This document shows, piece by piece, positions 1 through 64,000 of a stretch of 64,000 bases of DNA (position 1 is its first letter; each line of letters begins with the position of its first letter). The translations under genes were made by a program, and so were the position numbers. The notes beneath the pieces were generated by a model. That model saw only the letters and a program-made list of their open reading frames with translations, had not been told where the DNA came from and ran no database searches. The DNA is from Prevotella sp. E13-27. Its GTDB lineage: Bacteria; Bacteroidota; Bacteroidia; Bacteroidales; Bacteroidaceae. Where the stretch lies: the NCBI RefSeq assembly GCF_023217965.1, contig NZ_JALPSC010000001.1:2164938-2228937 (forward strand), read 5' to 3'.

Positions 1-2
1 AA

Positions 3-3000
3 GACGGACAGCTGACTATGCTTGTTGACAAAGCTGACCCCTACATGGCGCCCCTCGGTGGTGCCGTCTATCAGGACGGAACCATGCACGGCATCCACTT
101 CAAGGCCGAATGGGACCCCTATGAGCAGGCTCAGACCTACACCATCTACAATGTTGCTTACGACATGCAGACCTGGAATCGTACAAAGGGACTGGCGCTA
201 AGTAACATGTATGGTAACCTCATCTCGTCGTCAGGCATTACCCACGACCCTGTGACAGGTCTTAACTATGGCATCTTCTATAACTTCAATATGAACTATG
301 AGGTCATCAACCTCAAGCTCGCTACCATCGACTTCATCAATACTGAGGCCTCTGGTGCTCCTAAGAAGAATATCATAGGCATCGTGGATACTCCTTTTGC
401 TGCTATCGCAGCTGCTGAGAACGGCTTTCTCTATGGCGTTGGTCGCGATGGCTATCTCTATATTATAGATAAGGTGTTGACTGATGAGGCCATTGAACTC
501 GGCTCTACTACCGTGAACGTATTACCCATTGGCGACCTCGGCATTGAGGATATCTCTACCAACCCAAGCTCAATGACCTTCGACCCACGCACCAAAAAGC
601 TCTATTGGAGCTATGTGTCAACGAACAACAAGAGCTATCTCTATGAGATAAATTATAACATTGGTCAGGTGAAGGCTACCAAGCTAATGCAGATTCCTGA
701 CAATGCTTACCTTGTTAACATGTATATTGCTCCTATGGAGGCTGCCGACGATGCTCCTGCTGCAGTCAGCGACTTGCAGCTCTCTTTCGAAGGCGAGCAG
801 ACCACTGGCATCGTTGCGTTCACTATGCCTACAAAAACTTATTCTGGTGACGACCTCTCTGGCGAGCTGACATACTCTATCTATGTCGATGATTCCGTTC
901 TCGTGGCTACCAGCACAGCACAGGCTGGCGCACAGGTGGCAAAGGTTGTAAGCGTGCCTTCTGAAGGTCGCATCGTTGAGGTGAAGGTGGTGGCAAAGAA
1001 TGCTGCCGGCGAAGGCGCTGCCAAGACGGCAAAGCTCTATATCGGTCGCGACACACCGCTTGCTGTCACCAACCTGAAGCTGAACTATAACATGGACACT
1101 GAGTTCATGCGTCTCTCATGGGATGCTCCTGTAGAGGGCATCAATGGCAAGCCTCTTACACAGGCAAATCTCTCTTATGATGTCATACGCTACCCTGACA
1201 GCGTCGTCGTTGCACATGACCTGAAGCTCATCGGCTTCTCTGAGAAGATAGAGAAGACAGCCGATCTGAAGAGCTATTTCTATGGTGTCGTTGCTGTCAA
1301 TGGCAAGCATGTTGGCGATACTGCCGTATCTAACAAGGTTGTCGTTGGCCAGGCTCTTGTACCTCCATTCGACGAAGACTTCACGACACAGCAGGGCTTC
1401 GACCGCTTCACAGTTATCGATTCTGATAACGACGGCGTTAAGCCTAAGTACTCAGACTGGCAGAACATCTGGGTTCGCTATCACAAGGTATATACCTATA
1501 CCGGCACTGTCGCTGATCATGCCATGATCTATTCCAAGAACGCCAGCAACGACTATCTGCTCACACCTCCCCTCCAGCTTGAGAAAGGTGGCAGCTACGA
1601 GCTGAAGTTCACTGCCAGAAAGGGCTATAGTGGCGCGAAGTATGACCAGCGCATGCGTGTGCTCGTTGGTCTTGCAGGCGAAGATCTCGCTGACTATGAG
1701 GTAGTGAAGGATTCTTTCGATATCACCGATGTGAACCTTGAGGAGTTCATGGCCGACATCAATATCAAGGCCGACGGCATCTATCAGATTGCTTTCCACG
1801 CCATCAGTAAGGCTGAGTCTGGCGAGCTCTATCTCGATGAGATTCACCTCGCATCATCACTTTCAAGTTCTGCTCCAAAGGTAGTAACAGACATCGTTGC
1901 AACTGCTGATGCTCAGGGCTATCTGAAGGCAACGGTTAAGTTCACTGCTCCTACTGAGACCCTACATGGTGATCCTCTTACAGCCATTAGCCGCATCGTT
2001 GTCATCGATACAGACGACATCGTTTGTGGTCGTATAGACAATCCTACTCCTGGTCAGGAGTGCACCATCTTAGCGGAGAACATGAAGAACGGCATAAACA
2101 CATATTATGTTGTGGCTTACGCGGGCGACGATGCAGGTGCAAAGGCTCCGTTCTCTCTCTTCATTGGTCAGGACTACCCCACAGAGCCTACTGAGGTGGC
2201 TCTCACCGACAATGGTACAGAGGCTGTGCTCACATGGAAGGCGCCTGAAAAGGGCTACAATGGTTTGGTACTCAATCCTGAGCTCCTCACCTATAACCTC
2301 TACACCATCTCTGCCGATGGCTATCCTACACTGGTGAAGAAGAATATCAAGTCACCTTATAACACTGGCGTGAAGACAGCTGAGGGAGACCAGCAACTGC
2401 TCTACTATGCTATCGACGCACAGAACACAGCTGGCCTTAGCGAGCTTGTTCCTACTAACAGCCTCGTTATTGGTGAACCTTACACCTTGCCTTATGTTGA
2501 CCACTTCGACAAGACCAACCAGAAGTTCGTATGGCTTGAGGGCGACTATCCCGACTGGAACATGGGCTTGGCAAAGCTCTCCGACGATGACTTCAGTCAG
2601 GATTATGCTATGGCCTTTGAGCCTAACCGTGCCGACTATGGCTTCTATAACCTTGGTAAGATGACTCTCGCAGGTGTTGAGAAACCTGTCCTCGCTTTCC
2701 GTTACCTGGCTCAGAAAGCCAATGACATAGCTACTCTCGGCGTTGCTGTAGAGAGCAATCAGGACAGCAAGGCAAAGGTTGTTGCTCAGATTGATTTCCA
2801 GAACGAGACTTCTACCACTTGGAAGAAAGTGAAGGTCGATCTCAGTGAGTTCAAGTCTTCCGACTATATCATCGTGAAGTTTGCCATGGTCAGCAAGATG
2901 GATGCTGCTGAGAAGTTCGTCATCTGTTTCGATGACCTGTACATCTGCGAGGAAGAGATGCTTCTCGGCATCGACGACACCTTCGCATCAAGTGTCCAGA

Positions 3001-3110
3001 ATGCTCGTCAGCGTGGTGTATATCGTCTCGATGGTACTCGTGTCGATGATACTCAGAAGCTCCAGAAGGGCATCTACATCATCGATGGTCGCAAGACTGT
3101 GGTGAAGTAA
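3..3110 (+). CDS. Large secreted fibronectin-III / cleaved-adhesin protein, 5' truncated by window edge
   Basis: The reading frame is open from the first bases of the window, so the N-terminus and any signal peptide lie upstream. About 1,035 residues are visible. The first ~240 look like beta-propeller-type repeats. Fibronectin type III-like modules follow near residues 250-345, 345-450, 620-720 and 720-820, alternating with two jelly-roll 'choice-of-anchor/cleaved adhesin' modules near 450-615 and 820-985. The last ~35 residues contain YRLDGTRV and GIYIIDGRKTVVK, a C-terminal tail typical of secreted Prevotella proteins and resembling type IX-type sorting tails. The role is probably adhesion or polysaccharide/protein binding at the cell surface; no catalytic motif is seen. 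Domain boundaries are estimates from sequence pattern. Confidence 0.75.
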   Translation, partial: DGQLTMLVDKADPYMAPLGGAVYQDGTMHGIHFKAEWDPYEQAQTYTIYNVAYDMQTWNRTKGLALSNMYGNLISSSGITHDPVTGLNYGIFYNFNMNYEVINLKLATIDFINTEASGAPKKNIIGIVDTPFAAIAAAENGFLYGVGRDGYLYIIDKVLTDEAIELGSTTVNVLPIGDLGIEDISTNPSSMTFDPRTKKLYWSYVSTNNKSYLYEINYNIGQVKATKLMQIPDNAYLVNMYIAPMEAADDAPAAVSDLQLSFEGEQTTGIVAFTMPTKTYSGDDLSGELTYSIYVDDSVLVATSTAQAGAQVAKVVSVPSEGRIVEVKVVAKNAAGEGAAKTAKLYIGRDTPLAVTNLKLNYNMDTEFMRLSWDAPVEGINGKPLTQANLSYDVIRYPDSVVVAHDLKLIGFSEKIEKTADLKSYFYGVVAVNGKHVGDTAVSNKVVVGQALVPPFDEDFTTQQGFDRFTVIDSDNDGVKPKYSDWQNIWVRYHKVYTYTGTVADHAMIYSKNASNDYLLTPPLQLEKGGSYELKFTARKGYSGAKYDQRMRVLVGLAGEDLADYEVVKDSFDITDVNLEEFMADINIKADGIYQIAFHAISKAESGELYLDEIHLASSLSSSAPKVVTDIVATADAQGYLKATVKFTAPTETLHGDPLTAISRIVVIDTDDIVCGRIDNPTPGQECTILAENMKNGINTYYVVAYAGDDAGAKAPFSLFIGQDYPTEPTEVALTDNGTEAVLTWKAPEKGYNGLVLNPELLTYNLYTISADGYPTLVKKNIKSPYNTGVKTAEGDQQLLYYAIDAQNTAGLSELVPTNSLVIGEPYTLPYVDHFDKTNQKFVWLEGDYPDWNMGLAKLSDDDFSQDYAMAFEPNRADYGFYNLGKMTLAGVEKPVLAFRYLAQKANDIATLGVAVESNQDSKAKVVAQIDFQNETSTTWKKVKVDLSEFKSSDYIIVKFAMVSKMDAAEKFVICFDDLYICEEEMLLGIDDTFASSVQNARQRGVYRLDGTRVDDTQKLQKGIYIIDGRKTVVK

Positions 3111-3262
3111 GAAGTTAGAGGTAAGAGGTAAGAAGTAAGAGGTGAGAGGTAAGAGGTAAGAGGTGAGAGAAATGCTGGTAAATCCAGAAATCTCTCAAAG
3201 AAAGATAGCATGCAAACTATCCTCTCACCTCTTACTTCTTACCTCTCACCTCTTACCTCTAT
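3111..3262. repeat. Inverted purine/pyrimidine heptamer-type repeat between adhesin gene and clpB
   Basis: Directly after the adhesin stop codon, about 3112-3170 consists of repeated AGAGGTAAG / AGAGGTGAG units. At 3222-3260 the complementary units (CTCACCTCTTAC) follow, giving a long imperfect inverted repeat around a ~50-base loop. Both neighbouring genes end here (convergent), so the folded RNA could act as a bidirectional terminator. A copy of the same family lies inside the MFS gene at 11771-11860. Confidence 0.8.
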
Positions 3263-3265
3263 TAT

Positions 3266-5773
3266 TTAGTTTCTGAACACTAGTCCGTCGCCAAATTCAT
3301 CTATGATAATCGGTTTGTCGCGGTCTATCTGTCCGGCAAGCAGTTTCTTTGACAGGTCGTTGAGCACATACTGCTGTATGGCGCGTTTCACAGGACGAGC
3401 ACCGAACTCTGGGTCGTAGCCTTCCTTCGCCAGCCATTTAACGGCATGCTCCGTAGCCTCCAGACGGAAGCCCTGTGGCTCAAGCATCTGCTTTACTCTG
3501 TTAAGCTGCAGGTTCACCACCTGTGCTATCTCCTCCTGTGACAGCTGCTGGAAGGTGATAATCTCGTCTATGCGGTTCAAGAACTCAGGGCGCATTGTCA
3601 TACGTAGTTGTTCACGAGTGGCGTTCGACGTCATAATGATTATCGTGTTCTTAAAGTCTGCCGTGCGTCCCTTGTTGTCCGTCAGTCGGCCATCGTCAAG
3701 CACCTGCAGCAATATGTTGAACACATCGGCATGCGCCTTCTCTATCTCGTCGAAGAGTATCACAGAGTATGGCTTGCGTCTCACCGCCTCTGTCAGCTGT
3801 CCGCCTTCGTCGTAGCCCACATATCCCGGAGGTGCACCTATCAGTCGGCTCACGGTATGTTTCTCCTGATACTCCGACATGTCTATGCGGGTCATCATCG
3901 TCTCGTCGTTGAACAGATATTCTGCCAGTGCCTTCGCCAGCTCAGTCTTACCCACACCTGTCGTGCCGAGGAAGATAAATGATGCTATTGGTCGCTTCGG
4001 GTCTTGCAGTCCGGCACGTGAACGGCGTACTGCATCGCTGACAGCTGTTATCGCTTCGTTCTGACCTATAACTCTCTTGTGGAGCTCGTCCTCCAGATGG
4101 AGCAGTTTCTCGCGTTCGCTCTGCATCATTCGTGTTACAGGTATTCCAGTCCAGCGGCTCACCACCTCGGCAATATCGTCGGCAGTCACCTCCTCGCGCA
4201 CCAACGAGTTGCCTCCCTGTGCTGATGCGAGCTGAGCCTGAATGTGTCTGATGTTGTCCTCCAGTGTCTTCAGTTTCGAGTAGCGTATCTCGGCCACCTT
4301 ACCATAGTCGCCCTCGCGCTCGGCACGTTCTGCCTCGAACTTCAACTGCTCCATCTGCTGCTTGTCCTGCTGAATCTGATTCACCAGTTGTCGCTCTCCT
4401 TCCCACTTTGCACGGAACTGCGTCTCCTGCTCCTTCAGTTCAGCGATGTCCTTGTCGAGTTGGGCAATCTTCGGCTCGTCGCCTTCGCGCTTGATGGCCT
4501 CCCTCTCAATCTCAAGCTGAGCCAGTCGGCGCGTAATCTCATCAAGTTCTTCTGGTACCGAGTCGCGCTCCATGCGAAGTTTTGCTGCAGCCTCGTCCAT
4601 CAAGTCTATGGCTTTGTCAGGTAGGAATCGCTCTGAGATATATCGCTCTGACAGTTGTACGGCAGCTATGCAGGCATCATCCTGGATGCGCACCTTATGG
4701 TGGTTCTCGTAGCGCTCTTTCAGTCCGCGGAGTATTGAGATGGCACTCAGCTCGTCGGGCTCATCAACCATCACTGTCTGGAAGCGGCGCTCCAGAGCCT
4801 TGTCCTTCTCGAAATACTTCTGATACTCGTTGAGCGTCGTTGCACCTATGGCTCTCAGCTCACCACGTGCCAGTGCAGGCTTCAAGATGTTTGCTGCGTC
4901 CATGGCGCCCTCTCCGCCGCCAGCACCCACTAGAGTGTGTATCTCATCAATGAAGAGGATTATGCGCCCATCAGCTTGTGTTACCTCGTTGATGACACTC
5001 TTCAGACGCTCCTCGAACTCGCCCTTGTACTTCGCGCCAGCCACCAGCGCACCCATGTCGAGTGAGTAGAGCTGTTTGTCTTTCAGGTTCTCTGGCACGT
5101 CGCCGCGCACTATTCGTCCTGCCAGACCTTCTACTATGGCTGTCTTACCTGTACCTGGCTCACCTATAAGTATTGGATTGTTCTTCGTGCGTCGGCTCAG
5201 TATCTGCAACACGCGGCGTATCTCGTCATCGCGTCCTATGACAGGGTCGAGCTTTCCCTGACGAGCAAGGTCAACGAGGTTCTTTGCATATTTCTCCAAC
5301 GACTGATAGTTGTCATCGGCACTCTGCGACTGCACCTTCTGTCCGCGACGCAGCTCCAGTATAGCCTGACGCATGTCCTTCTCTGTGGCACCGGCATCTT
5401 TCAGTATGCGGCTTACGGTGCTGTTTACCATGAGAAGAGCCAACATAATAGGCTCACACGATACGTACTCGTCGTTCATCTCCTTTGCCGTGTCCTCTGC
5501 CTTCTGCAGCACCTTGTTAGCATCGTTGCTCAGGTAGGGCTGTCCGCCCTCCACGCGAGCCAGATGCATCATCTCCTGTTGGCAGAGCATCTCTATCTGC
5601 TGCGTGTTCATGCCAAGCTTCTGGAAGATGAATGTCGTTACGTCCTTTGCTTTGTCCATGAGGCCCACCAACAGGTGTACAGGCTCTATTGTCTGTTGCC
5701 CGTTGCGCTGTGCCGTCTGCACTGCAGCCTGCACCGCCTCTTGTGCTTTGATTGTAAATTTCTCGAGTGTCAT
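3266..5773 (-). CDS. clpB: ATP-dependent disaggregase ClpB
   Basis: ClpB hexamers unfold and rescue aggregated proteins together with DnaK. The protein is 835 residues, close to the usual length. It has a Clp N-terminal double repeat (residues 1-150), AAA1 with Walker A GEPGTGKT near 203, the coiled-coil middle domain (about 400-530), AAA2 with Walker A GTTGVGKT near 602, and the C-terminal ClpB small domain. The start [15 protein letters not shown] is preferred over an in-frame ATG 14 codons upstream because AAGGAG sits about 8 bases before it and family members start here. No standard TAnnTTTG box was found just upstream; a 21-base-phased direct repeat at 5841-5877 is a candidate stress operator. 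Confidence 0.97.
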
Positions 5774-5840
5774 AATAGTCTCCTTTCTTTTATTTTCATT
5801 TCTGCCTATCATCACTCAAATAGCGTGCCCATCTCTTCTC

Positions 5841-5877
5841 TGCTGACAAAATGGCGCTGCTTGCCGACAAAATGGCA
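5841..5877 (-). promoter_or_regulatory. Phased 16-base direct repeat upstream of clpB (candidate operator)
   Basis: TGCTGACAAAATGGCG (5841-5856) and TGCCGACAAAATGGCA (5862-5877) match at 14 of 16 positions and start exactly 21 bases apart, two helical turns. They lie 68-104 bases upstream of the clpB start codon. Repeat and spacing are seen directly; a heat-shock or stress regulator site is inference. Confidence 0.5.
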
Positions 5878-5892
5878 TTTTTGCTTCGGCAT

Positions 5893-5931
5893 AAAAAGAG
5901 TGGCGACCGTTCCTCACGGAGCAGTCGCCAC
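5893..5931 (-). terminator. Rho-independent terminator of the minus-strand RNA upstream of clpB
   Basis: GTGGCGAC (5900-5907) pairs with GTCGCCAC (5924-5931), an 8-bp GC-rich stem. On the minus strand it is followed by a U run (complement of AAAAA at 5893-5897). The apical part contains UCCGUGAGGA on the minus strand. Confidence 0.75.
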
Positions 5932-5950
5932 ATATAATAATTCTTTTTTA

Positions 5951-5986
5951 TTGTGGCCTGCAGTCCTCACGGATTCATGGCCACAA
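5951..5986 (-). other. Hairpin with the same apical sequence as the adjacent terminator
   Basis: TTGTGGCC (5951-5958) pairs with GGCCACAA (5979-5986). On the minus strand the apical part contains UCCGUGAGGA, identical to that in the hairpin at 5900-5931, although the two stems differ. It would lie in the 3' part of the structured RNA transcript. Confidence 0.6.
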
Positions 5987-6024
5987 CCTACTAAATAAAT
6001 AATACTGATTTCTTAGTCTTTAGT

Positions 6025-6252
6025 GCTAGGAAAGCCCCCAAATGTTCAAACATAAAAAGAGCGTAAGACTGCGTATGTCCTACATCTTTTGACTGCGGTC
6101 CTAGGAAAACCGATGAAGGAAAGATATAGTGATACAACAACCCCACGCTATCGCGTAGGATAAGTACACTATGTTCATCTTGTCCTTCGATTGAAATTTC
6201 CTAGGTTTCAGTCAACAAGAACGAGCATAACGCTTATCGTCTTTTTTCCAGC
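6025..6252 (-). ncRNA. Candidate long rod-shaped structured RNA (6S-like)
   Basis: About 228 bases fold on themselves from end to end. TCCTAGGAAA (6099-6108) pairs with TTTCCTAGG (6197-6205), TTGACTG (6089-6095) with CAGTCAA (6209-6215), ATAGTG with CACTAT nearer the tip, and GCTAGGAAA (6025-6033) with TTTCCAGC (6245-6252) at the base, with internal bulges. A TAnnTTTG promoter box lies upstream on the minus strand (6321-6328) and a terminator downstream (5893-5931), so a transcript of ~420 bases is possible. There is no convincing reading frame. The long bulged rod resembles 6S RNA, the RNA polymerase decoy; tmRNA and RNase P signatures were looked for and not seen. The 6S identity is a guess; the structure and signals are seen. 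Confidence 0.5.
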
Positions 6253-6320
6253 GAAAATTTTGGAGTCCCTGTGCATTACTGCAAGTCCCTCGTTTGGGCG
6301 CTTTTATGAAAACTCCGCTG

Positions 6321-6328
6321 CAAATGTA
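6321..6328 (-). promoter_or_regulatory. -7 box for the structured RNA
   Basis: The minus strand reads TACATTTG, a perfect TAnnTTTG Bacteroidota -7 element, so transcription would start near 6314. No clear TTG was found at the -33 position. Confidence 0.55.
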
Positions 6329-6522
6329 CACAATATAATTGTATTCTCCTAAATTTTAGCCAAAAAATGAAGTAGAATAATTATTTTTTTGCAATTTAGG
6401 GTATGTTGAGCAAATGAGATACTTGCATTGAATTATATTGTTGTCCGCTGCAAAATGTAGTTCTGTCTATCTTGTAATCCATTACTGGCAGTACTGCAAT
6501 CCAATTTTGACTAAGCTGAAAA

Positions 6523-6584
6523 CCAAACTCGTCGAGTTTGGTGACCAAAGTCGACGAGTTTGGTCACCAAAGTCGTCGACTTTG
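6523..6584. repeat. Cluster of nested palindromes
   Basis: Three overlapping or adjoining palindromes lie within 62 bases: CCAAACTCGTCGAGTTTGG (6523-6541), GGTGACCAAA...TTTGGTCACC (6540-6549 with 6559-6568) and AAAGTCGTCGACTTT (6569-6583). No gene covers it; short open frames here lack protein-like composition. The rest of 6330-6790 is AT-rich, with scattered TTGCAA-containing words and nothing else I can name. Confidence 0.8.
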
Positions 6585-6791
6585 TAAAACAGTACAGTCA
6601 GAACTACATTGCAACTTAGTTTTCGCTATGTTACAATTCAGTCTGGCTTATATTGCAATTGCGCCAGAACTGAAGCAAGGTTTTGTCGGAGTGTTGTGTT
6701 TGAAGATAGTTGTGCTTGATGGCTTCTCTGACGTGTAATTTGTTGTATGGACTATACAATGTGGATTAATGGATAATTTTGCGATAAATTC

Positions 6792-6822
6792 TTGTGGATA
6801 TTAATACAAAACAGTATTTTTG
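6792..6822 (+). promoter_or_regulatory. Promoter of the AraC-family gene
   Basis: TTG at 6792-6794 and TATTTTTG at 6815-6822, spacing 20 bases, match the Bacteroidota sigma-ABfr consensus. The start codon follows 29 bases after the box. Confidence 0.7.
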
Positions 6823-6851
6823 TATCCTAAAACAAAAAATGGGTATATGGC

Positions 6852-7727
6852 ATGATTAAGAAGAGGGACGGATTCCAAGGCGAACGGATGGTGGTACTGC
6901 CACCGGCGCAGATTGAGGTTGAGCAACACGACGAGCTCTGCCAAAGCCTGTATATCACCGATATAGGCTATTACCCCAAAGCCGAACACCACCAGCGCAC
7001 ACGCCAAAAAGCGATTGATGAGTATGTGCTGATATACTGCGTAGAAGGCGATGGCTGGTATGAGGTTGACGGAAAGAAGCATCAGGTAACTAAGAACCAG
7101 TACTTTATTCTGCCTGCCCATAAACCGCACGCTTACGGCACCCAACACAGCTGGACTATTTACTGGGTACACTTCGGAGGCTCGGCAGCTTATGTATATG
7201 CCGAAGGTGCTGCCACACCGCAAAGCATCAATGTTACCATCAACTCGCGCATTGGCGACCGGTTGAACATCTTCGAAGAGATACTTACCACGCTGCATGC
7301 CGGCAAGGAGCTTGAGGATATGCGCTACGCTAGCAGCCTGCTGCACCACTTCCTGGCCTCCATGCGCTACCTTGGCCAGTTCCGCCGCGCCAAGGCCGAA
7401 GCGCCAACCGACATCGTAGATCAGGCCATACACTACATGCGCGAGAATATCGAGAACCGCATGATGATGGACGATGTGCTGCGCTACGTGGGCTACTCGC
7501 AAAGCCACTTCAACACCCTCTTTAAGAAGAAAGCGGGCATGAGCCCTATCACCTATTTCAACCGCCTTAAAATAGAACATGCCTGTAGGCTGTTACGCAC
7601 TACAGACATGAAAATAAATATGATTTGCTATAAAGTAGGCATCGAAGATCCGCTCTATTTTTCGCGCCTGTTCTCCAAACTCATGGGCATGAGCCCTACC
7701 GACTACCGCCTTAAAGAGAGGCAGTAA
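6852..7727 (+). CDS. AraC-family transcriptional regulator
   Basis: A 291-residue one-component regulator. Residues about 25-130 form an AraC-type cupin sensor fold (YVLIYCVEGDGWYEVDGKKH, then FILPAHKPHAYG), which usually binds a sugar. Residues about 190-290 carry the double helix-turn-helix, with YSQSHFNTLFKKKAGMSP as the first recognition region and DPLYFSRLFSKLMGMSPTDYR as the second. It converges on the DUF5107/TPR gene and overlaps its end by 17 bases. The neighbourhood (sugar porter plus DUF5107 protein) suggests it controls that operon in response to a sugar, but no operator was identified. Confidence 0.9.
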   Translation: MIKKRDGFQGERMVVLPPAQIEVEQHDELCQSLYITDIGYYPKAEHHQRTRQKAIDEYVLIYCVEGDGWYEVDGKKHQVTKNQYFILPAHKPHAYGTQHSWTIYWVHFGGSAAYVYAEGAATPQSINVTINSRIGDRLNIFEEILTTLHAGKELEDMRYASSLLHHFLASMRYLGQFRRAKAEAPTDIVDQAIHYMRENIENRMMMDDVLRYVGYSQSHFNTLFKKKAGMSPITYFNRLKIEHACRLLRTTDMKINMICYKVGIEDPLYFSRLFSKLMGMSPTDYRLKERQ

Positions 7728-10700
7728 TCAGCGTTCGGAACTGACGGGCGCCGAGGTGATTGTTGTCCATAGCCTCGACCTCTTCAAGGTACTTCATGGC
7801 CTTTTCTTTGTCGCCAATGCCGTAATAGCCCAGGGCGAGCATGTACAGGCAGTGGATGCGGTTAAGCTCGTCGAGGTTGCCCTCCCATACCAGCAAGTCG
7901 GGCAGCGACACGGCAAAGTAGTCCATCACCACATGGTCGAAGATGTGCTGCTTGCCGTAGTTGATGAGCTTATTGAACAGTGAGCGGGCCTTATCTTCCT
8001 GACCGAGCTTGCGGTAGCACAGGGCGGCATAGAAGATTTTATCGGGCTTGGCATCGTTGTAGTACATAGCGGCTGCGGGCTCGGTTGGGCCTACGGTGCC
8101 TTTCAAGAAATACTCATTTGCCTTCTCTTTCTCGCCCAGCATCTCGTGGGCAATGCCCAAGAAGTAGTAGAAATCATTATCCTGCGAACCATATAGTTTT
8201 CCCTCGCCAAGATGATGTGGGAATACAAGACACTCCTCAAGTAAGCTAGTGGCAGTCTTAATACTCCCCTCGCCCTTTGGAGAGGGGCTGGGGGTGAGGT
8301 TCCTCTTCGCAATCTCCAAACGACACATCTGATATTGACCGCTCACCTTGCCTTCGCCACCTTCCCAAGGATGGAAGATGCGGTTATCGATGAGCTGCTT
8401 AGCCTCTTCGTAGCGACCCAGCATGTTTAGCAGGGTGGCATGTTCGAGTACGAGGTCGTCGCGGCGCTCTATCAGCTCGGCATGCTGCTCGTAGAAGGCC
8501 AGGCGCTGGGCATGCGGACGGTGCAGGCGCTTGTAAAGCTGGTCGAGCTCCATGAATATGCGCTCATCGTTCTCATCCAGGTGGAAGGCGCGCTCCATGT
8601 ATTCGAGTGCCTGCTCATGATTACCCTGTTTGTTAAAACGAGCGAGAGCCAGGTTGCGCCATACGGTTGGGAAGTTAGGATCAATCTTGGCAGAGATTTC
8701 CCAATTCTCGATGGCTAAATCGTACTGGCGCTTATCGTAGTACAAGCAGCCCAGATAATAAGGTGCCTTGGATATCTTTAGTTTAGAGTTTAGAGCGTAG
8801 AGCGTAGAGTTTGCTACCGCCTTAGAGAGGGCTATGACATCCTCTAGGCGGTTGGGGAAACAATAGGCTGAATCGACAGCCTCGGCCTTGGTTACTAACT
8901 CCTGTGCATCTTCGATACCTGTAATATTTGCCAGATAATAATAGGTGAGTGGCGACTCCTCCACCCCACGATTGATGGCGGTTTGCAGCACCAGCGCAGC
9001 CTCGCTGTTCAAACCGGCCTGCGTATAATCGAGGGCTGTTTCGTGGTAGTTATAGATGTTGCCGTGCATGAGTTCTACCATACGATCGAGTGGCGCGTTA
9101 TCGCCCGTGAGCAGGTGCTCCTCGACCATGCACACATAGTTGAATGGATCGATGGTGTACGACTCTTGAATCCAAGCCAAAGCCTCGTCCTTTCTACCCA
9201 TTTTGCGCAGCACGGCAGCCTTCATGGCACGTGCCTTATGGTTGTGACTGTTGCTGATGAGGGCGCGTTCGAGTTCGTCGAGCGCATCCTCCCATTTCTC
9301 AGCAGCGATGCTGATGCAGGCAGCCTCGAAATAGCCGGCATCGGCCCAACCCTTGTTCCAGGTAGATTTCCAGAAGTAATTGTAGGCCACACCATACTGC
9401 CCCAGCAGCTTATTAACCACACCCAGATAAAACAGCGCCTCGCCATCGTAGGGGTTGGGATTGCGTTTTTTCTGAACCTTTACAGCTGTTTCGAGATAGC
9501 CCTTAGCCTTATCGAAACGGGCACGGCGCAGGTACCACAGGCCCATCTGCATGTTGCAGCGGTAATCCAGCGGATCGCGGCGCAGGGCCTCCTCGTAATA
9601 ATCGAGTGCGCTCCAGGTGGCGTGACGGTACTGCTCGAGGTGCAAACCTGTGAGGTAAAGCTGATCGATGGTCTTGGTATCCTGTGGAGAGAGCGCAGCC
9701 TCGGCAGCATCGGGAATAGGACGGATTTCGTCAGCCTCGGCATGCCACTCCAACAGCGGATACATACGGGGATTCTCAGGACGATCGATAGTCAAGAACA
9801 TATCGCTAAACTGCGCATCCTGGGTATCCACCGTCTCTATGAGCACCTCCTCGGGCGAGAGGGTTACCACCTGATTATAATACTCATGACCATATTTATC
9901 CTCAAGCACTATCCTTACCTCTTTCTTCGAAGTGGCCAGAATCTTAAAGGTGGTATGGGTAGCGTCGGGCTGCTCGATGTTCATCACGAAATCCTTCGAG
10001 GCCTGCTTAACGATGCCCACCTCGCGATAAGGCATAAAATACTGCACAAACTGTTTTTCCTCGTATGGCATCAGCCAGGTAAAGTCGGGCTGGTTCTCGG
10101 TATAAACACCTGCCATCAGCTCGATGTAAGGACGGAAGCCCTCGCGATCGATATGCCACTGAGCCATCTCCTCGGGTGTAGCCTCGTCGGTGAGGTTGCG
10201 GTCCCAGGCGCGACCAAAGTCGCCGTTACCCCATGTCCATTGCTTTTTACCTGGCGAGTAGTGGTGACTGGCCACATGCAGCATGCCTGCCTGGGTATCG
10301 TTCTCGTAACCACCCTCGAAATCAAAGCGTGAGTTGACGCCCATATAGCTGGTAGGCACAAAGATATTCTTATAGTTCGAGATATCTACACCAGCCGAAT
10401 AGTCCATCTTATAATAGGTTCCTGTGGCTATAGGAAAACTGCTAACGGCACGCTTACCATGATCGAACACGGCATTGATATCGGGTGGAAACACACTCTG
10501 GTAGGCATCGTTAACCTCAACGGCTGGGTTGGCCCACCACAGGAAGGTCTGAGGCAGATTGGTGCGATTGCTTACACGACCCTGAATCTCAAGATAAGCA
10601 CAGCCAGGGCGCAGGGTAAAGCCTGCCATACCCTTTTGGTGGAACATACGCTCCATCTCGTTTACCCATACGGTGATAGAGCCATCCTCGTTCTCGACAA

Positions 10701-11097
10701 TGGTGCTATCAACAGGCATGTAGGTGGATGGACGATGGTGCTGGGGCCAGTTAAACTCGATACCGCCACTAATCCAAGGACCAGCCAAGCCTACCAATGC
10801 GGGCTTAATAACATGGTTGTAATACACAAAGTGGCGCTGCTTAATCTTATCGTAAGCCATCTGCACACGTCCGCCCAGTTCGGGCAGTATCATCACCTTG
10901 ATATACTCGTTCTCGATATAAACGGCCTTGTACTCTTTATCCACTTTCTCGTCGCTCATTGACTCGATAACGGGATAAGGATATACCACGCCACTAGAAC
11001 CCTGATAAACACGTTTTTCCAGGAACATCGGGTTCTTTTCGGGCTTTCCTACTTCGTAGGTAGGAATAGTCACGATTTCTCTCCAAGCTTTTACCAT
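7711..11097 (-). CDS. DUF5107 domain and TPR-repeat protein
   Basis: A 1,128-residue protein without a signal peptide, so probably cytoplasmic. The N-terminal ~340 residues (IKVMILPELGGRVQMAYDK, GGIEFNWPQHH) match DUF5107, a galactose-mutarotase-like fold that probably binds or acts on sugars. From about residue 480 to the end are tetratricopeptide repeats. It is the second gene after a sugar porter (58-base gap) and is probably co-transcribed. Two short repeat-derived peptides interrupt the TPR region: around 762-774 (NSTLYALNSKLKIS) and around 931-946 (LTPSPSPKGEGS). They look like inserted DNA repeats that kept the frame. The biochemical activity is not known to me. Confidence 0.85.
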   Translation of the reverse strand: MVKAWREIVTIPTYEVGKPEKNPMFLEKRVYQGSSGVVYPYPVIESMSDEKVDKEYKAVYIENEYIKVMILPELGGRVQMAYDKIKQRHFVYYNHVIKPALVGLAGPWISGGIEFNWPQHHRPSTYMPVDSTIVENEDGSITVWVNEMERMFHQKGMAGFTLRPGCAYLEIQGRVSNRTNLPQTFLWWANPAVEVNDAYQSVFPPDINAVFDHGKRAVSSFPIATGTYYKMDYSAGVDISNYKNIFVPTSYMGVNSRFDFEGGYENDTQAGMLHVASHHYSPGKKQWTWGNGDFGRAWDRNLTDEATPEEMAQWHIDREGFRPYIELMAGVYTENQPDFTWLMPYEEKQFVQYFMPYREVGIVKQASKDFVMNIEQPDATHTTFKILATSKKEVRIVLEDKYGHEYYNQVVTLSPEEVLIETVDTQDAQFSDMFLTIDRPENPRMYPLLEWHAEADEIRPIPDAAEAALSPQDTKTIDQLYLTGLHLEQYRHATWSALDYYEEALRRDPLDYRCNMQMGLWYLRRARFDKAKGYLETAVKVQKKRNPNPYDGEALFYLGVVNKLLGQYGVAYNYFWKSTWNKGWADAGYFEAACISIAAEKWEDALDELERALISNSHNHKARAMKAAVLRKMGRKDEALAWIQESYTIDPFNYVCMVEEHLLTGDNAPLDRMVELMHGNIYNYHETALDYTQAGLNSEAALVLQTAINRGVEESPLTYYYLANITGIEDAQELVTKAEAVDSAYCFPNRLEDVIALSKAVANSTLYALNSKLKISKAPYYLGCLYYDKRQYDLAIENWEISAKIDPNFPTVWRNLALARFNKQGNHEQALEYMERAFHLDENDERIFMELDQLYKRLHRPHAQRLAFYEQHAELIERRDDLVLEHATLLNMLGRYEEAKQLIDNRIFHPWEGGEGKVSGQYQMCRLEIAKRNLTPSPSPKGEGSIKTATSLLEECLVFPHHLGEGKLYGSQDNDFYYFLGIAHEMLGEKEKANEYFLKGTVGPTEPAAAMYYNDAKPDKIFYAALCYRKLGQEDKARSLFNKLINYGKQHIFDHVVMDYFAVSLPDLLVWEGNLDELNRIHCLYMLALGYYGIGDKEKAMKYLEEVEAMDNNHLGARQFRTLITASL
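8262..8306. repeat. Palindromic GC-rich repeat inserted in frame in the DUF5107/TPR gene
   Basis: CCCCTC and GAGGGG arms around CCCTTTGG (about 8262-8306), followed by CTGGGGGTGAGG. On the gene strand it encodes LTPSPSPKGEGS, a composition quite unlike the surrounding TPR helices. Elements of this type recur in Bacteroidota genomes (general knowledge); only one copy was noticed here. Confidence 0.75.
8778..8813. repeat. Short tandem repeat (TTTAGAG / CGTAGAG) inserted in frame in the DUF5107/TPR gene
   Basis: Seven-base units TTTAGAG, TTTAGAG, CGTAGAG, CGTAGAG, TTTG stand in line. The gene strand reads STLYALNSKLK, which breaks the TPR pattern. The length keeps the reading frame. Confidence 0.7.
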
Positions 11098-11100
11098 ATT

Positions 11101-11155
11101 TTTGTTTTTTCGTTTTTTCGATATCTCGTTATTTCGATATTTCGAAATATTATAA
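11101..11155. repeat. AT-rich TTTCGA-type repeats in the MFS-DUF5107 spacer
   Basis: The 58-base spacer is built of degenerate units TTTTTCG, TTTTTTCGATAT, CTCGTTATTTCGATATTTCGAAAT. It includes ATTTCGAAAT as a perfect palindrome. It could affect the downstream gene's translation, but no specific site is recognised. Confidence 0.5.
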
Positions 11156-12478
11156 TCACGATTTTACTAATTCTTTCTCAAGTTCCTCCAGACTCTTGCC
11201 TTTGGTTTCGGGGCAGTTACGCAGCAGGTAGATAAAGGCACACACGCAGATGCCGCTATAAATCCAGAACGTACCGCTACTACCTAAGGCCGCATTCATG
11301 GATGGGAACGAGAAGGTAAGCGTGCAACAGCCCACCCAAAGGGCAAAAGTACACGTAGCCATGGCGATGCCACGCACACGGTGTGGAAATATCTCGGCCA
11401 GCAGCGTCCACGTAACAGGGCCTAACGTCATGGCATACACAGAGATAGCTGCCACTACCAGGGCCACCATCAGCATGCCGGTCATACCCATAAAGTAGCA
11501 GGTGCCAAGCGTAAGGTAAATCAGTCCCAGTCCGCCGGCACCAATCAGGATGAGCGTGCGGCGGCCCCACTTCTCGATGGTATAGAGTGCCACAAACGTA
11601 AACACCACATTGGCGATACCTGTAATCACAATATTGATAAACATACCATCCACATCGAAGCCTGCACCCACAAAAATCTCCTGAGCGTAGTTAAAAATCA
11701 CGTTGGTACCGCACCACTGCTGGAATACGGCTATAACCAAACCCAACAGCAAAACCTTGCGGTATTTTTTAGAGGTGAGAAGTGAGAGGTGAGAGGTGAG
11801 AGAATACTTTTGTGGCTGAGGGTAATCTCTTGCCTCTAACCTCTTACCTCTAACCTCTGACAAATACACAGGACTTTCAGGAATGAAAAAACTCATCAGC
11901 AGGAACAATGCTGCAGGAGCTGTTTCGGCCCAGAACATCCAGCGCCAGCCCCACTCCACATTCCACGCCTGACTCTCGGCTACAGCCGTATCGCGCGCCA
12001 AAAGCATATTTACAATTTGCGCACCAAGTATGCCAAGCACAATGGTCATCTGGTTCAGACTCACCATGCGACCGCGAATCTCAGCCGGACTCACCTCGGC
12101 TATATACATTGGTGCCAAGGCCGAAGCCACACCAATGCCGATACCACCCACAAAACGGGCTATATTAAATAAGGTGAAATCATTGAACAAGCCCGTTGCA
12201 ACAGCTGATACCGTAAACAGTACTGCCGATGTCATCAACAGCGGTTTGCGACCGTACTTATCGGCAGCAGCACCAGCCACCATCGCACCTACCAGACAAC
12301 CAATCAAGGCCGTAGTCATAGCTACACCTTGCATTAAAGGCGAATGGCTAATGGCAAAATACAACTCATAAAACGGTTTGGCACCGCCTATCACCACCCA
12401 GTCGTAACCAAAAAGCAGTCCGCCCATGGCCGACACGGCGCAGATAAAATACAGAAAACCTTTGCTATAGCTTTGCAT
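11156..12478 (-). CDS. MFS sugar porter (proton-linked monosaccharide uptake)
   Basis: A 440-residue inner-membrane transporter with 12 predicted membrane helices. Sugar-porter marks are GGLLFGYDWVVIGG in helix 1, DKYGRKPLL in loop 2-3, PESPVYL after helix 6, WGRRTLI in loop 8-9 and PETKGKSLEELE at the C-terminus. The start MQSYSKGF is chosen because the -7 box at 12507-12514 excludes the longer frame. The central cytoplasmic loop (about residues 207-237) contains a purine-repeat-derived peptide including LTSHLSLLTSKK. It is the first gene of an operon with the DUF5107/TPR gene. The substrate is probably a pentose or hexose; the exact sugar cannot be told. Confidence 0.92.
   Translation of the reverse strand: MQSYSKGFLYFICAVSAMGGLLFGYDWVVIGGAKPFYELYFAISHSPLMQGVAMTTALIGCLVGAMVAGAAADKYGRKPLLMTSAVLFTVSAVATGLFNDFTLFNIARFVGGIGIGVASALAPMYIAEVSPAEIRGRMVSLNQMTIVLGILGAQIVNMLLARDTAVAESQAWNVEWGWRWMFWAETAPAALFLLMSFFIPESPVYLSEVRGKRLEARDYPQPQKYSLTSHLSLLTSKKYRKVLLLGLVIAVFQQWCGTNVIFNYAQEIFVGAGFDVDGMFINIVITGIANVVFTFVALYTIEKWGRRTLILIGAGGLGLIYLTLGTCYFMGMTGMLMVALVVAAISVYAMTLGPVTWTLLAEIFPHRVRGIAMATCTFALWVGCCTLTFSFPSMNAALGSSGTFWIYSGICVCAFIYLLRNCPETKGKSLEELEKELVKS
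11771..11860. repeat. Inverted AGAGGTGAG-type repeat inserted inside the MFS gene
   Basis: 11771-11802 is built of AGAGGTGAGA units and 11827-11860 of the complementary CTCTAACCTCTTACC units, separated by ~24 bases. The architecture matches the intergenic element at 3111-3262. It is translated in frame within the loop between helices 6 and 7 of the transporter. Confidence 0.8.
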
Positions 12479-12506
12479 ATCTTTAAAAGTTTTTAGTTTT
12501 GTGGTG

Positions 12507-12514
12507 CAAAGGTA
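12507..12514 (-). promoter_or_regulatory. -7 box of the MFS-DUF5107 operon
   Basis: The minus strand reads TACCTTTG, a perfect TAnnTTTG, 29 bases upstream of the chosen MFS start codon. No clear -33 TTG is present. It lies back to back with the dehydrogenase promoter. Confidence 0.6.
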
Positions 12515-12634
12515 CAATGTTTTTTTAATCAGAGATATGGAGAAAATATGGCAAGTATATGGACTATTTTACACAATAAGTAATTGTGATTTGTTCATTT
12601 TGTATGGAATTATTATACTTTTTGTGACAAATAA

Positions 12635-12664
12635 TTGGAATTCTTCTTTCTTTTATTATCTTTG
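12635..12664 (+). promoter_or_regulatory. Promoter of the 2-hydroxyacid dehydrogenase gene
   Basis: TTG at 12635-12637 and TATCTTTG at 12657-12664 with 19 bases between. It lies inside the upstream extension of the long reading frame, which supports the downstream start at 12705. Confidence 0.75.
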
Positions 12665-12704
12665 CAGAATGATAATGATGTTACTAATTTTTTTTAGCAA
12701 ATCA

Positions 12705-13682
12705 ATGATGAATACGAAGATTGTTGTGCTTGATGGTTTCACTGCCGTAGGAAAACCTGCCGAGGAAAGTAATGACGCTTGGCAAGAGCTGATGTCGATG
12801 GGCGATTTGACGGTTTATGACCGCACGAACAAGGAACAGACGGTGGATAGAGCAGCCGAGGCAGACATATTGCTAACTAACAAGGTCGTAATAGGCAGAA
12901 GGGAAATGGAGCAGTTGCCGCGTCTGAAATATATAGGTGTGCTTGCCACGGGATATAACGTGGTGGATATAAAGGCTGCTCGTGAGCATGGCATTGTTGT
13001 GACAAACGTTCCAGCATACAGTACAGAGAGTGTGGCGCAGATGGTGTTTGCTCATCTGCTTACTGTTACAAACCGTACAGAGCATTATGCTAAGCAGAAT
13101 AGGGGAGGACGATGGAGCGCCAGCCAGGATTTCTGCTACTGGGACACAAACCTAATGGAACTGGCAGGCAAAACCTTTGGCATCGTGGGGCTGGGAAACA
13201 TTGGCATGCGTGTGGCGCAGATAGCCCTTGCCTTCGGCATGAAGGTTAAGGCGCTGACAAGCAAGAAAAACAGCGAGTTGCCTGTAGGCGTAGAGAGTGT
13301 GGATGTCCATGAGCTGTTCGAAACATCCGATGTGCTGTCGTTGCACTGTCCCCTGACAGACAAGACTCGACACATGGTTAACGCAGAGACACTCGCGCTG
13401 ATGAAGCCTACTGCAATAGTGATAAACACCGGTCGAGGACCGTTGGTTGACGATGACGCCGTGGCTGAGGCTTTATCGGAGAGCAGAATTGCCGCCTATT
13501 GTGCCGATGTGCTCACTGAGGAGCCGCCAAAGGCTAATAATCAGTTGCTAAGTCAGCAGAACGCTTTCATCACACCTCATGTGGCATGGGCAACAGTGGA
13601 GGCTCGTGCACGACTGCTGAGCATTGCCATGGATAATGTGAGTGCTTTCATAAGTGGCGACCCGAAAAACGTCGTTTCGTAG
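12705..13682 (+). CDS. D-isomer-specific 2-hydroxyacid dehydrogenase (glycerate dehydrogenase-like)
   Basis: A 325-residue NAD(P)-dependent dehydrogenase of the SerA/HprA family, probably interconverting hydroxypyruvate and glycerate or a related 2-keto acid. The Rossmann motif GLGNIG is near residue 160. The catalytic triad is visible as R244 (NTGRGPLVD), E273 (VLTEEPP) and H292 (ITPHVAW). The length and lack of an ACT domain argue against SerA. Start 12705 (ATGATG; 12708 is also possible) is placed by the promoter at 12635-12664. It is monocistronic: the next gene has its own promoter. The substrate assignment is family-level only. Confidence 0.88.
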   Translation: MMNTKIVVLDGFTAVGKPAEESNDAWQELMSMGDLTVYDRTNKEQTVDRAAEADILLTNKVVIGRREMEQLPRLKYIGVLATGYNVVDIKAAREHGIVVTNVPAYSTESVAQMVFAHLLTVTNRTEHYAKQNRGGRWSASQDFCYWDTNLMELAGKTFGIVGLGNIGMRVAQIALAFGMKVKALTSKKNSELPVGVESVDVHELFETSDVLSLHCPLTDKTRHMVNAETLALMKPTAIVINTGRGPLVDDDAVAEALSESRIAAYCADVLTEEPPKANNQLLSQQNAFITPHVAWATVEARARLLSIAMDNVSAFISGDPKNVVS

Positions 13683-13731
13683 GCTTTTGGTATTTATTAT
13701 AGGTGTTTTTGTTTTTTTTTGTAAAAAATAA

Positions 13732-13762
13732 TTGTTCGTTTTTTCTAAAAGGACTATCTTTG
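13732..13762 (+). promoter_or_regulatory. Promoter of the coiled-coil / export operon
   Basis: TTG at 13732-13734 and TATCTTTG at 13755-13762, spacing 20 bases, with the start codon 28 bases further on. Confidence 0.75.
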
Positions 13763-13789
13763 CACACGATTTTTATCGATAAAAGAAAA

Positions 13790-14659
13790 ATGAAAAAACA
13801 ATGGATAGCATTAATAGTGGCAATTGTCGCTATATTTGTAGCTTTAGTAGCATGGCTGTTCTATAATCTGGAAGAACAGAAGATTGTAAATAAGGAGATG
13901 GCCGAGCTTGCCGAACTTGACAAGCAGGAAATGGAGAACGAATATGAGCGCTTCACGCTTCAGTATAGCGAGATGATGACTCAGATTAACAATGACTCAC
14001 TCGTGGCACAGCTTACTCAGGAACAGATGCGCACACAACAGCTGCTTGAGGAGCTGAAAAACGTTAAAGCAACAAACGCAAGGGAGATTACCCGACTGAA
14101 GAAAGAACTGGCAACGGTACGTGAGGTGCTTCGTTCATATATACGTCAGGTGGACTCTCTGAATCAGGTGAACGAGACTCTGCGTAACGAGAACTCACAG
14201 ATACGTAATGAGTTGGCTGCCAGCAACCGTGAGATTGAAGGACTTGCCACAGAGAAGGCTAGCCTGAGCGAGAAGGTCGCCATTGCCGCACAGCTTGACG
14301 CGACAGGCATTACAATGACTCCGCTGAACAAACGCAACAAGGCAGCGAAGAAGATGAAGGACTGCAAGCAGATACAGGTGAGCTTCACTATAGCAAAAAA
14401 TGTTACTGCCTCTAATGGCAACCGCACTCTTTATGTGAGAATACAGACGCCTAATGGTGACGTGCTCAACGGCGGAGTGTTTGACTATGAGAACCGCCAG
14501 ATAGAATATTCTATGAAGAAGACAATAGAATATGGTGGTGAGGAGACTACTGTAACAACATACTGGAATGTTAACGAGTTCCTCGGTGCAGGCGAATATC
14601 GCGTTAGCATCTTTGCCGATGGTAATATGATTGGCTCAAGGACATTCACTTTTAAATAA
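13790..14659 (+). CDS. Membrane-anchored coiled-coil protein of unknown function
   Basis: 289 residues. One N-terminal membrane helix (IALIVAIVAIFVALVAWLFY) is followed by a long, charged coiled coil (about residues 35-185) rich in Glu, Gln, Lys and Leu. The C-terminal ~100 residues form a small beta-rich domain (NGNRTLYVRIQTPNGDVLNG ... GEYRVSIFADGNMIGSRTF). The protein should sit in the inner membrane with the coil and beta domain in the periplasm. The start MKKQWIALI follows the promoter at 13732-13762. It lies 34 bases before a TolC gene and is probably co-transcribed with the export operon, which hints at a structural link; I do not recognise the family. Confidence 0.75.
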   Translation: MKKQWIALIVAIVAIFVALVAWLFYNLEEQKIVNKEMAELAELDKQEMENEYERFTLQYSEMMTQINNDSLVAQLTQEQMRTQQLLEELKNVKATNAREITRLKKELATVREVLRSYIRQVDSLNQVNETLRNENSQIRNELAASNREIEGLATEKASLSEKVAIAAQLDATGITMTPLNKRNKAAKKMKDCKQIQVSFTIAKNVTASNGNRTLYVRIQTPNGDVLNGGVFDYENRQIEYSMKKTIEYGGEETTVTTYWNVNEFLGAGEYRVSIFADGNMIGSRTFTFK

Positions 14660-14693
14660 AAAAGAAGACGAAGATTTATAATAATATAATCTA

Positions 14694-16217
14694 ATGAGAA
14701 AGTATTTAAGTGTTTTGCTCGTGGCATTAGCACTGCCTTCCAGCGCCCAGCAGGTGCTGACGCTTGACAGCTGTCGTGCCATGGCTCTGCGCAACAACAA
14801 GCAGATGGATGTGTCACGTCTGAAACAGGATGTGGCGAAAAACGTCCGCAAGTCTATGCGCACTAAATATCTGCCTCACATCTCAGCACTTGGAACATAT
14901 CAGTACACAAGTGAAGAGGTGTCCATTCTGAACAACGACCAGAAAACATCGCTGCAGAACCTGGGCACTGGCGTAGTAGGCGGAGTGAAGAGTGGTATAA
15001 GCGGAAGCTTGACTTCAGGACTCTCGCAGGCAAACTCGTTGTTGGCATCGCTCGGCATACCTGCTGCTGCCATCGCCAAGTTGAATACCGACTTCATGGC
15101 GACAATGAACAAGGATATGGGTACGGCAGAGAGTTATCTGAATGCTGAAGGACAGAAGATTGTTGATGCCTTCCGCACCGACACACGTCATGTGTGGGCT
15201 GGCTCGATAATGGCCTTGCAGCCAATATTCATGGGCGGTAGCATCATTGCCATGAATAAGATGGCTACGATTGCTGAGCGTATGACGGAGAACACCGCAA
15301 GCGCACAGCGACAGTCCGTAATCTATTCTGTAGATGTGGCTTATTGGCAGGTTGTTTCGCTGAAGCACAAGAAGAAATTGGCAGAGAGCTTCCTCGACGT
15401 AGTGAAAAAACTGGACAGCGATGTGCAGAAGATGATAGCCGAGGGAGTGGCAACACGTAGCGACGGACTGAGTGTAAGCGTGAAGGTCAACGAGGCTGAG
15501 ATGGCTGTGCAGAAGGTTAATGACGGACTGGTGCTGTCGAAGATGCTTCTCTGTCAGATGACAGGAATGCCAATGGATGGCAACATCATTCTTGCTGACG
15601 AGGACGCTGAGGATCTGACAATCCTTACGTCAACACCAACACTCACCGTTGAGCAGGCTATGGAGAACCGTCCGGAGCTGAAACTGCTTGACAATGCAGT
15701 AGATATGGCACGTCAGAGCACAAATCTCATGAAGGCAGGATACATGCCACAGGTGCTACTGATGGGTGGATATGCTGTGAGCAACCCTAACGTGCTGAAC
15801 GGCTTTGAGAAGAAGTGGGGCGGTTTCTGGAACGTGGGCGTACTGATGCGTGTGCCTCTTTGGAACTGGGGCGACACTTACTATAAGGTACGCGCAACAA
15901 AAAGCGCTGCTGCAATAGCAAGATTGGAGCTGGCTGAGGTTCAGGAGAAGGTGGAACTTCAGGTGAACCAAGTAAAGTTCAAGGCAGAAGAGGCAAATAA
16001 ACGACTGGTCATGGCGCTGACAAGCGTGGAAAAGGCTAACGAGAATCTACGCTCAGTAAACCTTGCTTTCCGCGAAGGCGTGGCAACACCAACACTGGTG
16101 ATGGAAGCTCAGACAGCATGGCTGCAGGCACAGTCACAGAAAATTGATGCACAGATTGACGTACGTCTCACTCAGATTGACCTTAAGAAGGTTGGAGGTA
16201 CGCTCGATGTGGAATAG
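14694..16217 (+). CDS. TolC-family outer membrane efflux protein
   Basis: 507 residues with a cleavable signal peptide (MRKYLSVLLVALALPSSAQQ). The body has the duplicated long alpha-helical organisation of outer membrane efflux proteins: an N-terminal half starting LTLDSCRAMALRNN and a C-terminal half around LTVEQAMENRPELKLLDNAVD, each with tunnel helices. Residues 60-150 contain a Ser/Gly/Thr-rich insertion (GVKSGISGSLTSGLSQ) more extended than in E. coli TolC. It forms the outer membrane exit duct for the HlyD-like adaptor and permeases encoded next. No own promoter was seen. Confidence 0.92.
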   Translation: MRKYLSVLLVALALPSSAQQVLTLDSCRAMALRNNKQMDVSRLKQDVAKNVRKSMRTKYLPHISALGTYQYTSEEVSILNNDQKTSLQNLGTGVVGGVKSGISGSLTSGLSQANSLLASLGIPAAAIAKLNTDFMATMNKDMGTAESYLNAEGQKIVDAFRTDTRHVWAGSIMALQPIFMGGSIIAMNKMATIAERMTENTASAQRQSVIYSVDVAYWQVVSLKHKKKLAESFLDVVKKLDSDVQKMIAEGVATRSDGLSVSVKVNEAEMAVQKVNDGLVLSKMLLCQMTGMPMDGNIILADEDAEDLTILTSTPTLTVEQAMENRPELKLLDNAVDMARQSTNLMKAGYMPQVLLMGGYAVSNPNVLNGFEKKWGGFWNVGVLMRVPLWNWGDTYYKVRATKSAAAIARLELAEVQEKVELQVNQVKFKAEEANKRLVMALTSVEKANENLRSVNLAFREGVATPTLVMEAQTAWLQAQSQKIDAQIDVRLTQIDLKKVGGTLDVE

Positions 16218-16284
16218 TTGGAATTGAGATTTGAAAATTGACTACCGCTTAAAGTGAATAATTAAAAAACAAACATATAATATT

Positions 16285-17268
16285 ATGTCAGCAACAACTC
16301 AACATAAAAACATTCTGTATGCAATACTCGGTTTTGCATGCGTTGTGATATTAGTAGCTCTAATAGGCTTCTTTGCCTTGGGACGTGACCCTGAAATGAT
16401 ACAGGGTCAAGTGGAAGTGTCGGAGTATCGTGTGTCAAGTAAGGTGCCGGGACGTATCTTGGAGATTAGAGTTCAGGAGGGCGATTTTGTGAAGGCTGGT
16501 GATACTCTCGCCATCATTGATGCACCTGAGGTGCGTGCCAAAATGCAGCAGGCAGAGGGTGCACAGGCTGGAGCTGCTGCTATGGAGCAGATGGCTCGCA
16601 ACGGCGCACGACAGGAACAGGTGCAGGGCGCATTCCAACTCCTGGAGAAGGCAAAGGCGGGTCTAGAAATTGCAGAAAAGTCATACAACCGTGTACAGCG
16701 TCTTTATGACGAAGGTGTGATGAGTGCTCAGAAACGTGACGAGGCTTATGCAAACTATAAGGCTATGCAGGCAACGGTAAAGGCTGCACAGAGCCAGTAC
16801 GATATGGCTGTCAATGGCGCCCGTCAGGAAGAGAAGATGGCTGCACAGGGTCAGCTCGAGCGTGCCAAGGGCGCAGTGCAGGAGGTGACAAGCTACATTG
16901 GCGAGACGGTACAGGTGGCTCAGATGGACGGCGAGGTGAGCAGCATCTATCCTAAGGTGGGTGAGCTCGTTGGTACCGGCAGTCCTATAATGACCATTTC
17001 AATGATGAACGATGTGTGGGGCGCATTCAATGTTCGTGAGGATCAGCTTGCAGGAATGCAGGTTGGCACAGAGTTCAATGCGTATGTTCCTGCTTTTGAC
17101 AAGGAAATGAAGATGAAGGTCTTCTATATGAAAGACCAAGGCTCATATGCTGTGTGGAAGGCTACAAAAGCCAACGGACAGTATGACCTGAAGACTTTTG
17201 AAGTGAAGGCTCGTCCTGTTGAGACTATCGAGGGTCTTCGTCCAGGCATGTCGCTCATTATAAAATAA
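16285..17268 (+). CDS. HlyD-family periplasmic adaptor (membrane fusion protein)
   Basis: 327 residues: an N-terminal membrane anchor (ILYAILGFACVVILVALIGFFAL), a lipoyl/biotinyl half-motif (YRVSSKVPGRILEIRVQEGDFVKAGDTLAIID), a long alpha-hairpin (about 75-190), then the second lipoyl half and beta-barrel (QMDGEVSSIYPKVGELVGTGSPIMTI). It bridges inner-membrane permeases to the TolC duct. The layout matches the YhiI/EmrA type of adaptor, so export of drugs, lipids or small molecules is likely. The gap from the TolC gene is 67 bases. Confidence 0.92.
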   Translation: MSATTQHKNILYAILGFACVVILVALIGFFALGRDPEMIQGQVEVSEYRVSSKVPGRILEIRVQEGDFVKAGDTLAIIDAPEVRAKMQQAEGAQAGAAAMEQMARNGARQEQVQGAFQLLEKAKAGLEIAEKSYNRVQRLYDEGVMSAQKRDEAYANYKAMQATVKAAQSQYDMAVNGARQEEKMAAQGQLERAKGAVQEVTSYIGETVQVAQMDGEVSSIYPKVGELVGTGSPIMTISMMNDVWGAFNVREDQLAGMQVGTEFNAYVPAFDKEMKMKVFYMKDQGSYAVWKATKANGQYDLKTFEVKARPVETIEGLRPGMSLIIK

Positions 17269-17293
17269 ACTGAGAAGCTCATAAATAAAGGTC

Positions 17294-18454
17294 GTGAAGA
17301 GATTTTTTGACATAGTGTTGCGTGAGCTGCTGATTCTTCGAGGGAATCACATCTATCTCTTCTGTATGTTTGTCTTTCCAATACTGGTGATAGTATTTTT
17401 CACCTCTATGATGGACGACGGACTGCCCACGAGTATGCCCGTAGGTGTGGTTGATTCGGACAATACCTCCACAACTCGAGCACTGACACGCCGTCTTGAT
17501 GCTTTCCAGATGTCACATGTCGTGGCTCGCTATCCTAGCGTCATGGATGCACGAAAGGCTATTCAGAGGAACGAGATTTATGCATTCCTCTATATACCGA
17601 AAGGAACGACAGACAACCTGTTGTCAAGCAGACAGCCGAAGATTTCGTTCTATTACTCCATGACATCGCTTGCTTCAGGTGCTCTACTGATGAAAGACCT
17701 GAAGACAATATCAACACTTGGATCTGCCGCCGTGGGCCAGGCAACACTGCAAGCAAAAGGTGCTACTGATCTGCAGATACAGACACTGCTACAGCCTATA
17801 AAGGTGGATCTGCACCAGATAGCAAATCCATGGACGAGCTATAATGTCTATCTGTCAACTGTTTTCGTCCCAGGTCTGATAATGCTGTTCATATTCCTTA
17901 TCTCAGCCTACTCGCTGGGTACGGAACTGAAGTTTGATACAGGTAAAGAGTGGTTGGAGATGGCTAATGGCAACATCCTTGTAGCTATATTAGGCAAGTT
18001 CCTGCCTCATACACTTATCTTCCTTGCCATAGTCTATGGCTATGAATGGTATGTGTTCATGCATCTTGGCTTCCCACACAATGGAAGTGCATGGATGTTG
18101 GCGCTGATTGGACTGATGCAGGTATTAGCGTCTCAGGGCTTCGGCATTTTTGCTTTCGGACTGATGCCTTCACTGCGTATGTCGATGAGTGTCTGTTCGC
18201 TATGGGCGGTGCTAAGCTTCTCAATGGCAGGTAACGCTTTCCCAGTGATGGGTATGGATGGTCCACTTCAGTCGTTGTCGTGGCTGTTCCCTCTGCGTCA
18301 CTATTATATGATGTATCAGATAACCGTGTTCAACGGATTCCCGCTGATTGAGGCATGGTTCCACTTTGCTGCACTGGTGGCATTCATGCTGCTGCCATGG
18401 TTCGTGGTGAAGAAAATAAAGAATGCAATGCTTACCTATGTCTATATTCCATAA
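17294..18454 (+). CDS. ABC-2 type permease (YhhJ-like), first of two
   Basis: 386 residues beginning with a GTG start codon (AAAGG lies 3 bases before it). One N-terminal membrane helix is followed by a large periplasmic domain (about residues 45-175, VGVVDSDNTSTTRALTRRL) and five C-terminal helices, the ABC2_membrane_3 arrangement. The pair with the next gene forms the transmembrane part of an exporter coupled to the HlyD and TolC proteins. No ATP-binding cassette gene is present in the operon, so the ATPase must come from elsewhere or energy coupling is different. Confidence 0.9.
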   Translation: MKRFFDIVLRELLILRGNHIYLFCMFVFPILVIVFFTSMMDDGLPTSMPVGVVDSDNTSTTRALTRRLDAFQMSHVVARYPSVMDARKAIQRNEIYAFLYIPKGTTDNLLSSRQPKISFYYSMTSLASGALLMKDLKTISTLGSAAVGQATLQAKGATDLQIQTLLQPIKVDLHQIANPWTSYNVYLSTVFVPGLIMLFIFLISAYSLGTELKFDTGKEWLEMANGNILVAILGKFLPHTLIFLAIVYGYEWYVFMHLGFPHNGSAWMLALIGLMQVLASQGFGIFAFGLMPSLRMSMSVCSLWAVLSFSMAGNAFPVMGMDGPLQSLSWLFPLRHYYMMYQITVFNGFPLIEAWFHFAALVAFMLLPWFVVKKIKNAMLTYVYIP

Positions 18455-19661
18455 CATATACGAGGTGATACAAGATGCCTGTTATGTCTGGCGACAGGAG
18501 ATGAGACAGGTTCTTAAGGATGAAGGTGTTATAATTTTCTTCCTTTTGGTTCCATTGGTTTATCCGCTGCTCTATTCGTGGATATACAATAATGAGACTA
18601 TTCATGAAGTTCCCGTGGTTGTAGTGGATAACTGCCACACGTCGCTCTCACGAAAATTCATACGTATGTGTGATGCTTCGCCCGATGTGCGTGTGGCATA
18701 TTATGCTCAGGACATGGAGGAGGCAAAGTCGTTAGTCAGCCGACAGTTGGTCAAGGGTATCTACTACATACCAAGTGACTTCGACCTTAATGTCAATCGC
18801 ATGGAGCAGGCCACCGTGGAGGTGTATTGCGACATGAGTTTAATGCTAACATATAAGGACATTTTCCAGACGGCTCAGTTCGTGACTATGCAGATGGGTG
18901 CGGAACTGAAGACGAAACTTGCGGGTAAATATACTTCCAACGAAGAAGCTATAGCAGCCAAGCCTCTCGACTTTGCCGAGGTAGCTATTTTCAACCCATC
19001 GGGTGGTTACGGCTCATTCGTGCTTCCTGCAGTGCTGGTATTGATTCTGCAGCAGACACTGGTGCTTGGTATAGGTCTATCGGCAGGTACAGCGCGAGAG
19101 GAAAATCGCTACGGCATGCTTATACCTATTGATAGACGTTATCATACTGTATCGCGTGTCATCCTTGGTAAGTTTATGTGCTATTTCATGATTTTCGCTG
19201 TCATGGGAGCATGGCTTGTTGCAGGAGTGCCACGGCTATTCCATTTCCCACAGCTGGCATCATGGCAGAACTTGGTTGTCATCATGCTGCCTTATCTGCT
19301 TGCATGCATATTCTTTGGCATGTCTGTATCATGTATCGTGAAATATCGCGAGAACGTGATGCTTATCATGGTGTTCGTCTCAGTGCCATTGCTGTTCCTC
19401 ACTGGTGTGAGCTGGCCACAGTCTAATATCCCAGGGGCATGGCAAGGAGTAAGCTGGCTGTTCCCCTCGACATTTGGTGTTAGGGCTTATGTCCGTTTGA
19501 ATTCAATGGGCGCATCGCTTAGTGACGTCATTAGCGAGTATCGTATACTGTGGATACAGGCAGGAGCATACTTCCTTTTTGCTTGCGCTGTTTATCGCTT
19601 CCAGCTTCATAAGGCGCATCAGGAGGTACGCAAGCGTCTTTCAGAGAAGAAAGAAAACTAA
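18438..19661 (+). CDS. ABC-2 type permease (YhhJ-like), second of two
   Basis: About 407 residues, homologous in layout to the preceding permease: helix near 35-55 (VIIFFLLVPLVYPLLYSWIY), a periplasmic domain (VPVVVVDNCHTSLSRKFIR) and five C-terminal helices. The start overlaps the previous gene by 17 bases if ATG 18438 is used, or by 32 if ATG 18423 is used, indicating translational coupling. It is the last gene before the strong terminator at 19682-19721. It probably forms a heterodimer with the first permease. Confidence 0.9.
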   Translation: MSIFHNIYEVIQDACYVWRQEMRQVLKDEGVIIFFLLVPLVYPLLYSWIYNNETIHEVPVVVVDNCHTSLSRKFIRMCDASPDVRVAYYAQDMEEAKSLVSRQLVKGIYYIPSDFDLNVNRMEQATVEVYCDMSLMLTYKDIFQTAQFVTMQMGAELKTKLAGKYTSNEEAIAAKPLDFAEVAIFNPSGGYGSFVLPAVLVLILQQTLVLGIGLSAGTAREENRYGMLIPIDRRYHTVSRVILGKFMCYFMIFAVMGAWLVAGVPRLFHFPQLASWQNLVVIMLPYLLACIFFGMSVSCIVKYRENVMLIMVFVSVPLLFLTGVSWPQSNIPGAWQGVSWLFPSTFGVRAYVRLNSMGASLSDVISEYRILWIQAGAYFLFACAVYRFQLHKAHQEVRKRLSEKKEN

Positions 19662-19681
19662 CATAATAATATGTACGATAA

Positions 19682-19721
19682 TAAAAGAAGCCTGTCACAC
19701 AATCGCGACAGGCTTCTTTTA
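19682..19721. terminator. Bidirectional terminator between export operon and mrp
   Basis: A perfect 15-bp stem, TAAAAGAAGCCTGTC with GACAGGCTTCTTTTA, around a 10-base loop. A-rich and T-rich ends on both sides let it stop the convergent transcripts from either strand. Confidence 0.9.
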
Positions 19722-19738
19722 TGGCGCTTAGATATGAA

Positions 19739-20881
19739 CTAAGAGTTCGTGTTTACACCAACTATCTGGGTCTTTGGCAGTTCTTTGTTGCGGCGGTTAA
19801 CAACAGTGACGACAGCCTGGGCAAGATTGATGAATGCCTGACCTGTCATGGTGTCAACTTTTGTCGCAGCAGGCTCACCGCTGTCACCGCTCTCACAGAT
19901 GCCTTGTACTAGAGGAATCTGTGCAAGAAGAGGTACGCTCATCTCCTCGGCGAGCTTCTTGCATCCCTCCTTACCGAAGATATAGTAACGGTTCTCTGGC
20001 AGTTCTGCAGGAGTGAACCATGCCATGTTCTCTATGAGACCGAGAATGGGTACATTGACCTTCTCGTTGCGATACATGTCGATACCCTTACGCGCATCGG
20101 CCAGTGCCACCTGCTGAGGTGTTGACACGATAACGGCTCCTGTGATGGCAAGCGTCTGGAGTAGGGTGAGGTGGATGTCGCTGGTACCGGGAGGAGTGTC
20201 AAGTATGAAATAGTCCAGCTCGCCCCAGTCAGCATCGGCAATGAGTTGCTTCAAGGCACTTGTGGCCATACCTCCTCGCCAAAGTGTTGCCGTGGAGGGA
20301 GAAACAAAAAATCCGATAGAAAGAAGTTTTACTCCGTATTTCTCTATAGGACAGATAAGGTCACGGCCATCGACCTTCACGGCGTAGGGACGTTCGTCTT
20401 CAACCTGGAACATCTTTGGCATTGACGGGCCGAAGATGTCACAATCGAGAAGTCCTACCTTATAGCCTAAGCGAGCCAGTGCTATGGCGAGGTTGGCTGA
20501 GACAGTGCTCTTACCCACGCCACCTTTGCCAGAACTGACTGCAATGATGTTCTTTACCTGTGGCAGGAGCTTGTCGAGCTCAGGACGTGGCTTTGACTTG
20601 AACTCAGTGACAATCTCAACTTCTATGTTTTCAGCCTCTTCTGATACTCCTTCTTCTGCAGCAATCTTCTTGCAGTGATACTTGATGGCTGCCTCAGCAG
20701 CTTTAACCGTGGATTTCAGAAAAGGGTCGGTGTCGCGTGGGAACTCCAGTACAACAGTTACCTTATTGCCATTGATGGCAGGTTGATCTGCCACCATTTC
20801 GCTTTCTACCAAGTTTTTCTTCGTGCCGGCATAGGTTACAGTTGCCAGCGCGTCCATGATAAGTTTTGGATATAGTGTCAT
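19739..20881 (-). CDS. mrp: Mrp/NBP35-family iron-sulfur cluster carrier ATPase
   Basis: A 380-residue P-loop ATPase of the Mrp/ApbC family, which delivers Fe-S clusters to target apoproteins in the cytoplasm. Residues 1-90 are the MIP18/DUF59 domain, and the ParA-like domain starts near 110 with the deviant Walker A GKGGVGKST. Further marks are DCDIFGPSMPKMF, DTPPGTSDIHL and GLIENMAWF. The start MTLYPKLI fits family members. It lies 16 bases downstream of a response-regulator gene and is probably co-transcribed with it. The distal C-terminal CxxC of some homologues is not evident. Confidence 0.93.
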   Translation of the reverse strand: MTLYPKLIMDALATVTYAGTKKNLVESEMVADQPAINGNKVTVVLEFPRDTDPFLKSTVKAAEAAIKYHCKKIAAEEGVSEEAENIEVEIVTEFKSKPRPELDKLLPQVKNIIAVSSGKGGVGKSTVSANLAIALARLGYKVGLLDCDIFGPSMPKMFQVEDERPYAVKVDGRDLICPIEKYGVKLLSIGFFVSPSTATLWRGGMATSALKQLIADADWGELDYFILDTPPGTSDIHLTLLQTLAITGAVIVSTPQQVALADARKGIDMYRNEKVNVPILGLIENMAWFTPAELPENRYYIFGKEGCKKLAEEMSVPLLAQIPLVQGICESGDSGEPAATKVDTMTGQAFINLAQAVVTVVNRRNKELPKTQIVGVNTNS

Positions 20882-20897
20882 GTGCGAAACTCCAGTG

Positions 20898-21254
20898 CTA
20901 TTTACCTATGAATTTTGCAATAGTACTCAGACATTTCTCACTATTTACAGGCTTTGACAGAAAATCATCGCATCCAGCTTTGATGGCAAGCTGGCGGTCG
21001 CTGTCGAAAGCATTTGCCGTCAGGGCTATAATGGGAAGGTCGGGATGGGCTTCTTTTATTTTTGTAGTAGCTTCCAAACCATCCATGAGAGGCATCTTGA
21101 TATCCATGAGAACTAAGTCGAAATTACCTGTGTTTGCCAATTCTACGGCTTCTACACCGTTCTGTGCACGCTGGAACTGATAGTCACGCTTCAAGATGTA
21201 AGTCATGAGAATGTAGTTGCTGTCGTTGTCTTCTGCTACAAGAATAGTTTTCAT
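20898..21254 (-). CDS. Stand-alone response regulator receiver domain (CheY-like)
   Basis: 118 residues comprising only a receiver domain: acidic pair E8-D9, phosphoacceptor D51 (LVLMDIKMP), the conserved Thr in IIALTANAF near 79 and Lys in FLSKPV near 101. No output domain follows, so it acts through protein contacts or phosphotransfer, and its kinase is not encoded nearby. It is the first gene of a two-gene unit with mrp. AAAGGAAAC precedes the start codon, and a -7 box lies at 21296-21303. Confidence 0.92.
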   Translation of the reverse strand: MKTILVAEDNDSNYILMTYILKRDYQFQRAQNGVEAVELANTGNFDLVLMDIKMPLMDGLEATTKIKEAHPDLPIIALTANAFDSDRQLAIKAGCDDFLSKPVNSEKCLSTIAKFIGK

Positions 21255-21295
21255 AAGTTTCCTTTCTTTAATCAGTTGTATTAGTTAATTTGTTA

Positions 21296-21303
21296 CAAAA
21301 GTA
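21296..21303 (-). promoter_or_regulatory. -7 box of the response regulator-mrp unit
   Basis: The minus strand reads TACTTTTG (TAnnTTTG), 41 bases upstream of the start codon. Confidence 0.55.
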
Positions 21304-21324
21304 ATGCTTTTCTTCAGAAATCAT

Positions 21325-21355
21325 TTGTTATTCTATTACTTTTTAACTAATTTTG
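21325..21355 (+). promoter_or_regulatory. Promoter of the GH51 gene
   Basis: TTG at 21325-21327 and TAATTTTG at 21348-21355 with 20 bases between. It is divergent from the response regulator promoter. Confidence 0.7.
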
Positions 21356-21399
21356 CATGAGTAGATAATTATCAATTAACTAACTAATAATACTAACAC

Positions 21400-23442
21400 A
21401 TGAATTTAAAACTTATTTCATGCTCATTTGTATTCGTGACGGCTATGGCTGTTCAGGCTCAGCATGTCATGGATGTACAGACTAAGAAAGTAGGGGCAGA
21501 GGTGTCTCCGACAATGTATGGTCTGTTCTTTGAGGACATAAACTACGCCGCTGATGGTGGCCTTTATGCTGAGTTGGTGAAGAACCGTTCGTTTGAGTTT
21601 CCTAATCCCTTTACCGGATGGGACATTTCCGGTAAGGTGACACTGAAAAATGATGGTCCTTTCGAGAAGAATCCTCACTATGTGCGTATGGCTCCTTCGG
21701 GACACAGTGACAAGCATACCATGATTGAGAACCACGGATTCTTTGGCATGGGTATTAAGGCTGGTGAGGAGTATCGTTTCTCTGTATGGGCACGTGTACC
21801 TGATGGTGGCAAGTCAAAACTGTGGATTGACCTCGTTGACAATGCTACAATGCGCGATGACCAGAAGCTAGGAAATACTAGTGTTGAGGTTAGCGGTAAG
21901 GAGTGGAAGAAGTATACTGCTATTATTAAGCCGAACAGAACATTTGCAAAGGCTCATCTCCGTGTATGGGGTGATAGTAAGGTGACAACAGATGTTGAGC
22001 ACGTGAGTCTCTTCCCGGTAAAGACTTTCAAGGGACGTGAGAATGGCATGCGCGAGGATCTTGCTCAGGCGTTGGCCGATGTGCATCCAGGTGTGTTCCG
22101 CTTCCCTGGCGGATGTATCGTTGAAGGTACTGATCTCGCTACACGTTATCAGTGGAAGAATACTGTAGGACCAGTAGAAAACCGTCCTCTTAACGAGAAC
22201 CGTTGGCACTATACTTTCACTAATCGCTATTTTCCTGACTATTTCCAGACCTATGGCTTAGGATTCTTCGAGTTCTTCCAGCTCTGTGAAGATATAAAGG
22301 CAGAGCCTCTGCCAGTGCTTAGCGTAGGCTTGTCATGCCAGTTCCAGAACCGCAGGGAGAGCGACCATGTCGCAATGGATGCGTTGCAGCCATATATCGA
22401 TGACTGTCTCGACCTAATAGAGTTCGCTAATGGTCCTGTTGACTCTAAGTGGGGTAAGCTGCGTGCAGACATGGGACATCCTGAGCCATTCAATATGAAG
22501 TATATTGGCATAGGTAACGAACAGTGGGATACTCCTTATTTCGAGCGTTTGAAGCCGTTCGTGACAGCTGTGCGTGCGAAGTATCCTAACATAAAGATTG
22601 TTGGTACTAGCGGTCCTGACTCAGAAGGTAAGATGTTTGAGAAAGGATGGGAGGCTATGAAGGCTCAGAAGGCAGACCTGGTTGACGAACACTTCTATCG
22701 TCCAGAGAACTTCTTCCTCGGTACTGCCGATGGTAAGAAGCGTTATGGCAACTGTGGCGCACTGCGCTATGATAGCTATGACCGTAAGGGACCGAAGGTG
22801 TTTGCTGGTGAGTATGCTTGCCACGGAGCAGGAAAGAAATGGAACCACTACGAGACTTCTCTCTACGAGGCTGCTTTCATGACAGGTATCGAGCGCAATG
22901 CCGACATCGTTGAGATGGCAACTTACGCACCACTGTTTGCACATGTTGAGGGATGGCAGTGGCGTCCTGATATGATATGGTACGACAATATGCGTATGTT
23001 CAAGTCTGTCTCATACTATGTTCAGCAGATGTATGCCATGTATAAGGGTACTAATGTGCTGAAGCTCACAACCAAGGATCCTGCCGATGCAAAGGGTAAG
23101 AAACAGATTCCTGTAGCTGGTCAGGACGGTATGGACGGCCTGTTCGCATCGTCAGTATTCGACAAGACCACAGGTGAGGTTATCATTAAAATCGTGAACA
23201 CGTCTAAAAAGGCACAAGCCGTTTGCGTGAACCTCCTTGATATGAAGGGTGAGCGAACAGCCGAGACCATTACCCTCCAGCATAAAGGTTCTATGGATGA
23301 TGAGAACACTCTTGACCAGCCTTTGAAGATCCGTCCTGTTGACGGAACTGTGCAGTGTGGCGTAACAGGAAAGAAACAGCAGACTGTACTTAATGACGTG
23401 GTTCCAGCCATGTCGTTCCGCCTCTATCGTATAAAGAAGTAA
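21400..23442 (+). CDS. Secreted alpha-L-arabinofuranosidase, GH51
   Basis: 680 residues with a signal peptide (about 1-20, ending AVQAQ). GH51 enzymes remove arabinofuranosyl side chains from arabinoxylan or arabinan with retention. Visible marks are YGLFFEDINYAADGGLYAELV, a CBM4-like module near residues 80-200, FRFPGGCIVEG, the acid/base E374 in GIGNEQWDT and the nucleophile E471 in FAGEYACHG. It is monocistronic with a promoter upstream and a hairpin downstream. It lies 13 kb from the xylan cluster at 36-49 kb but should act on the same polymer. Confidence 0.93.
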   Translation: MNLKLISCSFVFVTAMAVQAQHVMDVQTKKVGAEVSPTMYGLFFEDINYAADGGLYAELVKNRSFEFPNPFTGWDISGKVTLKNDGPFEKNPHYVRMAPSGHSDKHTMIENHGFFGMGIKAGEEYRFSVWARVPDGGKSKLWIDLVDNATMRDDQKLGNTSVEVSGKEWKKYTAIIKPNRTFAKAHLRVWGDSKVTTDVEHVSLFPVKTFKGRENGMREDLAQALADVHPGVFRFPGGCIVEGTDLATRYQWKNTVGPVENRPLNENRWHYTFTNRYFPDYFQTYGLGFFEFFQLCEDIKAEPLPVLSVGLSCQFQNRRESDHVAMDALQPYIDDCLDLIEFANGPVDSKWGKLRADMGHPEPFNMKYIGIGNEQWDTPYFERLKPFVTAVRAKYPNIKIVGTSGPDSEGKMFEKGWEAMKAQKADLVDEHFYRPENFFLGTADGKKRYGNCGALRYDSYDRKGPKVFAGEYACHGAGKKWNHYETSLYEAAFMTGIERNADIVEMATYAPLFAHVEGWQWRPDMIWYDNMRMFKSVSYYVQQMYAMYKGTNVLKLTTKDPADAKGKKQIPVAGQDGMDGLFASSVFDKTTGEVIIKIVNTSKKAQAVCVNLLDMKGERTAETITLQHKGSMDDENTLDQPLKIRPVDGTVQCGVTGKKQQTVLNDVVPAMSFRLYRIKK

Positions 23443-23468
23443 TAATTCGCTTTTTTTCAATAGAATGC

Positions 23469-23504
23469 TCACCGCCACCGTTGTAGCAGCAACAGTGGCG
23501 GTGA
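23469..23504 (+). terminator. Hairpin after the GH51 gene
   Basis: TCACCGCCAC (23469-23478) pairs with GTGGCGGTGA (23495-23504), and the inner GTTG pairs with CAAC. The following T tract is weak (TTATAATTAT), so it may terminate only partly. Confidence 0.55.
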
Positions 23505-23543
23505 TTATAATTATGTGTTCGCTAGCATTTAGCGGTAAAAAAT

Positions 23544-23574
23544 TTGGCATTTCTCTCGTTTTTTCGTAACTTCG
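23544..23574 (+). promoter_or_regulatory. Promoter of metF-holB
   Basis: TTG at 23544-23546 and TAACTTCG (one mismatch to TAnnTTTG) at 23567-23574, spacing 20 bases, only 9 bases before the metF ATG, so the transcript would be almost leaderless. Confidence 0.5.
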
Positions 23575-23583
23575 CACCCAATT

Positions 23584-24543
23584 ATGGCTGTAGCAAACCT
23601 TATAAACCAAAGTAAAGACGAGCGACAGTTCTCATTTGAGGTACTTCCGCCGCTGAAAGGAACGGGCACAGAACGCCTGTTCGCAGATATAGCTAAACTC
23701 TGTGAGCTGAATCCAGCTTTCATTAATATCACAACTCATCATAGTGAGTATGTATATAATGAGATGCCTGACGGGCGCTATGAACGTCAGAGCGTGCGCC
23801 GTCGTCCAGGGACGATAGCAGTGGCTGCTGCAATACAGCAGCGATTTAGGGTTCCAGTACAACCGCATGTCATCTGTAGCGGTGCTACGATAGAGGACAT
23901 TGAATATGAACTGCTTGACCTACAGTTCCTTGGAATAACAGACCTGTTGCTGCTTCGTGGCGATAAGGCAAAGGATGACGCGGTGTTTCGTCCTACACCT
24001 GGGGGACATGCACATACAACAGACTTGATACGTCAGGTGCAGCGCTTTAACGATGGTTTCTTTGCCGATGGCACTCCTATAAAGTGTCCTGGTCAGCGTT
24101 TCGATATTGGCGTGGCATGCTATCCAGAGAAACATGAGGAGGCACCAAATCTTCAGCGTGACATGGAGTATCTGTTACAGAAACAGCAGCTTGGTGCACA
24201 ATATGCTGTGACACAGTTGTTCTATGGCAATGAAAAGTATTTCTCTTTTGTAGAGAAGGCGCGTGAAATGGGCATCACCATTCCCATCATTCCTGGTATT
24301 AAGCCATTTGGAAAACTAAGCCAGTTGACAGTGGTTCCAAGGACGTTCCATTGTGATATTCCTGAGCCACTTGCAAAGGAGATAGATAAGTGCAAGAGTG
24401 ATGATGATGCACGCAGACTTGGTATAGAGTGGACTACGGAACAATGTCGAGAACTTTATAATCACGGAATAAACGATATCCATTTCTACACAATGGGAGC
24501 TGTCGGCTCTGTGGTTGAGATTGTGAAGAAGCTAAAAGCTTAA
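23584..24543 (+). CDS. metF: 5,10-methylenetetrahydrofolate reductase
   Basis: A 319-residue flavoprotein that reduces 5,10-methylene-THF to 5-methyl-THF for methionine synthesis. The TIM-barrel signature is complete: FSFEVLPPLKGTG at the N-terminus, FINITTHHSEY, VQPHVICSGAT, DLLLLRGDKAKDD and IIPGIKPFGK. The length is close to the bacterial norm of about 300. Its stop and the holB start share one base (TAATG), so the two are translationally coupled. No SAM or B12 riboswitch was recognised in the short leader. Confidence 0.95.
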   Translation: MAVANLINQSKDERQFSFEVLPPLKGTGTERLFADIAKLCELNPAFINITTHHSEYVYNEMPDGRYERQSVRRRPGTIAVAAAIQQRFRVPVQPHVICSGATIEDIEYELLDLQFLGITDLLLLRGDKAKDDAVFRPTPGGHAHTTDLIRQVQRFNDGFFADGTPIKCPGQRFDIGVACYPEKHEEAPNLQRDMEYLLQKQQLGAQYAVTQLFYGNEKYFSFVEKAREMGITIPIIPGIKPFGKLSQLTVVPRTFHCDIPEPLAKEIDKCKSDDDARRLGIEWTTEQCRELYNHGINDIHFYTMGAVGSVVEIVKKLKA

Positions 24544-25694
24544 TGAGGTTCAGTGAAGTAATAGGACAGGAAGAGGTGCGTGAGCGCTTGTTGCAGATGG
24601 TCAGGGAAGAACGTCTGCCACATGCCATCATGCTTTGCGGACCGCAGGGCGTGGGTAAGAAGGCTCTTGCCATTGCTTTCGCATGCCATCTGCTCACAAA
24701 GAAAGCCGATGATGCGATGGGCTTGGGCTTCGGTGAAGAACTGGAGCCTGCTGAGAGTCCGATGCTTCAGAAACTGGAACATCCAGACCTGCACTTCACC
24801 TTTCCAACAATAAAGCTCCCTTCCATGAGCACAGAGCACATGCCAATAAGTGATGACTTCATTAGAGAGTGGCGTGAGCTGGTCTTGCAGAGTCCTTATT
24901 TCGGTATGGACGAGTGGATGACTGCCATGGGTGCAGAAAACCAACAGGCAATAATCACTGCAGGAGAGAGCGATGAACTTGTAAGAAAGCTGTCACTGAA
25001 GTCAAGCCAAGGTGGATATAAGGTTTCAGTTGTATGGTTGCCGGAGCGAATGAACATAGCATGCGCAAATAAGCTGCTGAAGCTCATAGAGGAGCCTCCC
25101 CAGCAGACCGTTTTCATCATGGTGTGTGAAGAGCCTGACAAGTTGCTCGAGACAATTCGTAGCCGTGTGCAGCGAATAGACGTTAAGAGGGTAGAGACGG
25201 AAAAAATAAGGAAGGCTCTCGTGGAACGGCGTGGCATAAGCGATGATGCAGCAAAGCGCATAAGCCGTCTTGCTAATGGCTCGTGGCTGAAGGCAATGGA
25301 AGAACTGCAAGTAGGAACAGAGAACGAACAGTTCCTTGACCTATTCATAATGCTCATGCGACTGGCTTATCAACGCAAGGTGAAGGACTTGCGTAAGTGG
25401 AGCGAGACAATGGCAGGCTTCGGCCGAGAAAAGCAGAAGCGTTTCCTTGAATATTTCCTTAGACTAGTGCGTGAGAACTTCATGTATAACTTCCATAAGG
25501 AGGAACTGACATACATGACTCAGGCTGAGGAGAATTTCGCACGTAACTTTGCACGATTCGTCAACGAGGCAAACGTGCTGCAGATATATGACTTGGCAAA
25601 CAAGTCTATACGTGATATCGGACAGAATGCCAATGCGAAGATAGTGTTCTTCGACTTTGCTCTGCAGATGATTGTATTGCTTATTCAGAAATAG
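24543..25694 (+). CDS. holB: DNA polymerase III delta' subunit
   Basis: A 383-residue clamp-loader subunit. The AAA+ part opens with FSEVIGQEEVRERL, then a P-loop-like GPQGVGKKALAIAFA near residue 33. The sensor region NKLLKLIEEPPQQTVFIMVCEEPDKLLETIRSRVQRI is diagnostic for HolB/DnaX-type proteins. It loads the sliding clamp together with HolA and DnaX. The C-terminal ~150 residues are helical. The order holB-ricT-gldH is common in Bacteroidota, which supports the call. Confidence 0.93.
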   Translation: MRFSEVIGQEEVRERLLQMVREERLPHAIMLCGPQGVGKKALAIAFACHLLTKKADDAMGLGFGEELEPAESPMLQKLEHPDLHFTFPTIKLPSMSTEHMPISDDFIREWRELVLQSPYFGMDEWMTAMGAENQQAIITAGESDELVRKLSLKSSQGGYKVSVVWLPERMNIACANKLLKLIEEPPQQTVFIMVCEEPDKLLETIRSRVQRIDVKRVETEKIRKALVERRGISDDAAKRISRLANGSWLKAMEELQVGTENEQFLDLFIMLMRLAYQRKVKDLRKWSETMAGFGREKQKRFLEYFLRLVRENFMYNFHKEELTYMTQAEENFARNFARFVNEANVLQIYDLANKSIRDIGQNANAKIVFFDFALQMIVLLIQK

Positions 25695-25721
25695 GGCAGA
25701 TGCTCTATAATAATATATTGT

Positions 25722-26978
25722 ATGGAAAAGAAACAAAGAGAGTTAGAAATACGTACAGGATGTGACAGAGGACTATGTCATGCAGCTGTCGGTCGTCAGG
25801 ATCGTCAGCTGAATACCTATGACTGGTTGGCAGATGTACCGGGTAACGCTGAGACAACCGACCTGGTAGAGGTGCAGTTCAAACATACGCGTAAAGGCTA
25901 TTATCATAATGTGAACAATCTGCCACTGAAGAAAGGTGACATCGTCGCTGTAGAGGCAAACCCAGGTCATGATATTGGTGTGGTGACGCTTACAGGCCGG
26001 CTGGTAGAGCTACAGGTGAAGAAAGCTAATCTGAAGTCGAGCGATGATATCAAGCGCATCTATCGTCTGGCACGTCAGATGGATATGGACAAGTACCGTG
26101 AGGCAAAGGCGCGTGAGCATGAGACTATGATCGAGAGTCGTGAGATAGCTAAGCGACTGGGACTGCAGATGAAGATTGGTGACGTGGAGTATCAGGGTGA
26201 CGGACAGAAAGCAATATTCTATTATATTGCCGACGAGCGCGTTGACTTCCGTCAGCTCATTAAAGATCTCGCCGCAGCTTTCCATGTGCGTATAGAGATG
26301 AAGCAGATAGGTGCACGACAAGAGGCAGGACGCATAGGCGGTACAGGCCCTTGCGGACGCGAGCTCTGCTGCGCTACATGGATGAAGAATTTCGTGTCAG
26401 TATCGACAAGTGCTGCACGTTTCCAGGATATCTCACTCAATCCACAGAAGTTGGCCGGCATGTGTGCAAAGTTGAAGTGTTGTCTTAACTACGAGGTTGA
26501 TGATTATGTGGAAGCTGGTCATCGTCTGCCAAATAGTGACATTGTGTTACAGACGCTCGATTCTGATTATTTCCTCTTCAAGCGCGACATACTCGCAGGA
26601 CAGCTTACTTATAGCACTGACAAACGCATGGCTGCAAACCTGGAAACCATCAGTGCTGAACGTGCGAAGGAGATAATAGAGATGAACAAACGTGGTGAGA
26701 AACCGGAGTCGCTGCATACAGAGGAACATGTCAGGGAACAGCGTGAGAAGGCTCCTGTTGACCTGCTGGCAGGTGACAGCATCACTCGTTTTGATAAGTC
26801 GAAGAAGAAAAAGAAGAAAAAACAACAGTCAGCTGAAGGTAGTCGTCAGAGTGAAGATGCTTTACAGCAGAATCAGGAAGAGCAGCATTCAAGAAATAAC
26901 GAGGAACGTCCAAGAAATAACGAGGAACGTCATCATAGGCATAAAAGAAACAGACCAAGAAATGAGGAAAACAACTAA
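25722..26978 (+). CDS. ricT: PSP1-domain protein RicT/YaaT family
   Basis: 418 residues. The PSP1/YaaT core spans about residues 1-290, with the conserved cysteine sets CDRGLCHA, GPCGRELCC and KLKCCLNYE. In Bacillus the equivalent Cys residues help hold Fe-S clusters in the RicAFT complex, which tunes RNA processing. The C-terminal ~70 residues are a charged low-complexity tail (KSKKKKKKKQQ, then repeated NNEERPR/HHRHKR units), possibly RNA-binding. It is followed by gldH, overlapping by 17 bases in another frame. The function in Bacteroidota is not well established. Confidence 0.88.
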   Translation: MEKKQRELEIRTGCDRGLCHAAVGRQDRQLNTYDWLADVPGNAETTDLVEVQFKHTRKGYYHNVNNLPLKKGDIVAVEANPGHDIGVVTLTGRLVELQVKKANLKSSDDIKRIYRLARQMDMDKYREAKAREHETMIESREIAKRLGLQMKIGDVEYQGDGQKAIFYYIADERVDFRQLIKDLAAAFHVRIEMKQIGARQEAGRIGGTGPCGRELCCATWMKNFVSVSTSAARFQDISLNPQKLAGMCAKLKCCLNYEVDDYVEAGHRLPNSDIVLQTLDSDYFLFKRDILAGQLTYSTDKRMAANLETISAERAKEIIEMNKRGEKPESLHTEEHVREQREKAPVDLLAGDSITRFDKSKKKKKKKQQSAEGSRQSEDALQQNQEEQHSRNNEERPRNNEERHHRHKRNRPRNEENN

Positions 26979-27456
26979 TAGTTTTACTCTTTTTCTATTA
27001 ATAATTACGGTTGCAATGGCAATGAGCGGTTGCAACCGTAAAGCTATTTACAGCCATTATGAGTCTATGACTGTCGATGGTTGGGGATGGGGAAAGACTG
27101 ATACTCTTTTCTACTATCTTGAATCAATAGCTGATAGTTGTGACTATACTGAAGAAATAGGGTTGCGCACAACCTCAGCATATCCATTCACTAACTTTTC
27201 AATGATTGTCATTCAGAGGGTTAAGCCGTCAGGATGGGAACGTGTTGATACTATGGATTTTGAAATCGTTTCTAACGATGGTCATCGAAACGGACAGGGC
27301 ATGAAATTTCAGAATCAGACAAAAGTACTTCGTGACATTACGCTCGCTAAAGGCGACTCTTTAACAGTTTGTGTTATACACAATATGCGTGATGATGGTA
27401 TCAAAGGCGTTGCTGCAGTAGGTGTGACTATCCGTAAGAAAGATACTGCTAAATAA
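26962..27456 (+). CDS. gldH: GldH family lipoprotein
   Basis: 164 residues starting MRKTTNSFTLFL, inside the end of ricT. A lipoprotein signal peptide is present, with the lipobox AMSGC around residues 19-23. The remaining beta-rich domain (ESMTVDGWGWGKTDTLFYY, YPFTNFSMIVIQ, AAVGVTI) matches GldH, a lipoprotein needed for gliding in Flavobacterium and present in many non-gliding Bacteroidota, where it is suspected to support the cell surface. A longer in-frame open reading frame reaches back into ricT but is its +1 shadow; the lipobox defines the start. It converges with rodA, 28 bases apart. Confidence 0.85.
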   Translation: MRKTTNSFTLFLLIITVAMAMSGCNRKAIYSHYESMTVDGWGWGKTDTLFYYLESIADSCDYTEEIGLRTTSAYPFTNFSMIVIQRVKPSGWERVDTMDFEIVSNDGHRNGQGMKFQNQTKVLRDITLAKGDSLTVCVIHNMRDDGIKGVAAVGVTIRKKDTAK

Positions 27457-27484
27457 CAACAAAGGTAATAGAAGCGTATGACAG

Positions 27485-28951
27485 CTATCTATTCATATTT
27501 CTGCCAGCATCTATACGGAGAAAAATGAATAGCAATAGTGTGAAGCCCCAAAGTGATGAGCCGCCATAGGAGAAGAACGGTAATGGTATTCCGATGACAG
27601 GCGTCAGTCCGAGAACCATTCCCACATTAATGAATACATGGAACAGGAATATGGACAGGACACAATAACCATATACTCGTCCGAATGTATGTACTTGTCG
27701 CTCTGCCAGATGTATCAGTCGCAGGATTAGTGCAAGGAACAATAGCAAGACACCAGCTGCTCCAACAAATCCCTCTTCTTCTCCTACGGTACAGAAGATA
27801 AAGTCTGTATCTTGTTCTGGCACATATTTGAGCTTTGTCTGTGTACCATTAAGGAAACCTTTTCCCTCAAGTCCACCTGAGCCAATGGCAATTTCACTTT
27901 GGTGAACATTGTATCCAGCACCCTTGAGGTCTTGCTCCAAACCAAGAAGCACGTTAATACGTGTGCGCTGGTGAGGTTCAAGTATGTTGTTTAGTGCATA
28001 GTCTGCCATGTTAAAGAACAACAGCGAACCTAAGGTGAAAGACGCTATCCACAGATAGTTGTTGATGCGCGAGCCAAGGGCTTGCCATACAAGATAGCCC
28101 AAGAGAACTACTGTTATGGCTACCTGCATCCAGAACATGTTAAATGGTATGACATATACTGAAAAGACAAGACCGAGTAGTGTCAGTACCAGACATGCCG
28201 TGATAAGACGAACGGCTTCTTCCCGTTGTCTGCAGAATATCCATACCATTGACGATGAGAATATCTGAATGAGCAGCAGAACAGTGAATTTGCCTATTGA
28301 GGTAGGCGTGCCAAACATGTTGACATCGGCAAAGCGTATGCCAACAACGAAGTAAAGCACCATGGCTACTCCGGTGAATAGCACGCTTCCAGTCATCCCT
28401 TCACGGTATAGTACTAGGAACAGACTTATATATACGAGGGCAGAACCAGTTTCACGTTGCATCACAATGAACAGCATCGGCGTAAGAATAATGGCTAACG
28501 TAGTGAGAAAGTCTTTCCATGTGTGTATGTTGTAGCCATATTTGCCCATGAATTTTGCCAGTGCTAGCGCAGTGGCGAACTTAGCAAACTCAGCTGGTTG
28601 CAGGCGTAGAGGGCCTAAAACGAGCCAGGAACGCGAACCTTTGATGCTGTGAGGATTGAATATGGTGGCGAAAAGCAGTAGTAAAAGCACGGCAAAGAGC
28701 ACGTAGGCGAAGGTGTCGTAGAGACGATCGTCAAGTAATAACAGCATTAGACCTAAGAACAATGAGGTGCCAATCCATATAATTTGCATACCCGAACGGC
28801 TGGAAAGTGACAGAAGGTCTGTATCGCCATAGGTATAGCTTGCGCCGCACACGCTTACCCATCCGAAGGTGAGCAGTACAACATAAATAGTGATTGTCCA
28901 CCAGTCCAAGGAGCGAAGCACTCCTTTCTCATTAGCGTTCCTCGTTACCAT
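27485..28951 (-). CDS. rodA: Rod shape-determining peptidoglycan polymerase RodA
   Basis: A 488-residue SEDS-family glycosyltransferase with about 12 membrane helices (usual RodA about 370-420; the extra length is in a middle membrane/loop segment, about residues 190-300). Marks are LQPAEFAKFATALALAKF, the extracytoplasmic LKYVPEQDTDFIFCTVGEEEGFVGA and the C-terminal FSYGGSS. It polymerises glycan strands for side-wall growth with PBP2, whose gene precedes it and overlaps by 20 bases. It is the last gene of the shape operon. Confidence 0.95.
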   Translation of the reverse strand: MVTRNANEKGVLRSLDWWTITIYVVLLTFGWVSVCGASYTYGDTDLLSLSSRSGMQIIWIGTSLFLGLMLLLLDDRLYDTFAYVLFAVLLLLLFATIFNPHSIKGSRSWLVLGPLRLQPAEFAKFATALALAKFMGKYGYNIHTWKDFLTTLAIILTPMLFIVMQRETGSALVYISLFLVLYREGMTGSVLFTGVAMVLYFVVGIRFADVNMFGTPTSIGKFTVLLLIQIFSSSMVWIFCRQREEAVRLITACLVLTLLGLVFSVYVIPFNMFWMQVAITVVLLGYLVWQALGSRINNYLWIASFTLGSLLFFNMADYALNNILEPHQRTRINVLLGLEQDLKGAGYNVHQSEIAIGSGGLEGKGFLNGTQTKLKYVPEQDTDFIFCTVGEEEGFVGAAGVLLLFLALILRLIHLAERQVHTFGRVYGYCVLSIFLFHVFINVGMVLGLTPVIGIPLPFFSYGGSSLWGFTLLLFIFLRIDAGRNMNR

Positions 28952-30779
28952 AGCTTATGTGTTTCTCTTGAATGGATTGTGCCCTCTGTTCGGAGGCTTC
29001 TGACAGCTGACCGTGCAGATATTGCTCCATGATAAGTCCACCGATGGGCACACCATAGGTGGCTCCCCAACCTCCGTTCTCAACATAGACGGCGATGGCA
29101 ATCTTTGGGTTGTTCATAGGAGCGAATCCCATGAATACAGAGTGGTCATGACCGCGGTTCTGAGCTGTACCTGTCTTGCCGCAAGCTTCGAAGTCATATT
29201 TCGCCAGCTCATGGCATGTGCCGCCGAGAGCAGAGGCACGCATACCCTGAACAACATAGTCATAACTCTCTTTTGTGGCTTTCGTATAGTGACGCGTGGT
29301 ATAGGTTGTGTCAAGTTTCTCACCTTGCACTTTCTTAACCACGTGGGGAGTGATGTAATAGCCTCGGTTGGCAATGGTTGCACCGAGGTTTGCTATTTGT
29401 AGAGGTGTCAGCAGCACCTCGCCCTGACCGATAGAGATGGATATGATGGTGAGTCCGTTCCATGATCCTTTATATGCCTTGTCATAGAACTTTGCATTAG
29501 GAATAAGTCCTCGTTTCTCACCAGGCAGGTCTATACCGAGCTTGTAGCCGAAGCCCATTGACACCATGTAGTCACGCCAAGTATCCATGGCTTTCTGCAC
29601 AGAGCCGTACTTACGGTTTCCAATCATATAATAGAGACCCCAGCAGAAATAGCCGTTACACGACGTGGAAAGGGCAGGTACAAGGGTGAGGGGAGCGCCA
29701 TGACTATGGCAGCCAACACGTAGCCCTTTATAGACGAAACCATGTGAGCAGGGATATTGGGTTTGTGCAGTGATGATACCTTCCGACATGAACGTCAATC
29801 CTTGAGAGGTCTTGAATGTAGAGCCGGGAGGGTAGAGACCCATGATGGAACGGTTAAGCAGTGGCTTCCATACGTCGCGGCTTAGCTCACGATGGCTTTT
29901 TGAACGCTTACGACCAACCATCATACGTGGGTCGTATGTGGGGGAGCTGACCATACACAGTACTTCACCGGTTTTCGGCTCTATGGCTACTATAGCTCCA
30001 ATCTTTCCTTCGAGAAGTCGTTCACCAAGTGCCTGCAACTTATAGTCTATGCCAAGAGTAAGGTCCTTGCCTGGTACGGGACGACGGTCGAGTTCACCAT
30101 TCTTATAGTTACCTTTTATGCGTCCGTGGGCATCGCGCAACAGAATCTGTATGCCTTTCTCTCCACGCAAGTATTTCTCATAGCTGCGCTCTACGCCAAG
30201 CTTGCCGATATAGTCACCTGGTTGATAGTAATCGTCGTCTTCGATGTCTGACGGTGATACCTCGGCAATATCGCCTAGGACATGGGCTGCATACGGGTAT
30301 TGATATTGACGGATGGTGCGGCGCTGGATATAAAACCCAGGAAAACGGTACATCTTTTCTTGGAAGACAGAGAAATCTTTGTCGCTGAGCTGGCTCATGA
30401 ACATCTGTTGTGTAAAGCGCGAATAGCCAGGGTTCTTTGAACGGTCTTTAATGGTTGCCATGCGCTGCTCGAAATTCTCGCGAGTGATGCCTAATGTCTG
30501 GCAGAACTCTAAAGTGTCAAGATGGTCTTTAGCTTCGTTCATCACAACCATCACGTCATAGGCAGGCTGGTTAAATACAAGCAATTGACCGTTACGGTCG
30601 CGTATGATTCCACGAGAAGGAAACTCCACTTTCTTTAAGAATGCGTTTGAATCGGCATTCTTCTTGTAGTCATCGCTCATCAACTGAAGTGTGAAAAGAC
30701 GGATGATATAGACTGTTACAATAAGTGCAGCTATACCACCTATGACAAATTTTCTATTGTCAAGTTCGTTGTCTTTCAT
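28932..30779 (-). CDS. mrdA: Penicillin-binding protein 2 (transpeptidase of the elongasome)
   Basis: 615 residues: a membrane anchor (FVIGGIAALIVTVYIIRLFTLQL), a PBP dimerisation/pedestal domain (about 45-220, SRGIIRDRNGQLLVFNQPAYDV) and a class B transpeptidase domain. The catalytic serine is in PPGSTFKT near residue 319; the SxN-type motif is STSCNG and the third motif is KTGTAQ near 537. It crosslinks peptidoglycan in the lateral wall together with RodA. It is the fifth gene of the purH'-mreBCD-mrdA-rodA operon. Confidence 0.96.
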   Translation of the reverse strand: MKDNELDNRKFVIGGIAALIVTVYIIRLFTLQLMSDDYKKNADSNAFLKKVEFPSRGIIRDRNGQLLVFNQPAYDVMVVMNEAKDHLDTLEFCQTLGITRENFEQRMATIKDRSKNPGYSRFTQQMFMSQLSDKDFSVFQEKMYRFPGFYIQRRTIRQYQYPYAAHVLGDIAEVSPSDIEDDDYYQPGDYIGKLGVERSYEKYLRGEKGIQILLRDAHGRIKGNYKNGELDRRPVPGKDLTLGIDYKLQALGERLLEGKIGAIVAIEPKTGEVLCMVSSPTYDPRMMVGRKRSKSHRELSRDVWKPLLNRSIMGLYPPGSTFKTSQGLTFMSEGIITAQTQYPCSHGFVYKGLRVGCHSHGAPLTLVPALSTSCNGYFCWGLYYMIGNRKYGSVQKAMDTWRDYMVSMGFGYKLGIDLPGEKRGLIPNAKFYDKAYKGSWNGLTIISISIGQGEVLLTPLQIANLGATIANRGYYITPHVVKKVQGEKLDTTYTTRHYTKATKESYDYVVQGMRASALGGTCHELAKYDFEACGKTGTAQNRGHDHSVFMGFAPMNNPKIAIAVYVENGGWGATYGVPIGGLIMEQYLHGQLSEASEQRAQSIQEKHISYGNEER

Positions 30780-30818
30780 TTTTCAGGATGAGAAATGTGA
30801 AATTACGTGCCTGTACTG

Positions 30819-31316
30819 CTATTTCTTTATCGTTTCAAAACTAGCAATAAGGATTATTGTGAGTAGTGTCGTTCCAAGAACGCATTGCAGCCAGTAGAAG
30901 AAGTTATAGAAATTAAATGCTTCGAGTGAAAAATATGTTAGGCAGAAGATGATTACCAATAGTGACGAATAGGTGAGGAATGTGCCCCATCTAAGCGTTT
31001 TGACTGAAGGTATAAGTGCTTCATCGGCATCTCGAGGTATGAATAGCTCCAACCAATAAGGTTGAATGGCAGCAATAAGCGTCATTGACGCACTTGCCAC
31101 GCCAGGCATGTTGGTGAACATGTCAATAACCAGTCCCATAGAGAAACTCCAAAGCAGGATGCTCCACTTCGACATGTTACGAGGAAAAATTATGACGAAA
31201 TAAATATAGATCAGTGGGGTAGCCACGCGGAACAAGTGGATGTTGTTGAATATCAACACCTGTGCCAAGCATATTAATATGAATGTGCCGATGCGTTTTA
31301 GCGTGTCTATTGTCAT
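30819..31316 (-). CDS. mreD: Rod shape-determining protein MreD
   Basis: A 165-residue inner-membrane protein with five to six helices, the usual MreD size. The start MTIDTLKRIGTF is chosen over an upstream in-frame ATG that would overlap mreC, because AAAGGA stands a few bases before it and the gap to mreC is then 7 bases. The sequence is poorly conserved, as is normal for MreD; the position between mreC and mrdA is the strongest evidence. Confidence 0.88.
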   Translation of the reverse strand: MTIDTLKRIGTFILICLAQVLIFNNIHLFRVATPLIYIYFVIIFPRNMSKWSILLWSFSMGLVIDMFTNMPGVASASMTLIAAIQPYWLELFIPRDADEALIPSVKTLRWGTFLTYSSLLVIIFCLTYFSLEAFNFYNFFYWLQCVLGTTLLTIILIASFETIKK

Positions 31317-31323
31317 ATTTCCT

Positions 31324-32193
31324 TTATTCTTTCTTCTGAATGAGCATGAGTGAGTCAATGGCTGCTTCTTTAACCCTCATGCGTTCTGCCATACTCTTAT
31401 CGTTGATGATACAGACATCACGAAGACTGGAGAAATCGGTTGATAGCTTCACCTGCAAACGGTATGACAATCCGTCGGCAGAGTTGAAGATCTTCTCGAT
31501 CTGTCCCACGGTGACACCATGAGGAAATATCGAAGAGTAGCCGCTCGTTTCTATCCAGTCACCTTTCTTGAAGCGTGCATGACGTGGAATGTCTTCTACT
31601 GAGGCACGTGTAGGGTCGCCTCCCTTCCATTCGAGATATCCAAAATATTCTTGTCCGCGAATGGAACAGCTGATGCGTGAACGGTTGTTGAGCACAGGTA
31701 TTACCACTGAATAGTTCTTGCTGGTCAGATAGACAACACCCACAACTCCGTTGCCACTTACCACGCCCATATCTGCCATTACTCCATCATCACTGCCTTT
31801 GTCAATAGTGATGAGATTGTCGGCATTGTTTATTGAGTTTGAAACAACCTTTGCAGGTATCAGTTCAAACTGTTTCAGGTTCTCTAACTCTATTCGTTGG
31901 GCATAGGATGTGTCGCTAGTGAGGTCGCATACATGTTGACGTAGCTTGTCAATTTGTTGCTCTAACTCAGTATTCCTTAGGGTAAGCTGCTCGTTCCGCT
32001 CAGAGAGTGAAAAGAAATGGGTGACGTTGGCTTTCCATTCATAAATCTTACCCGTGACAAGGTTTGCCGACGATATCCACACGCTGGCCTGATAGCTGTT
32101 ATAGCTAAATAGCATGACAATACTGACTGCCTCCAAAATCATGAAGAGCAGCCAGTGAAAATGTCGTGTGATGAATGTCCAAAGATTTTGCAC
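31324..32193 (-). CDS. mreC: Rod shape-determining protein MreC
   Basis: 289 residues with an N-terminal membrane helix (WLLFMILEAVSIVMLF), a short coiled coil (about 65-100, SERNEQLTLRNTELEQQIDKL) and the two-barrel periplasmic MreC domain (AKVVSNSINNADNLITIDKGSDDGV, GVVGVVYLTSKNYSVVIPVLN). It activates PBP2/RodA from the periplasmic side. It is 50 bases downstream of mreB. Confidence 0.94.
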   Translation of the reverse strand: MQNLWTFITRHFHWLLFMILEAVSIVMLFSYNSYQASVWISSANLVTGKIYEWKANVTHFFSLSERNEQLTLRNTELEQQIDKLRQHVCDLTSDTSYAQRIELENLKQFELIPAKVVSNSINNADNLITIDKGSDDGVMADMGVVSGNGVVGVVYLTSKNYSVVIPVLNNRSRISCSIRGQEYFGYLEWKGGDPTRASVEDIPRHARFKKGDWIETSGYSSIFPHGVTVGQIEKIFNSADGLSYRLQVKLSTDFSSLRDVCIINDKSMAERMRVKEAAIDSLMLIQKKE

Positions 32194-32243
32194 TTTTCTA
32201 TGGTCTCGTCAGTTAGAGAGTCAATGAGAGACTCCCTTTCTGT

Positions 32244-33266
32244 TTATCTCATAAGGAATGAGAAACGGTCAACGTTCTTCAGTGCTACACCTGTTCCCTT
32301 AGCAACTGAATGAAGTGGGTCTTCGGGAACGTGGAACGGAATGTTAATCTTCGCCTCAAGACGTTTGTCCAGACCGCGAAGCAGTGCACCACCACCAGTA
32401 AGGTATATGCCGTTCTTTACGATGTCGGCATAGAGCTCGGGTAGGGTATTCTCAAGAGCTGAGAGGACTGCGTTCTCAATCTTAGCAATGGTCTTGTCAA
32501 GACAGTGAGCAATCTCCTGATAGCAAACAGGAACCTCCATTGGGAGTGCTGTTATACGGTTAGGACCATGAACGATATAATCTTCAGGTGCTTCGTCGCC
32601 AAGATCTGTAAGGGCAGAACCTACGTGAATCTTAATGCGCTCGGCCATACGCTCAGAAACCTTTACGTTGTGCTGACGTGACATGTACTCCTGAATGTCG
32701 GCTGTCAGGTCGTCTCCAGCGGTACGGATAGAGTTGTTGCTTACGATACCACCAAGAGAAATAACAGCAATCTCAGTAGAACCGCCACCGATGTCAACAA
32801 TCATGTTGCCTTCAGGCGCTTCAACATCAATGCCGATACCTATTGCAGCTGCCATAGGCTCGAAGATTAGATATACATCGCGGCCATCAGCGTGTTCTGC
32901 TGAGTCGCGAACGGCGCGCAATTCCACCTCGGTAGAACCTGAGGGAACGCCAATCACCATGCGCAGTGATGGCGAGAAGAGGTGTCGTCCTGAATGCACC
33001 ATCTTAATAAGTCCGCGCATCATCTGCTCGCAGGCAGAGAAGTCGGCGATTACGCCATCGCGAAGCGGACGGATTGTACGAATATCGTTGTGGGTCTTTT
33101 CGTACATCATCTTTGCCTTCTCGCCAACGGCAATCATCTTGTCCGTGCGGCGATCAAGAGCCACTACCGATGGCTCATCGACAACAATCTTGTCATCGCA
33201 GATGATAATAGTATTAGCTGTGCCAAGGTCCATGGCAAGCTCTTGTCTGAAACTAAAAAATCCCAT
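32244..33266 (-). CDS. mreB: Actin-like cell-shape protein MreB
   Basis: A 340-residue actin-fold ATPase that guides the elongasome. Marks are the phosphate-1 loop MDLGTANTIIICDDKIVVDEPSVVA, VIGVPSGSTEVELRAV, the phosphate-2 loop IVDIGGGSTEIAVISLGGIV, and GIYLTGGGALLRGLDKRLE in the adenosine region. The N-terminal GFFSFRQE is the probable membrane-contacting segment. It follows the PurH-domain gene by only 12 bases, so both are presumably on one transcript from the promoter at 33935-33964. Confidence 0.97.
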   Translation of the reverse strand: MGFFSFRQELAMDLGTANTIIICDDKIVVDEPSVVALDRRTDKMIAVGEKAKMMYEKTHNDIRTIRPLRDGVIADFSACEQMMRGLIKMVHSGRHLFSPSLRMVIGVPSGSTEVELRAVRDSAEHADGRDVYLIFEPMAAAIGIGIDVEAPEGNMIVDIGGGSTEIAVISLGGIVSNNSIRTAGDDLTADIQEYMSRQHNVKVSERMAERIKIHVGSALTDLGDEAPEDYIVHGPNRITALPMEVPVCYQEIAHCLDKTIAKIENAVLSALENTLPELYADIVKNGIYLTGGGALLRGLDKRLEAKINIPFHVPEDPLHSVAKGTGVALKNVDRFSFLMR

Positions 33267-33278
33267 GTATATACTTAA

Positions 33279-33872
33279 TTATTTAGAAAACCATGTGTGA
33301 ATGGCTGTGTCATAATGACTGCTGACACCGAAAGCGCGTGTGGCAAACATGCGACGATCCTCAATGTCGGTCTGAGCACCTTTCTTGTTCAGAATGTCGA
33401 GCAATACACCATATTCTGCTTTTGAAGGCACGATGACAACATCTTTAAAATTCTTTGCTCCTGCACGGATGAGAGATATTCCACCGATGTCGATTTTCTC
33501 AATGATGTCGGCTTCTGGTGCTCCGCTTGCTACGGTCTGCTCAAATGGGTAAAGGTCAACAATGACGAGGTCTATCTCAGGAATCTCGTATTTCGCCATC
33601 TGTTCGCGGTCACCCTCATTGTCACGACGACCAAGGATTCCGCCAAATACTTTGGGGTGCAGCGTCTTAACACGTCCACCGAGGATTGAAGGGTATGTCG
33701 TAACATCTTCTACCTTCTGGCATTCATAACCAAGAGACTCAATGAAAGTCTGTGTACCACCTGTGGAGAGGAACTTTACACCCTCTTCATTCAGTTTCTT
33801 CAGTAATTCGTCTAATCCGTCCTTGTGGAATACGGAAATAAGAGCAGTCTTAATTTTCTTTGCTTCTGCCAT
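33279..33872 (-). CDS. purH: Stand-alone IMP cyclohydrolase domain of PurH
   Basis: 197 residues covering only the N-terminal MGS-like domain of bifunctional PurH, which closes FAICAR to IMP. Marks are ALISVFHKDGLDELL, FLSTGGTQTFIE, the substrate loop GGRVKTLHPKVFGGILGRR, VDLYPFEQTV and IDIGGISLIRAGAKNFKDV. The stop codon falls directly after the usual domain end (IHTWFSK); no AICAR transformylase domain (about 310 residues) follows in any frame, because mreB begins 12 bases on. The split looks genuine rather than a recent frameshift. AICAR transformylase should then be encoded elsewhere in the genome. Confidence 0.9.
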   Translation of the reverse strand: MAEAKKIKTALISVFHKDGLDELLKKLNEEGVKFLSTGGTQTFIESLGYECQKVEDVTTYPSILGGRVKTLHPKVFGGILGRRDNEGDREQMAKYEIPEIDLVIVDLYPFEQTVASGAPEADIIEKIDIGGISLIRAGAKNFKDVVIVPSKAEYGVLLDILNKKGAQTDIEDRRMFATRAFGVSSHYDTAIHTWFSK

Positions 33873-33934
33873 TTTTTTACTTTATAAAGAACCTTATAAC
33901 GTTATAAATATAGTTCGCGTGTAATTTATGGCTG

Positions 33935-33964
33935 CAAAGGTAATAATAAATGGTGAACGAACAA
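33935..33964 (-). promoter_or_regulatory. Promoter of the PurH-domain / mreBCD-mrdA-rodA operon
   Basis: The minus strand has TTG (33962-33964) and TACCTTTG (33935-33942) spaced by 19 bases, 63 bases before the start codon. Confidence 0.75.
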
Positions 33965-34082
33965 AAGAAAAAACAAACTTTAAATTGATGATAATTGATT
34001 AATTGATTTCTGTCGTTACTACTTAAATCCTAATAATTCTCAAAACTTGTTGATATTATGCATATAATTCTGTAATAGTTGC

Positions 34083-34090
34083 TAATTTTG
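34083..34090 (+). promoter_or_regulatory. -7 box of mnmA
   Basis: TAATTTTG matches TAnnTTTG, 23 bases before the ATG. No TTG stands at the right distance. Confidence 0.5.
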
Positions 34091-34112
34091 CAACCTGTTT
34101 TGTCTTTTATTT

Positions 34113-35204
34113 ATGATGGAAGAGTCATTGAACGATAAGCGTATAGCCGTATTACTCTCTGGTGGAGTGGACAGTGCCGTAGTGGTACATGAGTTGGTTG
34201 AAAAAGGACTTAAGCCCGATTGTTTCTACATTAAGATTGGTCCTGAGGAAACCGAAGAATGGGATTGTAGTAGTGAGGAAGATATGGAGATGGCAACGGC
34301 AGTGGCACATAAGTATGGATGCCGCTTGGAAGTTGTTGACTGTCACCGCGAATATTGGGATAATGTGACACGTTACACCATGGAAAAAGTGAAGGCGGGA
34401 ATGACTCCTAATCCAGACGTGATGTGCAACCGACTGATAAAGTTCGGCGCATTCCATGAAAAGCGCGGTCATGATTATGACCTTATTGCCACAGGACACT
34501 ATGCACAAACAGAGATTGATGATTATGGGCGCAAGTGGTTGGTGACGAGTCCTGACCCTGTGAAAGACCAGACCGATTTCCTTGCGCAGATATATGATTG
34601 GCAATTGAAAAAAGCTCTATTCCCTATAGGCCACTATATGAAAGATGAAGTGCGCCAAATAGCTGAGCGTGAGCATCTTGTGAATGCGAAGCGTAAGGAC
34701 TCTCAGGGCATTTGCTTTTTGGGAAAGATTAATTATAATGAATATATCCGTCGCTATCTTGGGGAGAAACCTGGTGATGTGATTGAACTTGAGACCGGGA
34801 GACTGATAGGACAACACCGTGGACTATGGTTCCACACGATAGGGCAGCGAAAAGGTATGGGCTTTGGAGGCGGTCCTTGGTTCGTGGTAAAAAAGGATGT
34901 GGAGAAGAATGTTCTGTATGTAAGCCATGGCTATGACCCTGCAACAGCATATAAGCAGGATTTTCCTGTCATAGACTTTCATTATCTTACACCTCTTTTC
35001 GAAAGTGAGTCGCTACCAAACCGCATAACATTTAAGATACGCCACACTGCTGACTATTTACCTGCTTCATTGGAAAAGGTGTCAGACGGAACGTTTGTCG
35101 TACATGCTGATGCTCCAATTCATGGCGTGGCACCAGGGCAGTTCTGTGTGATTTACGATGAACAGCATCATCGCTGTCTCGGCTCAGGAGAGATAAGTAT
35201 ATAA
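34113..35204 (+). CDS. mnmA: tRNA-specific 2-thiouridylase
   Basis: A 363-residue enzyme thiolating U34 of tRNA-Lys, tRNA-Glu and tRNA-Gln. The PP-loop motif AVLLSGGVDSAVV opens the protein. The catalytic cysteines are C105 (PNPDVMCNRLIKF) and C201 (SQGICFLGK). The substrate-binding IATGHYAQ and the C-terminal barrel (LWFHTIGQRKGMGFGGGPWFVV) are present. The first two codons are both ATG. It abuts the converging GH25 gene with no spacer, the two stop codons being adjacent at 35204/35205. Bacteroidota often carry more than one mnmA, so a paralogue elsewhere is possible. Confidence 0.94.
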   Translation: MMEESLNDKRIAVLLSGGVDSAVVVHELVEKGLKPDCFYIKIGPEETEEWDCSSEEDMEMATAVAHKYGCRLEVVDCHREYWDNVTRYTMEKVKAGMTPNPDVMCNRLIKFGAFHEKRGHDYDLIATGHYAQTEIDDYGRKWLVTSPDPVKDQTDFLAQIYDWQLKKALFPIGHYMKDEVRQIAEREHLVNAKRKDSQGICFLGKINYNEYIRRYLGEKPGDVIELETGRLIGQHRGLWFHTIGQRKGMGFGGGPWFVVKKDVEKNVLYVSHGYDPATAYKQDFPVIDFHYLTPLFESESLPNRITFKIRHTADYLPASLEKVSDGTFVVHADAPIHGVAPGQFCVIYDEQHHRCLGSGEISI

Positions 35205-36017
35205 TTATCTTATAAACTTCAAGTCGTCAAGGGTGTGATTCCCCATGAAGCGGCTCTTGTCGATATGACCTCTGACTCCGCGAACCGTGCCACGCCCCGT
35301 GTATTGCCATAAACAGATGTCGCGCTCGTCGGCAAGTATAGGCTCTTCATCAGTATACATGGCTATCATCAGATGATAGTCGTTGAGCTTACCAATAAGA
35401 TATTTGTTGTAGAAGTTGCGTCCTGTATATATCAATGGCTTCTGGTGATAAGCGTCTTCCATATATTTCAGGAATTTCAACAGCGAGTCACAGAACTCTT
35501 CGCGTCCCATGCCCCCCGTGCTTTCAACGTCCAGCATTGGTATGAGGTCTTGTTCTGCTGCCAGACATTGAGTTCGGAAGTTGTCAAGTTGTAGCGACAG
35601 GTCGGTCTTTGGGCGGAAAAAATGATAAGAGCCAACCTTTATTCCTCGTTGATGAGCCATGAAAATGTTCTGTTCGTAGCGCGAGTCAATACGGTCGCTG
35701 CCCTCAGTAGCTTTAAGATAAACGTAGGATATGCCTGAGTGATGACCTATTGCATCCCAAAAGACCTCGCCCTGATAGTGGCTCATGTCAATGCCGTGGA
35801 TGTGACTGCATGTGTCCTCGCACAAACGGTATGGATTCTCGTGTATTGTGGGGGGCTTTGGCTTTACCCTTTTTATTCTTCCTGCTTTCTTTGACTTTCG
35901 GTGTTTTATTACTCGGTGTACCCTTGCTTTTGCCTTGCGTCTCGAGCGTTGCGCGTCAACGCTCGAAGTAATGAAAAGTGCAAACAGTAATGTAAAAAAT
36001 ATTGTAAGTTTCCTCAT
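35205..36017 (-). CDS. Secreted GH25 muramidase (lysozyme-type)
   Basis: 270 residues starting MRKLTIFFTLLF with a signal peptide ending about SSVDAQ. A very basic stretch (about 23-55, RSRRKAKARVHRVIKHRKSKK) follows, then a GH25 domain: HGIDMSHYQGEVFWDAI (first catalytic Asp), YVYLKATEGSD, VGSYHFFRP, MLDVEST (second acidic pair) and ICLWQYTGRGTVRGV. It would cleave peptidoglycan. The basic linker could bind wall polymers or nucleic acid. The upstream ATG 18 codons earlier is rejected because the -7 box at 36037-36044 lies within that extension. Confidence 0.9.
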   Translation of the reverse strand: MRKLTIFFTLLFALFITSSVDAQRSRRKAKARVHRVIKHRKSKKAGRIKRVKPKPPTIHENPYRLCEDTCSHIHGIDMSHYQGEVFWDAIGHHSGISYVYLKATEGSDRIDSRYEQNIFMAHQRGIKVGSYHFFRPKTDLSLQLDNFRTQCLAAEQDLIPMLDVESTGGMGREEFCDSLLKFLKYMEDAYHQKPLIYTGRNFYNKYLIGKLNDYHLMIAMYTDEEPILADERDICLWQYTGRGTVRGVRGHIDKSRFMGNHTLDDLKFIR

Positions 36018-36036
36018 GCTTTTTCCAATTTTTGTG

Positions 36037-36044
36037 CAAAGATA
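36037..36044 (-). promoter_or_regulatory. -7 box of the GH25 gene
   Basis: The minus strand reads TATCTTTG followed by GCA, 20 bases before the ATG; the -33 TTG is not clear. Confidence 0.6.
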
Positions 36045-36121
36045 TACAATTCTGGGCAAATAGGGAAACATTTACTATAGTTTCTGATACATTAATAGCA
36101 TAAAATACAATAAAAAATGTG

Positions 36122-36129
36122 TATCTTTG
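36122..36129 (+). promoter_or_regulatory. -7 box of the xylan cluster
   Basis: TATCTTTG followed by GCA, 69 bases before the GH43 start codon. No TTG at -33; an activator may be needed. Confidence 0.6.
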
Positions 36130-36197
36130 CACGGATTATTATAAATAATAAAAACTGAAACGTAAAATAACCGATTTTTTACTACCAAAACTATTTC

Positions 36198-38987
36198 ATG
36201 ATGAGAATGAGAATTATAAGCACCGTAGCGTGTGCTATGGCAACAATGGCAGTCACTGCCCAGAATCCGTTTGTTCAGACCTGGTTTACAAGTGACCCAG
36301 CACCTATGGTCCATGGTGACCGTATGTATGTTTACACTGGACATGATGAAGATGATGCAGATTTCTTCTGGATGCAGGATTGGCGTATTTATTCTTCAAA
36401 CGACATGGTGAACTGGCAGGACCACGGCTCGCCCCTGGCATTGGAGAGCTTCTCATGGGCTGATGATCGCGCATGGGCTTCGCAGTGTATCGAACGTGAC
36501 GGAAAATTTTTCTGGTACATATGCGCTCACTCTCGTCTTTCTAAGGGAATGGCTATTGGCGTAGCTGTGGCTGACTCTCCAACAGGTCCTTTCCGTGATG
36601 CCATTGGAAAACCCCTGTTCGAGAATGGCTCATGGGATCATATAGACCCTACAGTGCTCATTGATGATGACGGACAGGCATGGTTAATGTGGGGTAATCC
36701 TCAATGCTATTATCTGAAGTTGAATCGCGATATGATTTCCTATTCAGGAGAACTGGGTAGGCTCGACATGACAGAAGAGGCTTTTGGCGGTCCTATCATG
36801 AACAAGCGTGAGAAAGGAAAAAAATACAAGGACTCATACGTTGAGGGACCATGGCTCTCGAAACGTAACGGAAAATATCAGCTTCTCTATGCTGCAGGTG
36901 GAGTGCCTGAGCATATTTCTTACAGCACTGCTGATAAGCCTGAAGGACCATGGAAATATGCAGGTGAGATAATGCCACTGTCTGATACGAAATCGTTCAC
37001 TAACCATTGTGGCGTAGCTGACTTCCGCGGTCACTCTTACTTCTTCTATCACACAGGAAAGCTGCCTAAGGGTGGCGGCTTCGGTCGTAGTGTGGCTGTT
37101 GAGGAGTTTAAGTATAATGCTGACGGTAGTTTTCCAACCATCCTTCCTACAGATGAGGGCGTGAAGCCCATCGCAACGTTTAATCCCTTCCAGCGTGTTG
37201 AGGCTGAGACTATGGCTTTCTCAAAAGGAGTGAAGACAGAACAGTGGCAACTGAATGGCGAAGAACGAAAGAATGGCAACGGACTAGGTGTCTATGTGTC
37301 CGATATTCATAATGGCGACTTCATTAAGCTGCAGAATGTTGAATTTGGTCAGCGCATTCCTCGTACGTTCAATGCACGTGTGGCAAGCGGACTCCGTGGC
37401 GGACAGATAGAGATACGTATTGACAGTATTGGTGGTAAGATGCTTGGACAGGTAAATGTCCCTGGCACTGGCGGATGGCTTAACTGGCAAAATATCACTA
37501 TAGACCTCACAGCCTATGCCACAGGTATCCATGACCTCTACTTTGTATTCAAAGGTCGTAAGGGACCTAAACTCTTTAATTTCGACTGGTGGCAGATGGA
37601 AGGCCTGGAACAGGTGAATATGCCTCTTTTCCAGACAAAGTTCACTGCCGACCCTTCACCACTTGTTGTAGGCGACACGCTGTTCCTCTATACATCTCAC
37701 GATGCATCACCAGAAGATATTCCTGATCCCAATGAAAGAAATTCTGCAGGTTTCTATATGTACGACTGGCTGTTGTGGAGTACAACAGACATGGTTAACT
37801 GGACAGAGCATGGCGCCGTGGCATCATTGAAGGATTTCTCTTGGAGAAGTCGTGACAATGGCGCATGGGCCATTCAGACTGTTGAGCACAATGGCAAGTA
37901 CTATCTCTATGCTCCTCTTCATGGCCATGGTATCGGAGTCCTTGTTAGTGACTCACCTTACGGACCTTTCAAGGATCCTCTTGGAGAACCTCTTGTATGG
38001 CAGAAGGAGCACTGGAACGATATTGACCCTACAGTGTTTACTGATGATGATGGCAAAACATACATGTATTGGGGCAACCCACATACTTATTGGTGTGAGC
38101 TTAACGACGACATGGTTTCAGTGAAGAAGGACAAGCCATCGGCAGCAAGCCTTTCTAACGGTATAACAAAACTTCCGCATATTGATCGCTATCAGGAAGG
38201 CCCATGGCTCTATAAGAAGAATGGCTGGTATTATCTGGCATACGCTTCTACTTGCTGTCCTGAAGCTCTCGGCTATGCAATGAGCAAGAATCCTACAGGT
38301 CCATGGGAGACAAAGGGATATATCATGCGCCCTACCCAGCGAGACCGTGGTAATCATCCAGGCATCTGCGACTATAAGGGACACAGCTATGTGTTCGGCC
38401 AGAACTATGACTTGATGCATCTCGAAACCTTTGAGCATCACGAGCGTCGTTCGGTGACTGCTACTGAGATCACATATAACGAAGACGGTACAATAAAGGA
38501 AGTGCCTTACTGGCTTGATCAGAAGCCTATGCAGCAGCTCCAATGGCTGAATCCTTATCGTCGTGTTGAGGCAGAGACAATGGCTTGGGGCTTCGGATTG
38601 AAGTCATCAAAGATGAACATAACCAACACTGGAGTCATTGCTGATATGCCAGCATCTACTGGTAAGCGTAATATGTATATCTACGACATAAATGACGGCG
38701 AGTATATCCGTCTGCGTGGTGTTGACTTCTCTGCAGGAAAGTCTGATAAGGGCGCAAAGTCGTTCAGTATTACCGCATCTGCTGAGGGAACAGCAGTAAT
38801 AACACTTCGTCTTGACAGCGTTGACGGACCTGTCATAGGCACTGTTACTGTTAAGAACACGGGCTCAGTGAACAAGTATCGTGCATTTTCTTCAAAGGTA
38901 AAGAATGCTGTTGGCGTTCACGATCTTTACATTTGTTTCAGCAATACAAACGGTGATGTTCGTCTTGACTGGTGGCAGTTTAAATAA
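36198..38987 (+). CDS. Secreted tandem GH43-CBM6-GH43-CBM6 enzyme (xylosidase/arabinofuranosidase)
   Basis: 929 residues with a signal peptide (about 1-21). Two full GH43 five-bladed propellers alternate with two CBM6-type beta-sandwiches: GH43 about 22-320, CBM6 about 330-470, GH43 about 475-785, CBM6 about 790-929. Both propellers keep the catalytic triad: D33, D150, E216 in the first and D485, D610, E667 in the second, so both should be active. The CBM6 modules open with RVEAETMAFSKG and RVEAETMAWGFG. Likely substrates are arabinoxylan side chains or xylo-oligosaccharides; the two domains may have different specificities. It is the first gene of the plus-strand xylan cluster. Confidence 0.92.
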   Translation: MMRMRIISTVACAMATMAVTAQNPFVQTWFTSDPAPMVHGDRMYVYTGHDEDDADFFWMQDWRIYSSNDMVNWQDHGSPLALESFSWADDRAWASQCIERDGKFFWYICAHSRLSKGMAIGVAVADSPTGPFRDAIGKPLFENGSWDHIDPTVLIDDDGQAWLMWGNPQCYYLKLNRDMISYSGELGRLDMTEEAFGGPIMNKREKGKKYKDSYVEGPWLSKRNGKYQLLYAAGGVPEHISYSTADKPEGPWKYAGEIMPLSDTKSFTNHCGVADFRGHSYFFYHTGKLPKGGGFGRSVAVEEFKYNADGSFPTILPTDEGVKPIATFNPFQRVEAETMAFSKGVKTEQWQLNGEERKNGNGLGVYVSDIHNGDFIKLQNVEFGQRIPRTFNARVASGLRGGQIEIRIDSIGGKMLGQVNVPGTGGWLNWQNITIDLTAYATGIHDLYFVFKGRKGPKLFNFDWWQMEGLEQVNMPLFQTKFTADPSPLVVGDTLFLYTSHDASPEDIPDPNERNSAGFYMYDWLLWSTTDMVNWTEHGAVASLKDFSWRSRDNGAWAIQTVEHNGKYYLYAPLHGHGIGVLVSDSPYGPFKDPLGEPLVWQKEHWNDIDPTVFTDDDGKTYMYWGNPHTYWCELNDDMVSVKKDKPSAASLSNGITKLPHIDRYQEGPWLYKKNGWYYLAYASTCCPEALGYAMSKNPTGPWETKGYIMRPTQRDRGNHPGICDYKGHSYVFGQNYDLMHLETFEHHERRSVTATEITYNEDGTIKEVPYWLDQKPMQQLQWLNPYRRVEAETMAWGFGLKSSKMNITNTGVIADMPASTGKRNMYIYDINDGEYIRLRGVDFSAGKSDKGAKSFSITASAEGTAVITLRLDSVDGPVIGTVTVKNTGSVNKYRAFSSKVKNAVGVHDLYICFSNTNGDVRLDWWQFK

Positions 38988-39031
38988 GTGTTTCTAAAAA
39001 GAAATATCCTGATATTCAATAACTTAATAAT

Positions 39032-42000
39032 ATGAGAAGCTTTTTTATAACAATAGCTTTGTTTTGTTTTGGAGGCATGCTCGGTATTCATGCCGAATCT
39101 GACGTGTTAGGCTTCCGTTTCTCTTCTGTATCTCAGCTCATGGGTGATAGGTTTGCTATCGTAAACGAACAGGATGGCAAGGCACTCTTTGGTTCTACTG
39201 AGCAAAATCTGAATTATGATGTCTATAACAAGGCTTTTGTCAATACTAATACTGGTTATATGTTCAAGCTGGAAGAGAGTAGCGTCTCTGGAAGCTATCT
39301 GTTAAGGCTCGTTCAGCCCGACGGTTCTGACTACAGCATATGGGGCAGTCCTGGCTATCTTAACACACAGCCAGCTGATAAGGATTGCTGTTTTATCCTT
39401 GGACTGAAGGAGCAGAACGGACAGGACATTGAGAATGGAGCAGTCTGGACTATCCAATATGAAGAGGGTAAGGGCTTCTCATTGAAGAATGTAGGCACAG
39501 GTAAGTATCTGAAGGATGCTTCTCCTGCCAAGTATGACGAGCCTACCTATTTCAGCTTCTGTAGCCTTTCTCCTGCGGGCGAGCGTACTATCGACTTCAG
39601 TGGTAACAATACTTCAAGTAATTATATTACATACAATACGGCGTTCTCCATCTCTGCAGGTGATACCGTCAATGTGAAAATGGCACGCTACTGCTATTTC
39701 AGCAGTACCATCACTGGTACAGGCCGTATGAATCTTTATGCAGGTGGTGAGCGTAGTTACTTAGGTACTTCAAAAGGTGCAGCATGGCCTAACTGGAGTG
39801 GATATACAGGTGATATCCATATTTATCCATTTAAGGCGAATGCTACTAATGCAGGCTTCTGGGGAGTTGTACTGGCTCACGGAGGCAAATCGTTCTCGCC
39901 TGAGAACATCGAGGATGCCATAAAGTCTGGTAAGGTGAATAGTTCAATGGCCAACAACCATGTGACGCTCCATAACGGTGCCACTATCTGTTGCGAGGCA
40001 AACACAGCAGGTGCAGGATTCCGCATAGGTGAGCTGCAGACGGAGGAAGGCTCTACGCTTCAGGGCTATATGAAAAACCAACGTGCTGCTTATTATCTCT
40101 TGGGCTGTCTGAACACCGATGCAACGCTTGCCGGTTTAATCCGTCCTTCCGATTATCGCGACGACACCCCTCTGGGTATCATCAAGGAAGGTACAGGAAC
40201 GCTTCGCATAACGGGTAACCAGAACTACCTAAACGGTGCTCTCAGAGTACTTAATGGTCGTGTGCTTGTCAATAACAATGTTAGTGAGGCTGCTACGAAG
40301 AACTACCGTGGTGCCTTGGGAGCAAAGAATAGTGATACTGAGGCTATTGCCTATGTGTTCAGTAATGGTGTCTTAGGTGGTACAGGTAATATTGCTGGTC
40401 ATGTGGATAATTACGGCACGATAGAACCTGGCAATGACGGTGTGGGTACTCTTACCCTCAAAAACTATGCTGCATCGCGTTCTACTCATCTGTTCGTACA
40501 TCCTTCTTCGGTGTTACGCTTTAAGATTTCCAGTAAAGAGAACCACGATTTGCTGGATATTAACGGAAACGTAAAATACTTCAATACCTGTGAAGACTTC
40601 TCTACCAGTGAAAAGATGCCAGAGATTCAGCTTGTCCTCGACGAACAGTTTACTGCTTCCGTAGGTGATGAGTTTGTGCTGCTTACGGCTAAGTCTATGG
40701 TCTCTGCTGCTGGCGCATGGCACTTCAATCTTCGTCAGCCAGGCCGATATACTTGGGAACTTGAGGAAGTAGTAAACGATGGAACCTGTATGTTGAAAGC
40801 TCGCGTAGTGTCGCTAAAGGATGCTGATGATTCAGATGATCCTGACAATCCAGATAATCCTGACGTTTCTACAATGGGTCCTTACTACGATGACGGTATC
40901 GACGATGCCAAGGATACCCATACTCTTCGTTACTATGCTCAGAAGTGTGGCAAGCTGATTGGTGCTGCGTTCTGCACATATAAGGGACTTGACAGCGACC
41001 TTGAAGAAGGTGGTCGTCAGTTCAATTTGATGGTAGCTGAGAACGAGATGAAGATGGATGCCCTACAGCCTAATCGTGGCGAGTACAATTGGTGGGCAGC
41101 CGATAATCTCGTTAGCCTTGCCAATAACAATAACATGAAGGTTCGTGGCCACTGTCTTGTTTGGCACATGCAACAGCCTCAGTGGTTGAGCAGTGACGGA
41201 AAGAAAAACGACAAGAACTGGAGTCGCAGCGAGGCTCTGGCTATCATGAAGGATCATATCACCACAGTGATGAACCATTTCAAGGGAAGCATTAAAGAGT
41301 GGGATGTTGTCAACGAGTGTTTGGACGATGACCAGAGCATCATCCGTTCTAATCCAGAGGGCTATACCTTGCGTCAAACCGTGTGGCAGCGAGCTATCGG
41401 TGATGATTATATAGACTCTGCCTTCGTATATGCTCGCCGTGTTGATCCAAACATATTGCTCTATCTCAATGACTATGATGTGGAACATCAAGGCAAGGCT
41501 AAGTCTGTGGCTTTCGCAAACCTTGTGAAGCATCTGCAGAATAGAAATATTCCTATCGATGGTGTCGGTCTTCAGTGTCATTTCTCTGTTGATGAGGTCG
41601 ATTCTGCTAAGTTCGATGCGACTTTCAAGCGTTTCGCCGAGATGAATCTGAAGTGTGTCATCACTGAGCTCGATATGGGCGTGAAGAATACCTCTTCAGC
41701 CGACTTTGAGGAACAGGCTCGTTTATATCGTGTTGTTACCGACATTATGCTCCACAACGATAACTGTCCTTACATGGTTATCTGGGGACTGAAAGACAAT
41801 GATAGCTGGCGCAGCGCTTCCAGTCCGTTGCTTTACGATTCTGGCATGACGCGTAAACCAGCTTGGCGTGCCGTACGTTCGGCCCTTCGTCACCAGAATA
41901 TCATGACAAGCATTGATACTCCAATGCGTGATAAACCTGTCAATGACTGTTCAGAAGCGATATACACCCTCGATGGCCGTAGAGTCATGTCAACTCTTCA

Positions 42001-42049
42001 ATCCCCTAATATATATATAATAGGTGGAAAAAAGGTGATGGTAAGATAA
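39032..42049 (+). CDS. Modular secreted GH10 endo-1,4-beta-xylanase with N-terminal beta-trefoil/beta-helix regions
   Basis: 1,005 residues. A signal peptide (1-21) precedes a ricin-like beta-trefoil segment (about 30-185), a Gly/Asn-rich autotransporter-type beta-strand region (about 190-590, GTGTLRITGNQNYLNG), an Asp/Pro/Asn linker (DDSDDPDNPDNPD), the GH10 barrel (about 620-965) and a C-terminal tail IYTLDGRRV...IYIIGGKKVMVR. Acid/base E762 is in WDVVNECLDD and nucleophile E879 in CVITELDMG. The barrel would cut the xylan backbone. The long N-terminal part is unusual for GH10 and may bind polysaccharide or the cell surface. It lies 44 bases after the GH43 gene. Confidence 0.92.
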   Translation: MRSFFITIALFCFGGMLGIHAESDVLGFRFSSVSQLMGDRFAIVNEQDGKALFGSTEQNLNYDVYNKAFVNTNTGYMFKLEESSVSGSYLLRLVQPDGSDYSIWGSPGYLNTQPADKDCCFILGLKEQNGQDIENGAVWTIQYEEGKGFSLKNVGTGKYLKDASPAKYDEPTYFSFCSLSPAGERTIDFSGNNTSSNYITYNTAFSISAGDTVNVKMARYCYFSSTITGTGRMNLYAGGERSYLGTSKGAAWPNWSGYTGDIHIYPFKANATNAGFWGVVLAHGGKSFSPENIEDAIKSGKVNSSMANNHVTLHNGATICCEANTAGAGFRIGELQTEEGSTLQGYMKNQRAAYYLLGCLNTDATLAGLIRPSDYRDDTPLGIIKEGTGTLRITGNQNYLNGALRVLNGRVLVNNNVSEAATKNYRGALGAKNSDTEAIAYVFSNGVLGGTGNIAGHVDNYGTIEPGNDGVGTLTLKNYAASRSTHLFVHPSSVLRFKISSKENHDLLDINGNVKYFNTCEDFSTSEKMPEIQLVLDEQFTASVGDEFVLLTAKSMVSAAGAWHFNLRQPGRYTWELEEVVNDGTCMLKARVVSLKDADDSDDPDNPDNPDVSTMGPYYDDGIDDAKDTHTLRYYAQKCGKLIGAAFCTYKGLDSDLEEGGRQFNLMVAENEMKMDALQPNRGEYNWWAADNLVSLANNNNMKVRGHCLVWHMQQPQWLSSDGKKNDKNWSRSEALAIMKDHITTVMNHFKGSIKEWDVVNECLDDDQSIIRSNPEGYTLRQTVWQRAIGDDYIDSAFVYARRVDPNILLYLNDYDVEHQGKAKSVAFANLVKHLQNRNIPIDGVGLQCHFSVDEVDSAKFDATFKRFAEMNLKCVITELDMGVKNTSSADFEEQARLYRVVTDIMLHNDNCPYMVIWGLKDNDSWRSASSPLLYDSGMTRKPAWRAVRSALRHQNIMTSIDTPMRDKPVNDCSEAIYTLDGRRVMSTLQSPNIYIIGGKKVMVR

Positions 42050-42104
42050 AGAATTCGAGACTTCAACCAATATTATAAAACCATTTAATTACGATTTAGC
42101 GAAA

Positions 42105-43847
42105 ATGAAGAAACTACTTCTTTTCTGTGTTATGTGCGTTATGACACTTATTGGTAACGCACAGGCTCCTGCAGGCTTTAAGATGCCTGCCAACAATGCT
42201 ACTTTCAAGGATATAAACTATGCCGGTGACCGTATGGAAGCCCATCGTCTCGACATCTACCTGCCTGAGAAGAAGCAGGACAAGTACAAGGTAGTGGTCA
42301 TCATCTATGGCAGTGCGTGGTTCTCAAACAATGCCAAGCAGATGGCATACATGTCTATTGGCAAACCACTTAATGATGCCGGCTTTGCTGTGGTGAGCAT
42401 CAACCACCGTTCAAGTGGCGATGCAAAGTTCCCTGCTCAGATTCATGATGTAAAAGCGGCTATTCGCTTCATACGTGCCCATGCTGCCGAGTATAAGCTC
42501 GATACCTCGTTCATTGGCATCACTGGCTTCAGCAGTGGTGGTCATCTGTCATCGCTTGCAGGTGTTACTAATGGACTGAAGAAATATACCGTTGGCTCTA
42601 CTACCGTAGATATTGAGGGTAGGGTAGGCGGAAACCTCGACTATTCGAGCTGTGTTGATGCTGTTGTTGACTGGTTCGGTCCTGTCGATATGGCTCACAT
42701 GGAGAACTGTAATACTGTGAAGGACGAGAAGAGTCCTGAGGCAGCACTGATGGGCTGCGCTCCCAAGGACAATCCCGAACTGGTGGCTCTCATCAGCCCC
42801 ATCACCTATGTATGCAACCATAATCCGAAGTTCCTCGTCATTCACGGCGATGCCGACAATGTGGTGCCCCACTGCCAGAGTGAGTATTTCTCTGCTGCAC
42901 TAAAGAAGGCTGGTTGTCTTGAGAACTTCATCACAGTGCCAAAGGGTCAGCATGGTCCTGTGACATTCAACGAGAAGACCTTTAAGCAGATGACCGACTT
43001 CTTCCTGAAGGAGTCTGCCCAGCAGAAAGTAGTGGAACAGGGAGGTACTGGCGCTTTCAAGGCTATAATGAAAGAAGAGCCTTCGCTGCCTGCCCACACA
43101 GTATTTGTGCCACAAGACCTTTCTCAGTTCAATGAGACCAATCCTCTCCCTGTACTTGTATGGGGTAACGGTGCCTGCACCAACTCACCATGGGAGCACT
43201 TCAAGTTCCTCAACGAGATTGCCTCTCATGGCTACCTCGTTGTGGCTACTGGCTTCATCCCAATGGAGGAGATCCCCTACAATGGTCCTATGTCTTCTGC
43301 TCAGCAGCAGATAGAAAGCATCGACTGGGTCATCGCGCAGAATAGCGATCCTAACTCACCTTATTATCAGAAGATTGACGTAAAGCACATCTGTGCTTCT
43401 GGCATGTCGTGCGGTGGCTTGCAGACCCTCTATAACTGTGCTGATCCTCGCATCTCTACAATGATGATCTGTAACAGCGGCCTGTTCAAGCAGTCCAACG
43501 CTCATCAGGCTATGGGTGGCATGCCAATGCCTGAGAAAGCGAAGCTGAAGGAAATCCATACACCTATCATTTATATTATGGGTGGTAAGGAAGACATTGC
43601 CTATGAGAATGGCATGGATGACTACCGTCTCATCAAGCACGTGCCTGCATGTATTGCAAACTTCCCTGTAGGTCATGGTGGCACTTATCGTCAGCCCCAC
43701 GGTGGCGAGTTCAGCATCGTAGCTCTCGCATGGCTCGACTGGCAGTTGAAGGGTGACAAAGAGGCTGCAAAGATGTTCACTGGCAAGAAGCCTGGTATTG
43801 CAAGTCGCAAGGACTGGACCTTTGAGAAGAATAAGAAATTGAAATAA
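42105..43847 (+). CDS. Secreted double alpha/beta-hydrolase (putative acetyl-xylan/feruloyl esterase fusion)
   Basis: 580 residues with a signal peptide (1-19). Two alpha/beta-hydrolase domains are fused. The first (about 25-300) has GFSSGG with nucleophile S143, the acid region HGDADNVVP and a GQHG histidine. The second (about 310-575) has GMSCGG with S435, MGGKEDIAYENG and a PVGHGG histidine. The two differ in type: the first resembles BD-FAE/esterase-lipase proteins, the second dienelactone/PHB-depolymerase-like hydrolases. The position between GH10 and GH31 suggests removal of acetyl or feruloyl groups from xylan. Exact ester specificity cannot be told from sequence. Confidence 0.85.
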   Translation: MKKLLLFCVMCVMTLIGNAQAPAGFKMPANNATFKDINYAGDRMEAHRLDIYLPEKKQDKYKVVVIIYGSAWFSNNAKQMAYMSIGKPLNDAGFAVVSINHRSSGDAKFPAQIHDVKAAIRFIRAHAAEYKLDTSFIGITGFSSGGHLSSLAGVTNGLKKYTVGSTTVDIEGRVGGNLDYSSCVDAVVDWFGPVDMAHMENCNTVKDEKSPEAALMGCAPKDNPELVALISPITYVCNHNPKFLVIHGDADNVVPHCQSEYFSAALKKAGCLENFITVPKGQHGPVTFNEKTFKQMTDFFLKESAQQKVVEQGGTGAFKAIMKEEPSLPAHTVFVPQDLSQFNETNPLPVLVWGNGACTNSPWEHFKFLNEIASHGYLVVATGFIPMEEIPYNGPMSSAQQQIESIDWVIAQNSDPNSPYYQKIDVKHICASGMSCGGLQTLYNCADPRISTMMICNSGLFKQSNAHQAMGGMPMPEKAKLKEIHTPIIYIMGGKEDIAYENGMDDYRLIKHVPACIANFPVGHGGTYRQPHGGEFSIVALAWLDWQLKGDKEAAKMFTGKKPGIASRKDWTFEKNKKLK

Positions 43848-43874
43848 TCATCAGTTTTACCTAACTAAACTAAC

Positions 43875-46223
43875 ATGAAAAAGAAACTATTAACAGCTTT
43901 CGCCCTGCTGGTGAGTATTGTCTGCGGGGCTCAGGAGACGAAGATTGAGTTCTTCACTCCCTCAATCGTTCACGTTGTCAAGGGCGATGCAACAAAGAGT
44001 CTTGTTGTCATTGCGAAGCCCGATGACGTAAAGGTAACCAAGAAGGGTAACACTTGGAAGACCAGTGAACTGACAGTTAAGCTCGAACCTCAGACACAGA
44101 CCCTTGTTTTCATGACGAATAAGGGTAAGGTGCTTTTGAAGGAAAAGGGCATGAGTCTTATACGCAAGAACACAGGAGAGTTTGAGGTCAGTCAGTCTTT
44201 CTTCCTTGATAAGGATGAGGCCATCTACGGTCTGGGCACTATTCAGAATGGTAAGATGAACCGTAGAGGTGAGAAGAAACGCATGGAGCAGACAAACCTC
44301 GAGGACTTCCAGAATGTGCTGCAGTCTATCAAGGGTTGGGGCCTCTACTGGGAGAACTACTCACCAACGGTGTTCGAGGACAATGCTGAAGGTATGTCGT
44401 TTACCTCTGAGGCAGGTCAAGGCGTGGACTATTACTTTATGTACGGAGGCAGTGCCGATGGCGTTATTGCACAGATGCGCCACCTCAGCGGTGATGTGCC
44501 CATGTTCCCCCTGTGGACCTACGGCTTCTGGCAGTCTAAGGAGCGCTATAAGAGTGCAAAGGAGACAGAAAGTATTGTTGACCAGTATCGTGCCCATAAT
44601 GTGCCCCTCGACGGAATCATTCAGGACTGGCAGTACTGGGGCTCTAACTACCTGTGGAACGCTATGGACTTCCTTGCTGAGGACTTCAGTAATGGTAAGC
44701 AGATGATTCAGAATGTTCATAAAAAGCATGCCCATTTCATGATTTCCATCTGGGCGAGCTTCGGACCTATGACACTGCAGTTCCGCGAGCTTGAAAAGAA
44801 AGGCTTGCTGTTGCCCATTGAGACATGGCCCCAGAGCGGCATCTCCCATGTGTGGCCTCCCATCATGAAGTTTCCTTCAGGTGTTCGTGTCTATGATGCT
44901 TTCCATCCTGAGGCACGTGCCATCTACTGGAAGTACCTGAAGACCCTCTTCGACTACGGCACTGATGCTTGGTGGATGGACTCTACCGATCCCGACTTCT
45001 TCAATCCGAAGGAGAGTGACTATAATCATAAGGTCTATGGCGGTACTTGGCGCTCACAGCGAAACGCATTCCCTCTGGCCACTGTTCGCGGCATTTATCA
45101 GTCACAGCGCAAGGAAGCAGAGAAGAAACGTGTGTTCATCATGACCCGTTCATCGTTTGCCGGACAGCAACACTATGGCTCAAATATGTGGAGTGGCGAC
45201 GTGAACTCTTCTTGGGATATGCTGCGCAAGCAGGTGCCTGCCGGACTTAGCTTTACACTGACAGGTAACCCCAACTTCAATACTGATATCGGTGGTTTCT
45301 TCTGTGGCTCCTATAACACTCGCGGTAAGGAGTCGGCACCAAAGAACCCACAGTTCCAGGAGCTCTACGTGCGCTGGATGCAGTATGGACTGTTCTGCCC
45401 TGTTTTCCGTAGTCACGGTACTGAGGCTCCTCGCGAGATATGGCAGTTTGGTAAGAAGGGCGAACCAATATATGACGCCATTGAGAAGCAGATTCGTCTG
45501 CGCTATCGTTTGCTTCCTTACCTGTATAGCATCGCTTGGCAGGTGACCAATAACAACGACAGTTACATGCGTCCTCTTTTTGCCGACTTCGCAGCCGACA
45601 AGCAGGTTTGGAACATGGCCGACGAATTCATGTTTGGACGCAGCATTCTTGCTGCACCTATCCTAAAGGCGCAATATACTGAGGAGAAGATTATCCGCAC
45701 TGATGCGATGACAGGTTGGAATAGCAAGACTGCCACCGATGGAACCTCTGCTGGAGCTATAGACTTTACAGCCAATAAAACAGCCGTGAAGTATCTGCCA
45801 AAGGGCGCTCAGTGGTATGACTTCTGGACAGGTAAGCAGTACAAAGGCGGACAGAACGTGACTCTCGAGACATCCATCGACCGTGTGCCTATGTTCGTAC
45901 GTGCCGGCAGCATTTTGCCTCTTGGCCCTGAGATGCAGTATGTAGGTGAGAAATCTTGGGATAACCTCGAGCTGCGCATATATCCTGGTGCCAATGGCGA
46001 GTTCGTTCTCTACGAAGACGAGGGCGATAACTACAACTACGAGAAGGGCGTCTTCTCTACCATTACGTTCCAGTGGAATGACCGTAGCCACACTCTGACC
46101 ATTGGTGATCGTAAGGGTGAGTATCCTGGTATGCTTGCTTCGCGTAACTTTACTATCGTACTTCCCAACGGTACTAAGCAGACTGTAAGCTATAATGGCT
46201 CGAAGACCGAGGTGAAATTGTAA
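43875..46223 (+). CDS. Secreted GH31 glycosidase (alpha-xylosidase-type)
   Basis: 782 residues with a signal peptide (1-19). N-terminal beta-sandwich about 20-215; (beta/alpha)8 barrel about 215-580 with nucleophile D369 (WWMDSTDPD) and acid/base D442 (MWSGDVNSSW); two C-terminal beta domains. The WMDSTDPD form and the surrounding gene cluster favour alpha-xylosidase, but alpha-glucosidase activity is possible. It lies 27 bases after the esterase gene. A strong hairpin terminator follows, so this is probably the last gene of the GH43-GH10-esterase-GH31 transcript. Confidence 0.9.
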   Translation: MKKKLLTAFALLVSIVCGAQETKIEFFTPSIVHVVKGDATKSLVVIAKPDDVKVTKKGNTWKTSELTVKLEPQTQTLVFMTNKGKVLLKEKGMSLIRKNTGEFEVSQSFFLDKDEAIYGLGTIQNGKMNRRGEKKRMEQTNLEDFQNVLQSIKGWGLYWENYSPTVFEDNAEGMSFTSEAGQGVDYYFMYGGSADGVIAQMRHLSGDVPMFPLWTYGFWQSKERYKSAKETESIVDQYRAHNVPLDGIIQDWQYWGSNYLWNAMDFLAEDFSNGKQMIQNVHKKHAHFMISIWASFGPMTLQFRELEKKGLLLPIETWPQSGISHVWPPIMKFPSGVRVYDAFHPEARAIYWKYLKTLFDYGTDAWWMDSTDPDFFNPKESDYNHKVYGGTWRSQRNAFPLATVRGIYQSQRKEAEKKRVFIMTRSSFAGQQHYGSNMWSGDVNSSWDMLRKQVPAGLSFTLTGNPNFNTDIGGFFCGSYNTRGKESAPKNPQFQELYVRWMQYGLFCPVFRSHGTEAPREIWQFGKKGEPIYDAIEKQIRLRYRLLPYLYSIAWQVTNNNDSYMRPLFADFAADKQVWNMADEFMFGRSILAAPILKAQYTEEKIIRTDAMTGWNSKTATDGTSAGAIDFTANKTAVKYLPKGAQWYDFWTGKQYKGGQNVTLETSIDRVPMFVRAGSILPLGPEMQYVGEKSWDNLELRIYPGANGEFVLYEDEGDNYNYEKGVFSTITFQWNDRSHTLTIGDRKGEYPGMLASRNFTIVLPNGTKQTVSYNGSKTEVKL

Positions 46224-46267
46224 TTGCTTGTTTCGCTTCGTTTGAAGCAATATAACCTATAATTTGA

Positions 46268-46317
46268 GCAGCGTGTTGCATAAAAATTAAATAAAGCAAC
46301 ATGCTGCTTTGTTTTTT
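46268..46317 (+). terminator. Terminator after the GH31 gene
   Basis: GCAGCGTGTTGC (46268-46279) pairs with GCAACATGCTGC (46296-46307) with one G-T pair, followed by TTTGTTTTTT. Confidence 0.8.
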
Positions 46318-46361
46318 GCAATTTTCTTTGCTACTCTTGCATATTATTGCGAAAATGTTTG

Positions 46362-46369
46362 TATATTCG
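46362..46369 (+). promoter_or_regulatory. Possible -7 box of the porin gene
   Basis: TATATTCG (one mismatch to TAnnTTTG) 65 bases before the start codon, with TTG at 46337-46339, spacing 22. This is a weak match. Confidence 0.35.
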
Positions 46370-46433
46370 CAGCCGAAATGAATAGAAAACCAATTCTTTG
46401 GCAACAATAACTGATATATATTCATATTTTAAA

Positions 46434-47525
46434 ATGAGAAAAGGACTATTAAAACATTTGGCGACAGTCGTGCTGCTGTCTGTATGTACAAGCCAGAGTG
46501 TCAGCGCTCAGCAGGGCAATGACGTTGATTGGACAAAAGATTTTACGAGTCGCATAACATTTAATTGTTATGCACAGGCAGGATGGTCATATCAGGATCC
46601 TAATGGCACGAAGACAAACTCCTATAATCTGAAACGAACCCTTCTTTGGGCAAAGGCACGTATAACTGACCGATGGTCGTTTCTCTTTATGCATGACTTC
46701 AACAGTGTGCCTCAGGAATTCTATACTGACTATCGTGTCACCAACGATAAGTCGTTGACTGTACGTTTCGGACAGTTTAAGCACTCTTTCTCTATGGAGA
46801 ACCCTCTGTCGCCAACTCAGTTAGAGCTGATTGATGTCTATTCTCAGGCAGTCCTCTATCTGGCTGGTGAGGGTCCCGACCCATTGAACGGTGTGAACTA
46901 TGGTCGTGATCAAGGTCTCATGGTATATGGTGACCTGTTTAAGGACTTCGTCCATTATGAGCTGGCACTCATGAGCGGACAAGGCATCAATCGCAAAGAC
47001 CTGAACAATCAGAAGGATTTCATTGCCAAACTTGAGCTGCGTCCTTTTGATGGCTTCCGTGTCGTTGGCTCTGGCTATCTTGGAACAGGCTGTGCTGTTA
47101 ATGATAAGACTGTTGCTTGGAACCCCACTATCAAGGCTGGCGATAACTATAAGCGAAATCGCTATTCTGCTGGCTTGGAGTATAAGACAAAAGCCTATAC
47201 TGGCAGCAAATACAAGGATGCGCGTCCTGCCAGTCTTCGTACTGAATGGCTTGGTGGTAAAGATGGGAATGTGAAGAGCCGTGGTGGTTATATGACTCTG
47301 TGCGTGCCTGTTGTCGATGCTCTTGATGTTGTGGCCTCTGGCGAATATTTCGATCGCAATGTTGACATTGACGGATGGGACCAGACTAATTTTACGTTGG
47401 GTCTTCAGTACTGGTATTACAAGAAGTGTCGTCTTCAGTTGCAGTACACCCGCTGTCTCTGTGGCCAGCATATAAGTTCAAAGGATTATAACTGGCTGCA
47501 GGCACAGGTGCAGGTGGCCTTTTAA
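46434..47525 (+). CDS. OprP-type outer membrane porin
   Basis: 363 residues starting MRKGLLKHLATVVLL with a signal peptide ending VSAQ. The body has alternating beta strands of a 16-strand porin and matches the Porin O/P family (WSFLFMHDFNSVPQEFYTDYR, VRFGQFKHSFSMENPLSP, DQGLMVYGDLF, NFTLGLQYWYYKKCRLQLQY). Family names imply phosphate selectivity, but in Bacteroidota these porins accompany various transport genes. The location between xylan enzymes and a sodium symporter suggests it admits released sugars or acids across the outer membrane. Confidence 0.85.
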   Translation: MRKGLLKHLATVVLLSVCTSQSVSAQQGNDVDWTKDFTSRITFNCYAQAGWSYQDPNGTKTNSYNLKRTLLWAKARITDRWSFLFMHDFNSVPQEFYTDYRVTNDKSLTVRFGQFKHSFSMENPLSPTQLELIDVYSQAVLYLAGEGPDPLNGVNYGRDQGLMVYGDLFKDFVHYELALMSGQGINRKDLNNQKDFIAKLELRPFDGFRVVGSGYLGTGCAVNDKTVAWNPTIKAGDNYKRNRYSAGLEYKTKAYTGSKYKDARPASLRTEWLGGKDGNVKSRGGYMTLCVPVVDALDVVASGEYFDRNVDIDGWDQTNFTLGLQYWYYKKCRLQLQYTRCLCGQHISSKDYNWLQAQVQVAF

Positions 47526-47559
47526 TCGAGGAAAAATAAAAAACTAAAAAACAAAAACG

Positions 47560-49083
47560 ATGATAATAAAAGTTCTCCTAACAGTTGTTTTTCTGATTAT
47601 TATGGTTGGCGTGGGATTATACTCACGCAAACAGGCCAGTAGTGTTGATGGCTTTGTGCTTGGTGGACGTTCCGTTGGTCCTTGGCTTACGGCTTTCGCT
47701 TTTGGCACGAGCTATTTCTCAGCAGTAGTCTTCGTAGGCTATGCAGGACAGTTCGGATGGAAATACGGATTGTCCTCCACTTGGATAGGCGTTGGTAACG
47801 CAGTCATTGGTTCGCTACTTGCCTGGCTCCTTTTGGGACGCCGCACTAAGCTGATGACCCAACACATAGAGAGCCGCACCATGCCAGACTTCTTCGGCAC
47901 ACGTTTCGATAGTCAGGGACTGCGTGTTGTTGCTTCAGTCATTGCCTTCGTGTTTCTCATCCCCTATACAGCAGGTGTTTATAAAGGCATCTCCACACTG
48001 TTTGAGATGGGCTTCAACATCCCATATGAATACTGCGTAGTTATCATGGCAATGCTAACTGCTGTCTATGTTATTATCGGTGGCTACAAGGCCACGGCTA
48101 TGAATGATTTCATACAAGGCATCATAATGCTCTTCGGTATTGTTGCTGTTATAGTTGCAGTGCTCAATGCTCAGGGTGGACTCGTGGCAGCAGTAGAGAA
48201 ACTGTCTGTTCTTCCTTCTGATGCTGATGCTACTGTCAATGGTGGCTTCGCCTCTTGGTTCGGACCCGATCCATGGGGACTGTTGGGTGTTGTCGTATTG
48301 ACATCTCTTGGAACCATGGGATTGCCTCAGATGGTAGGCAAGTTCTATAGCATAACTGACGAGAGTGCCATAAAGCGTGGAACCATCATTTCTACCGCCT
48401 TCGCATTCGTTGTGGCAGGTGGTTGCTATTTCCTTGGTGGCTTCGGACGCCTCTATGACCCAGTCATTGCTGCAAATGGCAAGATAGCTTTCGACTCCAT
48501 TGTACCTGCAATGTTGGTACAGCTGTCTCCAGCTCTTATAGCTCTTGTTGTGTTGTTGGTGTTGTCTGCCTCTATGTCAACATTGGCATCGCTCGTGCTT
48601 ACGTCAAGTTCAACAATGACACTTGACCTCATCTATCGTGACAAGAAGTCACTGCCTGGTGAGGTGCAGGATGGTGAAATTAATGCTGAGGTGTCAGAGA
48701 AGGTTGAGCATCGCAAGGTGGTCGTCATGCGCGTGCTGATAGTATTCTTCATTGTCATCTCGCTTATGATAGCCCTCAACCCGCCAACGTTCATTGCACA
48801 GCTCATGGGCATCTCCTGGGGCGCTTTGGCTGGAGCCTTCCTTGCTCCGTTTATGTTGGGACTCTATTGGCGTGGCGTTACAACAGTTTCTGTGTGGGCC
48901 TGCTTCATCTGGGGCGTAGGCCTTACGGTGGTTAACATGTTGGCAGGCAATCCTATTAACCCAATAGACTGTGGCGCTATAGCAATGCTTGGCGGCTTCC
49001 CTGTCGTATGGATTGTGAGCCTGTTGTCTCCGAAGATGAACAGAAACATTGTTGATAAAATCTTCGAGTGCTATAATGACTGA
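47560..49083 (+). CDS. Sodium:solute symporter (SSS family)
   Basis: A 507-residue inner-membrane protein with about 13 helices. Marks are VGVGLYSRKQASSVDGFVLGGRSVGPWLTAFAFGTSYFSA at helices 1-2, VYVIIGGYKATAMNDFIQGIIML (the SSS signature region) and GTMGLPQMVGKFYSI. The LGGR and YF motifs are closer to the proline/pantothenate-type branch than to SGLT sugar carriers, so a carboxylate or amino acid is as likely as a sugar. It lies 34 bases after the porin gene and overlaps gluQ by 8 bases. Confidence 0.9.
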   Translation: MIIKVLLTVVFLIIMVGVGLYSRKQASSVDGFVLGGRSVGPWLTAFAFGTSYFSAVVFVGYAGQFGWKYGLSSTWIGVGNAVIGSLLAWLLLGRRTKLMTQHIESRTMPDFFGTRFDSQGLRVVASVIAFVFLIPYTAGVYKGISTLFEMGFNIPYEYCVVIMAMLTAVYVIIGGYKATAMNDFIQGIIMLFGIVAVIVAVLNAQGGLVAAVEKLSVLPSDADATVNGGFASWFGPDPWGLLGVVVLTSLGTMGLPQMVGKFYSITDESAIKRGTIISTAFAFVVAGGCYFLGGFGRLYDPVIAANGKIAFDSIVPAMLVQLSPALIALVVLLVLSASMSTLASLVLTSSSTMTLDLIYRDKKSLPGEVQDGEINAEVSEKVEHRKVVVMRVLIVFFIVISLMIALNPPTFIAQLMGISWGALAGAFLAPFMLGLYWRGVTTVSVWACFIWGVGLTVVNMLAGNPINPIDCGAIAMLGGFPVVWIVSLLSPKMNRNIVDKIFECYND

Positions 49084-49984
49084 TAATACTTCCATCCTGC
49101 GTGGAAGGTTTGCACCTTCTCCTACAGGAAGGATGCATCTTGGCAATGTCTTCAGCGCTCTCCTCTCTTATCTCTCCGTGAAGAGTAAGGGTGGAGAGTG
49201 GCTGTTGCGTATTGAGGATATTGACCCTCAGCGTTCACGCCGTGAGTATGCGGAGATGCTGATGGACGACCTCTGTTGGCTCGGACTGGAGTGGGACGGT
49301 GAGCCGGTCTATCAGAGTGATCGTTCTGAAATCTACGAGCGCTACTTTGAAGAGCTGGCAGAGAAAGGCATGACCTATCCGTGTTACTGCACTCGTGCCG
49401 ATCTGTTGGCTACTCAGGCTCCTCATGAGACCGATGGCCGTGTGGTCTATCGTGGCACATGTCGTAACCTGCCACCACAGCCAGGTAAGGCTGCTGCCAC
49501 AAGGCTTATAGTGCCCGATGAGGATATTCCCTTTACCGATGGTCACTATGGATGTTTTAGCGTTAATCTCACAGAACAGGTTGGTGACTTTATCATACGT
49601 CGTAAGGATGGCGCCTGGGCTTACCAACTGGCTGTCGTTGTTGATGATGCATTGATGGGTGTTACTGAAGTAGTGCGTGGCCGTGACCTTCTTCTCTCTT
49701 CACCTCAGCAGATGTATTTGGCACGTCTGTTAGGTTTCGCCTCTCCCCAGTTCATACACCTGCCACTGCTGTGTAACTCCGATTGTCAGAGACTATCAAA
49801 ACGCGACCGCAGTCTTGACATTGGGTCACTGCGGTCGCGCTATCAATCTTCGGAACTATTAGGCCTCTTAGCCTTTCTTGCAGGTCTTCAGCCAAAGCCA
49901 GACCCCGTCAGCGCTAAGGAACTTGTGGCTCAGTTCTCATGGGATAAAGTGCCTACAAAGGATATTATTACCCACTTTGAGTAA
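49076..49984 (+). CDS. gluQ: Glutamyl-queuosine tRNA(Asp) synthetase
   Basis: 302 residues, a class I synthetase catalytic core without anticodon-binding domain. GluQRS attaches glutamate to queuosine-34 of tRNA-Asp. Marks are RGRFAPSPTGRMHLGNVFSALLS (the HIGH-type motif), RIEDIDPQRSRREY, the Cys/Tyr zinc-site region YPCYCTRAD, and the degenerate KMSKS site RLSKRDRSL. The start overlaps the symporter stop (ATGACTGA), implying coupled translation. The upstream in-frame ATG within the symporter is not used. The length excludes full GltX (about 500). Confidence 0.9.
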   Translation: MTDNTSILRGRFAPSPTGRMHLGNVFSALLSYLSVKSKGGEWLLRIEDIDPQRSRREYAEMLMDDLCWLGLEWDGEPVYQSDRSEIYERYFEELAEKGMTYPCYCTRADLLATQAPHETDGRVVYRGTCRNLPPQPGKAAATRLIVPDEDIPFTDGHYGCFSVNLTEQVGDFIIRRKDGAWAYQLAVVVDDALMGVTEVVRGRDLLLSSPQQMYLARLLGFASPQFIHLPLLCNSDCQRLSKRDRSLDIGSLRSRYQSSELLGLLAFLAGLQPKPDPVSAKELVAQFSWDKVPTKDIITHFE

Positions 49985-50005
49985 ATTGTCCTTGTCGTAG
50001 GGTGT

Positions 50006-50575
50006 TCATTTGCCTATCAGCGTTAGGATGGCTTTGGCATCCTCATCACCCTCCGAAGCCTCTTTTCGAAGCTCTGCAAGAATATCCTTTCCACCTTTCT
50101 CGTTGCTCACTGCACGCTTCAGCCATTTCTTTGCCTGAGCCTTGTCTGCTGCTACACCTTTTCCTTTAAGGTATGCCTTGCCAACAGCATATTCAGCGTC
50201 GGCATTCTCTTGTTCAGCAGCTTTCTTGAACAGGGCAAAGGCTTTCTTGCGGTCTTTCTCTACACCGTCGCCGTCTTTGTAGCACTTGCCTAACTGATAC
50301 TGAGCCTTTGCATAGCCCTGATTGGCTGCTTTCTCATACCATTGTGCTGCCAGCTGCTCATTCTTTGTTGTGCCGTAGCCTTTGTCGTAGCAGCGTCCCA
50401 GCCTGTACTGCGCTTTCTTGTGTCCTTTCTCTGCTGCAGTCTTCAGTTTGGGGAATGCCGCAGTGTAGTTTTTCGCATCATAGGCTTTCTTGCCTTCTTC
50501 GTAGAGCTTGTCTGCGCTTTGTGCGCTGACACTTAGGCTGACGAGCGTCAGTAGCAGCCATAATAGTCTTTTCAT
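50006..50575 (-). CDS. Secreted/periplasmic Sel1-repeat protein
   Basis: 189 residues with a signal peptide (1-18, LVSLSVSAQ). It consists of about four Sel1-like repeats (KAQYRLGRCYDKGYGTTKNEQLA, KAQYQLGKCYKDGDGVEKDRKKA, DAEYAVGKAYLKGKGVAADKAQA), each about 36 residues, forming a helical scaffold for protein binding. It lies 19 bases after cydB on the same strand and could be co-transcribed. No specific partner can be named. Confidence 0.85.
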   Translation of the reverse strand: MKRLLWLLLTLVSLSVSAQSADKLYEEGKKAYDAKNYTAAFPKLKTAAEKGHKKAQYRLGRCYDKGYGTTKNEQLAAQWYEKAANQGYAKAQYQLGKCYKDGDGVEKDRKKAFALFKKAAEQENADAEYAVGKAYLKGKGVAADKAQAKKWLKRAVSNEKGGKDILAELRKEASEGDEDAKAILTLIGK

Positions 50576-50594
50576 TTTCTTTCCTTGATATTAT

Positions 50595-51743
50595 TTAATA
50601 TGCATGATCGTTCTTTATCTCATCCTTATCCAGTTTCTTCGCGTCAATCTTTCTCCAGCAATAAATGATATATGCAAGTACGAACGGAACGAGGAATGAT
50701 ACATAGAACATTGTTCGTAGTGTGAATTCGCTCGAACATGAGTTTGTCAGCGTGAGCGATGACTGCAGGTCTGCTGTTGAGGGATAGTAAGCGGTGTTGT
50801 TCCATGCTGAGCAGAGCAACAAGGCAAGTACTGTAAGCACTGTGCCTATGCCTGCAGGCCATATGCCACCTATATAACTCTTTGAGAATACTGTCTTTCC
50901 TATGCCGAAGAGTACGAGCACCACGCCAACAAGGAATATCACGAGCAGATACCACATATCTATGAAGTTGTGCAGATATTTATATGGTTCCATGTATATG
51001 GCGCCTGTCGTTGGGTCAACGGCAAATCCATCCTTCAGCAGCAGATGCACAACATATGCTACGAAGAGAATAAGGAATGGAATGGCCGAACCTAAGAGAC
51101 GCACACTGCCTCGTGAGCGTATGTCTTCGTCTGCCACATTGTTCATAACGTAGAGAATACCAAGCACACGTGCGAGGAACATCACAGCCAGTCCAAATAC
51201 CAGTACCCAGGGATTGAGCAGGGCATCAAGACCGTTTGAGGCATTTGCCCAATGGCTTATGACAGGTGTTATGCCGTCACCTCCTAAAAGGTTGTCTTTC
51301 TCAATGATGAAGTTCGAACCCTCGTAAAATGTTGCTACAGCACCGCCAAGGAGCAGTGGGCCGAGAATACCATTGAGCGTAAGGAAGAACTGGAATGTCT
51401 TCGGACCGAGGAAGTTGCCCAGCTTGTTCTGGAACTCATAGCTCACCGCTTGAAGAACAAAGGTGAAGAGAATGAGCATCCACAGCCAGTAGGCGCCACC
51501 AAACGATGTGCTGTAGAACAGCGGGAACGATGCGAAGAACGCTCCGCCGAAGGTGACGAGTGTGGTGAACGTGAACTCCCATTTGCGTCCTGTAGAGTTA
51601 TATACTAAGCGAGTGCCCTCGTCTGTATATCCCAGTGAGCGTGCCACAGAGTTTGCTCCCTGCACGAAAAGTAGAAAGACCAATATGGCACCCAATAGTG
51701 ATACTATGAAACACCAGTAGTGTTGTAAGAAATCGTATGTCAT
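50595..51743 (-). CDS. cydB: Cytochrome bd quinol oxidase subunit II
   Basis: A 382-residue inner-membrane subunit with eight or more helices. Marks are ILVFLLFVQGANSVARSLGYTDEGTRL at the N-terminus, FTLVTFGGAFFASFPLFYSTSFGGAYWLWMLILF and the C-terminal YVSFLVPFVLAYIIYCWRKID. With CydA it forms the high-affinity oxygen reductase used by anaerobes for oxygen scavenging. It lies 47 bases after cydA. Confidence 0.94.
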   Translation of the reverse strand: MTYDFLQHYWCFIVSLLGAILVFLLFVQGANSVARSLGYTDEGTRLVYNSTGRKWEFTFTTLVTFGGAFFASFPLFYSTSFGGAYWLWMLILFTFVLQAVSYEFQNKLGNFLGPKTFQFFLTLNGILGPLLLGGAVATFYEGSNFIIEKDNLLGGDGITPVISHWANASNGLDALLNPWVLVFGLAVMFLARVLGILYVMNNVADEDIRSRGSVRLLGSAIPFLILFVAYVVHLLLKDGFAVDPTTGAIYMEPYKYLHNFIDMWYLLVIFLVGVVLVLFGIGKTVFSKSYIGGIWPAGIGTVLTVLALLLCSAWNNTAYYPSTADLQSSLTLTNSCSSEFTLRTMFYVSFLVPFVLAYIIYCWRKIDAKKLDKDEIKNDHAY

Positions 51744-51790
51744 AGCAGTATCTTTTTTATATTAATGTGTTCCTGTCTAAAAAAATCTCA

Positions 51791-53440
51791 TTATTCGTTA
51801 GCATTGCTGTGGTCGGGACCTTTCTTTATCTGCTTCAGCAGTATGCTTATCTCTACGGCAAGCATTGTGGTGAACAGAATGAGGAAGAGGAAGAAAGTAA
51901 TCATGACACTTCCTGAGTTGAGGTCGCTCACGGCTGCCCATGTGGGAAGCATGTCCTGAATGGTCCATGGCTGACGACCGAACTCTGCTACGAGCCATCC
52001 GCTCTCACTTGCTATATAGGCCAGTGGCACGAGTACAATGGCTGTCCAGTAGTGCCAGGCGGGTAGGGCAGTGACATTGTTTGAGTCAGCCTCTGTCTCT
52101 GGTATTATGTTGAAAGCAGCAAACAGCCGGCGTGTTATGACAGACAGCAGCGGAATGCGGAACAACATGATTATCATGATGGCAAAGTAAAGAATGAACA
52201 CACATCCCAGTCCCACCATGATGCGGAACGACCAGAAGTTCACAGGTATGAACGGCACAGCATCGTGTTTGTCGCGCAGGTAGCCGTAGCCAAAGTACTG
52301 CAGGTTGCCATAGAGCGTTCCTAAATGTTCGCGTAGCACCTCTTCCGGAAGTCCCATCTTCACACCTTCACGATAGGTGGCCAGTGCAATGATGGCGTCC
52401 TGTCCTCGCCTGATCTTCTCGTCTATTGATGGCTCCTTTGTGCCGTCTGGCTTGGTATATCCGTTAAGTATGTCGTTTATGCCTGGCACAAAACCATGTA
52501 TGTCGTTTGTAGCCATGAACGACAGAGCGTAAGGCATCTCCACCTTCAGTGGTGCCTCTTCCTCGTTCTCATAGTCAGGCTGACAGAACGGGTTAACCCA
52601 TGCCACTGCTGTCAGTCCCTGATCAGTACCTCCGTTATACAGTGCCTCCATGGCAGCCAGCTTCATGGGCTGCACCTCACCTACGCTTTGTGCTGACTTG
52701 TGGCCTGTGGCAGCAGCGCCTACAGAAGCTATGAAGCCTACAATGGCTGCTATCTTCATGCTCTCAACAGCCAGCTTCTGCTCACGTTTCTTCAGCAGGA
52801 ACCAGCATGACACAGCCATCACGAACACGGCTCCTACAATCCATGCCGAGATTACCGTATGGAAGAACTTGTCTATAGCGAAAGGCGACAGCGCCACAGC
52901 GAAGAAATCCACCATCTCATGGCGCATGGTGATTGGGTTGAACTGACATCCCACGGGATATTGCATCCATGCGTTTGCCACAAGAATCCACCATGCTGAT
53001 ATCGTTGCGCCAAGTCCTGTGAGCCATGTAGAAGCCAGATGGAATCCTGGCGACACCTTCTTCCATCCGAAGAACATCACGGCAACAAATGTTGACTCCA
53101 TGAAGAAAGCCAGTATTCCCTCAATGGCAAGCGGCGCACCGAATATGTCACCCACGAACCATGAGTAGTTCGACCAGTTTGTGCCAAATTCAAATTCGAG
53201 TATTATGCCTGTTGCAACACCCATGGCGAAGTTAACTCCGAAAAGCTTCTGCCAGAATTTCGATACATCCTTCCAGAAGCGTTTCTTCGTGCGATAGTAG
53301 CACGTCTCGGTTATGCCCATGATGACTGCAAGGCCGAGTGTCAGTGGAACGAATAGCCAATGGTATATGGCTGTTAGTGCAAATTGCGCGCGCGACCAGT
53401 CTATCGCGCCTGCATCAATGGTCAGTAGTACGTTTTGCAT
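51791..53440 (-). CDS. cydA: Cytochrome bd quinol oxidase subunit I
   Basis: 549 residues. Haem-ligand regions are visible: QFALTAIYHWLFVPLTLG (His for haem b595), GVNFAMGVATGIILEFEFGTNWSNY, FFMESTFVAVMFFGWKKVSPGFHL and the later methionine/quinol-loop region. The Q-loop region (about 250-380) includes an acidic insertion (QPDYENEEEAPLKVEMPY). The enzyme oxidises menaquinol and reduces oxygen without proton pumping. It is the second gene in the DUF4492-cydA-cydB unit. Confidence 0.96.
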   Translation of the reverse strand: MQNVLLTIDAGAIDWSRAQFALTAIYHWLFVPLTLGLAVIMGITETCYYRTKKRFWKDVSKFWQKLFGVNFAMGVATGIILEFEFGTNWSNYSWFVGDIFGAPLAIEGILAFFMESTFVAVMFFGWKKVSPGFHLASTWLTGLGATISAWWILVANAWMQYPVGCQFNPITMRHEMVDFFAVALSPFAIDKFFHTVISAWIVGAVFVMAVSCWFLLKKREQKLAVESMKIAAIVGFIASVGAAATGHKSAQSVGEVQPMKLAAMEALYNGGTDQGLTAVAWVNPFCQPDYENEEEAPLKVEMPYALSFMATNDIHGFVPGINDILNGYTKPDGTKEPSIDEKIRRGQDAIIALATYREGVKMGLPEEVLREHLGTLYGNLQYFGYGYLRDKHDAVPFIPVNFWSFRIMVGLGCVFILYFAIMIIMLFRIPLLSVITRRLFAAFNIIPETEADSNNVTALPAWHYWTAIVLVPLAYIASESGWLVAEFGRQPWTIQDMLPTWAAVSDLNSGSVMITFFLFLILFTTMLAVEISILLKQIKKGPDHSNANE

Positions 53441-53492
53441 AGTGTTATTGGTTTTAAGTTTCTTCTTTCTTTGAAAAATTTATTTGTGCTAT

Positions 53493-53720
53493 TTATGGAT
53501 TATCAGCTCTATTTATCAGTTCCGAAGCCACAAACGCACCTTCTTCGCCCTCTTCGGCATGTTGGCTGATGTAGTTTGGAAAGAAAAACAATTTCAGTAC
53601 TGCAAAGATGATAATCAGCTTCACAATAATGATTAGCCAAAGCGTTTTCCCCAGCGTCATGCTGCGGAACCCATCGTAGTATAGGTCGAAAGCTCTATAT
53701 ATGAAGTTCGTCTTTCGCAT
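53493..53720 (-). CDS. DUF4492 small membrane protein upstream of cydAB
   Basis: 75 residues with one central membrane helix (LWLIIIVKLIIIFAVLKLFFF), a basic/aromatic N-terminus (NFIYRAFDLYYDGFRSMTLGKTLW) and an acidic C-terminal tail (HAEEGEEG). It matches DUF4492, a family found before cytochrome bd genes in Bacteroidota. It is the first gene of the unit, 52 bases before cydA, with its own promoter. By position and size it may be an accessory subunit comparable to CydX, although the sequence is not CydX-like; that role is inference. Confidence 0.88.
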   Translation of the reverse strand: MRKTNFIYRAFDLYYDGFRSMTLGKTLWLIIIVKLIIIFAVLKLFFFPNYISQHAEEGEEGAFVASELINRADNP

Positions 53721-53776
53721 GGTTTCTACTATTCGTCTTTCAGACTGATGTTTTTCTTTTTAGGTTTTCTAAGTGG

Positions 53777-53807
53777 CAAAGATAAATCATTTATTTGAAC
53801 CTACCAA
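53777..53807 (-). promoter_or_regulatory. Promoter of the DUF4492-cydAB operon
   Basis: The minus strand has TTG (53805-53807) and TATCTTTG (53777-53784), spacing 20, with a 5' leader of about 50 bases. Confidence 0.75.
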
Positions 53808-53830
53808 ATAGTTTTCAATAAAAATGAAGC

Positions 53831-53865
53831 GTCCCCCATAGTTTGACAAGAAACTGTTGGAGGAC
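53831..53865 (-). terminator. Possible terminator of trmB
   Basis: An imperfect hairpin (GTCC with GGAC, AGTTT with AAACT) just after the trmB stop codon. On the minus strand it is followed by GCTTCATTTTTATTG. Confidence 0.45.
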
Positions 53866-53872
53866 ACTGTGT

Positions 53873-54643
53873 TTATTTGCTTGTTTCGAGACTGCTTCTC
53901 TTCGATCGGTGATATGAGCGGTAATCGTCGAGTTCTATCTCAACGTTGGGCTCTTCGAGCTCCTTGTCACGGGGCAGCAGCCACTTCATGTACTTTATGT
54001 TAAGCCCACGGGCAATCCACATCGACTCGTAGTATGTCTGGATAGACAGTATCTTGCGTGTACCGTCGTCTATTCGCTCATCATGATAGAGGTCTTCTGT
54101 GCGGAAAAGCACAGGCAGCTCATTGTGCTGCACCATATAAGTGGTATATGTAAACAGGAAGTTTGAGTCGGTCTTCAGATGTATTATGCCTCCATCTACG
54201 AGGAAACGACGGTATCGTTCCATGAAATATGTGCTTGTAAGGCGCTTGCGTGGATTCTTCATCTGTGGGTCGCTGAACGTCAGCCATATCTCGCAAACCT
54301 CGTCTTCTGCGAAGAAACGGTCTATTATCTCAATGCTTGTGCGCAGGAAAGCCACATTCTTCAATCCCTCGTTCAGAGCCTGCGTAGCACCTGTCCACAT
54401 GCGTGCTCCCTTGATGTCCACACCAATAAAGTTCATCTGCGGATAGAGCTTTGCCAACTCTACTGTGTATTCACCCTTGCCACATCCCAGTTCAAGTACT
54501 ATCGGGTTATTGTTCTTAAAATACTGTTCGTTCCAGTGCCCTCGCATCTCGAATGGCACGTCGCTGATGACTGAGAACGGATATTGAAAAACGTTCTCAT
54601 ATCTATCCATATCAGCAAATTTTGCCAGCTTCCCTTTTCCCAT
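53873..54643 (-). CDS. trmB: tRNA (guanine-N7-)-methyltransferase
   Basis: A 256-residue SAM-dependent enzyme making m7G46 in tRNA. Marks are [22 protein letters not shown] (SAM motif I), [12 protein letters not shown], the catalytic [20 protein letters not shown] and [12 protein letters not shown]. The start [17 protein letters not shown] is selected because the promoter at 54662-54691 lies inside the longer open frame. It is monocistronic. Confidence 0.94.
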
Positions 54644-54661
54644 ATCTATTAGTTTTGTGTG

Positions 54662-54691
54662 CAAAGGTACGATTAAGCGAGCGAAATGCAA
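54662..54691 (-). promoter_or_regulatory. Promoter of trmB
   Basis: The minus strand has TTG (54689-54691) and TACCTTTG (54662-54669), spacing 19 bases, 19 bases before the ATG. Confidence 0.75.
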
Positions 54692-54860
54692 AAGGAAAAC
54701 TCGTTTTTCTTTTCATTTCCGAGCGAAAGTACCTTCGGTGAAGCCAAAGGTACGATTATAATTTGGTAAAACAAGGCTTTAAAACGTGCCTTTCTTGTTA
54801 AAAAATATTAACTCTTTGCTGTTTTGTTGTAAATGTTGCTATGGTTTTAAAACTTTTCCT

Positions 54861-54868
54861 TACCTTTG
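54861..54868 (+). promoter_or_regulatory. -7 box of tRNA-Ser
   Basis: TACCTTTG, with TTG at 54836-54838 (spacing 22), 27 bases before the tRNA 5' end. Confidence 0.6.
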
Positions 54869-54895
54869 CACTCGCTTTTGAGCAATCGGGCATTT

Positions 54896-54980
54896 GGAGA
54901 GATGGTAGAGTGGTCGATTACAGCGGTCTTGAAAACCGCCGTGCTGAGAGGCACCGGGGGTTCGAATCCCTCTCTCTCCG
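54896..54980 (+). tRNA. tRNA-Ser (anticodon UGA)
   Basis: An 85-base cloverleaf. The acceptor stem GGAGAGA pairs with TCTCTCC, discriminator G. The anticodon arm is GCGGT-CTTGAAA-ACCGC with TGA at 54930-54932, decoding UCA. A long variable arm (CGTGCTGAGAGGCACCG) is typical of serine tRNAs, and the T arm is GGGGG-TTCGAAT-CCCTC. CCA is not encoded. It marks the border of the accessory island; such tRNA 3' ends are common integration sites. Confidence 0.95.
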
Positions 54981-54993
54981 CTTAATTAAATTG

Positions 54994-55026
54994 AAACCCG
55001 CTGATTTTCAGCGGGTTTTGTTTTTC
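54994..55026 (+). terminator. Terminator of tRNA-Ser
   Basis: AACCCGCTGA (54995-55004) pairs with TCAGCGGGTT (55008-55017) around TTT, followed by TTGTTTTTC. Confidence 0.85.
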
Positions 55027-55035
55027 TCATCTTTA

Positions 55036-55059
55036 GAGGTTCCGTTTGAGGTTCCGTTT
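55036..55059. repeat. 12-base tandem direct repeat next to tRNA-Ser
   Basis: GAGGTTCCGTTT occurs twice in direct succession (55036-55047, 55048-55059) between the tRNA terminator and the end of the unknown gene. The rest of 55060-55123 shows nothing recognisable. It may be a recombinase-binding or att-type site, but this is unproven. Confidence 0.55.
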
Positions 55060-55123
55060 TTCTTTTATGAAAGTTTAACGTGGAATCTTGGTGAAAGCAC
55101 GATTTTTGACCGTTCAAGAGTGA

Positions 55124-56806
55124 TTATCTCCGCTTTGTGGTGTATTCTACGTTGATAAATCCACAACGGCGAAGAAGCTCTACTGCTTCCACAAAATTAG
55201 GATCCAGATTGTTCCTTTCTTTTTCGTAGTTGTTCACAGAAACGTACCTGGCTGTGGCTGGATTTATAGGCTTTCCAGTCTTCGACTCAAAGAACTCTGC
55301 TGCTATGCCCATGTCCTCTGGAGTGTTTCTTGCATCTGACAACAGGCATCGTATAATATGACCTAACAGAACATTCTTTCCTCTCCAGTTTATTTTGGAA
55401 GAAGGTGGATAAGGTTCTCCTTGTCCGCTGAAACGATATACAAAAAGAGACTTGGAGGAAGTCGTATCTATAAGTCCCTCTTTCGTCAGTTCGTCATATA
55501 GCAGAGACAGACATTTGGGTAGTTCTCTATCCTTCTCTTCGCTATTGCTTCCTTTAAGTTTTGAGTTAAGAACCGTGACATACCTTTTCTCCCTTAAGAA
55601 TATGCTATCGTTACCATCAAAAGTTTGATCTTCGTGCCTGGTGTCTTGATGCTCTTCCACTATAATTGTCTGTTGCTCATCATCAGTGTATAATGACACA
55701 ATCCAGTTCAGTAAATCCTTGTCTTCGTCACTGAGCAATCCATCGACCATATGATAGACGGATTTCATTTGATGAAGGGATAAGGTTATGAAGTCCAGAA
55801 AGTCTTGGCATTCCAATTCCACATAATCCCAATCTCCATTCTCCCATTTTTGCTCGATAGCAGCAGCGAATGATTTGCCTCCAGCATTTCCGAATCGCTG
55901 GCTTATCTCATTTTTGTGGCTCCTTAATGCAGACAGGAGGATTTTGTAAGTCTGAATTTTGCAGTTGTATGTAATGGATGAAAGGGATATTGATATGGTT
56001 CCTTCTTTCTCGGACTCTAACAAGAACTGCTTCCAAGGCTTTCTCTTACTATCAGTATAATGGGTATATGGTCTTGTCTCAGCAATTGTATCACAGTTGT
56101 ATTGTTGCCTACCTATCCGATGTCTGCGTGCAAAGCTCTTTGTGTCGAATCCGCAAAGAAGTTTTATCCTTTCTACGGCGAACTGTTCTTCTTCCTCTTT
56201 CGGGATATTTCTGAAAAATGGTGCTAACCCAGTATCTGTCAGCCAGAGATTTTCCAACTGAATCTTTTTGCCACGTTTGATTATCCTAACGTCCTTTTCA
56301 CTCTTGATTCCAAACAGTAGATAGCGCATCGTCCACAATATTCCCATTAGATCTTGGCAGTCTGTTTCTTTTAATGCTGCTATAAATGCAGTCTTGTCCT
56401 GGGCCTGAATAGAGTTTATGACACTTGTGTAAACATTTGATGGAAGTCTGTTGTAGTGGTCAATGATATTACGGGTGTCGGTATGTCCTAATGTGCATAA
56501 GAAGTCAAAGGCTTCATCGTGCGTCAAAAAAGATTCTGGCTCTTTGCCGTTGTCTCTCAGATATACATAGAGACTATAAATGTGTTTCTTAAGATTCGCA
56601 TGAAGAACCTGAAAGAACGGAATGACCACTCCTTCACTGAAAGCAATGTATTCAAAGAGGCATGGCAGATAAGGAGCAAGAGCAGAAGGTTCATGCTCTT
56701 CTGACCAACACAAGAGTTTTCTGATTCTCCCAATCCCCAAGTCTACATTTGGAAGGATGGTCAGATGCTCTTGATCCGTTTTTATGTTGCCTGTTTCTGT
56801 TAACAT
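55124..56806 (-). CDS. Unrecognised 560-residue protein in the restriction-modification island
   Basis: 560 residues, soluble and helix-rich, without signal peptide or membrane segment. I do not recognise the family. The N-terminal ~190 residues are mostly helical (LAPYLPCLFEYIAFSEGVV). A middle basic part contains SFARRHRIGRQQYNCDT, and about 255-390 is mixed (KPWKQFLLESEKEGTISISLSS). The C-terminal ~130 residues (SKINWRGKNVLLGHIIRCLL, then EFFESKTGKPINPATARYVS) resemble helical DNA-binding-type tails of other Bacteroidota element proteins, but this is impression only. It is transcribed divergently from hsdR. It may be an accessory defence or regulatory gene. Confidence 0.7.
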   Translation of the reverse strand: MLTETGNIKTDQEHLTILPNVDLGIGRIRKLLCWSEEHEPSALAPYLPCLFEYIAFSEGVVIPFFQVLHANLKKHIYSLYVYLRDNGKEPESFLTHDEAFDFLCTLGHTDTRNIIDHYNRLPSNVYTSVINSIQAQDKTAFIAALKETDCQDLMGILWTMRYLLFGIKSEKDVRIIKRGKKIQLENLWLTDTGLAPFFRNIPKEEEEQFAVERIKLLCGFDTKSFARRHRIGRQQYNCDTIAETRPYTHYTDSKRKPWKQFLLESEKEGTISISLSSITYNCKIQTYKILLSALRSHKNEISQRFGNAGGKSFAAAIEQKWENGDWDYVELECQDFLDFITLSLHQMKSVYHMVDGLLSDEDKDLLNWIVSLYTDDEQQTIIVEEHQDTRHEDQTFDGNDSIFLREKRYVTVLNSKLKGSNSEEKDRELPKCLSLLYDELTKEGLIDTTSSKSLFVYRFSGQGEPYPPSSKINWRGKNVLLGHIIRCLLSDARNTPEDMGIAAEFFESKTGKPINPATARYVSVNNYEKERNNLDPNFVEAVELLRRCGFINVEYTTKRR

Positions 56807-56832
56807 AAAGCCATGCAGATGAAATCCAGATG

Positions 56833-56840
56833 CAAAGGTA
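56833..56840 (-). promoter_or_regulatory. -7 box of the 560-residue protein gene
   Basis: The minus strand reads TACCTTTG followed by GCA, 27 bases before the ATG. A second minus-strand match, TACTTTTG, lies at 56969-56976. The rest of the 315-base divergent spacer (56841-57039) is AT-rich, and the only other feature is a small ATGC/GCAT hairpin near 56880-56893. Confidence 0.55.
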
Positions 56841-57039
56841 CTCTATTTTTATGAATTATAGCCCATTTCATTCAATAAAATGCAAAAAAGGCATCATTGA
56901 AGGGGTAACTTTATATAGTATGACGTTAGTAGACACATAAAACGCTCTTTTAGACTTCATAATTGTGGCAAAAGTAGAAATTTTCGTTAAATTATGGCGC
57001 ATTAAAACTTAAACTAAGGGGAATTTGGGTAAAAATGTG

Positions 57040-57047
57040 TACCTTTG
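57040..57047 (+). promoter_or_regulatory. -7 box of hsdRMS
   Basis: TACCTTTG followed by GCA, 75 bases before the hsdR start; no -33 TTG at the expected spacing. Confidence 0.55.
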
Positions 57048-57121
57048 CACTAACTTGGGATAATATGCACTTATCGGAAGTATGAAACCAAGGCCATGTG
57101 TAACATCTAAACGCTATCAAT

Positions 57122-59935
57122 ATGGCACCAGAAGAAAAGGCAAGGCAGATAATAGACAAGAAACTTGAAGATGCTGGTTGGGTAATCCAGGATCGTCAGG
57201 AGTTCAACCCTATTGCGTCTCTTGGAGTCGCAGTCCGTGAATACCTCACAAGTGACAATGAAGAGGTTGATTATGCCCTTTTCATTGAAGGTACTCCTGT
57301 AGGTGTAATTGAAGCCAAGCCCGATGAAGAGGGCGTTCACCTTGTGACAGCAGCACATGAGCAGAATGAAGGATATGTAAGTTCTGGTTTGAAATGGGCC
57401 AATTATTCCAAGAAGGACATGCGCTTCATCTACGAGGCGACAGGTGTATTGACACACTTCACAGACTTGCTTGACCCGAAGCCCAGAGTGCGTAAGCTGT
57501 TCTCATTTCACAGGCCAGAGCAGTTACTGTATTGGATAAAAGATTATAAGTTCAATGGAAAGAAAACGCTGCGAGGTCGATTGCAAGAGTTCCCTGAACT
57601 GCCAGAAGAAGGATTCCGTGAATGTCAGATAAAGGCTATATTAAACCTTGAAAAGTCTTTCGGTAACAACAAACCACGTTCATTGGTTCAGATGGCAACT
57701 GGTGCAGGAAAAACCTATACCGCCATCACCAACACATATCGGCTGTTGAAGTTCGCAAAAGCCAAGCGAATACTATTTCTTGTTGACACGAAGAACCTTG
57801 GAATGCAAGCCGAAACGGAATACAAGAACTACCAGCCTTACGATAGCACAGAGAAACTGAATGCCCTATATAACATTCAGCGCATTCAGACATCGAACAT
57901 TCCTCAAAGCACCCAAATCTGCATAAGTACGATTCAGCGTGTATATTCTATGCTGACAGGAAACCTATCTTCCATGCCAGATGACGTGGACGATGAACCA
58001 GGTACAACAACAGGAACAGAGCGAGAGGTGAAATACAATTCAGAATATCCACCAGAGTTCTTCGATTTTATCATTATAGACGAGTGCCACCGTTCCATTT
58101 ACAACCAATGGAGGCAAGTGCTGGAGTATTTCGATGCTTTCCTTATTGGACTGACCGCTACTCCGAACCAACATACATACGCCTTCTTTGACGAGAATGT
58201 TGTAAGTGAATACACCCATGAGGAAGCTGTTTCAGATGGTGTGAACGTGGGCGCACTTGGTACTTTCAGCATAGAAACGGAAAAGACCAAACAGGGCGGC
58301 ATCGTTGCAAAGATTAACCAGCAGATAGAGATTCGTGACAAACGGACAAGGAAACAGCGTTGGGAGTCAACAGATGAAGATATAGCTTACGATGGGAAAG
58401 ACCTTGACAACTCCGTAGTCAATAAATCGCAAATCAGGGTAATCCTAAAGACTTTCAAGGATAACTGGAAGAAATGGGAATACTACAAGGACAGGAAGGA
58501 ATTGCCAAAGACGCTCATATTTGCCAAGAACGACAGTCATGCAGACGATATTGTTGCTTTGGTGAAAGAGGTGTTCAATGAAGGTAACGACTTCTGCAAG
58601 AAGATAACTTTCAAGTCCGAAGAAAACGAAACCTCACTACTCTATGCTTTCCGCAATGAATTCTATCCTCGTGTGGCTGTAACAGTGAACAAGATAGCAA
58701 CAGGTACTGATGTAAAAGCCATTGAGATACTTCTGTTTATGCGTGACATCCGCAGTGAGAACTACTATGAGCAGATGCTGGGAAGGGCAAGGAGGACAAT
58801 GGACTTGGAAAGTCTGAAACAGGCTTCGCCGTCAGCAAGTACCCCCAAATTAGGGTATGTGATTGTAGATGCTGTGGGCGTAACCAAATCTGACAAATGT
58901 GCTGCCAAGAAGAAATGTGGTGGTGATGTGAAACCAACCGTCTCATTCAAGTCACTGCTTGATGCGGTGGTGACTGGAGACATATCGGAAGAAACCTTCA
59001 GCACCCTTGGTACACGACTTGAACATATTGACAGGGTACTTACCGACAAGGAGCGTGAGGAATTCAAGAAGGTATCTGGAGGAACGTCACTTCGACAGCT
59101 GTCTACTAATATTAAGAACGTACATGATGTTGATAGGATAGAAGATACGATAAAGACTGAACATCCCGAATATCCTACCCTTTCGCCCGTAGATAAGGAA
59201 GAAGTAAGAAAGGATGTTATCAAGAAACGTTGCCTTGAAGCAGCAAAACCCATCTATGAGCCGAAAGTCCGTGATTTCCTGATGAACGTCCGTAACTCTA
59301 ACGACCAGACCATTGATCCAGCATTGGATCATCTGACATACGCAGGTTTTGAAACCGACGTGGCGGAGACCAAAGCTAAGGTTCGTGAGACCCTGAAAGA
59401 GTTTATTGAGACCAATAAAGACGAGATAACAGCTCTCAACATCATATATCATCAGGACTATCGAAACCGCCACATTACCGAAGCAATGATACATGAGCTT
59501 TACGACAAGATGCAACGTTACAACAATATGCTCAATGGTAGTTTGATATTCTCGGCATACTCAGATATGACCCGCAAGAAAACTGTTCTTAAGGAACTGG
59601 TTGACATCATTCAGATTATCAAGTATGAGTGGGGACAGATACCAGAGATATACCCCTTTGCAGATATGGTGAAAAAACGCTACAAGGAATGGATCTTCGA
59701 GCGTAATGCCAACAAGGGAGGTGTCCGTGGTGCAGGAACAGCCCCGTTTACAGAAGAACAGATGAAGTGGCTGGAAATGATACGCGACTATATTGCCATC
59801 AATGCCAGTTTCCACGTTGATGCTCTAAAGAGCGGTGAGTTTAACAAGCTCGGAGGAACGGCAAAATACTACAGCCTCTTTGGTAGTCAGTGGAAAGACA
59901 TCATCATTGAGTTAAACCAGAAATTAGTAGCATAA
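57122..59935 (+). CDS. hsdR: Type I restriction enzyme R subunit
   Basis: A 937-residue motor and nuclease subunit that translocates and cuts DNA lacking the host methylation pattern. The N-terminal nuclease has VDYALFIEGTPVGVIEAKPDE (D...ExK, about 50-70). SF2 helicase motifs are I MATGAGKT (near 192), II DECHRS (near 320), III GLTATP (near 343) and VI QMLGRARR (near 557). The C-terminal ~300 residues are the HsdR helical domain contacting HsdM. All motifs are intact. It stands 7 bases before hsdM, in one operon with hsdS. Confidence 0.95.
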   Translation: MAPEEKARQIIDKKLEDAGWVIQDRQEFNPIASLGVAVREYLTSDNEEVDYALFIEGTPVGVIEAKPDEEGVHLVTAAHEQNEGYVSSGLKWANYSKKDMRFIYEATGVLTHFTDLLDPKPRVRKLFSFHRPEQLLYWIKDYKFNGKKTLRGRLQEFPELPEEGFRECQIKAILNLEKSFGNNKPRSLVQMATGAGKTYTAITNTYRLLKFAKAKRILFLVDTKNLGMQAETEYKNYQPYDSTEKLNALYNIQRIQTSNIPQSTQICISTIQRVYSMLTGNLSSMPDDVDDEPGTTTGTEREVKYNSEYPPEFFDFIIIDECHRSIYNQWRQVLEYFDAFLIGLTATPNQHTYAFFDENVVSEYTHEEAVSDGVNVGALGTFSIETEKTKQGGIVAKINQQIEIRDKRTRKQRWESTDEDIAYDGKDLDNSVVNKSQIRVILKTFKDNWKKWEYYKDRKELPKTLIFAKNDSHADDIVALVKEVFNEGNDFCKKITFKSEENETSLLYAFRNEFYPRVAVTVNKIATGTDVKAIEILLFMRDIRSENYYEQMLGRARRTMDLESLKQASPSASTPKLGYVIVDAVGVTKSDKCAAKKKCGGDVKPTVSFKSLLDAVVTGDISEETFSTLGTRLEHIDRVLTDKEREEFKKVSGGTSLRQLSTNIKNVHDVDRIEDTIKTEHPEYPTLSPVDKEEVRKDVIKKRCLEAAKPIYEPKVRDFLMNVRNSNDQTIDPALDHLTYAGFETDVAETKAKVRETLKEFIETNKDEITALNIIYHQDYRNRHITEAMIHELYDKMQRYNNMLNGSLIFSAYSDMTRKKTVLKELVDIIQIIKYEWGQIPEIYPFADMVKKRYKEWIFERNANKGGVRGAGTAPFTEEQMKWLEMIRDYIAINASFHVDALKSGEFNKLGGTAKYYSLFGSQWKDIIIELNQKLVA

Positions 59936-59942
59936 GACCCAA

Positions 59943-61475
59943 ATGGCAGATTCTACAATAAGCAACAAAGTATGGAATATCGCTGGCATTCTGTTTGATG
60001 GCGGCGTTTCAAATAGTGACTACTTGGAGCAGATAACCTATCTTCTTTTCCTCAAAATGGTTGACGAGGACATGAAGATGCCCGAAGAACTCCGGTGGAA
60101 CAACTGGCGCAATCTGGAACTTCCTACCGATTGTGACTGGTCACTGCTCATGTCGAAGTCAGGCGAGGAACTGAAGGAACACTATGGAAAGATTCTCTCC
60201 CTTCTCTCTAAGAAAACAGGTATGATTGGCGAGATTTACCGTGGCGCACAGAATAAGATACAAACTCCAGAACATCTGCGTAAGGTTATCCAGATGATTG
60301 ACGGCACACAATGGAACTCCCTGAGTGAAGACGTGAAAGGCGACATCTATGAAAGCCTGTTGGAACGTATTGCTCAGGACACTAAGTCTGGTGCAGGGCA
60401 GTATTTCACCCCTCGTGCCCTGATTAAGACCATTGTAAAATGCGTCAATCCCGAACTTGGAAAGGTCATCGTAGACCCATGCTGCGGTTCTGGAGGTTTC
60501 TTACTTGCTGCTAAAGATTTTTTGCAAGGAAAATACACAACGATGACAGGCAAGCAGACCGATGACTTGAAACTGCATACTTTTTATGGAACCGAGATTG
60601 TTCCTAACACCTATCGACTCTGTCTGATGAACTTGCTGTTGCATGGTATCGGTGAGTTTGGCGGTGTGCCTCCCATCAAGTGTGCAGATTCGCTTGCTTC
60701 TGCTCCTGGTGACAATGATCTTTGTGAATATGTGATGACCAATCCTCCTTTCGGAAAGAAGTCATCAACGACGATTGAGGTACAGGAAGAGGATAAGGAA
60801 ACTGGTGAAATGGTCACAAAGCTCAAAAAAGCACAAGACAATTATGTAAGGGCAGACTTTATAGCTACCACGTCCAATAAACAATTGAACTTCTTACAAC
60901 ACATCAAATCGCTGCTGAAAGTTGGTGGAACAGCTGCCGTCGTGCTTCCTGATAACGTACTGTTTGAAGGTGGTGCAGGTGAAACTATCCGCAAGAACCT
61001 GTTAAAGACTTGCGACCTGCATACAATTCTCCGTCTGCCTACAGGATTGTTCTATGCCCAGGGTGTAAAGGCTAATGTGCTATTCTTTGAGAAGAAACCC
61101 ACCTCAGAGAATGCCCAGACTAAAGAGGTCTGGATTTACGACTATCGTACCAATGTCAAGCATACGCTGAAACAAAATCCTTTGCGCGAGACTGACCTTC
61201 AGGATTTTGTGGATTGCTATCGTCCCGATGACCGTCACCATCGTCAGGAAACCTATCATGCAGAGAGCAATCCAGATGGTCGTTGGCGTAAGTTCACATA
61301 CGACGAGGTGCTGGGACGTGACAAGACCAGTCTTGATATTACTTGGATAAAACAAGGTGAAGAGAGCGAAGATCTCTCGTTGCCAGAGCTTATCAGTATC
61401 ATCAAAGAGAAAAGCAACAACATCACTGAGGCTGTTGCAGAACTGGAGAAACTTCTTGAAAATCTTGAAAGCTAA
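59943..61475 (+). CDS. hsdM: Type I restriction-modification methyltransferase subunit
   Basis: 510 residues. The N-terminal helical domain (NKVWNIAGILFDGGVSNSDYLEQITYLLFLKMVDE) is followed by an N6-adenine methyltransferase: DTKSGAGQYFTPRALIKTIV, SAM motif VDPCCGSGGFLLAA (near 180) and catalytic NPPFGKK (near 266). Two copies with one HsdS methylate the target adenines. Stop and hsdS start share one base (TAATG). All motifs are intact. Confidence 0.96.
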   Translation: MADSTISNKVWNIAGILFDGGVSNSDYLEQITYLLFLKMVDEDMKMPEELRWNNWRNLELPTDCDWSLLMSKSGEELKEHYGKILSLLSKKTGMIGEIYRGAQNKIQTPEHLRKVIQMIDGTQWNSLSEDVKGDIYESLLERIAQDTKSGAGQYFTPRALIKTIVKCVNPELGKVIVDPCCGSGGFLLAAKDFLQGKYTTMTGKQTDDLKLHTFYGTEIVPNTYRLCLMNLLLHGIGEFGGVPPIKCADSLASAPGDNDLCEYVMTNPPFGKKSSTTIEVQEEDKETGEMVTKLKKAQDNYVRADFIATTSNKQLNFLQHIKSLLKVGGTAAVVLPDNVLFEGGAGETIRKNLLKTCDLHTILRLPTGLFYAQGVKANVLFFEKKPTSENAQTKEVWIYDYRTNVKHTLKQNPLRETDLQDFVDCYRPDDRHHRQETYHAESNPDGRWRKFTYDEVLGRDKTSLDITWIKQGEESEDLSLPELISIIKEKSNNITEAVAELEKLLENLES

Positions 61476-62935
61476 TGGACACAAAGAAACTTCGCCAAAA
61501 GATACTCGACCTTGCCATTCGTGGTAAGTTGGTTCCACAAGACCCTAATGACGAGCCTGCATCTGTACTATTGGAACGAATCAAGGCAGAAAAAGAACGC
61601 TTAATCAAGGAAGGGAAGATTAAGCGTTCCAAGAAGTCTGCTTCCGATACGTCCCATTATGAGAACCTGCCTTTCGAGATTCCTGAAAGTTGGGTATGGA
61701 CTACAATAGAAGAAGTCACTCCATCTTTGCAATACGGAACATCAGAGAAATCAAAGTCTTCTGGAGATATTGCTGTTCTAAGAATGGGCAATATTACAAG
61801 AAAAGGGACTATTGACTATTCTGATTTGGTTTACACTTCTAATAAGGCAGATATTGAAAAACTCCGATTAAAGGCAGGAGATATACTGTTTAATCGGACT
61901 AATAGTAGCGAATGGGTTGGAAAAACTGCGATCTATAGAGGCGAAGTACCATCTATTTATGCTGGTTACATTATTCGTATGACTCCTATTTTCTTGGATT
62001 GTGAATATGTGAATATGGTGATGAATAGTCAATATGAGAGGGACTGGTGCAACTTTGTTAAAACAGATGGAGTAAACCAGTCAAACATAAACTCTCAAAA
62101 ACTTGGTCAGTTTTATATTCCCATTCCTCCCATTGAAGAACAAAAGCGTATCGTTGAAACCGGAAACTATTGGCTTCATTTAGTTGAAAGTATTGAATCC
62201 AACAAGAAGGATATTATCAATACCATTACAAAAGCCAAACAAGAAGTGTTGAGGATGGCTATTTGTGGAGAATTGGTATCACAAGATCCAACCGATGAAC
62301 CAGCCATTGAGTTACTTAAACGTATCAACTCGAATATCGAAATTCCTTGTGATAACCCCCATTATCCCTTTGATATTCCTCAAAGTTGGTGCTGGATTAA
62401 GCTTGGAGCGCTTTGTTCTTTCCTGTCACGAGGTAAATCGCCCAAATATTCAGAAGAGCGGAAATATCCTGTTTTCGCTCAAAAGTGCAATTTGTATAAT
62501 GGAGATATTTCCCTTGAACAGGCTCGCTTTTTGGATCCCAGCACATTATCAAAATGGGATGATATATATAAGTTGCGAGAAGGTGACGTGCTTATGAACT
62601 CAACAGGCACTGGAACTGTAGGCAGGACAAGAGTGTTTCACAGCGACTGTCTCGGAACATACCCTTTCGCCGTTCCTGATTCGCACGTGTCGGTTATAAG
62701 GACATTTGACAGCATAGAATCAAAATACATTCATGCTTATTTATCATCTAAAGGAACTCAGCGTTATCTTGAAGACAACTTGGCTGGGTCAACAAACCAA
62801 AAAGAACTATATATAGGTGTTTTGGATAATTTGTTAATTCCTCTCCCTCCCCAAAATGAACAAAAACGTATCGTAGAAGAAATTGATAGATATTTCAATA
62901 CTCTTGATAAAATCAAAGAATCCCTAACAGCTTAG
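61475..62935 (+). CDS. hsdS: Type I restriction-modification specificity subunit
   Basis: 486 residues with two target-recognition domains, each reading half of a bipartite DNA site. An N-terminal conserved helix (LRQKILDLAIRGKLVPQDPNDEPA) is followed by TRD1 (about 60-205, beginning HYENLPFEIPESWVW), the central helix (IPPIEEQKRIVE ... EVLRMAICGELVSQDPTDEPA, about 207-285), TRD2 (about 293-455, beginning NPHYPFDIPQSWCW) and the distal helix (LPPQNEQKRIVEEIDRYF). The start of TRD2 carries TAACCCCCATTATC, which recurs beyond the recombinase. It is more AT-rich than its neighbours. Probably subject to specificity switching. Confidence 0.94.
   Translation: MDTKKLRQKILDLAIRGKLVPQDPNDEPASVLLERIKAEKERLIKEGKIKRSKKSASDTSHYENLPFEIPESWVWTTIEEVTPSLQYGTSEKSKSSGDIAVLRMGNITRKGTIDYSDLVYTSNKADIEKLRLKAGDILFNRTNSSEWVGKTAIYRGEVPSIYAGYIIRMTPIFLDCEYVNMVMNSQYERDWCNFVKTDGVNQSNINSQKLGQFYIPIPPIEEQKRIVETGNYWLHLVESIESNKKDIINTITKAKQEVLRMAICGELVSQDPTDEPAIELLKRINSNIEIPCDNPHYPFDIPQSWCWIKLGALCSFLSRGKSPKYSEERKYPVFAQKCNLYNGDISLEQARFLDPSTLSKWDDIYKLREGDVLMNSTGTGTVGRTRVFHSDCLGTYPFAVPDSHVSVIRTFDSIESKYIHAYLSSKGTQRYLEDNLAGSTNQKELYIGVLDNLLIPLPPQNEQKRIVEEIDRYFNTLDKIKESLTA
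62353..62366 (+). repeat. 14-base repeat at the hsdS TRD2 boundary, copy 1
   Basis: TAACCCCCATTATC encodes part of (D)NPHY at the beginning of the second target-recognition domain. An identical copy in the same reading frame and strand lies at 63813-63826 beyond the recombinase gene. CCCATTAT is also found at the TRD1 boundary (61653-61660). Confidence 0.8.
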
Positions 62936-62960
62936 ATGTTGTCGGGGACTCTTTGTTGAT

Positions 62961-63764
62961 TTACCAATTTACAATTCGGTCTACTATCTTCTGTTGTTCA
63001 CTTGCAGTTTTTCGAAGGTAGATTCTTGTGGTTTCAATACTTTCATGCCCCATGAGGTCAGCAAGGAGGGCAATATCATTGTAACGGTCAAGGAAGTTCT
63101 TAGCAAAACGGTGACGGAAGGAATGAGGATAGACTACTTTTTTGTCAAGTCCATATTTCTGAGCAAAATGTTTAAGTTGCTGTGATATTCCGCGAGTTGT
63201 TATCCGTTCTCCATATTTATTGAGGAACAGATAACCAGATTTGATGTTTCTACTCTCTATCCATGTTTTCGCTTCCACACAAAGAGACTTCGGGATATAC
63301 AAACGACGCAACTTGCCACCTTTGCTATAGATGTCGAGATACCCCATTTCCACATGCTCTGCTTTTATCTGCAACAATTCGCTTACCCTTGCACCAGTCG
63401 CTGCCATAAACCATACCACGAAGTACCATTCAGTATGGCCATCCTCCTTCAGCTTCCTTTTCAGGAATTTGTAGTCAGCGTTGCTAATGACGTTCTCCAG
63501 AAAGTTCTTTTGCTGCACCTTGACAAACTTCACTTTCAATTTGTCTTGCTTGCAGAACTCCAGGAACTTGTTAATACCTTGCAGACGAAGATTGACAGTC
63601 TGCGGTTTGAAATGCTCTACCAAATAGCCTTTGTAGGCTAAGAGGTTTTTCTTGTTCACCTCTCCGTATGTGGAAAGGTAATAATTGACCGTCCAAACAT
63701 AAGAATTGACGGTGTTCCTAGCCAAGTCCGACTTGCTAAGGAATGTTTTGAACTTTGTTACCAT
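62961..63764 (-). CDS. Tyrosine recombinase next to hsdS
   Basis: 267 residues: an N-terminal SAM-like core-binding domain (about 1-95) and a catalytic domain with Arg in ATGARVSELL (near 126), Lys in SKGGKLRR, His-x-x-Arg in HSFRHRFA (near 215), His in LMGHESIETT (near 240) and Tyr in RIYLR (near 249). The size matches the small XerC/D-like recombinases that sit beside hsdS genes and rearrange their specificity segments in many Bacteroidota. It converges with hsdS (25-base gap) and separates it from the second specificity segment. It lacks the arm-binding domain of large integrases, which favours local rearrangement over transfer. Confidence 0.92.
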   Translation of the reverse strand: MVTKFKTFLSKSDLARNTVNSYVWTVNYYLSTYGEVNKKNLLAYKGYLVEHFKPQTVNLRLQGINKFLEFCKQDKLKVKFVKVQQKNFLENVISNADYKFLKRKLKEDGHTEWYFVVWFMAATGARVSELLQIKAEHVEMGYLDIYSKGGKLRRLYIPKSLCVEAKTWIESRNIKSGYLFLNKYGERITTRGISQQLKHFAQKYGLDKKVVYPHSFRHRFAKNFLDRYNDIALLADLMGHESIETTRIYLRKTASEQQKIVDRIVNW

Positions 63765-63804
63765 ATCATCATTTATTTAAATGAGTACAGTAACAATATA
63801 ATAA

Positions 63805-64000
63805 TGTACGGCTAACCCCCATTATCAGAAGTTACCTAATGGGTGGGCTATGACATCAATGCAAAACATCTGTCAACTTCGAGACGGAGAGAAGCGAAAT
63901 GACAATCCAAGGATTAACCTTGATGTTAAATACTTGCGTGGTAAAAGCGAAGGAGAAATGGTAACAAGCGGAAAATATGTACCATCTGGTTCAACCATGA
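63805..64000 (+). pseudogene. Start-less hsdS specificity segment (silent cassette?), cut by window edge
   Basis: In one frame the sequence reads NPHYQKLPNGWAMTSMQ, then LRDGEKRND and VTSGKYVPSGSTM, a typical beginning of an HsdS target-recognition domain. It is preceded in frame by a stop codon (63802-63804) with no start codon or conserved N-terminal helix, so as it stands it is not a complete gene. An internal ATG at 63850 would delete the domain start. The first 14 bases match the TRD2 boundary of the intact hsdS. It runs open to the window end, so the 3' part is unseen. Confidence 0.75.
63813..63826 (+). repeat. 14-base repeat at the silent specificity segment, copy 2
   Basis: TAACCCCCATTATC, identical to 62353-62366 and in the same orientation, 1,460 bases away. 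It would give homologous joining in frame. Confidence 0.8.

Follow-up and report, generated by a model that had tools for sequence, protein, structure and literature searches.

Phase-variable type I R-M systems with inverting hsdS genes occur in Bacteroides fragilis, which belongs to the same order of bacteria as the locus described here. B. fragilis is also given as an example in a publication on D39 pneumococci, in which mutation of creX abolished the 15-bp inversion alone and left the 85-bp inversion unaffected (PMC6620402). Another group finds PsrA to act at all three pneumococcal repeats (PMC7096588). The S. pneumoniae cod/SpnIII (Spn556II) locus comprises hsdR, hsdM, hsdSA, an internal recombinase, hsdSB and hsdSC; 553 bp of hsdSB substitute for the 3' part of hsdSA, hsdSC has inverted counterparts, and three inverted repeats give rise to six alleles, with creX found in both orientations. 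A 10-bp core is common to the three repeats, while the 5 bp upstream vary (CTCTT or GAAAC). For the pneumococcal tvr/SpnIV locus, excision and reintegration have been described. In Helicobacter pylori, domain movement (DOMO) between TRD1 and TRD2 occurs via repeats common to both positions, according to one study (PMC3077401). Among Xer systems, the dif site is described as having a 6-bp centre (PMC5357621), and the Acinetobacter plasmid Xer sites (xrs) as recombining between closely related centres and not otherwise, identical centres not always being sufficient (PMC11705084).

The present locus resembles cod/SpnIII in being a PsrA/CreX-like inverting type I system (Table 1). As in other systems of the PsrA/CreX type, hsdR, hsdM and an intact hsdS1 point in the same direction, a PsrA-like recombinase is encoded inside the locus between the hsdS copies, and inverted repeats precede the 5' domain of both hsdS genes and also lie between their two domains. 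The start of hsdS1 overlaps the hsdM stop, and this gene is probably the sole expressed hsdS. A preliminary description of the window, i.e., the whole stretch of 64,000 nt that was analysed, had named the intact hsdS, a small tyrosine recombinase (with no mention of its minus-strand location) and a start-less TRD following it, all of which were borne out. It had also guessed that an inverted copy might lie past position 64,000 and had proposed to extend the sequence. The final base of the window is the final base of contig C1, and contig C2 overlaps the C1 end by 8,615 identical bp before extending beyond it; C2 supplied both the remainder of TRD2b and the anticipated inverted copy, hsdS2. Read on into C2, TRD2b scores 55.8 bits to Methylase_S (cut-off 22), with only three codons from the upstream stop to the first conserved residues. 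The presumably silent copies lack start codons, three and six codons preceding the first site motif, their frames are open and the recombinase frame is intact.

Table 1. Features of the type I R-M locus and its surroundings. Positions refer to the window, or to contig C2 where so prefixed.
Feature	Position	Strand	Remarks
tRNA-Ser (anticodon tga)	54896..54981	+	
tRNA-Ser 3' 13 bp, CCTCTCTCTCCGC	54969-54981		second copy at C2:62556-62568, beside 462-aa integrase
hsdR	57122..59935	+	937 aa; ResIII, EcoEI_R_C
hsdM	59943..61475	+	510 aa; N6_Mtase, HsdM_N; stop codon overlaps hsdS1 start codon
hsdS1	61475..62935	+	intact, 486 aa; two Methylase_S stretches, TRD1a and TRD2a
N-type site GATAC-GTCCCA-TTATG	61646..61661	+	start of TRD1a
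C-type site 1 GATAA-CCCCCA-TTATC	62351..62366	+	start of TRD2a
Tyrosine recombinase, PsrA-like	62961..63764	-	267 aa; Phage_integrase
C-type site 2 GCTAA-CCCCCA-TTATC	63811..63826	+	start of TRD2b; 46 bp upstream of recombinase start codon
TRD2b start (putatively silent C-type domain)	63811..64000, on to C2:8917	+	same orientation as hsdS1
hsdS2	C2:8915-10132	-	two-domain, start-less; tail to tail with TRD2b; order TRD2c, site 3, TRD1b
C-type site 3	C2:9385-9400	-	in hsdS2, between TRD2c and TRD1b
N-type partner GATAA-GTCCCA-TTATG	C2:10102-10117		inverted relative to hsdS1 N site

With a Streptococcus dysgalactiae protein annotated as PsrA, the recombinase has 65.8% identity. Its residues R126, H214, R217, H240 and Y249, which we take to be catalytic, fall in columns that do not vary in three relatives. 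The protein matches XerC-like, XerA, XerD and XerH chains; none of the NCBIfam models was reached at its cut-off and, because the XerA/C/D matches fall below theirs, the protein was graded as Xer-like and not assigned to Xer.

Five short sites are located at domain starts, two of N type and three of C type. The genome has exactly seven copies of TAACCCCCATTATC, all confined to the three stretches in which this locus is assembled, and its backward control has none, so the repeats are not due to chance. A partial likeness to the ATAA-centre-TTAT motif links these sites to Xer/dif and xrs, from which they differ in that the recombinase is encoded by the locus, the sites lie within coding sequence and the arms match only partly. 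In the two full hsdS genes, the sites are embedded in longer similar stretches (C, 81 bp; N, 48 bp; each at 81%), which are short and imperfect, unlike the long repeats of D39 that still recombine without CreX. Further differences from cod/SpnIII are the phylum and the reading of the differing bases, which are here taken as the centre, with one sequence per lane, N or C, in each locus. In contrast to H. pylori DOMO, the site centres here differ between the N and C positions, and N and C domains seldom match closely.

The start of C1 has the locus in common with the C1 end, in inverted orientation, and there the locus borders, at the same 13-bp core, on a 611-aa ORF; this may reflect a further copy of the locus, a related element or faulty assembly. 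The C1 start carries an exact hybrid junction corresponding to the product of a site 2/site 3 inversion, and both products of that inversion occur in the assembly. Because both C1 ends carry the locus, an additional copy or faulty assembly could account for the junction. A rule of matching site centres may also explain the assembly break at this locus. The two 13-bp CCTCTCTCTCCGC copies probably delimit an integrative element of ~63 kb that contains the R-M locus. For the 560-aa gene at 55124-56806, family searches gave no significant match.

The pattern of site centres was surveyed in 81 loci; out of 202 confirmed stretches the best 80 had been retained. Of these loci, 12 of the 81 had no HsdS-like frame and 17 no usable site. 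Centre counts rest on 214 sites in 64 loci, after three of 217 were dropped for an arm score under 6 (L067, L093, L098), and include both L074 and L075, which are nearly one locus. Some calls that are probably wrong were kept, e.g., the C site of L127, where a different C pair was seen, and the lone site of L058, where a different lone site was seen. Within a locus, the 6-bp centre was identical in 44/44 N site pairs and 71/76 C site pairs. N and C centres of the same locus were identical in 0/184 pairs, always differing at two to four of the four variable bases; doubtful calls of the L127/L058 type also enter these 184 pairs and the 24 combinations. Between loci, equal centres were found in 954/4709 N and 573/6594 C pairs. 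When partners were shuffled with one pair per locus, on average 9.3 of 42 N pairs agreed (42 observed) and 5.7 of 47 C pairs (46 observed). Where the two residues encoded by a same-locus pair differ, the centre was nonetheless common to both sites, in 11/11 cases for N and 21/26 for C, and the constraint is therefore considered to act on the DNA.

Likeness to dif (ATAA-N6-TTAT) is partial: among sites picked with an arm score, TTAT is found in 205/214, and ATAA in 58/73 C, 29/98 N and 6/43 lone sites. The TTAT arm is partly forced, as His-Tyr codons are required there. For the Mycoplasmopsis loci L134 and L135, the site search gave no convincing sites; this type of search grouped pairs by equal centres, so that identity is built into its groups, some of which also arise by chance. 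Crossing of domains between the N and C positions, at first not expected, does occur: 27/10,683 between-locus N-C domain pairs have at least 70% identity, and identity inside single loci reaches 88% in L091 and 86% in L092. Over evolution, domains thus leak between the N and C lanes.

Taken together, the locus is very probably an inverting type I R-M system with a PsrA-like recombinase and two lanes of matching centres. The specificity shuffling by an adjacent recombinase that the preliminary description had put forward is supported as the best reading by the inverted hsdS2, the sites and the hybrid junction. The PsrA-like protein, as the presumed catalyst, would recombine short sites at each TRD start, with the N pair (hsdS1/hsdS2) and the three C sites (hsdS1, lone TRD2b, hsdS2) driving domain exchange; two N by three C domains would yield up to six HsdS proteins and thereby six methylation specificities, with a predicted change of the methylome. 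The N sites of a locus have one 6-bp centre in common and the C sites another; if they behave like Xer sites, strand exchange would succeed only where the two centres match. A single recombinase could then serve two insulated lanes in which domain position is kept, matching centres presumably holding N- and C-domains apart.

The same orientation of the segment and hsdS1, previously called unusual, is not so, because hsdM is found to one side of the recombinase (B) in 28 and to the other (A) in 21 of 49 loci, a count that includes the window's own locus and leaves aside 32 of the 81 in which the available sequence gave no hsdM match up to 9 kb from the recombinase. The silent-segment/recombinase layout recurs in relatives; the layout of the module relative to the recombinase is nearly constant, and the same-orientation segment seems to be one of two flip states. 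The earlier deletion logic holds for the present state, in which the recombinase would be excised if the two sites of the window recombined. From the map, one inversion through hsdS2 would render TRD2b invertible with hsdS1.

That same-orientation exchange, i.e., excision and reintegration as at tvr/SpnIV, is the working mechanism in place of inversion is very unlikely. Sites 1 and 2 are indeed direct repeats, 1,460 bp apart, flanking the recombinase, but this single direct-repeat pair is accompanied by a third site in inverted orientation and by a hybrid junction that is an inversion product; excision would entail loss of the recombinase, and in the 21/49 loci with hsdM on the recombinase's start side the lone segment usually faces the hsdS on the hsdM side. 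Even less credible is the view that hsdS genes were duplicated, that their copies downstream are now decaying and that the locus has lost switching. Extra hsdS copies without start codons would fit such decay, which is contradicted by their open frames, identical site centres and intact recombinase frame, by the repetition of the layout in relatives and by the hybrid junction. An unrelated decayed hsdS as source of the segment was ruled out by the open frames, conserved sites and recurrent layout.

A further possibility, which is unlikely though less so, accepts inversion and regards the identical centres as a mere by-product of protein conservation or of homologous recombination between repeats instead of an address code. 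Identical centres could also arise through homogenisation by recombination with no matching requirement. The longer similar stretches at the full-hsdS sites point in this direction, and one-sided flank similarity persists in several pair types: agreement per position is 0.39-0.80 for the right flanks of lone/C pairs, 0.61-1.00 for those of N pairs and 0.70-1.00 for the left flanks of C/C pairs. However, lone segments have little left flank in common with C sites and yet the same centre (0.10-0.59 against 0.96-1.00 in 49 pairs), the centre is kept even where encoded residues differ, and N and C centres differ in all 184 pairs.

An address code is accordingly judged the probable, if not assured, general rule: PsrA-type hsdS invertases would be single-protein Xer-like recombinases acting at dif-like sites in HsdS coding sequence, and two orthogonal 6-bp centres per locus would shuffle N with N and C with C, the code drifting between loci and being kept within each, in Bacteroidota and at least some Firmicutes. 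The leakage between lanes, the Mycoplasmopsis loci and the persistence of the 85-bp inversion in the pneumococcal creX mutant speak against such a code. In the available excerpts of the open-licence PubMed Central literature, no statement of this centre rule was found, nor a stated reason why one recombinase avoids placing N domains into C positions. Judged from sequence comparison, what appears to go beyond known systems are dif-like sites whose centre is common within a class in a locus, different between N and C, and variable between loci. Inverting hsdS loci can randomly rewrite a cell's methylome. If true, the centre rule would offer a simple answer to how a mix-up of N and C domains is avoided, and silent domains and switch sites would become findable by sequence alone.

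The window ends on the final base of its contig, C1, and the last 8,615 bp of C1 are identical (100%) to the first 8,615 bp of a second contig of the same genome, C2, so that the continuation of the locus can be read in L014 (C2:1-20000). The gene order is hsdR, hsdM and hsdS1 (all plus strand), followed by a tyrosine recombinase (minus strand), the lone domain TRD2b and a second gene, hsdS2. The start-less specificity segment noticed behind the recombinase in the preliminary description is TRD2b, which continues past position 64,000, and the inverted copy guessed to lie beyond the window exists as hsdS2. TRD2b and hsdS2 converge so that their stop codons lie directly against each other (L014:8912-8917). 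Of the 45 tail-to-tail HsdS frame pairs at most 60 nt apart, this one among them, 30 abut in this exact way. Only six codons separate the upstream stop of hsdS2 from its first site motif. The genome carries two more hsdS genes (C2:296625-297713 and C2:1293551-1294528).

Specificity segments of the locus beyond the recombinase
Feature	Coordinates	Strand	Source
TRD2b, lone start-less C-terminal domain	C2:8420-8914 (stop to stop)	+	L014 sequence
hsdS2, two domains (TRD1b, TRD2c)	C2:8915-10132	-	L014 sequence

Two classes of candidate recombination sites mark the domain starts. The C-type site GATAA-CCCCCA-TTATC opens the C-terminal domains TRD2a (+), TRD2b (+) and TRD2c (-) as sites 1, 2 and 3, the TRD2b copy having the left arm GCTAA instead of GATAA. 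The N-type site, with the 6-bp centre GTCCCA, opens the N-terminal domains TRD1a (+) and TRD1b (-). The exact C- and N-type patterns (14 and 16 bp) are absent from the rest of the genome, and backward controls gave zero matches.

When genome contigs were scanned with three aligned recombinases, 202 stretches were confirmed, and the analysis used the best 80 of them (71-81% identity); judged by record titles, these are mostly Bacteroidota, besides some Firmicutes and others. HsdS-like frames occur in 69 of 81 loci, namely these best 80 of 202 and the window's own. The layout relative to the recombinase is nearly constant: on its start side, long hsdS frames run in the same direction in 57 cases and in the opposite direction in two, and short frames in the opposite direction in 46 and the same in six; on its end side lie 63 long frames of opposite direction and five short frames. 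hsdM is located on the start side in 21 of 49 loci and on the end side, as in the window, in 28, and this combination of constant layout and variable hsdM position leads us to infer that the module flips against hsdRM. The silent segment does share the orientation of hsdS, as previously described, but this arrangement is one state of the module rather than unusual. A figure legend on pneumococcus depicts creX in these same two orientations (PMC6620402). Four recombinases (L079, L082, L085, L094; frame ~9944-10801), 77-78% identical to the window's, have a similar 262-aa gene upstream and no HsdS-like frames in the examined stretches; their targets are perhaps in trans. Recombinases 73-79% identical to the window's were found in named strains outside Bacteroidales, Chryseobacterium arachidis (L104), Gallibacterium salpingitidis (L112) and Peptoniphilus asaccharolyticus (L118), reflecting distant-host transfer or contamination.

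Sites were called from an in-frame His-Tyr motif, the frame position and the best arm score (217 found, 214 used). Within a locus, the centres were identical in 44/44 N pairs (42 loci) and, with lone segments counted among the C sites, in 71/76 C pairs (47 loci). Of the five mismatched C pairs, two differ by one base (L051) and three come from L068, where an N-like short frame was counted as C. N and C centres of the same locus were identical in 0/184 pairs (46 loci), differing at two to four of four variable bases. Between loci, same-class centres agreed in only 954/4,709 N and 573/6,594 C pairs, and 24 N/C centre combinations exist among the 45 loci that have just one N centre and one C centre. 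When one pair per locus was taken and partners were shuffled 10,000 times, with related loci, which are not in fact independent, treated as if they were, a mean of 9.3/42 N pairs matched (maximum 19; observed 42) and 5.7/47 C pairs (maximum 15; observed 46). Where the two encoded residues were the same, centres agreed in 33/33 N and 50/50 C pairs within loci and in 740/943 and 378/590 between loci; within-locus pairs with differing residues still shared the centre in 11/11 (N) and 21/26 (C) cases.

The recombinase matches chains of XerC-like, XerA, XerD and XerH proteins and of an integron integrase. Excerpts of an Acinetobacter study describe Xer sites of the form ATAA-central region-TTAT, in which closely related centres recombined, sites without them did not, and identical centres were sometimes insufficient (PMC11705084). 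The E. coli dif site is described, in a passage of another study, as a 6-bp centre flanked by 11-bp half-sites (PMC5357621). TTAT is present in 205/214 of our sites, partly forced by codons required in the search, and the ATAA arm in 58/73 C, 29/98 N and 6/43 lone sites. Because ATAA is only partly present and TTAT partly forced, we term the sites dif-like rather than dif.

The assembly contains two states of the locus, possible evidence of past switching. C2:9243-9398 is identical to the first 156 bp of C1, and C1 from base 133 onward is the reverse complement of C2:8451-1. On its opposite strand, the C1 start leads from the recombinase upstream region through site 2 into TRD2c, which replaces TRD2b, the change falling at the shared site; the alternative, TRD2b after site 2, is present in C2. 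Since both C1 ends carry the locus, in opposite orientation, the second state could belong to a second locus copy or be an assembly fault. The shared homology breaks off inside the 3' end of tRNA-Ser, which the locus adjoins. Recurrence of the 13-bp tRNA end beside a 462-aa integrase (C2:62556-62568) suggests that the locus lies within a putative integrative element of ~63 kb. This end has three genome copies (window 54969-54981; C2:62556-62568; C1:8988-9000), the third forming a second junction, with the R-M locus on one side and, on the other, a 611-aa ORF near the C1 start.

Recombination might proceed in separate N-only and C-only lanes. Among 209 domains, between-locus identity of at least 80% was reached by 24 of 4,613 N-N, 41 of 6,145 C-C and 2 of 10,683 N-C pairs, of at least 70% by 84, 234 and 27, and of at least 50% by 165, 492 and 162, respectively. 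These figures are only consistent with lanes, since shared ancestry by itself makes N-N and C-C matches more frequent. Near-identical domains occupy both N and C positions in L091 (88%; 7541/10148) and L092 (86%; 11391/12102), and N-C pairs of 47-63% identity occur in L105, L081, L078 and L052; crossing thus occurs by some route. L091 and L092 nevertheless retain position-specific centres.

In a looser scan of 16 loci, which grouped sites by equal centres and thereby imposes centre identity by construction, we recognise two groups of centres at the domain starts of ten loci (L014, L106, L112, L116, L118, L121, L126, L127, L129, L133) and one in three (L130, L131, L136), with nothing convincing in L132 or in L134 and L135, both Mycoplasmopsis. 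In the Firmicutes examples, N centres read TTTACA or TTTGCA and C centres CTCTTA or CGCCTA. The pneumococcal core ATTATGGGAA is preceded by CTCTT in two of its repeats and by GAAAC in the remaining one, as an excerpt states (PMC6620402), and by our own reading these repeats may fit the centre pattern as CTCTTA and GAAACA. In the same excerpted source, the 15-bp inversion was abolished in a D39 creX mutant, the 333-bp inversion was lost in part and the 85-bp inversion persisted, which counts against one enzyme serving both lanes; a passage from another group has PsrA acting at all three repeats, also in vitro (PMC7096588).

Building on the demonstrated anatomy, sites, centre classes and two assembled states, we propose that the recombinase would act at both N- and C-type sites. 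Inversion between sites 1 and 3 would bring TRD2c into hsdS1 and turn TRD2b round, another C-C inversion would then bring TRD2b in, and N-N inversion would exchange TRD1a and TRD1b, which together would give 2 x 3 specificities. Recombination between sites 1 and 2, which are direct repeats in the present state, could remove the recombinase and fix the locus in one form.
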